DNA of 36,869 bases from an uncultured Opitutaceae bacterium (GTDB lineage Bacteria; Verrucomicrobiota; Verrucomicrobiia; Opitutales; Opitutaceae): contig CALFNN010000034.1 in assembly GCA_937902925.1 (NCBI GenBank), positions 1-36,869 on the forward strand. Direction: 5' to 3'. The notes below the pieces were generated by a model. The model was given only the letters and a program-made list of their open reading frames with translations, was not told where the DNA came from and searched no databases. Both the position numbers and the translations under genes were made by a program. Below are positions 1 to 36,869 of the stretch, one piece after another (within the stretch, counting starts at the first letter, position 1; every line of letters begins with the position of its first letter).

Positions 1-78
1 ACACTACCTCTGAGACAAAACCCTTGACTCTCCTGCGGGCGTTTGAGTCTTTGGCCGGCTCCAATCTCTTTACCGACC

Positions 79-339
79 ATGGCCAACACCAAATCTGCCA
101 TCAAAGCCGCGCGCAAAGCCGTGCGCTTCACACTCCGCAATGCCGGCGTCAAGACCCGCCTGAAGACCCTGCACCGGAAGCACGTGGCTGCGGTGAAGGC
201 CAACGATGCGGCGGCCAGCAAGACGACCGCGATCGCCTACGTGTCGGCGATGGACAAGGCCGTGAAATCCGGCGTCGTGCACAAGAACGCCGCTTCCCGC
301 GCCAAGGCCCGCACGGCGAAGTATCTGTTCGCCAAATAA
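79..339 (+). CDS. rpsT: 30S ribosomal protein S20 (bS20)
   Basis: The 86-residue product is a primary binder of 16S rRNA in the small ribosomal subunit. It begins MANTKSAIKAARKAVRF and is rich in Lys, Arg and Ala throughout, with the usual bS20 length and the N-terminal pattern of small residues followed by basic helices. The ATG at 79 is chosen because the family starts at MANTKSA; an in-frame TTG further upstream would add 12 residues that are not family-like. The gene stands alone, followed by a strong hairpin terminator. No convincing promoter was identified in the 78 bases before it. Confidence 0.96.
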   Translation: MANTKSAIKAARKAVRFTLRNAGVKTRLKTLHRKHVAAVKANDAAASKTTAIAYVSAMDKAVKSGVVHKNAASRAKARTAKYLFAK

Positions 340-368
340 GCCCCGGGCGGTTTCCGCCCTGACTTCGA

Positions 369-397
369 CCCCGCGAGCCATGGGCCGCGGGGTTTTT
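369..397 (+). terminator. Rho-independent terminator after rpsT
   Basis: A 7-bp GC stem (CCCCGCG at 369-375 pairing with CGCGGGG at 386-392) is followed directly by five T residues. It lies 30 bases after the rpsT stop and separates rpsT from the addB-like gene. Confidence 0.85.
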
Positions 398-476
398 GTT
401 GGCCGGAAGAAGAGGCCAGCCCGCCTTGCGGAACTTGCGGGCGGCCCACCGGCGCTCCCATCATCCGGAGATCCCG

Positions 477-3263
477 ATGGAATTTCCCCGCCGCCACTTC
501 ATCCCGTGGGGCCAGCCACTGCTTCCGCAGGCGGTGGCGTGGCTCGCGCGCGGCTGGGCCGGTGTCGGGCCACTCGACCTCGCCGCCCTGCTCGTGGTCG
601 TGCCGACGCGCCAGTCGGGGCGCCGTTTGCGCGCGGCACTCGCGGCGCACGCGGCTGCTCGCGGTCAGGCGGTGTTTCCGCCGCACGTGCTGACACCCGA
701 GGCGTTGCCCGCCCCGGACTCCGCCGCCGGCGCCGCGTCCAGGCTGGAATCGCTCCTCGCGTGGAACGAAGTTTTTCGTGAGATCGAGCCCGGGGAGTTT
801 CGCGAGGTGTTTCCCGTCGATCCGCCCGTGCGCAATTTCGACTGGGCCGCCCGGCTCGCGCGGGAATTCGAGCGCCTCCAGAATTCGCTCGCCGAGGCCG
901 GGCTGCGGCTGGGCGACGTGGTGGCGAGGGCCGGGGCGGACTTTCCCGAGGCGGAGCGCTGGCGGCGGATCGCCGGGCTCGAACGGTTGCACGCCGAAAA
1001 ACTCGCCGCCGGAGGGCGGCGCGATGCGCATGAGGTGGCGATCGATGACACCCGGGCGCCGGCATGGCCGGAGGGAGTGACGCGCGTCGTTGTTTTGGCA
1101 ACACCCGATCCGCGGCCGCTCGCCCTGCGTGCGCTGGCGACGCTGAAGGATACGATGCCGGTGGATGTAGTCGTGTTCGCGCCGGAGACGGAGGCGGCGG
1201 CCTTCGACGCGTGGGGCCGGCCATTGACGGAGGCGTGGACGCACCGCGAGCTGGCGTTGGGGGAATTTGAACAGCGCGTGCACCTTTGCGCCGATCCCGG
1301 CGCGCAGGCGGAACGCGTGATCGCGGTCGTGCGGGCTTATGGCGCCGCCGATGGCGCCCTCGGGGTGGGGGTGGCGGATCCCGAGGTCTTGCCGTCGCTC
1401 GAATCCGGGCTCCGGCGTGCCGGTCTCGCGAGCTTCAATCCCGAGGGCCGGTCACGGCGGGGCGACGGGCTGCATCAGTTGCTCGCGGCCCTCGCCGCGC
1501 TTGCGCGGGAAGATTCGTTTGCGACGGTCGCGGCGCTCGCCCGTTGTCCGGATTTCCTGGAATTCGTGCGGGCGAGGAACGCCGCCGATTTTTCGGCGGC
1601 GGGTTTCCTCGCCGGGCTCGACCGGTTGCAGGCCGGGCGTCTCCCGGCGGATTTGGCGGAAGCGCGGCGGCAGGCCCCGGACAACGCGGGACTGGCCGCG
1701 GTCGCCGGGCTGCGCGCGACGCTGACCGCCGGCGCCTTTCCCGCCAATGCCGCGGCGGCGCTCGGCGCGATTTTCGCCGCGCGGCGGTTCGACCTGGGCC
1801 GCGCCACGGAGGCGCTCGAAGCCGCCGCCATCGAGACATGGATGGAGGCGGTGCGTGAAGTGCAGGCGGCCGCGCGAAGTTTCGGGGGCGTGACCGATGC
1901 GGAGTGGTGGGACGTGGCGCTGGGCGTTTACGGCGAGAGCACGCGCACCGAGGAGAAGGCCGCTGGCGCGGTCGAACTGCCGGGCTGGCTCGAACTGCTG
2001 TGGGACGACAGCCCGCATCTCGTGATCGCGGGCATGAACGACGGGAGCGTGCCCGAGGCGATTGTCGGGGATCCGTTTCTCCCCGAGGGTTTGCGCGAGC
2101 GGCTCGGCTTGAAGACGAATGCGGCCCGCCTGGCCCGCGATGCTTATTTACTACAGGCGCTCGCGGCGTGTCGCGCGGAGGGCGGGCGGCTCGACCTGCT
2201 GCTCGGCAAAATGTCGACGGCGGGCGATCCGCTGCGCCCTTCGCGGCTGCTCCTCGGCTGTGCCGACGCGGACCTGCCGCGCCGGATCGAATTTTTGTTC
2301 GGGACGGTCGCGCCCGAGCGGGCGACCCCGCCGTGGCGGCGGACCTGGCAGTTGACGCCGCCACGTGTCGCGGCACCGGCGCGGGTGGCGGTGACGGCGC
2401 TGCGCGCGTGGCTCGATTGTCCGTTTCGGTTTTATTTGTCGCGCGTGCTGCGGATGGAGGCGGTCGACCCGGCGAAGACCGAGCTCGACGCCCTGGATTT
2501 CGGCATCCTCTGCCATGCGGCGCTCGAGGCGATGGGCAAGGAGATGGCGCTGCGCGATTGCACCGACGCGAGGCAGCTCCGCGAGTTTCTGCTCGGCGCG
2601 CTCGAGCGGGAGGCGGCGCGCCGGTATGGCGCGGAGGTTCCGCTGCCGCTCCTCGTGCAATTCGAATCGGCGCGGCAGCGGTTGTCGCGCGCCGCCGACG
2701 TGCAGGCGCAGACGCGGGCGGAAGGCTGGGTGATCGAGGGCGTGGAGCGAAAGTTCGAGATCGAAATCGGCGGCCTCGTCGTGAGCGGCAAGATCGACCG
2801 GATCGACCGCCACGAGCGGACCGGCGCGATTCGCGTGCTCGACTACAAGACCTCCGACCAGCCCGTGCAGCCGCGCGACGCGCATCTGCGCGCCGCGCGC
2901 CGCGGCGAGACGGCCCCGGATTTCGCGCGTTTTGCCGGCGGCGAAACGGAACGGGTGTGGCGCGACCTGCAATTGCCAGTCTATCTGCGGGCGTTCGCGA
3001 CGGAATATCCGGGCGAGCGCGAGTGCAGTTACTTCAATCTGCCGAAGGCGGCGACGGAAACCGGGATCGCGCGATGGGATGGCTACACGCGCGAACTGGC
3101 CGACTCGGCGTGGCGGTGCGCCGAGGGCGTGGCGGCGGCGATCCGCCGCGGTGAGTTCTGGCCGCCGAACGAAAACGTCCGGCCCGAACAGGACGATTTC
3201 GCCGCGCTGTTTCACCACGGCGCGGCCGAAAGCGTGGCCTGGAAAAAGGAGGGCGCGCCGTGA
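477..3263 (+). CDS. addB: AddB-like PD-(D/E)XK nuclease subunit
   Basis: The 928-residue product is the likely partner of the AddA-like helicase-nuclease downstream, for double-strand-break end resection in recombinational repair. The N-terminal region is an inactive helicase-like fold: VVVPTRQSGRR near residue 40 sits where a Walker A would be but lacks GxGKT. The C-terminal RecB-family nuclease shows LDCPFRFYL (~646), GKIDRID (~771), VLDYKT (~788) and QLPVYLRAFA (~831). The last three cysteines of the usual AddB iron-sulfur cluster are not seen; the segment reads FWPPNENVRPEQDD. The ATG at 477 has CGGAG upstream and starts MEFPRRHFIPWG; an earlier in-frame start would overlap the rpsT terminator. 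The stop overlaps the next start (GTGA). The family assignment is firm; the exact AddB name is inferred from pairing with AddA. Confidence 0.85.
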   Translation: MEFPRRHFIPWGQPLLPQAVAWLARGWAGVGPLDLAALLVVVPTRQSGRRLRAALAAHAAARGQAVFPPHVLTPEALPAPDSAAGAASRLESLLAWNEVFREIEPGEFREVFPVDPPVRNFDWAARLAREFERLQNSLAEAGLRLGDVVARAGADFPEAERWRRIAGLERLHAEKLAAGGRRDAHEVAIDDTRAPAWPEGVTRVVVLATPDPRPLALRALATLKDTMPVDVVVFAPETEAAAFDAWGRPLTEAWTHRELALGEFEQRVHLCADPGAQAERVIAVVRAYGAADGALGVGVADPEVLPSLESGLRRAGLASFNPEGRSRRGDGLHQLLAALAALAREDSFATVAALARCPDFLEFVRARNAADFSAAGFLAGLDRLQAGRLPADLAEARRQAPDNAGLAAVAGLRATLTAGAFPANAAAALGAIFAARRFDLGRATEALEAAAIETWMEAVREVQAAARSFGGVTDAEWWDVALGVYGESTRTEEKAAGAVELPGWLELLWDDSPHLVIAGMNDGSVPEAIVGDPFLPEGLRERLGLKTNAARLARDAYLLQALAACRAEGGRLDLLLGKMSTAGDPLRPSRLLLGCADADLPRRIEFLFGTVAPERATPPWRRTWQLTPPRVAAPARVAVTALRAWLDCPFRFYLSRVLRMEAVDPAKTELDALDFGILCHAALEAMGKEMALRDCTDARQLREFLLGALEREAARRYGAEVPLPLLVQFESARQRLSRAADVQAQTRAEGWVIEGVERKFEIEIGGLVVSGKIDRIDRHERTGAIRVLDYKTSDQPVQPRDAHLRAARRGETAPDFARFAGGETERVWRDLQLPVYLRAFATEYPGERECSYFNLPKAATETGIARWDGYTRELADSAWRCAEGVAAAIRRGEFWPPNENVRPEQDDFAALFHHGAAESVAWKKEGAP
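3246..3253 (+). promoter_or_regulatory. Strong Shine-Dalgarno for addA, inside addB
   Basis: AAGGAGGG lies six bases before the GTG at 3260. It supports the GTG start and a 4-bp overlap with addB, so the two subunits are probably translationally coupled. Confidence 0.75.
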
Positions 3264-6200
3264 GCACGGTCGGTCACGTGATGATCCTGGCGTCGGCGGG
3301 TTCGGGGAAGACCTATGCACTCACGAATCGATTCGTGCGGCTGCTCGCGCTTGGCGCGAAACCGGAACGGATCGTGGCGCTGACGTTCACGCGCAAGGCG
3401 GCAGGGGAGTTCTTCGACGAGATTCTCAACAAGCTCGCGCGCGCCGCCCGCGAACCCGCGCACGCGGCGCAGCTGGCCCGCGACGTGGAAATGCCGGCGC
3501 TCGGGCCGGCTGATTTCCGGAAGATGCTGCGCGTGGTCGCGGACGCGATGCACCGGTTGCGGCTCGGAACGCTCGACGGATTCTTCGCCCGGATCGCGCG
3601 CAATTTTCCGCTCGAACTCGGGCTGGCGGGGCAGTTCGAAATCCTGCAGGAGCACGCGGCGCGGATGGAGCGCGGCCGCGTGCTGCGGCGGATCTTCGAG
3701 CGGGTGGGGGAACTCGGCGGGGCGCAGCGGGAGTTCATCGAGGCGTTCAAGCGCGCGACGTTCGGCGCCGACGAAAAGCGGCTGGGTGCGCGGCTCGATC
3801 GTTTTATCGACGAGCATCAGGAGATTTTTCTCGAGGCGCCGGGGCGCGACCGCTGGGGCAATCCCGCGCGGGTCTGGCCGGAGGGCAGCGGGTGGCTCGA
3901 GGCCGCGGGGCGGCGCGAGTCGGCGGCGGCGGAGCTGCGGGCGGCGCTTGCCAGCGGGGAACTGAACGAGAAACAACGGGCGCGCTGGGACGTTTTTTTC
4001 GCGGAATTGGCGGAGTGGTCGCCGGGCGCGCCGATGGGCGGCGCGCTGGACTATCTGTTCAAGAACGCGCTCAAGGCGTGGCCGGAGTTGACGGAAATCA
4101 TGGTCGAGCGGAAGAAGCATCCGCTGTCCCCGACGGCGGGCGGGGCCCTGCGGCGGCTTTTGCAGGCGATCGTCGGGGCGGAATTCGCGCGGCGGCTGGA
4201 GATCACGCGGGGAATTTACGCCGTGCTCGCCGGCTACGAGGCGGTTTATCATGACGTGGTCCGGCGCGCGGGCAAACTGACCTTCAGTGACGTGCAGCGC
4301 CTGCTGATGCCGGGCGACGGGGGCGCGCCGGCGCTTTCGCAGTCGGCGGCGGACGAGACCCGGCTGGCGATCGACTACCGGCTCGACGCGGAGATCGACC
4401 ACTGGCTGCTCGACGAATTCCAGGACACGAGCTTCGGACAGTGGATGGTGTTGCGGAACCTGATCGACGAGGCGGTGCAGGACCCGACGGGGACGCGGAG
4501 CTTCTTCTACGTCGGCGATGTGAAGCAGTCGGTGTTTGCGTGGCGCGGCGGGGATCCGCGGCTGTTCCGCGAGATTTTCGACCACTACAACGAGTCACGG
4601 CCGGGGGTCATTGCCGAGGAGCACTTGGTGGAATCGTGGCGCTCGGGTCCGCCCGTGATCGCGATGGTGAACGCCGTGTTCGGGGCCGCGCCGGCGATCG
4701 CGGAGTTATTTCCCGGCGAAGCGTCGGCGGAGTGGAATCGTGAGTGGCGGGACCACGAGTCGGCCAAGCCGGAGCTGGGCGGCCAGGCGGCGCTGTTGCA
4801 CGCGGAAGACGAGGAGGCGAGGTTCGCGTTGGCCTTGCGGCTCCTGCACGAGATCGAGCCGCTCGAACGCGGGCTCACGTGCGCGCTGCTGGTGCAGAAG
4901 AACGACACGGCGGCGCGGCTGGCCGATTACCTGCGGCGGGAGGGCGGCGTGCCGGCGGTGGCGGAGTCGGATTTGCACGTCTGCACCGACAACCCGCTCG
5001 GCGCGGCGTTGCTCGCGCTGGTGAAGGCCGCGGCGCATCCGGGCGACACGCTTGCGCAGGAGCATCTCAAGATGACGCCGCTCGGCGCGCTGCTGGGGGC
5101 CGGGTCGCTCGCGGCGCCCGAGGCGCTGACCCGCCACGTGCTCGGGCAGATTCACGCCGACGGCTTCGAGCGGACGATGGATGCGTGGCTGCGAAGGCTG
5201 GAGCCGCATCTGCCGAAGGACGATGCGTTCGGCCGCGAACGCGCGCGGCAATTTGCCGCGGCGGCGGGATTGTTCGACGCGACGGGCAGCCGCGACGTCG
5301 CGGAATTCATCCAGTTCATGGAGCGGCACACGGTGCGCGAAGCCGACGCCGCGGCCGTCGTGCGCGTGATGACGGTGCACAAGGCGAAGGGTCTCGGTTT
5401 CGACCTCGTGATCCTACCGGACCTCGAGGGAACGAAACTCGACTCCCGGCGCGATGGACTCGCCGTGCAACGCGCGGCCGATCGTTCGGTCGAGTGGGTG
5501 CTCGACCTGCCGGGCAGGATTTTTTCCGGGCAGGATCCGGTGCTGGCGGCGCACCTGCGCACGGTGGAGGCCGAAGCGTGTTACGAAAACCTGTCGCTGC
5601 TCTATGTCGCGATGACGCGGGCGAAGCGCGCCATGTATTTGATCGCGGGAGCCCCGGGCAAATCGACGTCGCGCAATTTTCCCAAACTGCTGGCCACGAC
5701 GCTCGGCGAGGAAAGCGTCACGGTGCGGGTCGGAAAACTGGAAATGCCCGGGGCGTTTGTGGCGGGCGACCCCGACTGGCACCGGAGTCTCCCGCCGCCA
5801 CCGCCGGCGGTGGCGCGCCCGGTTGAGCTTGCCCCGCTCGATCCGGCGGCCCTCCGCCGGTCGCTCCGCCTGCCGGCGCGTCGCCCCTCGGACGAAAAGG
5901 CCGGCGTGCTGGAGGCGGCGAAATTACTCGCTTTGGACGGTGACCGCAGCGCGGTGGAGTTCGGCCGCATGGTCCATGCCTTGTTCGCAGAGGTGGAATG
6001 GGCCGGCCGGCCGGACATCGCGCGGTGGGAGGCGACGTGGTTGGCGCGGGCACGCGACCAGCCGGGCTTGGCCCGGGCGGTCGAGGTGGCGCTGGCGGGT
6101 TTGCGCGCGCCAGAACTCGCCGGCGTTTGGACGCGTCCGACGGGCGTGCCGCAAGCCGGGGTGTGGCGTGAGCGGACCTTCGAGGTTGTGCTCGAGGGCG

Positions 6201-6457
6201 CATGGGTGACGGGCGTGCTGGACCGGGTGGTGATCGAGCGTGACGCAGCCGGTCGTGCGATCCGGGCGGCGGTGTTCGATTTCAAAACCGATCGCCTCGA
6301 GAACGACGCCGCGGTGCTGGCACGGTATGCGGGGCAGTTGGAGCCATACCGCCAGGCCGTGGCGAAGCTGGCGGTCCTTCCGGTGCCGGCGGTGACCTGC
6401 GAACTCGTGCTCACCCACTCCCGGCGGAGGTTGTTCGTGCCGGAGCGCGGCCGATAA
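3260..6457 (+). CDS. addA: AddA-like UvrD-family helicase/exonuclease
   Basis: The 1065-residue product is an ATP-driven superfamily 1 helicase with a C-terminal nuclease, working with the AddB-like protein on DNA ends. Visible motifs in order: Walker A ASAGSGKT (11-18), Ia [27 protein letters not shown] (~383), [53 protein letters not shown] (~780). The RecB-type nuclease follows: [16 protein letters not shown] (~984), VFDFKTDR (~1006), QLEPYRQAV (~1027). Length is slightly below typical AddA. The start is GTG, overlapping the addB stop by four bases behind a strong SD. All catalytic helicase and nuclease motifs appear intact, so the pair should be active. The C-terminal nuclease distinguishes it from plain UvrD or PcrA. 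Confidence 0.93.
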
Positions 6458-6507
6458 ATTCTGGCTGGACAGCCCAGCGCACGCCACGCACGTTCTCACC
6501 CCTCACC

Positions 6508-6609
6508 ATGGGCAATCTGAAAAAGAAACGTCGTCTGAAGATGAACAAGCACAAGCGCCGGAAGCGCTTGAAGGCGAACCGCCACAAAAAGCGCACGTGG
6601 CAGAAATAA
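6508..6609 (+). CDS. 33-aa mS38/bS22-type ribosomal protein (AURKAIP1/COX24 domain)
   Basis: A 33-residue protein with 18 Lys/Arg residues, beginning [20 protein letters not shown] and ending RTWQK. The core K-M-N-x-x-K-x-R-K matches the AURKAIP1/COX24 (mS38) domain, whose small bacterial relatives bind the 30S subunit near the decoding region (bS22 in mycobacteria). It would thread into rRNA as a basic helix. It sits 50 bases after addA and 55 bases before a strong terminator, so it ends this transcription unit. No SD is evident in the bases before the ATG. It is short enough to be missed by automatic gene calling. The domain match is from recognition of the motif and was not searched. Confidence 0.85.
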
Positions 6610-6664
6610 GGCGCGCCCGCGCCGTGGTCGGTGAGGGTCACCGATTCGTTCCCTTTATCTCGAA

Positions 6665-6691
6665 CCCGCCGCCTGTTGCGGCGGGTTTTTT
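6665..6691 (+). terminator. Rho-independent terminator after the mS38-like gene
   Basis: A perfect 8-bp stem, CCCGCCGC (6665-6672) with GCGGCGGG (6678-6685), has a five-base loop and is followed by six T residues. It ends the addBA/mS38-like unit before the palindrome region. Confidence 0.92.
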
Positions 6692-6708
6692 GTCGGCCAC
6701 CCGTGATC

Positions 6709-6731
6709 ATTGTCAACTAATAGTTGACAAT
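6709..6731. promoter_or_regulatory. Palindrome 1, candidate operator
   Basis: Perfect inverted repeat with 11-bp arms ATTGTCAACTA and TAGTTGACAAT around a single central A. It is AT-rich in very GC-rich surroundings. Its core is identical to that of a second palindrome centred 54 bp away. The spacing and symmetry resemble tandem operator half-sites for a dimeric repressor such as a MarR-type protein; the regulator is unknown. It lies between convergent genes, where operators are not expected. Confidence 0.6.
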
Positions 6732-6760
6732 CGGCGGCGGGCGGCTCCCGGGTAATGGGG

Positions 6761-6787
6761 TATTTGTCAACTAATAGTTGACAAATA
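6761..6787. promoter_or_regulatory. Palindrome 2, candidate operator
   Basis: Perfect inverted repeat with 13-bp arms TATTTGTCAACTA and TAGTTGACAAATA around one central A. The central 21 bp are identical to palindrome 1. The centres (6720 and 6774) are 54 bp apart, about five helical turns, so two dimers would lie roughly on the same DNA face. TTGACA inside the right arm could serve as a -35 element, but no matching -10 is seen. Confidence 0.6.
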
Positions 6788-6806
6788 GATCGGGAGGAAC
6801 CCGCGA

Positions 6807-6845
6807 ATGGGCGAATGCGGGGCCATGGTCAGGGCACGCGCGTGA
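6807..6845 (+). other. 12-codon micro-ORF with strong SD, doubtful
   Basis: GGGAGGA at 6792-6798 is spaced eight bases from an ATG opening a 12-codon frame (MGECGAMVRARA) that ends inside the 3' end of the opposite-strand TraB/GumN gene. It starts 20 bases after palindrome 2. It may be a leader peptide, the remaining start of a lost regulated gene, or chance. Coding is not demonstrated. Confidence 0.2.
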
Positions 6846-7767
6846 CTCTCAGGCCGCGGGCGCGGAGCAGCGCGATGACACTGCGCGGGCCGACCAGGTG
6901 CGCCACGCCGATCGCGACGAACGCACCGCCGGTGCGCAGGTGCGGTGCGAGGCGATCGACCATGATCGCGTTACGCCGATAGAGAAGCGGTTCGGCAAGA
7001 CTGCGCGTAGCCGGTGAACTGGCGAATTCGGTCTCGACGGTGGAAAGGATGCGCGTCTCGTCGCCCGTGGCATAGGCGGCGACGAGCCGCCGGTCCGCCG
7101 GCCGGTCGTGATCGATCTCGTCGAGGGCGTCCGTCAGCGCCGCGATGGCCTGCGCATCGGGGAGTTTTTCAAAAAGCGCCAGCTGTTCGTCGACGGTTTC
7201 GAGTGGAGCGACCGCGAGCCCGTGGCCGACGGCGCGGTCGTGCAGCTGGCCGTCGACGGTGGCCGCGATGTCGGTGTTGGGAGGCGCCGAGAAGAGGAGC
7301 GCGGCGAAACCCGGCGTCAGCCGCTGGAGCAACTCGTCGGGGAGGCCGAAGGCGGCCCCGGTCTTCTGCACGCGGGCCCAGAGCGGGGAAGGCAGGCGGG
7401 TGGAGAGGTCCGGGGTATCCGGCTGAAACATCTTTGCGACGACGGTCAGGGCCAGGTCGGCGGACACCTCCACCTCGGGATGAAAACTCCGGCTGGTGTC
7501 GAGCGCAGAGAGCACGGCAGTGGGCAGGGTGGCGACCTTGGGATCGTCGCTATGGATCGTGCCAAAAAGCCAGCTGGGTGTCGGACCTTCGACCCTCCAA
7601 AGGAATGCGTGCGCGGTGCCGGCATTGTGAACAACTTGGGAGCTACTCGGATCCGGCGCCGCGGCATCGTTGTTGGCGGCGAACGCCGGCCGCGTTCCGA
7701 CCGCGATGCTCAAGAAAAGGTAAATGGCGGCCAGCGCGGGGGTAAGGCCTTGGTTTAATCTTGTCAT
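6829..7767 (-). CDS. Secreted TraB/GumN (Tiki-like) family protein
   Basis: The 312-residue product begins with a signal peptide (MTRLNQG, hydrophobic stretch LAAIYLFLSIAVG, cleavage near AFA-AN). The mature part carries the hallmarks of the TraB/GumN family: LFGTIHSDDP near residue 68 with the first GxxH motif, PEVEVS with acidic residues, and a C-terminal GVAHLVGPRSVIALL with the second GxxH. In eukaryotic Tiki relatives these residues bind metal for proteolysis; the bacterial role is not established. Location is probably periplasmic. It is convergent with the addBA unit and divergent from pilM, with 134 bases between the two starts. No clear SD precedes the ATG. Confidence 0.82.
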   Translation of the reverse strand: MTRLNQGLTPALAAIYLFLSIAVGTRPAFAANNDAAAPDPSSSQVVHNAGTAHAFLWRVEGPTPSWLFGTIHSDDPKVATLPTAVLSALDTSRSFHPEVEVSADLALTVVAKMFQPDTPDLSTRLPSPLWARVQKTGAAFGLPDELLQRLTPGFAALLFSAPPNTDIAATVDGQLHDRAVGHGLAVAPLETVDEQLALFEKLPDAQAIAALTDALDEIDHDRPADRRLVAAYATGDETRILSTVETEFASSPATRSLAEPLLYRRNAIMVDRLAPHLRTGGAFVAIGVAHLVGPRSVIALLRARGLRVTRVP

Positions 7768-7901
7768 GCCGGGGGGTATTTGGGAGCTTCCGCGGCCCGA
7801 TTGCGATTGCCGATTTATGGCGTTGCACCCACACCACAGGAAAACACCCTAGACGACTCATTTACTGACCGCCCAAGCGCCACCGCCCGCTGAGGCAACG
7901 T

Positions 7902-8954
7902 ATGCTTTTTTCCCAGAAGTCCAAAGGTTTCTTCGTTGAGCTGAACGATCATGGGGTGATGCTCGCACGAACCTCGACGCCGACGGCGCCCTTTACCGTG
8001 GAGGATATGCGCGAGTGCCCGTCCGGGGATGCCGCCGCGCTGGAGGAGGCCATCAACCAGATCCAGCCGAAGAAAGGTCCGAGCGGTTACCTGCACGCCA
8101 CCGTGGGAATTTATCCGGCGAAGCGCCTGCTGCGCCGGCACTCGCTCGAACTGAAACGGGTGAAGGAGGCGGGCTATTTTCCCGAGGTGTTTTCGACGCA
8201 GTTCCGCATCGAGCAGGACAAATACATCATCGCGATCGTCAACGCCAACGACGGATCGGACTACGACCTCAACAAGAGCGTGCAAAAGGACGTGTTGTTC
8301 TGCGGCCTGCCGACGGAGGACGCGAATGCCTCGCAGGCCGCGCTGCTCGAGGCGGGCATTTATCCGGAACGGCTGGAGCTCGGATCGATGTCGCTGCTGG
8401 GCGGGGTGGTGGATTGCCTTGCGTTCAACAAGTCGAAGACGCCGACGCTGGTGCTCGAAATCGGGCCGGACGCGACGCACTCGTTCATCGTGTCCTCCGT
8501 GGGGGTCGAGGCCTCGCGGCCGATTCCCCAGGGATTGGACGCCATGGTGCCGATCGTGCAGAAGGAGCTCGGCCTGAAGGACGAGGAGTCGGCCCGAAAA
8601 CTTTTCTATTCGAATACCTTCGATTTCACCGGCATGGGTCCGCTCCTGATCAAGAAGCTGCTGAAGGAGCTGCAGTCGTCGATCGGTTTTTACGAGGTGC
8701 AGACAGGGCAGTCGGTCGGCCAGGTGCTGTGCACGCAGCTCTCGCCGAAACTCGCCTGGCTCGACGCCGCCATCGCGGCGGCCCTTGGCGTGACCAGCCT
8801 CAAGCTGGATCCGGCGCCTTGGTTGCAATCGCGCCAAGTCACCCTCCCCGAGGCGCTCGCCAAGAATGCCCAGGACATCCGCTGGTTTGGATTGCTCAGC
8901 CTGATGGTAAACTACACCGCCGCCAATGCTGTCGTTGCTGAAGAAAAAAAGTGA
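7902..8954 (+). CDS. pilM: PilM-like type IV pilus/secretion assembly protein
   Basis: The 350-residue product is the likely cytoplasmic FtsA/actin-like component of the inner-membrane platform for a type IV pilus or type II secretion machine. It has no signal peptide or membrane span. TLVLEIGPDATHSFIV near residue 184 resembles the phosphate-binding strand-turn of actin-like ATPases. The main support is synteny: it heads a run of PilN-, PilO-, PilP- and secretin-like genes in canonical order. The ATG at 7902 has GAGG nearby. Its last 29 bases overlap the pilN start. The sequence is divergent from proteobacterial PilM, so the name rests on order and general features. An arrangement of this kind is known from the Akkermansia pilus-associated cluster (from memory). 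Confidence 0.75.
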   Translation: MLFSQKSKGFFVELNDHGVMLARTSTPTAPFTVEDMRECPSGDAAALEEAINQIQPKKGPSGYLHATVGIYPAKRLLRRHSLELKRVKEAGYFPEVFSTQFRIEQDKYIIAIVNANDGSDYDLNKSVQKDVLFCGLPTEDANASQAALLEAGIYPERLELGSMSLLGGVVDCLAFNKSKTPTLVLEIGPDATHSFIVSSVGVEASRPIPQGLDAMVPIVQKELGLKDEESARKLFYSNTFDFTGMGPLLIKKLLKELQSSIGFYEVQTGQSVGQVLCTQLSPKLAWLDAAIAAALGVTSLKLDPAPWLQSRQVTLPEALAKNAQDIRWFGLLSLMVNYTAANAVVAEEKK

Positions 8955-9549
8955 GGCGGGTGCCGCCGCCCAGGTGCCGCCCTGGCATCCGAATTTCCGC
9001 AACTACGAAAAGCTGCCGGACATCAAGGTCGTGCGCACGGCCTTCTTCGTCAACGGCGCGGCCATCTTCCTGGCGACGGCGCTGCTGATTTATTTCGTTT
9101 TCCAGGAGTGGCAGCTGCACGTGCTCAACGGACAGATCGCGGACGCGCAGCGCCAGATCGATCGCGACAAGCCCGGCAGCGACCAGGCGAAGGCGCTCTA
9201 CACCAAATTCGAGACCGAGGAGGCGAAGATCAACGAGGTGGACGCCTTTGTGAAATCCAAGCCGGTCACTTCCGACCTCCTGCTCCATATCGGCCAGACC
9301 CTGCCGGGCAACGTTGCCTTGGATAACTTCGACCTGAAAGAGACGGGGCTCTCGCTCCGGCTGACGGTCCGCGGCGCCCCGGAGGCGGCGGCCGGTTACG
9401 CCACGGCTTATCTCGACCAGCTGCGCAACGACAAGGAGCTTTCGCGCTTCGACGACTTCAAGGCGACCAGCTCGTCCCGCAACGCCGCGTCGGGCCGCCT
9501 CTCGGTCGAGCTCTTCCTGCGTCTGAAACCCGCCGCCGCCAAAAAATAA
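8926..9549 (+). CDS. pilN: PilN-like inner-membrane assembly protein
   Basis: The 207-residue bitopic membrane protein has a short Lys-rich cytoplasmic N-terminus (MLSLLKKKSE; PWHPNFRNYEKLP), one membrane span (about residues 36-60, AFFVNGAAIFLATALLIYFVF), a coiled-coil stretch (LNGQIADAQRQIDRDK) and a small periplasmic alpha/beta domain. This is the PilN/GspL-C topology. PilN bridges PilM in the cytoplasm and PilO in the periplasm. The start lies within the pilM 3' end, and the stop TAA shares a base with the next ATG (TAATG), indicating coupling. Sequence identity to characterised PilN is not obvious, so the assignment rests on topology and gene order. Confidence 0.72.
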   Translation: MLSLLKKKSEAGAAAQVPPWHPNFRNYEKLPDIKVVRTAFFVNGAAIFLATALLIYFVFQEWQLHVLNGQIADAQRQIDRDKPGSDQAKALYTKFETEEAKINEVDAFVKSKPVTSDLLLHIGQTLPGNVALDNFDLKETGLSLRLTVRGAPEAAAGYATAYLDQLRNDKELSRFDDFKATSSSRNAASGRLSVELFLRLKPAAAKK

Positions 9550-10106
9550 TGTCCAACGCGGAATTACTGGCCCTCGTGAAGAAAAACCCGATCGGTGTCG
9601 GGTGCGGCGTGCTCAGCCTGTTGCTCGCGGGGGCGATCTATTACCGGAGCGGCCAGGTGCCGGATGCGGAGGATGCGGTCACGCAAAAAACCGCGGAGGC
9701 CCAGCGCTACTCGGCCAACCTCAAAAACGGCGTCGGATTGAAGGAGCAGCTCGACGAATTGACGGAGGCGAACAAGGAAATCGACCGCCGGCTCGTGCAC
9801 GTGGGCCAGTCGCTGAACAATTCCCAATTCTTCTACAAGATTGAGAGCGAAAGCGGCGTGAAGGAGGCGGTCCTCGCGCAGACGACGACAGTCGCGCCGA
9901 AACCGGCGCCCAAGGCGACATTCATCCCGGTCGGCTTCTCGGTCACCGAGCAGGGCAATCTTGGCCAGCTGCTGGATTTTCTGCGCCGTCTCGAAAGCGG
10001 CGCGCATTATTGCCGGGTAATGAGCGTCACTTGCTCCGGTGTGTCTGGCGATCACAACGCCCCGCTTACCCTCACGCTCAGCCTCGAACTGCTCGGCCTG
10101 CCATGA
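9549..10106 (+). CDS. pilO: PilO-like inner-membrane assembly protein
   Basis: The 185-residue protein has a single N-terminal span (about residues 14-30, IGVGCGVLSLLLAGAIYY), a coiled-coil (QLDELTEANKEIDRRL) and a C-terminal ferredoxin-like periplasmic region (FSVTEQGNLGQLLDFLRRLE). PilO normally dimerises with PilN in the periplasm. It overlaps pilN by one base and pilP by four (ATGA). It may correspond functionally to one of the Akkermansia pilus-cluster proteins next to the secretin, but that needs a structural comparison. The assignment is by topology and position. Confidence 0.72.
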   Translation: MSNAELLALVKKNPIGVGCGVLSLLLAGAIYYRSGQVPDAEDAVTQKTAEAQRYSANLKNGVGLKEQLDELTEANKEIDRRLVHVGQSLNNSQFFYKIESESGVKEAVLAQTTTVAPKPAPKATFIPVGFSVTEQGNLGQLLDFLRRLESGAHYCRVMSVTCSGVSGDHNAPLTLTLSLELLGLP

Positions 10107-10675
10107 AACCCTCCCGCCGTCTCGCGATTGCCGCCCTGCTCCCTTTGCCGCTGCTGTCGATGCGGGCCGCCAGCGCCCCGTTGTCCGACATCGTTTCTCC
10201 GGAAAAGCGGCACGCCGCGGTGGAGCTGGCGCAACATCTCACCCAGCCGGCCGACCCGGCGCCGCTCCCGGCGAAACTTCCGCAGCCGTTCAATCCGCCC
10301 GATTTCGATCAGCCCGACCCCGAGGAACTCAAGGCCGCCGCGGCCGCCGCCGCCGCCAGGGGAGCCAGCGTCGTCCAAGCCGGCGGCGGAGGCGCGGGGG
10401 GGGCCGACCAGCCGGCGCGCCCGGCCGGGGATCGCGAGGTCCTGGAAGGGCTCGCGGCGAAACTGCAGCCATCGGGCACGTTTGTGCTTAATGGCGTGCC
10501 GCTGCTGATCATCGGCAAAAACCGGTTTCAGATCGGAGATCATTTCATCGTGACCGACAACGCTGCCGGCCACGACTACGAGCTCGAGCTCGTCGCCATC
10601 GCCAGCACCACCTTTACCCTCCGCTACCATAGCGAAGAAATTACCCGGCCCATCCTATCTAGAAAGTCCCAATGA
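10103..10675 (+). CDS. pilP: PilP/GspC-like periplasmic linker protein
   Basis: The 190-residue exported protein has a signal peptide (MKPSRRLAIAALLPLPLLSMRAASA), a proline-rich linker, an Ala run and Gly-rich segment (residues ~75-105), and a compact C-terminal beta domain (about 120-185: GTFVLNGVPLLIIGKNRFQIGD). PilP links the PilN/O platform to the secretin. Classical PilP is a lipoprotein, but no lipobox cysteine is present here, so anchoring must differ. The ATG at 10103 is preferred because it gives the signal peptide and overlaps the pilO stop as ATGA. The stop likewise overlaps the secretin start. Confidence 0.7.
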   Translation: MKPSRRLAIAALLPLPLLSMRAASAPLSDIVSPEKRHAAVELAQHLTQPADPAPLPAKLPQPFNPPDFDQPDPEELKAAAAAAAARGASVVQAGGGGAGGADQPARPAGDREVLEGLAAKLQPSGTFVLNGVPLLIIGKNRFQIGDHFIVTDNAAGHDYELELVAIASTTFTLRYHSEEITRPILSRKSQ

Positions 10676-12480
10676 GCACACGCCACGTTCTCCTGCCTTC
10701 CGTTCTCGCGTTGCTGGTCGCCACTCCCTCGCTGCTCTTGGGTCAGGGGCAGGTCGCCCCGGCGACTCCTCCGCCGGCGTCCGCGACGCCCGCCCAAGCG
10801 CCGGCCGCGCCGGTGCAGGCGCCCTCCGCATTGGCCGACAAGCCCGCGGCGCCCGAGGTCGGCGTGAAGGTCGACGATGCCGCCCCCAAGGGCACGGCGA
10901 GCAAGGGCAAGGATGCCACGGGCAAGGACACGCTCTCGGTCGATTTCCCCGACGAAGACATCCGCAACATCCTGCGCAACGTGGCCGATCTCTTCGAACT
11001 CAACCTCGTGATGCCCGATACGCTGCAGGGCAAGACCTCGATCAAGCTCCGCGATGTCACCTGGCGGCAGATCTTTCAAAACGTGCTCGGCCCCGTCGGC
11101 TACACCGCCGTCGAGGATGGCAACATCATCAAGATCGTCAGCAACGAAAGCCTGACCCAGGAGCCGACGACCACGGAGGTCTTTCCCGTCAACTACGCCA
11201 GCGCCGCCGCGATCCTGCCCACGATCAGCTCGCTCGTCGACACGGGCGCGGGCGGCAAGATCGTCGTCGATAGCCGCACCAACAGCCTCATCATCACCGA
11301 GCGGCCGACCCGGATGGACAAGATCCGCCCGATCATCGAGCAACTCGACCGCGCGACGGACCAGGTGATGATCGAGTCGAAGTTTGTCGAGGTCACGACG
11401 AGCGACGTGAAGAACATCGGCGTCAACTGGTCGTCGCTCCAGAATTACAGCCTCTCCGCGGGCAGCCTCAAGTCGACCCTGGACCGCAGCCGGGGCCAGA
11501 ACCTGAGCGATGGGACCAACTCCACCAACAACACGACCAACACGAGCGGCAACAACTCCAACGCCACCCAGACCAACGGTTCCAACAGCAACAACACCGT
11601 CACGTCGAACAACGGCGCCGTTACCGCCACGTCGACCACCGGCACCACCGGCTCGCTCACGAACACGACGACCACGACGGCGGGCACGACGCTCGACAAC
11701 GCGCTCGGCTTCCTGAATTCCGTGACGGATACCGGGGCCACGAACCGCGCCCTGACCGCGGTCTTCTCGGCGTCCGACTTCAACATCATTCTCAGCGCGC
11801 TGCAGACCCAGAGCAACGTGAAGATCGTCTCGAACCCCACGATCGTCACGCTCAACAACACCGAGGCGAGCATCAACGTGGGTGAGTCCGACCCCGTGCC
11901 GCGCTACGCCTACAGCGAGCAGCATGGCACGTTCGAGGTGAACGGATTCGACTACAAGGATATCGGCATCCTCCTCAAGGTCACCCCGCAGGTGAATGCG
12001 CGCGGCTTCATCAAGCTTACCATCGCGCCCGAGGTCAGCCAGAAGAACGGCAGCACGACCTTCGGCGGCGCGGGCGGCGCGTCGATCCCGATCATCGCGA
12101 CCCGCAAGGCCAGCACGCAGGTCTCGCTGAAGGACGGCTTCACGATGGGCATCGGCGGCCTGCTCCGCACGCAGACCACGAACGGCGGCAACAAGGTTCC
12201 GGTGCTCGGCTCGATCCCGATCCTCGGCCGTCTGTTCCGCTCGGACGACAAGGACACCGAGGTCACGAACCTGATCATTTTCATCACGGCCAAGACGATC
12301 AGCGCCGACGGCGGCTCGACCGAGCAGATCTTCGAATCCAGCCGGGTGCGCGAGCTCGAGCTGCGCCGCGAGGATCTCCCGGGCTATCGGGATGGTTCCA
12401 ACCCCTTCCTCCCGTCCGGACCGGCGGCTCCGGTCAAGCAGCCCCTCTTTCATTCCAGCACGTCCGACGCGAAGAAGTGA
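10672..12480 (+). CDS. pilQ: PilQ/GspD-family outer-membrane secretin
   Basis: The 602-residue product forms the outer-membrane ring of a type IV pilus or type II secretion system. Order: signal peptide (1-24), Pro/Ala-rich linker, N0-like domain (~85-160, SVDFPDEDIRNILRNVADL), an N1 domain ending DSRTNSLIITERP (~200-225), a 60-residue Asn/Thr/Gly-rich insert (~277-340), then the secretin barrel with VKIVSNPTIVTLNN, DIGILLKVTPQV and the signature VPVLGSIPILGRLFRSDD followed by TNLIIFITA. It overlaps pilP by four bases. The low-complexity insert sits between the N-domains and the barrel, likely as an exposed loop. Secretin identity is secure; pilus versus secretion use is open because no ATPase or platform gene is in view. 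Confidence 0.93.
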   Translation: MSTRHVLLPSVLALLVATPSLLLGQGQVAPATPPPASATPAQAPAAPVQAPSALADKPAAPEVGVKVDDAAPKGTASKGKDATGKDTLSVDFPDEDIRNILRNVADLFELNLVMPDTLQGKTSIKLRDVTWRQIFQNVLGPVGYTAVEDGNIIKIVSNESLTQEPTTTEVFPVNYASAAAILPTISSLVDTGAGGKIVVDSRTNSLIITERPTRMDKIRPIIEQLDRATDQVMIESKFVEVTTSDVKNIGVNWSSLQNYSLSAGSLKSTLDRSRGQNLSDGTNSTNNTTNTSGNNSNATQTNGSNSNNTVTSNNGAVTATSTTGTTGSLTNTTTTTAGTTLDNALGFLNSVTDTGATNRALTAVFSASDFNIILSALQTQSNVKIVSNPTIVTLNNTEASINVGESDPVPRYAYSEQHGTFEVNGFDYKDIGILLKVTPQVNARGFIKLTIAPEVSQKNGSTTFGGAGGASIPIIATRKASTQVSLKDGFTMGIGGLLRTQTTNGGNKVPVLGSIPILGRLFRSDDKDTEVTNLIIFITAKTISADGGSTEQIFESSRVRELELRREDLPGYRDGSNPFLPSGPAAPVKQPLFHSSTSDAKK

Positions 12481-12490
12481 GCGCGCCCGC

Positions 12491-12521
12491 CAACCTTCAA
12501 CCACCAGGTGCGACCATGAAA
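12491..12521 (+). repeat. Imperfect copy of the downstream gene's start context
   Basis: Bases 12491-12521 (CAACCTTCAACCACC, then AGGTG, ATGAAA) resemble 12678-12709 (CAATCCTTTCACCACG, then AGGTG, ATGAAA). The two stretches share spacing from the AGGTG to the ATGAAA. The copies are about 188 bp apart. Confidence 0.45.
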
Positions 12522-12707
12522 TCTCCCTCCCGAATTTCGCCCGCCGTCGAAGGGTTCACGGCCTCGCCCGCCCGTCCCGGCCGGTTAAATTTCAGCGAAA
12601 ATATGTTGCCGGCGCAATCCCCCTTCCGCCTTCCGGCTATCGGGGATAGCAGCGGGATGTGCGGCATGCCCATCTCCCAATCCTTTCACCACGAGGTGCA
12701 ATCATGA
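12516..12707 (+). CDS. Doubtful 63-aa ORF between secretin and giant protein
   Basis: A 63-codon frame (MKSPSRISPAVEGF...FHHEVQS) starts behind AGGTG and overlaps the next gene by four bases (ATGA). No family is recognised, and there is no signal peptide or membrane segment. The bases around its start closely repeat those at the next gene's start, so it could be a decayed duplicate of a gene start, not a gene. The AT-rich patch at 12583-12606 inside it hints at regulatory DNA. Coding is weakly supported. Confidence 0.25.
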   Translation: MKSPSRISPAVEGFTASPARPGRLNFSENMLPAQSPFRLPAIGDSSGMCGMPISQSFHHEVQS

Positions 12708-15700
12708 AACCTTGTCTACGATTTCTCCTCGGAGCGGTGCTGGCGTTGTTTGGCGCGGCCGCCGCACATGCCCAATTGAGCCCGACGGGGCTTTCCGCTT
12801 CACCCGGCTCCGCTCTGCCGGGCGACGGCGTTACGTTCACAGTCACGGTGAGCAACGGTGGCGCGCAGTCTGCCGCCTCGGCTGACTTTACGGTCAAGCT
12901 GACCAATCTGGTGACTCTCTCCACGATCACGCTGCCGACCGCCGTCGGCGTCACCCCGACGGGCGGGTTCATTGCTGGTGCCGTTGCCGCCGCGCCGCCT
13001 TCGCCGGCTACTCCGGGAACCGGCACGTTTGTGTTCACCACGCAGATTCCGGCCTCCTTCTCGGAAGCGGGGAATTACAGCGCGACGGTCACCATGAGCA
13101 CGGGCGCGCCCGCCTCATTCAGCGTCAGCACGTCAGTGCTCACGATTACGGGCAAGCCGGACCTTCAGATTACCAGCCTCACGTATGCCGCGGGCACGTC
13201 CTACGTCGGTGGCACCGTGATCCCGATGCAGCTCACGTATGTGAACAATAGCTCGACCAACGGCACGAACAACGTGCCCTACGTGCCCGGAACCAATGGC
13301 TTTCCCACGTTCGTGCGCGTTCAGGTCGTGCTGTCGTCCAACCCGACCTTCGGCGATGCCGACGATTTTCAGCTCACGATTCTCGACATTAACGGCGGGA
13401 ATATCGGCACCACGGACAATCGCGGCAATCCGGCGGTCGCGGCCAACGCCGCGGGCGGCAACCCGGCTGTCAACGCCGACGGCGTCACGCATACGTTCAA
13501 CTGGAATCAGATCCTTCCCGGCAATTTTTCGGGTTCCTATTACGTGCTGGCCAAGATCGATTCGCTCAATCAGCTGCCCCAAAACGATCCGCCCGCGCTG
13601 AACGTCAACGGCAACAACGTCTGGGGTGGCAACACGCTGAATCCGAGCGGCACGCTGATCAATCTCATCCCGTCGAATTTTCCGACGGTCTATCTCGCCA
13701 GCCACGGGAAGGGCGTGGCGACCACCGCATCGGGCTACAGCGACAATCCCTCGATGACGGCTGATGGCCGCTACATGGCGTTCGCCTCCGATGCCACGAA
13801 TCTCGTCGATGCGACCTCCACCGGTGGCGCCGACACCAACGGCGTGCGCGATATCTTCATCTTCGACAGTCAGACCAGTCTCGTCCGCCGGCTCAGTCTC
13901 TCGCAGCAAGGCGCCCAAGGCAATGGGGCGTCCAACAACCCGGCCATCAGCAGCGCCAACGGGCGTTACGTGGCCTTCGAGTCCAACGCCAACAACCTGG
14001 TGCTCGGCGACACGAACGGGTTCAGCGATATTTTTGTGGTCGACACCCTGACCGGGTTGATTTCGCGCATCAGCGGCGCGAATGCCACAGGCGGCCAGGC
14101 CAATAATCCGAGTTTCAAGCCCTCTATCAGTCAGACCGGACGGTTTGTCGTGTTTCAATCGACCGCCACGAACCTGACGGCGACAGCGACGAGCGTTGGG
14201 CGCAGCCACATCTATCTCTACGATCGCGACGTTTCCGGCACGGGAACGTTTGACACGGTCGGCAACACCTCGACGACCGTGATCGACGTGCCGACCGCGG
14301 GCACGGAGAGTGATCGTGACAGCATCCAGCCTGCAATCAGTGCCGATGGAACCGTGGTAGCCTTCACCTCGGATGCCACAAATCTTGATCCGAATGCAGC
14401 AGACACGAACGGGAAACGAGATGTCTTTGTCCGCAACGTCTCGTCCAACACCACCCGACGCGTGAGCGTGGTCAACGGCACGGCAGCGGAGGCGGACGGT
14501 GACAGTCAGACACCTTCGCTCAGTTCCGACGGGCACTATGTGGCCTTCGCCTCGCTCGCGGACAATCTTGTCGCGGGTGACGGCAACGTCGTTTCCGATA
14601 TTTTCGTCTACGACACGACGGCGTTGGTAACCGCTCCAGTTGTCACGCGGATGAGCGTCTCAAGCGCCAACGCCCAGGGCAGTGACCCTTCGGCGGCGGG
14701 ATTTAGACTCGGCAGCATCAATCCCACGATCAGCTCCGACGGTCGTTACGTTACCTTTGCGTCGCTCGACGACAATCTGGCCTCAGGCGATACGAACGGC
14801 CAGTTTCACGACGGCGCGTATGCGACGGCTACGGCCGCAGCGCCCGTGGCGGGCGCCCTCACAACCATCGCAGTGACAAACGGCGGTTCAGGTTATCTCA
14901 CTCCGCCCGCGGTAAGGATAACCGGCGGTGGCGGCACGGGAGGTTACGCGACAGCGACTTTGACTGGTAACGCGGTCACTTCCATTACCGTGGTCAATCC
15001 AGGCACCGGCTACACGGCGACGCCAACTGTCGCCCTGATTGCGGATTCGGGAGACGCGAACAAGGCGCTCGATATCTTCGTTCACGACCGGCAGGTCAGC
15101 GGCTCTGGCGCTTTCGACGCGAGTGGTAACACCGCGACCCAGATGGTGAGCGTGAATCCATTCGGCTACCAGACCAACGGCCTGCTCGGATCGCCTAGCA
15201 CTGCGGCGAGCAACATTTATCCGGTTATCAGCGCCAACGGCAGGTTTGTCGCATTTCCCTCCGATGCCGAAAATAACTCCGGCTTCGCCTTTGGCGCGAC
15301 GAACTTGCTGCCGCTCGACAGCAACACTCTGCGCGATGTGTTCCTGTTCGACCGGCGCACGAACGCCCCGGTCACGCAGGCCACTCCGCCGACGGTAACG
15401 ATTACGAATCCGGGTAACGGCAGTGCCGTGTTGGTCAATACGGTAATTCCGGTTACGGCCAGCGCGACGACCACCATCGGCGTCGTCTCCAGCGTCCAGT
15501 TCTTCGTCAACGGCACGAGCCTCGGCACGAGCACGGTGTTCCCCTACACGCAAAGTTGGACGCCGACGGCGGTCGGCACCTATACGCTCAGCGCGCTCGT
15601 CACCGACAGCTTCGGCAATCTCGGCGTGTCGTCCAACATCACGGTCACGGTCAATGCCGCGCCCTCGGTCGGCATCACTTCGCCAGTGGCCGGGAGTTCC

Positions 15701-18700
15701 GTCACTACGAACAGCGTGAACAATTTCACCGCCACGGCGGCGGCCTCGAATCCCGGTGCGACAATTACGGGCGTGCAGTTCTTCGCCAATGGCGTCTCGC
15801 TCGGCACCGACACCACGGCGCCCTATTCGATAACTTGGTCGCCGGCCTCCACGGGCAACTATTCTCTGACCGTGGTCGCGACGGACAGCGTCGGCACCCA
15901 AACGACCTCACCGGCGGTGGCGATCACGGTGACGACGGCTGGGAGCGGGGGCGGAGGTGGCGCGGCGAGTCCACCGCCCGCCGTCAGCCTTTTTCCGGTG
16001 CCGCCGACCGCCGCGTCGGTGAACCTTCCAATTACGCTGACCGCCAATGCGAACGCTGCGAACGGATTCAACCTGACTGGCGTGGAGTATTTTGCGAACG
16101 GCGTTTCCCTCGGCTCCGCGACGGCCTATCCCTACGCCTTGGTGTGGACGCCGGTGGCCACCGGCTTCTACACGATCACCGCGAAGGCGTCCGACAACGT
16201 CGGCACTACGGCGACGTCGGCGGGCGCCACTGTCTCGGTCACCGCCGGCACTGCGCCGGTCGTTTCGCTGCTCACGCCGAACGACGGGAGCGCGGCGGTG
16301 GTGGGCGGCCCGATCACCCTGTCCGCTGTCGCGGCGCTGGGCAGCGGACTGTTCACTGGGGTGGAGTTTTTTGCCAATGGCGTGAGTATCGGCACTAGGT
16401 CGGTTTCGACGACCGGCCAGGGCGCACTGCCATTCTACAACCTCGATTGGACGCCTGCCGCCGCTGGCACCTATGCATTTTATGCTGTCGGGACGGACAC
16501 AAGCGGCAACCGCTACACCACACCGACTGTGACCGTCACCGTCTCCCAGAATTCCGCCCCCTCGGTGAGTCTGACCAGTCCCTTGGTTGGCGCCAGTTAT
16601 ACGCTTGGCACAGGAGTGTTGCTCTCGGCGTCCGCCGGCGACAGCGATGGCACCGTCGCCAGCGTCCAGTTTTTCGCAAACGGAGTGCCGCTCATCACGG
16701 TCTCGGCTGCGCCCTACACCTTCAGTTGGCTGCCACCGGCGGCGGGCACGTATCAAATCACGGCGCGGGCGACCGATAACAGCGGGGGTGTAACGACCAC
16801 GGCGCCACGCGCGGTGACCGTCACGGCGGGAGCCGCCGCCACGGTCACCATCGTCAATCCTTCGGCAGGCAGCTCGATTCCGGTGGGCAATACGGTGCCG
16901 TTTGTGGCCAGCGTCACCGGCGGCAACGGCCCGATCACTCAAGTCCAGTTCTTCGTCAACGGCTCCAGCATCGGCACCGCGAGCACATCGCCTTATTCCA
17001 CGCAGTGGACGCCTGGCGCGCCGGGGAGCTACACGCTGCTTGCGGTCGCAACCGACAGCGCTGGCGTTTCGGTGAATTCCACCGCGCAGGTGGTTACGAT
17101 CACCGCCAACAATCCGCCGACCGTTGCGATCACCCTCCCGGCCACGGGCACGACCGTCAGCGCCGGCACGGTCGTCACGCTGGTGGCCAGTGCGGGCGAC
17201 TCCGACGGCACGGTGGCCTCGGTCCGATTCCTGGCCAACGGTAACACGGTGGCCACGGCGACAGCCGTGCCTTACCTCGGGAGCTGGACGCCGACCGCTG
17301 CCGGGATCTATGCAGTGGTGGCGCAGGCGACGGACAACTCGGGCAATGTTACCAACTCGGTGCCGATCATCCTCAGCGTGTCGGCCAACCAGATTCCGTC
17401 GGTGGCACTGACTTCGCCGGCCAATGGAGCCACGGTTCGCGTCGGCGTCGGGGTCACACTCAACGCCGCCGCCAGCGATGCCGATGGCACGATCACGAAC
17501 GTGCAGTTCTTCGCCAATGGCGTCGCGATCGGCACCTCCACGACGCCGCCTTACACGACGATCTGGACCCCGGGCGCCGAGGGCCTCTACCGGCTCAACG
17601 CCCTCACGATCGACAACTCCGGCGCCGTGGCCGTTTCGACCACCGTGCTCGTGCTGGCATCGGCTTCCGCCGGCGACTCGGTCGCCACCGGCACCTATCA
17701 GGGCGCGGGTGAAGTGGGTAATTTCGCGGTGGTCACGTCGCGCGGCAAGGCGGCGGCCTACATCGGCTACTCCATCACGGCCGGGGTGAACAAAACCTAT
17801 TTCTTCCCGAACGTTCCCGCGGATTCCTCGGGCAACTTCAGCTTGCTCGATTCTGCCGGCAAGTCGCTCATCGCGGGCGCGTCCGGCGACACCGGCACGA
17901 GTGGCAACGTGGATGCGGGCCGGCTGACCTTCATCGGCATCGACACGAAATTCCTCGCCGGCAGCGGCCCGGTCGCCGCGGGCTATTACGCGGGCACGCT
18001 CACCGGCAAGACCGGCAGCACCCTCGCGGCGATCATCGGCTCCGATGGCTCGATCATGCTCTACGCGGCGAACGGCACGTTCGACGACGCCGGTGGCGGC
18101 GGCTTGACCGGAAAACTCGACAACACCGGGGCCTTCAGTGTGACCACTCTCCGGGGCAACCGCTTCACCGGCAAGGCCGACCCGCTGACCGGCTTCATCT
18201 CCGGCACGCTAACCGGTTCGAACGGCGGCGCGTTCAGCGCCGCGCCCGCGGTGCTCGGCGCGACCAGCTCCGCCAAGGTCAGTGGTGCCGCGGCGGAGAT
18301 CGGTTCCAACATCACGGTTGCCTCGACCGGATTCACCTATGACCAGGTGCTCCTGAAAGGCGCCTCGGCGAGTGTCACGGCCGACCCAGGCCAGATCACG
18401 CGCGTGTCGTTTGCCGATCTCACCAACGATATCGTCCAGGTCGAGTTCTCCGGGGCCGGGGTCATGTCGATCACCCTCGACAATCCCTCGGGTCCGGCCA
18501 CGGCGGCGAACTACAACCAACCGGACATCGCCTACATGAAGGGCCATGCCAATATCCTTATCACCGGCGCCGACGAGACCTCCAACGTGTCGGTCTTCAG
18601 CGTCGGCAAGCTCACCGCGGTCAACCAGACATTGTTCAAGAGCGGGGTCGTCTACGATGGCGTCGCCGACATCGGTTACATCGCCATCCTGACCACCGAC

Positions 18701-19057
18701 GGCAAGTTCGGCGGCATCCGCACGGCGAACGCGAGCTATCTTGCCTCGAAGGGTATCACGGGAATTTGCGCGCCGGGGGTGCAGTTCACCGGGCCGGTCT
18801 ACCTCGGAGACATCAATGCCGCCGACATCGCCACGCCAGTGCTGTTGCTGGGCTCGGCCAGCGACGTCCGGGTCACCGGTGGCGATCTGTTCCAGTCCAA
18901 CAATCAGCCCGTGCAGGTCAGCGGCATCGGCCAGTTGCGATTCACGGACGGAACCACGTCGCAAGGCCTGTTGCTCCCCGCCCAAGCCGACCGGTCGCGG
19001 TTGGAGGAGAACGGCGCGGACGTGACCTCTCGCGTCGTGGTGAATCCGAGCCCGTAG
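12704..19057 (+). CDS. Giant exported TolB-propeller/Ig-repeat surface protein
   Basis: The 2117-residue protein has a signal peptide (MKPCLRFLLGAVLALFG, cleavage near AHA-Q). Residues ~25-325 are a CARDB-like beta region. Residues ~325-887 hold seven TolB/WD40-like blades with the recurring pattern FxSxAxNL...DTNGxxDIFVxD, the sixth split by an insert. Residues ~893-1654 hold eight Ig-like repeats of 90-95 residues, each with VQFFANGxxxGT, Y, WTP and GxYxxxAxATD. Residues ~1655-2117 form a beta-rich region of unknown family. The ATG at 12704 has GAGGTG eight bases upstream and gives the signal peptide. The gene lies 223 bases after the secretin and may be a cargo or partner of that machine (inference). 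Likely cell-surface or secreted, with an adhesive or carbohydrate-binding role possible. No catalytic motif was recognised. Confidence 0.88.
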   Translation: MKPCLRFLLGAVLALFGAAAAHAQLSPTGLSASPGSALPGDGVTFTVTVSNGGAQSAASADFTVKLTNLVTLSTITLPTAVGVTPTGGFIAGAVAAAPPSPATPGTGTFVFTTQIPASFSEAGNYSATVTMSTGAPASFSVSTSVLTITGKPDLQITSLTYAAGTSYVGGTVIPMQLTYVNNSSTNGTNNVPYVPGTNGFPTFVRVQVVLSSNPTFGDADDFQLTILDINGGNIGTTDNRGNPAVAANAAGGNPAVNADGVTHTFNWNQILPGNFSGSYYVLAKIDSLNQLPQNDPPALNVNGNNVWGGNTLNPSGTLINLIPSNFPTVYLASHGKGVATTASGYSDNPSMTADGRYMAFASDATNLVDATSTGGADTNGVRDIFIFDSQTSLVRRLSLSQQGAQGNGASNNPAISSANGRYVAFESNANNLVLGDTNGFSDIFVVDTLTGLISRISGANATGGQANNPSFKPSISQTGRFVVFQSTATNLTATATSVGRSHIYLYDRDVSGTGTFDTVGNTSTTVIDVPTAGTESDRDSIQPAISADGTVVAFTSDATNLDPNAADTNGKRDVFVRNVSSNTTRRVSVVNGTAAEADGDSQTPSLSSDGHYVAFASLADNLVAGDGNVVSDIFVYDTTALVTAPVVTRMSVSSANAQGSDPSAAGFRLGSINPTISSDGRYVTFASLDDNLASGDTNGQFHDGAYATATAAAPVAGALTTIAVTNGGSGYLTPPAVRITGGGGTGGYATATLTGNAVTSITVVNPGTGYTATPTVALIADSGDANKALDIFVHDRQVSGSGAFDASGNTATQMVSVNPFGYQTNGLLGSPSTAASNIYPVISANGRFVAFPSDAENNSGFAFGATNLLPLDSNTLRDVFLFDRRTNAPVTQATPPTVTITNPGNGSAVLVNTVIPVTASATTTIGVVSSVQFFVNGTSLGTSTVFPYTQSWTPTAVGTYTLSALVTDSFGNLGVSSNITVTVNAAPSVGITSPVAGSSVTTNSVNNFTATAAASNPGATITGVQFFANGVSLGTDTTAPYSITWSPASTGNYSLTVVATDSVGTQTTSPAVAITVTTAGSGGGGGAASPPPAVSLFPVPPTAASVNLPITLTANANAANGFNLTGVEYFANGVSLGSATAYPYALVWTPVATGFYTITAKASDNVGTTATSAGATVSVTAGTAPVVSLLTPNDGSAAVVGGPITLSAVAALGSGLFTGVEFFANGVSIGTRSVSTTGQGALPFYNLDWTPAAAGTYAFYAVGTDTSGNRYTTPTVTVTVSQNSAPSVSLTSPLVGASYTLGTGVLLSASAGDSDGTVASVQFFANGVPLITVSAAPYTFSWLPPAAGTYQITARATDNSGGVTTTAPRAVTVTAGAAATVTIVNPSAGSSIPVGNTVPFVASVTGGNGPITQVQFFVNGSSIGTASTSPYSTQWTPGAPGSYTLLAVATDSAGVSVNSTAQVVTITANNPPTVAITLPATGTTVSAGTVVTLVASAGDSDGTVASVRFLANGNTVATATAVPYLGSWTPTAAGIYAVVAQATDNSGNVTNSVPIILSVSANQIPSVALTSPANGATVRVGVGVTLNAAASDADGTITNVQFFANGVAIGTSTTPPYTTIWTPGAEGLYRLNALTIDNSGAVAVSTTVLVLASASAGDSVATGTYQGAGEVGNFAVVTSRGKAAAYIGYSITAGVNKTYFFPNVPADSSGNFSLLDSAGKSLIAGASGDTGTSGNVDAGRLTFIGIDTKFLAGSGPVAAGYYAGTLTGKTGSTLAAIIGSDGSIMLYAANGTFDDAGGGGLTGKLDNTGAFSVTTLRGNRFTGKADPLTGFISGTLTGSNGGAFSAAPAVLGATSSAKVSGAAAEIGSNITVASTGFTYDQVLLKGASASVTADPGQITRVSFADLTNDIVQVEFSGAGVMSITLDNPSGPATAANYNQPDIAYMKGHANILITGADETSNVSVFSVGKLTAVNQTLFKSGVVYDGVADIGYIAILTTDGKFGGIRTANASYLASKGITGICAPGVQFTGPVYLGDINAADIATPVLLLGSASDVRVTGGDLFQSNNQPVQVSGIGQLRFTDGTTSQGLLLPAQADRSRLEENGADVTSRVVVNPSP

Positions 19058-19098
19058 TCGCGGACCCGAGCGCCAAAAGTCCTGAAGTCGGATAGAGT

Positions 19099-19118
19099 GG
19101 CGAGGCGTGGTCCTCGCC
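19099..19118. terminator. Possible hairpin between convergent genes
   Basis: GGCGAGG (19099-19105) can pair with CCTCGCC (19112-19118) across a six-base loop, 41 bases after the giant gene. Only a short T run follows, and not directly, so termination is uncertain. Confidence 0.35.
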
Positions 19119-19176
19119 GCCATCTTTGGGCCGGGCGAGGCGTTTTAGGATTTCGGTCGCGAGGCTTTTCCGATCG

Positions 19177-19803
19177 TCACCACGCCCCGCCGATGAAACC
19201 GGTGAGCGCCTTCACCGCGACCACGCCGGCATTTTTCGCGGCGTGTGCGGCGAAGCAGGGCAGCAGCGAACGCTGCGGATTCCAGGCGGCCAGCCGTGCA
19301 GCATAAAGCCAGAGCGAAGTCGAAAATGCCGCGGCCGTGCTGAACCAACCCTTGGCGGTCAGCGTCAGCGCAACTCCCGCATCGTCCCACCGCCAGAGAA
19401 AAGGGTGCAACGTTGCGAACACCAGGGACGCTCCGATCGCGCCCGCCCACGAGGCCAAGGATGCCTGTTCGCTCCCTCCTTCGGGACCGATCACGAGCCA
19501 GCCCCGGAAAATAATCTCCTCGATGATCGGTGCGGCGACGATGGAATAGGTCGCAAACAACCACGTCATCGTCGATTGCTGGTCCGAGAGTCCCAGCGCG
19601 CGCTCTCCGGCGGTCTCGAGCGCGAGGATGACCAGCGCTCCGGCAACCGCGAGCAACACGGCTGGGAGCGGTGCGTCGGTCGCGCCGGGCAGGGCGTGCG
19701 GCAGTGGCGCGGCATCCCGTGCCGCGCGCCGGTCGTCACGCCAGAGTTTGCCAAAATAGAGGCCGGCGGCCGTCATGAGCAGAAGCAGGAAGGGGTGGTT
19801 CAT
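19177..19803 (-). CDS. CPBP-family intramembrane protease
   Basis: The 208-residue multi-span membrane protein carries the three CPBP (CAAX protease/bacteriocin-processing) motifs: APIIEEIIFRGWL (~90-102) with the catalytic Glu pair and Arg, FATLHPFLW with the first His, and PCFAAHAAKNAG near 185 with the second His and Asn. Hydrophobic helices flank each motif. Bacterial members cleave within membranes or act as self-immunity or scaffolding proteins; substrates here are unknown. It is convergent with the giant surface gene and divergent from the polyprenyl synthase gene. No clear SD is seen before the ATG. Confidence 0.87.
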   Translation of the reverse strand: MNHPFLLLLMTAAGLYFGKLWRDDRRAARDAAPLPHALPGATDAPLPAVLLAVAGALVILALETAGERALGLSDQQSTMTWLFATYSIVAAPIIEEIIFRGWLVIGPEGGSEQASLASWAGAIGASLVFATLHPFLWRWDDAGVALTLTAKGWFSTAAAFSTSLWLYAARLAAWNPQRSLLPCFAAHAAKNAGVVAVKALTGFIGGAW

Positions 19804-19864
19804 GGGCTTATGACGCGACTATTGAATGGTCATTTCCGATTTCGCGCCTAGCGTCCAGCCAACC

Positions 19865-20959
19865 ATGAGCCGCGCCGCCAGCTCCCACCCCGAACGCCCC
19901 GCCGCCGATGCGGCCGGGTCACGTGGGCCGGTCGGAGCAATGACCCCGCTGGAGGCGAAGCCGCACGCTTTCGCCGGCGTGTTTTCGCTTCTGGCGCCGC
20001 ATCTGGCCGAGCTCGACCGGTTCCTCCACGGGCAGATCGCCGCCTTCGAGCCGGAAATTCGGGCGATGGCCGACTATTGCATCGACACATCCGGCAAGCG
20101 CATCCGCCCCGCACTTGTTTTTCTCGGCGGCTGGCGCGGTCCGACCGTGATCACACCGGAACTCGTCCGCCTCGCCGCCGTCGTCGAACTGGTGCACCTC
20201 GCGACCCTCGTGCACGACGACATCATGGACGAGGCCGACGTCCGTCGCGGCCGCCGCACCGCCGCGCGCGAATACGGACCCACGGCGGCCGTGCTGCTGG
20301 GTGACGCCCTGTTTGCGCATGCGCTGCATCTCGCGACCCAGTTTCCCACGACGGAAGTCTGTGCCGCCGTCTCGGAATCGACCCGGCGGGTGTGCGCCGG
20401 CGAGATCGTGCAGACGTTGCGGCGCGGCTCGACCGATGTCACTCGCGCGGACTACCAGCGCATCGTGGACCTCAAGACGGCCGAGCTTTTCCGCGTGTCG
20501 TGCCTGCTCGGCGCGCGATTGGCTGGATCGGAGCCGGACTACGTCGCGGCCGCGGGGGATTTCGGCCGGCATCTCGGCATCGCCTACCAGATTTACGACG
20601 ATCTGGTGGATTTTTTCGGCGAGGAGACGCGCATCGGCAAGACGCTTGGGACCGATTTTGCGAGCGGCAAACTCACCCTGCCGCTCCTCGCGTTGCTCGA
20701 GCGGCTGCCGGCGGGTGAACGGGCGGCGCTGACCGGCGAAATCACCGGCAAGTGCCCGCCCCAGGCCGCGCTCCGGCTGGGACAGATGCGCGAGCTTGGA
20801 GTCTTCACGGCGGTGGCCGGCGCGGTGCAGACCGAGGTGGCCCTGGCGACGACGGCGTTGCGCCCCTGGCCGGATCACGCGCCGACGCCACTGCTGCTCG
20901 GGCTCGCCGATGTGTTGCACGCCCAGATCGACGGACTGCGGCCGCGCGCGTGTGCGTGA
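19865..20959 (+). CDS. Long-chain polyprenyl diphosphate synthase
   Basis: The enzyme condenses isopentenyl diphosphate units to a long all-trans prenyl diphosphate, usually for the quinone side chain. The first Asp-rich motif is LVHDDIMDEAD (~116) and the second YQIYDDLVDFFG (~242), with GKRIRPAL upstream and KTAELFRVSC between them. The residue five before the first motif is Ala, not a bulky aromatic, which fits a C35-C50 product (inference). The ATG at 19865 is a compromise. Alternatives are 19826 (13 residues longer) and 19940 (GGAG two bases upstream, MTPLEAKP), which would give a more typical 339 residues. The exact chain length cannot be read from sequence. Confidence 0.9.
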   Translation: MSRAASSHPERPAADAAGSRGPVGAMTPLEAKPHAFAGVFSLLAPHLAELDRFLHGQIAAFEPEIRAMADYCIDTSGKRIRPALVFLGGWRGPTVITPELVRLAAVVELVHLATLVHDDIMDEADVRRGRRTAAREYGPTAAVLLGDALFAHALHLATQFPTTEVCAAVSESTRRVCAGEIVQTLRRGSTDVTRADYQRIVDLKTAELFRVSCLLGARLAGSEPDYVAAAGDFGRHLGIAYQIYDDLVDFFGEETRIGKTLGTDFASGKLTLPLLALLERLPAGERAALTGEITGKCPPQAALRLGQMRELGVFTAVAGAVQTEVALATTALRPWPDHAPTPLLLGLADVLHAQIDGLRPRACA

Positions 20960-21020
20960 TTCACGGGTCTTTGGCGACTTTGCATTTGCACCGCGGATCG
21001 ATTTGTCGTTGGCTCGGCCT

Positions 21021-21659
21021 GTGACCGATGTGACCAAAGTTCTCGGCAAGACGCTTGTCGCGTCGCCCGAGCGCCGGCAGGAAGCCGATGCGGATGTCGA
21101 CATCATCCGCCGGGTCCAGGCCGGCGACGTCGCGGCGTTCGACCGCCTTATCCTGAAATACCGCGAGCGGGTCTTTGGCATCGTCTACAACATGACCTCC
21201 AATCGCGAGGATGCCGCCGACCTCACGCAGGATGCCTTCATCAAGGCCTTCCAGTCGATTCACCGTTTTGGCGGCCAGTCGTCGTTTTTCACCTGGCTCT
21301 ACCGGATCGCAGTCAATTCGGCCCTGAGTCACCTGCGCAAGAGCCGCCTCCGGTCGTTTTTCAGCCTCGAACGGGTCAATTCCGAGGATCCTGTTTCGCG
21401 CGAAATCGTCGCGGCCCTGACCGACAAGACGGGGATTGACCGCGATACTTTCGTCCGGGAGCTCCAGGAAAAATTGAACGATGCGATGCAGAAGTTGTCT
21501 ATCAAGCATCGCACTGTGGTCACACTATTTGAGATTGATGGGCTTAGTCACCAGGAGATTGCCGAAGTCATGAGCTGCTCGGTTGGAACCGTGCGCTCCC
21601 GGTTGCACTACGCGAAACAGCTTCTTCAGGCGGAGCTCCAGCCCTACATGCGGAAATGA
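21021..21659 (+). CDS. ECF-type RNA polymerase sigma factor
   Basis: The 212-residue product is a group 4 sigma factor that directs RNA polymerase to a specific promoter set. Region 2 spans about 37-105 (FDRLILKYRERVFGIVYNMT, DAADLTQDAFIKAFQ, FFTWLYRIAVNSALSHLRK). Region 4 spans about 155-205 (LSIKHRTVVTLFEIDGLS, EIAEVMSCSVGTVRSRLHYAK). No sigma-1.1 or region 3 is present. The GTG at 21021 is chosen from several in-frame GTG/TTG options because upstream codons overlap the prenyl synthase end and are not family-like; no SD decides it. Its stop overlaps the next start (ATGATGA). It resembles the RpoE/SigW class common in Verrucomicrobia. Confidence 0.92.
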   Translation: MTDVTKVLGKTLVASPERRQEADADVDIIRRVQAGDVAAFDRLILKYRERVFGIVYNMTSNREDAADLTQDAFIKAFQSIHRFGGQSSFFTWLYRIAVNSALSHLRKSRLRSFFSLERVNSEDPVSREIVAALTDKTGIDRDTFVRELQEKLNDAMQKLSIKHRTVVTLFEIDGLSHQEIAEVMSCSVGTVRSRLHYAKQLLQAELQPYMRK

Positions 21660-22498
21660 TGAACCAGGAACACAGGCGGCCCGTTACCCTTGAAGATTTG
21701 CTCCGCTTGAAGCGCGCCGAGCGCCCGTCGCCGGAGTTCTGGAGTCAGTTTGATCGCGAGCTCCGCGCCAAGCAACTGGCGGCCCTCGTCGAGAAGCGTC
21801 CGTGGTGGAGGGTGGTGCCGCGCGCGTTTGCCGGGTTGTCCCGTTATCATCTTCCGCTGGGCGCGACCGCCGTGCTCGCACTTTCGGTCATTTCCGTGCG
21901 GGAATTTCGGTCGGCCGCGCCGGCAACGGTGCAGCCGCCCCGCGCCCGGACCGAGCCCACGGTTGCGGCCTCGGTCCCGGTCGTCGCGCGGCCGGTTGCG
22001 ATCCCGGTTAATTTTGCCGCACCGGTGCCCGAGGCCGTGGCGTCCGCCGACGAAAATGGATCGGAGTCCCGTCGGGCGGATGTGGCCTCCGAGTCCCCCG
22101 GTGCCGCCGATTTTGCCCAGACCACCGTGCCCGCGGCGGTGACGATGGAGTTGGAACAGGTCGCCGCGAAAGCCCTGCCCCGCTCACGGCTCATTGGCGA
22201 TAATCTGGTCTCGGCCCAGCAGGTGGCATTCGCTCGCGATGCGGTCAGTGCCTCGCGGGGCTTTGAGTCGCGCGTCATGCCGCCTCACGCCCCGAAGGTC
22301 GATCCGCTGGCGCAAATGACGTCGCCCGCCGATGCGCGCCGCGCCTGGCTCTTGAATGCCACGCTGACTTCGGCTTCGGTCAGCCCGGCGATGCGTGGTG
22401 GCGATCGCGTCGCGAGTCGCTTGACGAGCGACCGGATCTACGACGACACGGTCAGCCGCCTCGATGCCCACGGCAACAGCCTTGGGTTCCGATTCTGA
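21656..22498 (+). CDS. Single-span membrane protein, candidate anti-sigma factor
   Basis: The 280-residue protein is of no recognised family. It has a charged cytoplasmic N-terminus (~1-60, LEDLLRLKRAERPSPEFWSQFD), one membrane span (~66-82, LGATAVLALSVISV) and a long Ala/Pro/Val-rich extracytoplasmic part ending LDAHGNSLGFRF. It overlaps the ECF sigma gene by four bases and ends at a terminator, the position and topology of an anti-sigma factor. The zinc-finger motif of ZAS anti-sigma factors (HxxxCxxC) is absent, so this is a guess from context. It could instead be an unrelated envelope protein. Confidence 0.75.
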   Translation: MMNQEHRRPVTLEDLLRLKRAERPSPEFWSQFDRELRAKQLAALVEKRPWWRVVPRAFAGLSRYHLPLGATAVLALSVISVREFRSAAPATVQPPRARTEPTVAASVPVVARPVAIPVNFAAPVPEAVASADENGSESRRADVASESPGAADFAQTTVPAAVTMELEQVAAKALPRSRLIGDNLVSAQQVAFARDAVSASRGFESRVMPPHAPKVDPLAQMTSPADARRAWLLNATLTSASVSPAMRGGDRVASRLTSDRIYDDTVSRLDAHGNSLGFRF

Positions 22499-22524
22499 GC
22501 GGTTCGGGCGCGACCGATCTCCCG

Positions 22525-22548
22525 GCCCCGCCTCGGCGGGGCTTTTTT
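22525..22548 (+). terminator. Rho-independent terminator after the sigma operon
   Basis: GCCCCGCC (22525-22532) pairs with GGCGGGGC (22535-22542), with six T residues immediately after. It lies 27 bases beyond the stop of the candidate anti-sigma gene. Confidence 0.9.
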
Positions 22549-22587
22549 GCTTTTGGTCCGGGAGACGAGAGAGTCTAACGTGTCATC

Positions 22588-23007
22588 ATGCCCGTCCATC
22601 AGGCCACCCTCTCGATTCGCACTCGTGGTCCGGGGCTGCACGAAATCACCGAGGCCGTTGCACGGGAGGTGGCGCGCAGCGGTTGCGCCTGCGGGGTCGT
22701 GACGATCTTCTGCCGCCACACGAGCTGCAGCCTGGTCATCATGGAAAACGCGGATCCCTCCGCCCGGCGCGACCTCGAGGCCTGGCTCGATCGGCTCGTG
22801 CCGGAGGACGATCCGCATTTTGAACACACGCTCGAGGGTCCCGACGACATGCCGAGCCACATCAAGATGGCGCTCACGCGCACGAGCGAAAGCGTGCCGT
22901 TCGCCAGCGGCCGCCTGTTGCTTGGCACGTGGCAGGGGATCTTTCTCTGGGAGCATCGCCATGCTTCGCACGCGCGGGAGATCGTGGTGACGGCGGTCGG
23001 CGACTGA
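22588..23007 (+). CDS. yjbQ: YjbQ/UPF0047 family protein
   Basis: The 139-residue product matches the compact YjbQ family, some members of which show weak thiamine-phosphate synthase activity; the physiological role is unsettled. Conserved features: CRHTSCSLVIMENAD (~44-58), HTLEGPDDMPSHIK (~78-92) and a C-terminal GTWQGIFLWEHR. The His, Glu and Asp residues in these motifs form the presumed active site. It is cytoplasmic and apparently monocistronic between the terminator at 22525 and the convergent fumarase gene. Confidence 0.92.
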   Translation: MPVHQATLSIRTRGPGLHEITEAVAREVARSGCACGVVTIFCRHTSCSLVIMENADPSARRDLEAWLDRLVPEDDPHFEHTLEGPDDMPSHIKMALTRTSESVPFASGRLLLGTWQGIFLWEHRHASHAREIVVTAVGD

Positions 23008-23015
23008 GGGTGGAG

Positions 23016-23090
23016 GCGCGTGATCCCCCACGCGCGTTCGGTTCGAAGCCCCGCGGGGTCAGAACCGGAGGCCGGGCGAGACACCCCGGC
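23016..23090. other. Three successive hairpins between convergent genes
   Basis: The 90 bases between yjbQ and fumarase hold three potential stems: GCGCGTG/CACGCGC (23016-23035), CGGTTC/GAACCG enclosing the palindrome CCCCGCGGGG (23039-23067), and GCCGGG/CCCGGC (23071-23090). There is no clear T run in either direction. A bidirectional transcription barrier is possible. Confidence 0.35.
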
Positions 23091-23097
23091 TTCTCCC

Positions 23098-24741
23098 TCA
23101 ACTTTTCGCCGGGAGGCAGGCGCCGCAGCCGTTGGCGAAGAAATCGTTGCCCTTGTCGTCGACGAGGATGAACGCCGGGAAATCCTTCACGTCGATCTTC
23201 CACACGGACTCCATGCCGAGTTCGGGATATTCGAGCTGCTCGACTTTCTTGATGTTTTCCTTGGCGAGAATCGCCGCCGGGCCGCCGATGCTGCCGAGGT
23301 AAAATCCGCCGTGTTTGCGACAGGCGTTGGTCACCTGCGCGCTGCGGTTGCCTTTCGCAAGCATGACCATCGAGCCGCCGAGCGATTGGAACTGGTCGAC
23401 GTAGCTGTCCATCCGTCCCGCGGTGGTCGGGCCGAACGAACCCGAGGCGTAGCCCTTCGGCGTTTTCGCCGGGCCGGCGTAATACACCGGGTGGTCCTTG
23501 AAGTATTGCGGCAGACCGTTGCCGGCATCGACGCGCTCCTTGAGCTTCGCGTGCGCCATGTCGCGGGCGACGATGAGCGTGCCGGTCAGTGACACGCGGG
23601 TCGTCACCGGGTGCCTCGACAGCTCCGCGAGGATTTCCTTCATCGGGCGGTTGAGATCGATCTGCACGATGTTGTCGTCCTTCCACGTGCGCTGGGCGGC
23701 GGGGATGAACCGGCCTGGATTCGTCTCCATCTTTTCGAGGAAGAGGCCGTCCTTGGTGATCTTTGCCTTGATGTTGCGGTCGGCGCTGCACGAGACGCCC
23801 ATCGCCACCGGACAGCTCGCGCCATGGCGCGGCAGCCGGATCACGCGGACGTCGAGGGCGAAATATTTTCCGCCGAACTGGGCGCCGATCCCGGTGGCGC
23901 GGGCGATCTCCATCACGCGGGCCTCCATCGCCAGATCGCGGAATGCCCGGCCGTGTTCGTTGCCGGTCGTGGGGAGCGCGTCGAGATAGCGGGTGGTGGC
24001 GAGCTTCAGCGTCTTCATGCACGCCTCGGCGCTGGTGCCGCCGACCACGAATGCCAGGTGGTAGGGCGGGCAGGCCGCGGTGCCGAGGAGCGGCAGCTTG
24101 TCGGCGACGAATTTGTCGAAGCTCTTCGGGTTGAGCAGCGCCTTGGTTTCCTGAAACAAGAACAGCTTGTTCGCCGAGCCCCCGCCCTTGGCGACGAAGA
24201 GAAATTCATACTTGGCGCCCTCCGTGGCGAAGATGTCGATCTGCGCAGGGAGATTGGTGCCGGTGTTCACCTCGCGCCACATGTCGAGCGGCGCATTTTG
24301 CGAATAGCGGAGGTTCTCCTTCGTGTAGCATTCGTAAACCCCTTTCGCGATCGCCTCGGCGTCGTTTGCCCCGGTCCAGACCTGCTGGCCCTTCTTGGCG
24401 AAGATGGCGGCGGTGCCGGTGTCCTGGCACATCGGCAGGATCCCCTCGGCCGCGATCTCGGCGTTCTTGAGCAGCGTCAGCGCGACGTAGCGGTCGTTGG
24501 CGCTGGCCTCGGGGTCGTCGAGGATGGCCGCGACCTGCTGGAGGTGGTTTGTCCGCAGCATGAACGAGGTGTCGTGAAACGCCTGCTGCGTCAGGTAGGC
24601 AATGGCCTCGGGCGTGACTTTCAGGATCTCCCGGCCCTCGAACGCCGCCGTGCCGACGCCCTCCCTGGAAAGGAGACGGTATTCGGTTTCGTCGGCACCG
24701 AATGGCATGGGGTCTTGGTAGATGAACGGTGGCGTGGGCAT
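23098..24741 (-). CDS. fumA: Class I (iron-sulfur) fumarate hydratase
   Basis: The 547-residue product interconverts fumarate and malate in the TCA cycle using a 4Fe-4S cluster. N- and C-terminal class I domains are fused as in E. coli FumA/B. Likely cluster cysteines are in [21 protein letters not shown] and GVSCSADRN. Other family blocks are [48 protein letters not shown] and [11 protein letters not shown] at the end. The ATG at 24741 is supported by AAGGTGA on the - strand; an in-frame start 45 bases upstream lacks this. It is monocistronic or follows the oxidoreductase gene (82 bases away, same strand). Confidence 0.95.
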
Positions 24742-24748
24742 GGCAAAG

Positions 24749-24755
24749 TCACCTT
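24749..24755 (-). promoter_or_regulatory. Shine-Dalgarno deciding the fumarase start
   Basis: AAGGTGA on the - strand lies seven bases before the ATG at 24741 and selects it over the upstream in-frame start. Confidence 0.6.
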
Positions 24756-24823
24756 GGCCGGTTTTCCCGCCAAGTAAAGTCGCCACGATTCCGCCCGGCC
24801 GCGGCCTCGCGGGTTATAAGGCG

Positions 24824-26095
24824 TCACCGGCCCGCCGATAAACCGTCCTGACGGCCCGCCATCGCCCGCACGACGTCGTGGAAACGCGCCAAGTCCGCCG
24901 GGGTCGCCACCTCGCCGGTCGCCCGCTCCCATCCCGTCGAGCCCGGCCAGGCGCCGCGCACCAGGAAATTTTCGTGGACCGTCGCCATCGTGGGGACGCT
25001 GAGGTAATCCTTCTGGTCCTTGTCGTCGCGCAGCCGGCTGACCAGCGGCGCGGGAATGGACGTGATGAGTCCACTGGAGATGTGGGCGAGGTCGTTCAGC
25101 GCGACGAACGGCCGCGAATCGGCCAGCGTCGTCGCCGGCCGCGCGCCTTCGCCGCGCAGGTAGCGATGATAGTCGAGGTGATTCTCGACGAGGGGATCGA
25201 AGTGCTCCGGCACGATGCGCTCCACGCGGCCGTCCGCCCAGCGCACCTCGATCTGTTTGCCCACCACGTAGCGGATGGTCGCCTTGTCGCAAAGCACCAT
25301 CTCGAGCTGCGTGCTGGGACCCGCGCAGGCGTGCGACAGGGCGAAGCGCATCGTCACGCCCGCCGTCGTGTCGGCTTCCACGAAAAACGTGTCCGCGCCC
25401 TCGATCGCGTGGGCGCGGTAGAGTTCGGCGCGCACGGCGGCGAGTTGGGCCCAGCTGAACAACTCCGCGCCGCCGGCCCAGAAGAGCAGGTTGTGGACGA
25501 AGTGCGCCATCGCGTTGCCGAGGCACGAGTCCAGCACCACGCGGTCGCCCATCAGGAGGCGTCCGGCCCAGTTGTTGCGGGCAAAGTAGCTCGTCGGCCG
25601 CGGCCACAACGCGCTGAGCGTCGCGCCGCGCACCGCGCCGAATTCGCCGGCGAGGAGCCGCTCCTTGAGCGCGAGTCGGGACTTCTCGATGATGAAGTTG
25701 AAGCCGACGAGCGATGACTTCCGCGCGTGGGCGTCGGCCGCGATCATCTGTTCCAGTTCGGCATGGTCGAGCGTGGGCGGCTTCTCGAGGTAGACCGGCA
25801 GCCCGAGCGCGGTCGCCGCGGCGTGCATCTCGGCGTGGAGGTTGATCGGCGTCGGCACGACGACGAAGTCGAGCTGGCCGTGGTGCGCGTCGAGCATCGC
25901 GCGGTAGTTGTCGTAGACGCGGACGCCGCGCTCCGCGAACCGCCACTTTTCGCGCGACAGCGTGAACGCCGCGAGGTGGGGATCGCAGGTGCAGATGAGC
26001 CGGGCGTGACCCTGGTCCTCGAGTTTGTTGACGGCGTTGTGGTGCGAGCCCGCGAAGCCCCCCATGCCGATGATGCCAATGCGAACGGGGGCCAT
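24824..26095 (-). CDS. GFO/IDH/MocA family oxidoreductase
   Basis: The 423-residue NAD(P)-dependent dehydrogenase-like protein probably acts on a sugar or sugar derivative. The N-terminal Rossmann fold begins VRIGIIGMGGFAGSHH, followed by FVVVPTPINLHAE and the family hallmark YLEKPPTL. The C-terminal substrate domain starts near residue 125 (GFNFIIEKSRLAL), and DSCLGNAMAHFVHNLLFW includes His residues typical of the active-site region. The ATG shares one base with the stop of the KdsD-like gene (TGATG), so the two are coupled. Coupling with a Kdo-pathway isomerase hints at an envelope-sugar role, but the substrate is unknown. Confidence 0.87.
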   Translation of the reverse strand: MAPVRIGIIGMGGFAGSHHNAVNKLEDQGHARLICTCDPHLAAFTLSREKWRFAERGVRVYDNYRAMLDAHHGQLDFVVVPTPINLHAEMHAAATALGLPVYLEKPPTLDHAELEQMIAADAHARKSSLVGFNFIIEKSRLALKERLLAGEFGAVRGATLSALWPRPTSYFARNNWAGRLLMGDRVVLDSCLGNAMAHFVHNLLFWAGGAELFSWAQLAAVRAELYRAHAIEGADTFFVEADTTAGVTMRFALSHACAGPSTQLEMVLCDKATIRYVVGKQIEVRWADGRVERIVPEHFDPLVENHLDYHRYLRGEGARPATTLADSRPFVALNDLAHISSGLITSIPAPLVSRLRDDKDQKDYLSVPTMATVHENFLVRGAWPGSTGWERATGEVATPADLARFHDVVRAMAGRQDGLSAGR

Positions 26096-27084
26096 CACAC
26101 GATCTTCAACTTGGGCAGGTCCTGGCCGTCGATGAGTCCCACGGGCTGGCCGCGCGCGTTGACCGCGATGAGGTCGTCGATCCGGTGCGCCTCGAACAAC
26201 CGCAGGGCGTCCACGCCGAGCGCATCGTCGCGAATGGTCTTGGGTGAACGCGTCATGAAGTCGGACACGGGCTTCCGCAGGAAGTCGGGCCCGGTGAGCG
26301 CGCTGCGCCGGAAGTCCCCGTCGGTGAGGATGCCCGTGAGGCGGCCGGATTTTTTCGCCACGAGGGCGATGCTGCCGCTCTTCGCCTTCGTCATCGCGAG
26401 GATCGCGTCCTGGGTCGAGACCGTGTCGGACGCGACCGGCAGCCGGTCGCCCGTCCGCATAATGTCGCGCACGCGCAGGAGCAGCACCCGGCCGAGATTG
26501 CCGGCCGGATGATAGCGGGCGAAGTCGTCGCGCGTCAGCCCGCGGGCCTCGAGCAGCACCATCGCGAGCGCATCGCCGAGGGCGAGCGCGGCCGTCGTGC
26601 TGGCCGTCGGGGCGAGTTCGAGCGGGCAGGCCTCGCGCCGCACGCGGTAGAGCAGGCGGAAGTCGGCGCCGCGGGCGAGATCGGAATCGGCGTGACCGGT
26701 GAAGGCCACGACCTTCAGGCCGAACCGTTTCAGCAGCGGCACGAGGCGGAGGATTTCGTCGGACTGCCCGCTGTTGCTCAGCAGGAATGCGAGATCGCCC
26801 TCGGCGCAAAGCCCGAGATCGCCGTGCAGCGCCTGCGTCGCATCGAGGAAACACGAGGCGACCCCGGTGCTGTTGAAGGTCGCGGCGATTTTCTGCGCGA
26901 TGTGGGCGGACTTGCCCACGCCGCTGAAGATCAGCTTGCCGCCCGCCGCGTTCACCGCCTCGACGGCCCGCGCCGTGGCGACGAATTCCCCGCCCAGGCT
27001 CTGCGCAGTCTCGGCGAGCGCGTTGCTCTCGATGCGGATGCAGGCGCGCGCGCGGGCGAGGGCGGATTTCGGTTGCAGGGCCAT
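26095..27084 (-). CDS. kdsD: Arabinose-5-phosphate isomerase (KpsF/GutQ family)
   Basis: The 329-residue product converts ribulose 5-phosphate to arabinose 5-phosphate, the first step of Kdo synthesis for lipopolysaccharide. The SIS domain (~35-185) shows IFSGVGKSAHIAQKIAATF, DATQALHGDLGL and LLSNSGQSDEI. Two CBS domains follow (~205-325): DIMRTGDRLPVA, ILTDGDFRRS, DFMTRSPKTI and GLIDGQDLPKLKIV. The length and order are those of KdsD. It is the first gene of a coupled pair with the oxidoreductase and is divergent from the LysM lipoprotein gene, with 75 bases for both promoters. Presence of this enzyme supports a Gram-negative envelope. Confidence 0.93.
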   Translation of the reverse strand: MALQPKSALARARACIRIESNALAETAQSLGGEFVATARAVEAVNAAGGKLIFSGVGKSAHIAQKIAATFNSTGVASCFLDATQALHGDLGLCAEGDLAFLLSNSGQSDEILRLVPLLKRFGLKVVAFTGHADSDLARGADFRLLYRVRREACPLELAPTASTTAALALGDALAMVLLEARGLTRDDFARYHPAGNLGRVLLLRVRDIMRTGDRLPVASDTVSTQDAILAMTKAKSGSIALVAKKSGRLTGILTDGDFRRSALTGPDFLRKPVSDFMTRSPKTIRDDALGVDALRLFEAHRIDDLIAVNARGQPVGLIDGQDLPKLKIV

Positions 27085-27159
27085 TTAGAGTTTGAGTAGC
27101 GGGACGAGGTTGCGGAATTTACGGCGAACCACTGCACGTTCAATCCCTTTCCCCGTCCG

Positions 27160-28044
27160 ATGACGCTCTCCCGAAAAATCCCGGCCCTGCTCGCGCTTGG
27201 CGCGTTGCTGCTCGGGGCGGGTTGCGGGGCGGGCGAGCGGACGCCGGTGGCCGCGGAGATTGACGAACCGTCCTACCGCGAAGGGCAGCAACTCAAGAAC
27301 CAGGGCCGCAATAACGAGGCGCTGGCGGCTTTCCTGCGGGTGATCGAGAAGCGCGGCGAACAGGCATCGGCGGAGTCGCACCTCGAGGCGGGGCTCATCT
27401 ATCTGAACAACATCCGGGATCCACTCGAGGCGGCCCATCAATTTAGAAAATATCTCGAGCTGCAGCCGAACTCGAAGCAGGCGGATCTCGTCCGCGGCCA
27501 GCTGGAAAACGCCAAGCGGCAATACGCCCTCATGTTGCACGGGCCGAATCCGCTGGAGGCCGTGCAGCCCGATTTGCAGGAACAGATCGACCGGCTGACC
27601 CGCGAGAACACCGAGTTGAAGGCGCAGCTGGCGGCGGCGCAGGCGAACGCCGCGTCTGCATTCGTGCGCCTTCCCCGGGTCGCCGCGGAGGCGGATCCCG
27701 CGGGCGGGAGCGCCGCGACGCCGGCGGCGATGCCGCCGATCGTGACGACGAACGATGCCGCGGTGGCGGCGGCGCCGCCCCCGCCGCCCGCGCCCGGCGG
27801 AAGCTCCGCTTTTTTTGCGTCTCCGGCCAGGCCGGCGACAGCCGGAACCTCCGCAAAACCCGCCGGCGGGCCTCCGGCTGGCCGCACCCACGTCGTCCAG
27901 CAGGGCGAAGGGCTGTTTGGCATCGCCAAGAAATATTACGGCGCGGGGTCGATGGCCCGCGTGCAGGCAATCTACGAGGCGAATCGCGACGTGATGAAAA
28001 ACGAAAACGACCTCCGGCCCGGGATGGAGCTGAAGATTCCCTAG
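27160..28044 (+). CDS. LysM-domain lipoprotein with TPR-like repeats
   Basis: The 294-residue lipoprotein has the lipobox LLGAGC with Cys at about residue 22. Residues ~38-110 form TPR-like helices (YREGQQLKNQGRNNEALAAF, AAHQFRKYLELQPNSKQAD). A coiled coil follows (~145-165, LQEQIDRLTRENTELKAQL), then a Pro/Ala-rich linker. The C-terminal LysM domain (~247-294: THVVQQGEGLFGIAKKYYG, IYEANRD, LRPGMELKIP) binds peptidoglycan. It probably tethers a membrane to the cell wall. The next gene starts 33 bases later. Confidence 0.9.
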   Translation: MTLSRKIPALLALGALLLGAGCGAGERTPVAAEIDEPSYREGQQLKNQGRNNEALAAFLRVIEKRGEQASAESHLEAGLIYLNNIRDPLEAAHQFRKYLELQPNSKQADLVRGQLENAKRQYALMLHGPNPLEAVQPDLQEQIDRLTRENTELKAQLAAAQANAASAFVRLPRVAAEADPAGGSAATPAAMPPIVTTNDAAVAAAPPPPPAPGGSSAFFASPARPATAGTSAKPAGGPPAGRTHVVQQGEGLFGIAKKYYGAGSMARVQAIYEANRDVMKNENDLRPGMELKIP

Positions 28045-28077
28045 TCCGCGGGCCCGACGCGCGACTCGCCGACCGTC

Positions 28078-29229
28078 ATGCCCCAGACCTCCCAGCGCAC
28101 CGCGGTGCTCACCGAGTCGGTCATTCGTGAAATGACGCGGGTCGCGCAGCAGCACGGCGCGATCAATCTCGCGCAGGGGTTTCCGGATTGGGATCCGCCG
28201 GCGGCCCTCATCCAGGCGGCGAAGGACGCGATGGACACGCACCGCCATCAATACGCGATCACGTGGGGTTCGCCGGAGCTGCGCGGGGCGCTGGCGGCCA
28301 AGCTCACGCGTTTCATGGGGCTGCTGGTCAATGGCGACCGCGAGCTGGTGGTGACGTGCGGTGCGACCGAGGCGATGATGGTGGCGGTGATGACCGTGTG
28401 CGACCCGGGCGAAAAGGTCGGGCTCTTCTCGCCATTCTACGAAAACTACTCGGCGGACGCGATTCTCTCCGGCGCCGTGCCGGTGCTCGTGCCGCTGCAT
28501 CCGCCGGACTACAAGTTCAACCCGGATGAACTGCGGCGCGCGTTCGCGGGCGGGCTGAAGGCGTTCGTGCTCTGCAACCCGTCGAACCCCTGCGGCCGGG
28601 TGTTCACGCGCGAGGAGCTGTTACAGATCGCGGCCCTGGCGGAGGAGTTCGACGTGTTCGTGATCACCGACGAGGTCTACGAGCACATCGTCTTCCCGCC
28701 GCACCGGCACGTTTATTTCGCGACGCTGCCGGGGATGGCGAAGCGCACGCTGAGCTGCTCCTCGCTGTCGAAAACTTTTTCGATCACCGGCTGGCGGATC
28801 GGCCACGTCCACGCCGCGCCGGAGATCATCGCGCAGGCGCGGAAGGTGCACGATTTCCTCACCGTAGGCGCCGCGGCGCCGCTGCAGCACGCGGTGGTGA
28901 CGGCCTTGAATTTCCCCGCGAGTTACTACGACGGTCTCGCGGCCGAGTATGCGGCGTCGCGCGACGTGCTCCTGGGCTACCTTGATCAGACTGGTTTGAG
29001 TTACACCCGGCCCGAGGGCGCGTATTTCGTAATGATCGACATCTCGCGATTTGGCTACGCGAGCGACGTGGAGTTTTCGCACTGGATGACGCGCGAGATC
29101 GGCGTCGCGCCGGTGCCGGGCTCGAGTTTCTTCGCGCCCGGCGAGAACCGCTACATCCGGCTCAACTTCGCGAAAAAACCGGCGACGCTCCACGCGGCAG
29201 GCGAGCGGTTGCTCAAGCTCACCCGATAG
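28078..29229 (+). CDS. Class I/II PLP-dependent aminotransferase
   Basis: The 383-residue fold-type I aminotransferase resembles the kynurenine/methionine aminotransferase (YbdL-like) subgroup. Motifs: NLAQGFPDWDPP (~30-41), YAITWGSPELR, CNPSNPCGRVFT for cofactor and carboxylate contacts, DEVYEHIVF with the Asp that pairs with the pyridine N, and SLSKTFSITGWRIGH with the Schiff-base Lys at about 232. The substrate is not determined by sequence; Met, Gln or aromatic amino acids are likely. It is unlikely to belong to the pyrimidine operon, which is on the other strand and has its own class III enzyme. Confidence 0.92.
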   Translation: MPQTSQRTAVLTESVIREMTRVAQQHGAINLAQGFPDWDPPAALIQAAKDAMDTHRHQYAITWGSPELRGALAAKLTRFMGLLVNGDRELVVTCGATEAMMVAVMTVCDPGEKVGLFSPFYENYSADAILSGAVPVLVPLHPPDYKFNPDELRRAFAGGLKAFVLCNPSNPCGRVFTREELLQIAALAEEFDVFVITDEVYEHIVFPPHRHVYFATLPGMAKRTLSCSSLSKTFSITGWRIGHVHAAPEIIAQARKVHDFLTVGAAAPLQHAVVTALNFPASYYDGLAAEYAASRDVLLGYLDQTGLSYTRPEGAYFVMIDISRFGYASDVEFSHWMTREIGVAPVPGSSFFAPGENRYIRLNFAKKPATLHAAGERLLKLTR

Positions 29230-29360
29230 GTCCGACTCGCTTCGATCCGGCGAGGCGTGGGATGGGGTTTCCACCCACTTCGAACAAATCGAGCCGGCAG
29301 CACCGAACCGACGGGCAAACCGACGGTCGGTCGTCGCGAGCCGCCCCGGCCCCGCCTCCC

Positions 29361-29567
29361 ATGAACAAACCATTGTCCATCGCGCTGCTGATCATCGGCT
29401 GCATCCTGGTCTACTACGGGATGAACGCCTCCGACTCGGTCGGTTCCGACGTTTCGCGCGCCGTCAGCGGGGCGCCGACGGACAAGACCATCTGGCTGAT
29501 CGTCGGCGGCGTATTGGCGGGGATCGTCGGCCTCTTCGGCCTCATCAATGGTTCGAAGTCCCGTTAA
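29361..29567 (+). CDS. DUF3185 family small membrane protein
   Basis: The 68-residue protein has two membrane spans (about 5-21 IALLIIGCILVYYG; about 45-62 WLIVGGVLAGIVGLFGLI) separated by a short loop with NASDSVGSDVSRAVSGAPTDK. This NASDS...DVSR...G.PTDK pattern is the signature of DUF3185. Function is unknown. The ATG at 29361 gives the family N-terminus (MNKPLSIALL); the upstream in-frame extension is not family-like. It is followed 24 bases later by another tiny membrane protein gene. Confidence 0.88.
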   Translation: MNKPLSIALLIIGCILVYYGMNASDSVGSDVSRAVSGAPTDKTIWLIVGGVLAGIVGLFGLINGSKSR

Positions 29568-29591
29568 ACCAAACTCAACCACCTTTATCTC

Positions 29592-29756
29592 ATGCTCAGC
29601 TGGACTCTCACGTTCTTGGTCGTGGCACTGATCGCCGGCGTGCTCGGATTTGGCGTGATCGCCGGAACTGCCGCGCAGATCGCGAAGATCTGTTTCGTGC
29701 TCTTCCTCGTATTTTTCGTCGTCAGCCTGTTGCGCGGTCGGGGGACCCCGGGCTGA
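29592..29756 (+). CDS. DUF1328 (UPF0391) small membrane protein
   Basis: The 54-residue protein is almost wholly hydrophobic, with two spans ([18 protein letters not shown] and [18 protein letters not shown]) joined by TAAQIAK and ending RGRGTPG. This fits the UPF0391/DUF1328 family, seen as YtjA in E. coli, of unknown role and often stress-related. It starts [11 protein letters not shown], the typical opening. It is too short for many gene callers. It pairs with the DUF3185 gene, probably in one transcript. Confidence 0.9.
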
Positions 29757-29796
29757 GCCGGCGGCCGGGCGGCGTCCACCGGCTGCGAGGATCGGA

Positions 29797-31137
29797 TCAC
29801 ACCGCGCCGACCGCCTCGTCGAGAACGGCGAGGAGGAAATCGGCGTCGGCCTTCGTGATGTTCATCGGCGGCGCGAAACGGATCGTCTGGCCCCAGAGGC
29901 CGCCCTTGCCGAGGAGCAGGCCGAGTTCGCGGGCGTTTTCGACGGCCTGCGCGCACTCTTCCTTGCCCGGCTGTTTCGTCGCGCGGTCCTTTACGAACTC
30001 GATGCCGAGCATCAGGCCCTTGCCGCGCACGTCGCCGATGATCTTGTGCTTCGACTTCAATTTCTCGAGACCGACGAGGATGTAGTTGCCGAGCTTGAGG
30101 CAGTTTTCCTGGGTCTTTTCTTTTTCGATCACCTCGAGCACGGCCTTCCCGATGGCGCTGACGACGGGGTTGCCGCCGAAGGTGTTGAAATGGACTTTCT
30201 GCGCCATCGTCGCGGCGATCTTCGGGGTGGTGACGACGGCGGCGAGCGGTGCGCCGTTGCCGATGCCCTTGGCCATCGTGACGATGTCGGGGATGACGCC
30301 CTGCGTCTCGAAGCCCCAGAAATGCGTGCCCGTGCGCCCGAAACCGGTCTGCACCTCGTCCGCGATGCAGACGCCGCCGGCGGCGCGGACGTGTTCGTAG
30401 GCGTGCTTGAGATAGCCTTGGGGAAATTCGACGAAACCGCCGACGCCCTGGATCGACTCGGCGATGAACGCGGCGATTTTGCCGGGCGTGGCGTAGTCGA
30501 TTAGGTTCTTCACGTCCTCGGCATATTTGCGGCCGGCGTCAGGGTCGTCGTAGCCGAAGTGGCCGCGGTAGGGATAGGGCGCGATGGCGTGGTGGATGCC
30601 GAAGGAATGCGGCGTGTTGAACTTCCACGTGCTGTGCGCGGTGAGGCCCATCGCGGCGGGGCTGCCGCCGTGATAGCCGTTGCGGAGCGCGATGGCGTCG
30701 TAGTTGCCGGTCGAGAGGCGCGCCATCAGCATCGCGAGATCGTTGGCCTCGGAGCCGGAGTTGACGAAGTAGCAGACCTTCAGGTCGCCGGGCATCTTCG
30801 CGGCGAGTTTCTCGGCGTATTCCGCGATGTTCGGCTGGAGATAAATCGTGGTCGAGTGCTGCAGCGTCTCGTTCTGCTTGTTCGCGGCGGCGACGACGTG
30901 CGGATGGCAGTGGCCGACGCTGATCGTCACGATGCCGCCGAGACCGTCGAGGTAGCGCTTGCCCGTGTCATCCCAGACATACTGCATTTTCCCCTCCACG
31001 ATCATGATCGGCTTCTTGTAGTAGAGGAAGAGCCCGGGGTTGAGGTATTGCTTGCGCAACGCGAGCACCTGCTCGGCAGAGGGGCCGGTGTAAGGCGTGG
31101 GTCGGTGCGGCGTGGGCGGGAGAGGGATGGATTTCAT
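29797..31137 (-). CDS. AGXT2-like class III aminotransferase (beta-amino acid:pyruvate/glyoxylate)
   Basis: The 446-residue class III PLP enzyme has [48 protein letters not shown], the cofactor Asp in [14 protein letters not shown] and the Schiff-base Lys in [13 protein letters not shown] (~290). Its pattern is close to animal AGXT2, which transaminates beta-alanine and 3-aminoisobutyrate. That role fits the operon: dihydropyrimidinase upstream yields ureido acids that become beta-amino acids, and MmsA oxidises the semialdehyde produced. The ATG at 31137 is chosen over an in-frame TTG 36 bases upstream. It is the last gene of the operon. Substrate is inferred from context. Confidence 0.9.
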
Positions 31138-31194
31138 CGGCGAAGGGTTGGTGTGAGGCGAAGTGATGCGCAAAAATGCCGGGGTGACGAGCGG

Positions 31195-31494
31195 CTATTT
31201 GGCGGGTGCCTGCACCAGGGTCAGGCGGAACTCGTGCAGCTCCGCGCGCATCAGCCCGTCGGCGACCGCGGGATCGGCCGCCATGAACCGCCGCGCCTCC
31301 TCGAGCGAAGCGGCCTCGAGGATCGTGATGCCATAAGTGCCGTCGACACAGCGGCCGACGACCTGGACCTTGCCGGCCTTGAACTGGCCCTCGAGGTAAA
31401 CCCAGTGGCGGCCCATCGTGGCGCGCTCGAGTTCGGTGATCGTTCCGACGAAATCCGGACGAGGGGAGAGGATGCGGTAGATATATTGCGCCAT
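31195..31494 (-). CDS. YciI-like domain protein
   Basis: The 99-residue ferredoxin-like protein of the YCII superfamily begins MAQYIYRILSPRPDF and includes GRCVDGTYGITILEAASLEEARRFMAADPAV, the usual second half of the fold. These proteins often act as small lyases, hydrolases or dimeric stress proteins; no substrate is known here. It starts eight bases after the NCS1 permease stop and precedes the AGXT2-like gene by 57 bases, so it is inside the pyrimidine operon. The ATG at 31494 gives family length; the longer frame upstream overlaps the permease. Confidence 0.82.
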   Translation of the reverse strand: MAQYIYRILSPRPDFVGTITELERATMGRHWVYLEGQFKAGKVQVVGRCVDGTYGITILEAASLEEARRFMAADPAVADGLMRAELHEFRLTLVQAPAK

Positions 31495-31502
31495 GAGCAG
31501 AG

Positions 31503-33011
31503 TCAGGAACGCGGAGCGAGGTGGCGGAGCACGAGGTAGACGACGAAGGCCACGCCGAAGCCCACAAACCACGCGTAACTGTAGAGCGAGAGGAAGAGCG
31601 GTGCGACGTGCGTCGCGTCGATCGCGTTCACGTTGACGAGAAACCCCGGCAGGCTCGGCAGCGCCCCGGCGAGCAACGCGGCGATGGCGACCCAACTGAA
31701 GCCGCCGGAGTAATGGTATTCACCGTCGGCGAGGTAGAGATTGTGGACGTGCAGCCGGCGGCGGCGGTAAACGAAGTAGTCGGCGATCATGATGCCGCCG
31801 ATCGGGCCGAGCAGGGCGCTGTAGCCGACGAGCCACGTGAAGATGTAGCCGCTGGGGTCGGCGAGGAGTTTCCACGGCATCATCGCAATGCCGATGAGAC
31901 CGGTGATCAGTCCGCCGATGCGAAACGTGACCCGCTTGGGCGCGAGTTGGGCGAAGTCGTTGGCGGGTGAGACCACGTTGGCGGCGATGTTGGTGGCGAG
32001 CGTGGCGAGACAGAGGGCAAAGAGGGCGAGGACGAGCACGGCGGGATTCTTGAACCGCGTGATCACGTCGATCGGATTCCACAGCGTTTCCTTGTAGATG
32101 ATGGTGGTGGCCGAGGTGACCGCGACGCCGATGAACGAGTAGAGCGCCATCGTCGCCGGCAGCCCGATGGCCTGGCCGACGACCTGGTCGCGCTGCGACT
32201 TCGCGTAGCGCGAGAAGTCGGGGATGTTGAGCGAGAGCGTCGCCCAGAAGCCGATCATGCCGGTGAGCGAGGGGACGAAGACGGACCAGAACTGCCCCGC
32301 CTTGGGCTGGCCCGGATCGAATGCCGACGGTTGCGAGAGGATCGGGCCGAACCCGCCGGCGGCGCGCCACGCCCACCAGAGCAGCAGCAGGCCGAGGGCG
32401 ACGAGGAGAGGTGCCTTGAAGTTCAACAGCACGCGGATCGTGTCGATGCCGCGCCAGATGACCCACATGTTGATGCCCCAGAAAAACAGGAAGCAGGCGA
32501 AGTGAAGGGTCGTGATGCCGAGCAGCGGGAGAGCGGACCCGGTGGTGGTTGACGGGGCGAAGACCCCGAGAATCTTGTAGATGGCGTCGCCGCCGATCCA
32601 CGTCTGGATGCCGAACCACCCGCAGGCGACGAGCGCGCGCAAGAGGGCGGGGATGTTTGCGCCCGTTGTGCCGAACGAGGCGCGGCAGAAAACCGGGAAG
32701 GGAATGCCATAGCGAGTGCCGGCGTGGGCGTTCAGGATCATCGGGATCACGACGATGACGTTGCCGAGAAAGATTGTCAGCACCGCCTGCGACCAGTTCA
32801 TGCCACTGCCGATGAGGCCCGACGCGAGCATGTAGGTGGGGATGCAGGCCGACATCGACACCCAGAGCGCGGTGAAGCTGAGCACGCCCCACTTGCGCTG
32901 CGCCTGCGTGACCGGCGCGAGGTCGGCGTTGTAAAGATGGGAATGCCGGATCTGCTCGAGGTCGAACTCGACGTCAGGGGCGTTGTGGGCGAGGCCGGGG
33001 TCGGTGGGCAT
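31503..33011 (-). CDS. NCS1 family pyrimidine/hydantoin/allantoin transporter
   Basis: The 502-residue permease has about 12 membrane spans and belongs to the NCS1 (Mhp1/PucI/CodB) family. It starts with a cytoplasmic segment containing NADLAPVTQAQRKWGVLSFTALWVSMSA and has NIPDFSRYAKSQRD, the family's cytoplasmic motif, near the middle. Sodium- or proton-coupled uptake of uracil, thymine or a dihydropyrimidine is likely from the operon. The ATG at 33011 has no SD; the DNA directly upstream is a 7-bp repeat array belonging to the inserted cassette. Confidence 0.92.
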   Translation of the reverse strand: MPTDPGLAHNAPDVEFDLEQIRHSHLYNADLAPVTQAQRKWGVLSFTALWVSMSACIPTYMLASGLIGSGMNWSQAVLTIFLGNVIVVIPMILNAHAGTRYGIPFPVFCRASFGTTGANIPALLRALVACGWFGIQTWIGGDAIYKILGVFAPSTTTGSALPLLGITTLHFACFLFFWGINMWVIWRGIDTIRVLLNFKAPLLVALGLLLLWWAWRAAGGFGPILSQPSAFDPGQPKAGQFWSVFVPSLTGMIGFWATLSLNIPDFSRYAKSQRDQVVGQAIGLPATMALYSFIGVAVTSATTIIYKETLWNPIDVITRFKNPAVLVLALFALCLATLATNIAANVVSPANDFAQLAPKRVTFRIGGLITGLIGIAMMPWKLLADPSGYIFTWLVGYSALLGPIGGIMIADYFVYRRRRLHVHNLYLADGEYHYSGGFSWVAIAALLAGALPSLPGFLVNVNAIDATHVAPLFLSLYSYAWFVGFGVAFVVYLVLRHLAPRS

Positions 33012-33018
33012 TTTAAAA

Positions 33019-33046
33019 ATGACGAATGACGAATCACGAATGACGA
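33019..33046 (+). repeat. Heptamer array, left end of cassette A
   Basis: Four tandem 7-bp units in perfect register: ATGACGA, ATGACGA, ATCACGA, ATGACGA. The array lies seven bases before the NCS1 start codon (- strand) and is inverted relative to the array at 33514-33541. Confidence 0.85.
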
Positions 33047-33062
33047 GCGTCGGGGTCTGAGA

Positions 33063-33527
33063 TCAGGGCGTCGTGTTTCGCCAGATTCGGCTGAAGATGA
33101 GGTGAAGCGAGCGGGCTTCCTTCCAGAGTTCGCGTGCTTCGGGTTTCAGGCCGGGCTCGGCGGTGGAAATCATGCGGAGAAAGAACTTCGTTTCGCGGGC
33201 CTCTTTGCGACAGATGCCAATGCGGTGCCGGAAGTCCGCCCGCGATACGCCGTCGTCCGCTTCACAGTAACTCGCTCCGTCGCTTGTCGCCGCGCCGACC
33301 GGTTGATCGATCAGGCGGTTGTTTGCCGCGTTGAACGGAATTTTTTTAACAAAGCGAATGACTTCTTCGCCAAATCGCGCCGTGCGCTCCTCCAAGTCGT
33401 AGACCGGCGGTGGTGCATCTTCTCCCACGACGAACATCTCGGGCTCCGATGGGGTGACGCCCCAGAATGCCCGCTCACCGGCCGAACATTCCTCGGGTTC
33501 GTCCAGTTCTGTTTTGTCATCCGTCAT
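33063..33527 (-). CDS. Four-helix bundle protein (23S rRNA IVP family), copy A
   Basis: The 154-residue product is of the 23S rRNA intervening-sequence-protein type. The core (from ~47) reads YDLEERTARFGEEVIRFVKKIP, then TSDGASYCEADDGVSRADFRHRIGICRKEARETKFFLRMI, then a final helix LWKEARSLHLIFSRIWR. The first 46 residues (MTDDKTELDEPEECSAGER...) are an acidic extension unlike the family. Its ATG is formed by the third heptamer of the array. Family members assemble as homopentamers and bind nucleic acid (as in the Avd relatives of diversity-generating retroelements). Here no reverse transcriptase or rRNA is nearby. Role unknown. Confidence 0.82.
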   Translation of the reverse strand: MTDDKTELDEPEECSAGERAFWGVTPSEPEMFVVGEDAPPPVYDLEERTARFGEEVIRFVKKIPFNAANNRLIDQPVGAATSDGASYCEADDGVSRADFRHRIGICRKEARETKFFLRMISTAEPGLKPEARELWKEARSLHLIFSRIWRNTTP

Positions 33528-33541
33528 TCGAAATTCGTCAT
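33514..33541 (-). repeat. Heptamer array, right end of cassette A
   Basis: Read on the - strand: ATGACGA, ATTTCGA, ATGACGG, ATGACAA, four units in register. It abuts the dihydropyrimidinase stop codon and supplies the ATG of the four-helix-bundle gene (third unit). Confidence 0.82.
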
Positions 33542-34924
33542 TTAGAGATGACTCGGCTTCCGTTTCAGGAACTGCCCGCGGCCGAGCGTGCCGGTGAACT
33601 GGCCGTCGCGGGCCGCGACCTGACCGCGGACGGTGACCACGCTCGCGCGGCCCTCGAGCGGCCAGCCTTCGAACGCGCTGTAGTCGACCGCCATGTGCTG
33701 GGTCTTCACGGAGATTTTCCCGCGATAGTTCGGATCGAAGACGACGAGGTCGGCGTCGGCGCCGGGCTGGATCGCGCCTTTCCGCGGGAAGAGGTCGAAC
33801 TGTTTCGCGACCTGCGTGCTCGCGACGTTGACCATGGTGTGCAGATCGATCTTCCCGGTCTTCACGCCGTAGGTGTAGAGGAGGTTGACGCGCTCCTCGA
33901 GCGACGGAATGCCGTTGGGGATCTTGGTGAAATCGTCCTTGCCCATCGGCTTTTGCTGCGCGAAGTCGAACGGCGCATGGTCGGTCGCCACAGTGTTGAT
34001 GAGGCCGTCGCGCAGACCGTGCCACAGCACGGACTGGTTCCGGGCGTCGCGCAGCGGGGGGGACATCACGAATTTCGCACCCTCGAAGTCCGGCTTTTCG
34101 GCATAGGTTTTGTCGAGCGTGAGGTATTGGATGAGCGTCTCGACGCCGACGCGCACGCCGCGTTGGCGCGCCGCGATCGCCTGATCGAGCGCCTCCTTGC
34201 ACGAGAGGTGAACGATGTAGGTCGCGGCTCCGGTGAGCTCGGCGAAAGTCATCAAGTGGTGCACGCCCTCGGCCTCGACGGCGGGTGGGCGGCTTTCGTG
34301 GTGCTGGCCGGGATCGGTCTTGCCGGCGGCAAGGAGTTCCTTGCAGCGCTCGGCGACGAGCGTCTCGTTTTCGCAGTGCGCCGTGACGACGACGCCGAGT
34401 TCCTTCGCGAGCTTGAGCGTGTGGTAGAGCTCGGTGTCGTCGATCCCGAAGGCACCCTTGTAGGCGAGGAAAATTTTGAAGGAGCTGATGCCGCGCTGCA
34501 CGATCTCGCGGAGCTGGGTCTCGGACCGGGCGTCGAATTTGGTGACGCCCATGTGAAATGTGAAATCGCAGGCCGACTTGCCGACCGCCTGGGACATCCA
34601 CAGCTCGAAGGATTGCAGCGCGTCGTCCTTGCGCGCGGGGCAGCACATCTCGATGAGCGTGGTCGTGCCGCCGACGAGCGCGGCCTGCGAACCGGTCACG
34701 TAGGTGTCCTTGGCCAACGTTCCCATGAACGGCAGGTAGATGTGGACGTGCGGATCGATGAAGCCGGGGAAAACGTATTTTCCCGTGGCATCGATGACCT
34801 CGGCGCCGGCCGGCACGGAGAGGTTGCGATCGATGCGCGTGATCGTTTCGCCCTCGCAATAGATGTCGGCCGTGTAGCGGGAGTCGGCGGTGACGATTTC
34901 GCCGTTTTTAATCAGGAGTGACAT
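33542..34924 (-). CDS. hydA: Dihydropyrimidinase/hydantoinase
   Basis: The 460-residue amidohydrolase opens the ring of dihydrouracil and dihydrothymine, the second step of reductive pyrimidine breakdown. Metal ligands are visible: DPHVHIY (His59, His61), AYKG (Lys156, carboxylated), TAHCEN (His183), YIVHLS (His239) and ATDHAPF (Asp315). Further family blocks are NGIPSLEERV and GADADLVVFDP. The N-terminus MSLLIKNGEIVTAD is the family start, so the gene is intact. No SD precedes the ATG; the start codon and codons 2-3 lie within the first heptamer of the cassette B array. The stop touches cassette A. Confidence 0.95.
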   Translation of the reverse strand: MSLLIKNGEIVTADSRYTADIYCEGETITRIDRNLSVPAGAEVIDATGKYVFPGFIDPHVHIYLPFMGTLAKDTYVTGSQAALVGGTTTLIEMCCPARKDDALQSFELWMSQAVGKSACDFTFHMGVTKFDARSETQLREIVQRGISSFKIFLAYKGAFGIDDTELYHTLKLAKELGVVVTAHCENETLVAERCKELLAAGKTDPGQHHESRPPAVEAEGVHHLMTFAELTGAATYIVHLSCKEALDQAIAARQRGVRVGVETLIQYLTLDKTYAEKPDFEGAKFVMSPPLRDARNQSVLWHGLRDGLINTVATDHAPFDFAQQKPMGKDDFTKIPNGIPSLEERVNLLYTYGVKTGKIDLHTMVNVASTQVAKQFDLFPRKGAIQPGADADLVVFDPNYRGKISVKTQHMAVDYSAFEGWPLEGRASVVTVRGQVAARDGQFTGTLGRGQFLKRKPSHL

Positions 34925-34938
34925 GTGACGTGTGACGA
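34918..34938 (+). repeat. Heptamer array, left end of cassette B
   Basis: Three units in register: GTGACAT, GTGACGT, GTGACGA. The first overlaps the dihydropyrimidinase start codon, so it may be host sequence; the other two are clean. The array is inverted relative to 35344-35371. GTGACGTGTGACGAG matches the other end exactly over 15 bp. Confidence 0.78.
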
Positions 34939-34947
34939 GTTGGAATT

Positions 34948-35340
34948 CTAGCGGGCTTCACCCAATTTGCGACGGAGACCGTTGAGCATGCGGCGTAATT
35001 CTTCGAGTAGCGCTAGCGATGGAGCGGCAGTTTCTCGATTCAGAAAACCAAGTTCGGTGGCCAGGTGAAACTGGGTGGAAAGTTCGGCAACCGAGCCTTC
35101 GGCGTGGGAGATGAACTGGATGAATTCGCCGGTGGTGTGCCGCCCTTGGCCTTCAGCGATGTTTGATGAAATTGAGACGGCGGCGCGTCGCATTTGCGAA
35201 ACGAGGCCGAACTTCTCGTCAGCGGGAAATGTGCGCGTGAGCAAATAGGTGCGTTTCGCAACCTCGATTCCTTTCTGCCAAACGATGAGATCACGGAAAC
35301 CTTCGACAGGGGGATTCTCGAAGCGGGTCGCGGTTTTCAT
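34948..35340 (-). CDS. Four-helix bundle protein (23S rRNA IVP family), copy B
   Basis: The 130-residue product shows the typical stand-alone IVP pattern: GFRDLIVWQKGIEVAKRTYLL (~14-34), FGLVSQMRRAAVSISSNIAEGQGR (~44-67), FIQFISHAEGSVAELSTQFHLATELGF (~73-99) and a last helix LLEELRRMLNGLRRKL. Helices 1-4 are complete. It lacks the acidic extension of copy A and differs from it in nearly every motif, so the two belong to different subfamilies. Its ATG lies three bases after the heptamer array, whose GACGAG may act as a weak SD. Probable homopentameric nucleic-acid-binding protein; role unknown. Confidence 0.92.
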   Translation of the reverse strand: MKTATRFENPPVEGFRDLIVWQKGIEVAKRTYLLTRTFPADEKFGLVSQMRRAAVSISSNIAEGQGRHTTGEFIQFISHAEGSVAELSTQFHLATELGFLNRETAAPSLALLEELRRMLNGLRRKLGEAR

Positions 35341-35343
35341 TGC

Positions 35344-35371
35344 TCGTCACACGTCACTTGCCACACGTCAC
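35344..35371 (-). repeat. Heptamer array, right end of cassette B
   Basis: On the - strand: GTGACGT, GTGGCAA, GTGACGT, GTGACGA, four units in register, ending three bases before the start codon of the four-helix-bundle gene and beginning 11 bases after the mmsA stop. Confidence 0.85.
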
Positions 35372-35382
35372 AGCGCGTCGCG

Positions 35383-36869
35383 CTACTTCTTCCACACATC
35401 GCCGACGTCGCCGCCGAACCAGCGGGAGGTGACGACTTTTTGCTGGGTGTAGAACTGGACGGCTTCCTTCCCCTGGATGTGGAGGTCGCCGTAGAAGGAA
35501 TCGTCCCAGCCGGTGAACGGGAACATCGCCATCGTCGCGGGCACGCCGACGTTGATGCCAACCATGCCCGCCTTCACGCGGTGTTTGAACTCGCGCGCCG
35601 CTGCGCCGCTGTTCGTGAAGATGGCGGCGCCGTTGCCGAACGCGGAGGCATTGGCCTGCGCGATGGCCTTGTCGAGGTCGTCCATCCGCATGACGTTGAG
35701 CACGGGGCCGAACACTTCCTCGCGGGCGAGCGTCATGTTGGCCTCGACGCCATCGACGATCGTCGCGCCGAGATAAAATCCGCGCGGGGCGTCGGGGACA
35801 TTCGCGCCGCGGCCGTCGGCGATGATCTTCGCGCCTTCCTTTTCGCCGCTTGCCACGAGGCTGAGCACGCGGTCGCGATGCTGGCCGGTGATGACCGGGC
35901 CCATGTCGGGTTGCGCGGCGGGCGCGGGCTGGTCGGTGCGCCCGACCTTGATCGCCTTCGCGGCGGAGATGAGATCGGGCAGCAGGCGGTCGGCGGCCTT
36001 GCCGACGGTGAGGGCGGTCGAGCCGGCCATGCAGCGTTCGCCGGCGCAGCCGAACGCGGCGGTCGAGAGCGCCTCGACGGTCTTCGGGATGTCGGCGTCG
36101 GGCATGATCACGATGTAGTTTTTCGCGCCGCCGTTGGCCTGGACGCGCTTCCCGTTTTTCGTGCCGGTTTCGTAGATGTATTTCGCGATCGGCGTGGAGC
36201 CGACGAAGGAAACGGCCTTCACCTTCGGGTGCGTGAGCAGTGCGTCGACGCAGGCGCGGCCGCCGTGGACGAGGTTGAACACGCCCTTCGGCAGCCCGGC
36301 CTGCTCGAGGAGCTGGCCGAGCAGGATGGCGCAGAGCGGAACCTTTTCGCTGGGCTTCAGGACGAACGTGTTGCCGCAGGCGATCGCGAGGGGATACATC
36401 CAGAGCGGGACCATCGCGGGAAAATTGAACGGCGTGATGCCGGCGCAGACGCCGAGCGGCTGGAGGATCGTCTCGCAGTCGACGTTGCGCGCGAGGTTTT
36501 CGAGGGTGTCGCCGAAGAGCAGGGTGGGGACGCCGCAGGCGTATTCGACGTTTTCCAGTCCGCGGTAGATCGAGCCGCGCGCCTCGACGAAAGTCTTGCC
36601 GTGCTCGCGCGACACGGTGTGACAGAGTTTGTCGAAGTTGGCCTCGATAAGCTGACGGTAGCGGAAGAACACGCGGGCGCGCTCGACCGGTGGAGTCTCG
36701 CGCCAGGAGGGAAAGGCCGACTGGGCAGCTTCGACGGCGGCGCCGACCTCGGCGGCACCGCCGGCGGGACACTCGGCGATGACGTCGCCAGTGGAGGGAT
36801 TGAAGACGGGCGTGGTGGCGCCGGCGGGCGTGCGCCATTCGCCGCCGATGAAATTCGGGCAGGGGGAGA
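35383..36869 (-). CDS. mmsA: Methylmalonate/malonate-semialdehyde dehydrogenase (CoA-acylating), 5' end cut
   Basis: 494 residues are visible and the frame runs off the right edge, so only a few N-terminal residues are missing. The enzyme oxidises malonate or methylmalonate semialdehyde to acetyl- or propionyl-CoA with NAD. Near the N-terminus NFIGGEWRTPAGATTPVFNPSTGDVIAEC is split by no stop. Further on: GDTLENLARNVD, PFNFPAMVPLWMYPLAIACGN, FVGSTPIAKYIYE, QANGGAKNYIVIMPDAD, the catalytic Cys in CAGERCMAGS, EEVFGPVLNV and PFTGWDDSFYGDLHIQGKEAV. It completes thymine/uracil breakdown after the AGXT2-like transaminase. It is first of the visible operon; the promoter lies outside the window. Confidence 0.95.
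   Translation of the reverse strand, partial: SPCPNFIGGEWRTPAGATTPVFNPSTGDVIAECPAGGAAEVGAAVEAAQSAFPSWRETPPVERARVFFRYRQLIEANFDKLCHTVSREHGKTFVEARGSIYRGLENVEYACGVPTLLFGDTLENLARNVDCETILQPLGVCAGITPFNFPAMVPLWMYPLAIACGNTFVLKPSEKVPLCAILLGQLLEQAGLPKGVFNLVHGGRACVDALLTHPKVKAVSFVGSTPIAKYIYETGTKNGKRVQANGGAKNYIVIMPDADIPKTVEALSTAAFGCAGERCMAGSTALTVGKAADRLLPDLISAAKAIKVGRTDQPAPAAQPDMGPVITGQHRDRVLSLVASGEKEGAKIIADGRGANVPDAPRGFYLGATIVDGVEANMTLAREEVFGPVLNVMRMDDLDKAIAQANASAFGNGAAIFTNSGAAAREFKHRVKAGMVGINVGVPATMAMFPFTGWDDSFYGDLHIQGKEAVQFYTQQKVVTSRWFGGDVGDVWKK

Follow-up and report, generated by a model that had tools for sequence, protein, structure and literature searches.

To our knowledge, the dispersed palindromes of bacteria are accompanied either by a tyrosine transposase, as in the REPIN-RAYT system, or by no known partner gene, as in the CGTC REPs, whereas the partner of the palindromes described here resembles a plain DNA-binding protein. 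Autoregulated repressors of the XRE/Cro type (PF01381 HTH_3, PF15943 YdaS) are small HTH proteins with palindromic sites beside their own gene, and the sites of Noc, SlmA and MatP are tens of palindromes of one protein along the chromosome which are not tied to promoters. In PMC3733652 and PMC3116915, REPs are described at 3' ends, within genes and as dimers, GTAG REPs are reported from Opitutus terrae, where they occur also in both uvrA genes, and a transposase is lacking for the CGTC REPs. The term 'helix-turn-helix' was not retrieved from PMC3733652, and no title or abstract found in the literature described an HTH gene paired with palindromes, which by itself does not show that such a pairing is absent from print.

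The palindrome family reported here is not a member of the REPIN-RAYT system, which it resembles in placement, doublets and a bracketed partner. The likeness to the elements of PMC3116915 and PMC3733652 extends to dispersed short palindromes at 3' ends and in genes, several families per genome and a repeat that brackets its partner gene. The differences are that the partner, a small HTH protein, has no recognised catalytic domain, that no GTAG tag is enriched and a Y1 gene was undetected in three site-rich genomes, and that the core, with its conserved centre, is almost perfectly palindromic. With the CGTC REPs, as described in PMC3733652, the family shares a stem of 8–9 bp, a loop of 4–5 nt, dimers, intragenic copies and the lack of a known transposase, but it has no enrichment of the CGTC tag. 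Like the Rickettsia palindromic elements, it includes in-frame palindromic inserts within protein-coding genes, although its core is just 21 bp long and a partner HTH gene is present. Unlike those of XRE/Cro-type repressors, its sites also occur downstream of the gene and genome-wide, and the Pfam matches of the protein are mostly below cut-off.

The palindrome pair and its dispersed family

The window, which is the whole stretch of 36,869 nucleotides analysed, carries the perfect 21-bp core TTGTCAACTA-A-TAGTTGACAA twice in identical form, at 6710–6730 and 6764–6784. Their centres lie 54 bp apart, and perfect symmetry extends over 6709–6731 (23 bp) and 6761–6787 (27 bp), so that the lengths, the shared core and the distance given in a preliminary description of this DNA were all correct on re-reading. 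The features are as follows.

6665..6691, + strand: terminator-like stem-loop with T-run, left of the palindromes, recognised by eye; context, outside the palindrome family
6709..6731, no strand: first palindrome, 23 bp perfect, with core 6710–6730, read from the sequence
6732..6760, no strand: spacer separating both palindromes; doublets with 43–59 bp spacing recur in relatives
6761..6787, no strand: second palindrome, 27 bp perfect, with core 6764–6784, read from the sequence
6829..7767, - strand: gene of the TraB/PrgY/GumN family (Pfam PF01963, E 3.2e-51), 3' end towards the palindromes; context

The pair sits in a convergent gap, bounded on the left by a + strand ORF (3260–6457), a 33-codon ORF (6508–6609) and the terminator-like stem, and on the right by the - strand TraB/GumN gene. 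This agrees with the earlier placement past a terminator and before the 3' end of an opposite gene, and the background of about 70 percent GC noted at that time is near the G+C content of 66.7% in 400 kb of contig C70 of the same assembly. The 33-codon ORF on the + strand encodes a very basic peptide resembling the AURKAIP1/COX24 type and precedes the terminator-like stem. At its gathering cut-offs Rfam did not match any part of the window, and 100 shuffles of the window yielded no match to the core at up to 3 mismatches.

The preliminary description had proposed a genome-wide search and had regarded a lack of further copies, and of conservation in related species, as arguments against its reading. 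In the assembly holding the window (G000; 6.0 Mb, 105 contigs), the search revealed 57 sites at up to 3 mismatches to the core, 20 of them perfect, while the reversed control gave 0. Neither lack was found, since further copies are present and conservation in related species holds at the level of the family of sites. The central base was A or T in 52/52 sites examined in G000, and the centre CTA-W-TAG appeared by eye as conserved as the stem. Among genome contigs, the exact pattern was present in 22 stretches, of which 16 were titled Opitutia, Opitutae or Opitutaceae and 1 Verrucomicrobia; the remaining five (3 Thermoplasmata/Thermoplasmatota, 1 Lokiarchaeota, 1 Veillonella) may be chance matches.

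Sites were classified by gene context using gene calls made with a home-made hexamer script (52/57 sites in G000, 28/73 in G009 and 26/37 in G060). The 52 sites of G000 formed 44 loci, 32 of which were intergenic although intergenic DNA makes up 10.8% of the sequence (p 7e-22), and 12 of which lay in called genes. Among the intergenic loci, convergent gaps were over-represented (12/32 vs 14.5% expected, p 0.001), with 15/32 in tandem gaps (p 0.21) and 5/32 in divergent gaps (26.9% expected, p 0.17). The 13/52 sites (12 loci) inside called genes were all (13/13) in the only open frame, encoding CQL(I/L)VD or variants, and by eye they fell mostly in linkers or variable loops of the proteins, which we take to include UvrA, RlmN and an NRPS. 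In the G009 subset of 28 sites, 12 were convergent, 12 tandem, 3 divergent and 1 at a locus end; the 26 sites of G060 were distributed as 11 convergent, 13 tandem, 1 intragenic and 1 at a locus end. The sole G061 site stood in a divergent gap, and the placement was less clear in G020 and G028, with 7/22 and 3/13 sites in divergent gaps, respectively. Many dispersed, mainly extragenic palindromes with a 3' bias were thus found in G000, as in REPs in the wide sense. The neighbour genes were mixed in kind among the ten scanned with Pfam. Sharing of site positions across genera was considered and mostly not observed; the few same-gap sites (L063 with L153/L032, L056 with L127) were at about chance by a rough estimate. 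In one gap common to three relatives, the 22-bp core was identical and the flanks gave no alignment.

The window pair is probably an intergenic doublet of dispersed REP-like 21-bp palindromes that have a small HTH protein as their dedicated reader. As a member of such a dispersed family, the doublet would need no role for the neighbour genes. The genome scan and the gene-context classes led us to reject an operator of a local gene, and the paired operators supposed in the preliminary description, taken as those of a nearby gene, do not fit sites scattered genome-wide, concentrated in convergent gaps and in part inside genes. A remnant of a lost gene, also raised there, fits poorly, since the 33-bp spacer between the cores is too short for the HTH gene and doublets of 43–59 bp recur in several genomes. 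A structural role, which that description also named, may apply.

A small HTH gene bracketed by the palindrome

Comparison of the genes beside the sites revealed a small HTH gene adjoining them in G000, G020 and G028. The copy of the window's genome is the following.

G000:C70:176786-177121, - strand: small HTH gene of G000, bracketed by that genome's own palindrome

A profile search gave 30 copies in 17/57 relatives, all (17/17) in the window's family; genomes other than G057–G062 were covered. Two of these first 30 copies carry an internal stop, and most are bracketed by the palindrome of the local dialect. When 387 genomes of the phylum were scanned, with up to 12 candidates scored per genome, 22 gave a match, of which 18 belong to the family and 4 are outside it and weak (E 2e-8 to 9e-4). 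Of 19 further family copies, which had not been used to find the pattern, 15 had a palindrome on at least one side (one of them weakly), and 12 of these had palindromes on both. Taken over 49 HTH genes, palindromes were present on both sides in 26, on at least one side in 37 and on neither side in 12; the palindromes at G026d, G027b and G191b are odd and perhaps not cognate. At the same loci, the 28,955 positions lying up to 300 bp from the gene contained 79 palindromes vs 2 in 85,355 positions more than 600 bp away. When the palindrome test was applied to 400 kb of C70, 25 palindromes passed, 17 of which were the family itself.

The genome G205 holds eight HTH copies, and the two that were read differ in helix and in palindrome. 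In G218, G230, G415, G022, G340 and G320 (L218-type loci), the HTH gene keeps conserved neighbours across genera, including a 370-aa protein downstream. The same neighbours across genera in this one genome group indicate that the HTH gene is also inherited in place.

The HTH protein, about 100–115 aa long, is probably XRE/Cro-like. HTH_3 was above cut-off in 1/6 proteins, barely (23.2 vs 23 bits), and HTH_3 (PF01381) at E 0.01 matched 5/22, the Pfam matches to HTH_3 and YdaS being mostly below cut-off. The best PDB match was a Cro with a weak E value of 0.22, and PHROGs gave weak matches to transcription regulators in 2/4 proteins. In NCBIfam 0/6 proteins were above cut-off, and PADLOC had no match among 22 members. 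Among viral contigs 62 stretches had the pattern and 0 were confirmed, and no plasmid with the G000 HTH protein was found. The MarR-like regulator suggested beforehand is not borne out, as the weak matches are to HTH_3/YdaS models rather than to MarR. The idea of paired operators for a dimeric repressor survives in one part: the bracketing described above and the covariation described below suggest that the symmetric sites belong to a dimeric DNA-binding protein. One dimer of the HTH protein would bind each palindrome, and sites before the start codon would autoregulate the HTH gene.

A transcription regulator with an ordinary regulon, in which the dispersed sites are operators and the window pair acts on a neighbour gene or an unrecognised transcript, is unlikely. 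Such a regulator could account for the sites upstream of most bracketed HTH genes, whose centres lie about 11–265 bp before the script-chosen start, and for the presence of some sites in divergent gaps (8/52 in G000 and 7/22 in G020). It leaves unexplained why convergent and not divergent gaps are over-represented among the G000 loci, why 12/44 of these are inside genes, why the ten Pfam-scanned neighbours are mixed in kind and why the bracketing of HTH genes extends to their downstream side.

Dialects and covariation of protein and palindrome

Relatives carry dispersed palindromes of other dialects, which are altered symmetrically. Position 4 from the centre was always paired in the 28 sites of G009, with C-G in 11, A-T in 9 and T-A in the other 8; the genome list of G009 includes at least one mixed-dialect copy. 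At one mismatch, TGTCANCYANTRGNTGACA gave a site in 17/37 family genomes vs 1/20 genomes of other families, and a control pattern gave 2 matches in those 20 genomes.

The palindrome type followed a residue of the recognition helix RQxVHy, in which x was Arg in 28/28 copies with C-type palindromes (position 4) and in 0/5 with A-type palindromes (Fisher p 4e-6, with kinship ignored and x picked after the data were seen). T-type sites do not follow x, which was Arg in 3/4 T-type copies. Residue y, first expected to be acidic with C at position 4, was acidic in 23/28 C-type copies and also in 1/5 A-type and 1/4 T-type copies, and x is reported instead. In a tree of 47 HTH copies with 19/44 inner branches open, at least two separate origins of the A type are required, and G205b falls in a supported group with the C-type G009b and G017. 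Three HTH paralogs of G009 have brackets of the A, C and T types, and the same three types are dispersed in that genome.

A prediction for the CACGTA dialect was recorded before the scan, namely presence in G003, G006, G025, G026, G027 and G032 and absence from G000, G009, G017, G020, G023 and G028. Presence held in 6/6 genomes (37, 69, 23, 36, 9 and 4 sites, respectively, the gene's own brackets included), while absence failed in 4/6 (G000 8, G009 1, G017 5, G020 20; G023 0, G028 0). The number of sites per genome, summed over two patterns which may have a few sites in common, had a median of 38 where the HTH gene was present (17 family genomes) vs 0 where it was not (20 family genomes; p 2.4e-6). 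Among these 20 family genomes without a detected HTH gene, six hold 3–17 sites and three hold 1 or 2; there, the sites may outlive the HTH gene or a second reader may exist. Genomes with sites in which the gene was not detected include G002, G004, G016, G018, G021 and G030.

The sister species G218 and G230 were compared at two loci. At both, their neighbour proteins are 90–97% identical with third positions 73–82% identical, whereas identity falls to 69% in the HTH genes and to 38–44% at their third positions. At one locus, both palindromes are altered at positions 5 and 6, and at the other mainly at outer positions. Since the silent sites of the HTH genes have diverged as well, a replaced cassette is a better fit than a rapidly changing protein; from these alignments, the palindrome-HTH-palindrome cassettes look as if they had been swapped. 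Five other pairs showed a weaker contrast of cassette and neighbours, and one (G205b/G174) almost none.

We tentatively suggest a reader-repeat system free of a transposase as mover, in which the HTH gene with its own 21-bp brackets would form a cassette swapped between lineages that sustains its own palindrome population. Protein and palindrome would shift specificity together, with several pairs per cell. The spread of palindromes without a transposase, and the gain to a DNA-binding protein from tens of sites off promoters, would become testable, and about 37 naturally occurring pairs of a protein with its site give a hint of a specificity code for one HTH fold.

Doublets, extended arms and other explanations

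Doublet spacings in several genomes, compiled by hand from several outputs and not exhaustive, gather at 43–48 and 51–59 bp. They were phased near 10.8 bp (R 0.53, reached by 0/5000 jittered sets), a result resting on these two groups; the 16 longer spacings alone showed weak phasing (R about 0.42). In G029, 5/7 loci examined (L213, L214, L215, L217 and L219) have a common doublet spacer amid different surroundings, and inverted asymmetric pairs were found in G028 and G009. Most G000 sites are single and not doublets. One doublet at L034:2265-4019 (sites 3212 and 3266) has the 54 bp spacing of the window and lies in-frame within a called gene.

Extension of the palindrome beyond the core by copy-specific arms was in excess in G000 (73 vs 36 shuffled, 0/2000 shuffles), around HTH genes (189 vs 36, 0/2000) and in G060 (29 vs 15.6, 9/2000). 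G009 showed no excess (17 vs 13.5, 483/2000). Sites and doublets could have spread by copying through some machinery, and copies would persist where they are least harmful, in protein loops and at the 3' ends of genes. Against this reading, an empty site was not observed.

Chromosome-organising sites of one protein, comparable to those of Noc, SlmA or MatP, would be a quite unlikely reading of the palindromes. In G000, C70 carries the only parS match, and 400 kb of this contig had 17 sites vs about 4 expected, and 12/22 C-dialect sites of G020 were within 0.6 Mb of parS; only 2/20 CACGTA-dialect sites of G020 were that near. The HTH genes of G000 and G020 are in the same regions, so that clustering around the gene and around the origin are not separated, and the number and presence of sites differ widely among genera. 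The family further differs from Noc, SlmA and MatP sites in that its dialects change across genera and the two of G020 are distributed unlike each other. An origin-centred distribution, tried as a general description, applied to G000 and one G020 dialect and not to the other. The parS-type site in question, G000:C70:317942-317957 (TGTTCCACGTGGAACA), is the only one in G000, and each of the six genomes searched had one or two matches.

It is very unlikely that the palindromes are classical REP/REPIN elements mobilised by a tyrosine (Y1) transposase, with the HTH gene incidental, even though the 3'-end and intragenic placement, the doublets and the embedding in longer palindromes match the REPs described in PMC3733652 and PMC3116915. 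RAYT-moved REPs were rejected on three grounds. Y1_Tnp (PF01797) at E 0.001 gave 0 matches in the site-rich genomes G000, G017 and G028, where the Y1 (RAYT) gene that goes with GTAG REPs was undetected at this threshold, and one weak match in G009. The number of Y1 genes and the number of sites over 37 genomes were not correlated (rho 0.06). No enrichment of GTAG, CGTC or CCTC tags was found within 9 nt of the stem compared with shuffled flanks: GTAG occurred at 2/52 sites in G000 (5.0 in shuffled flanks), 1/28 in G009 (1.3) and 0/26 in G060 (1.5), CGTC at 2 (1.8), 1 (0.8) and 2 (1.3), and CCTC at 1 (0.8), 0 (0.6) and 1 (1.9), in the same order. A Y1-moved element would also leave the covariation with the helix unexplained.

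RNA hairpins, that is, palindromes acting as terminators or mRNA 3'-end structures, are hardly credible despite the 3'-end placement and the copy-specific extension in G000 and at HTH-flanking sites, because the would-be loop CTA-W-TAG is conserved as much as the stem, most copies have by eye no following T run, some lie inside genes and G009 has no excess of extension.

Two further observations concern G020. A second palindrome type, ATTAGCCTNGGCTAAT, adjoins several TGTCACC palindromes at L171–L173, and at L164:2020-2580 three TGTCACC palindrome copies in steps of about 270 bp with near-identical flanks form a tandem repeat.
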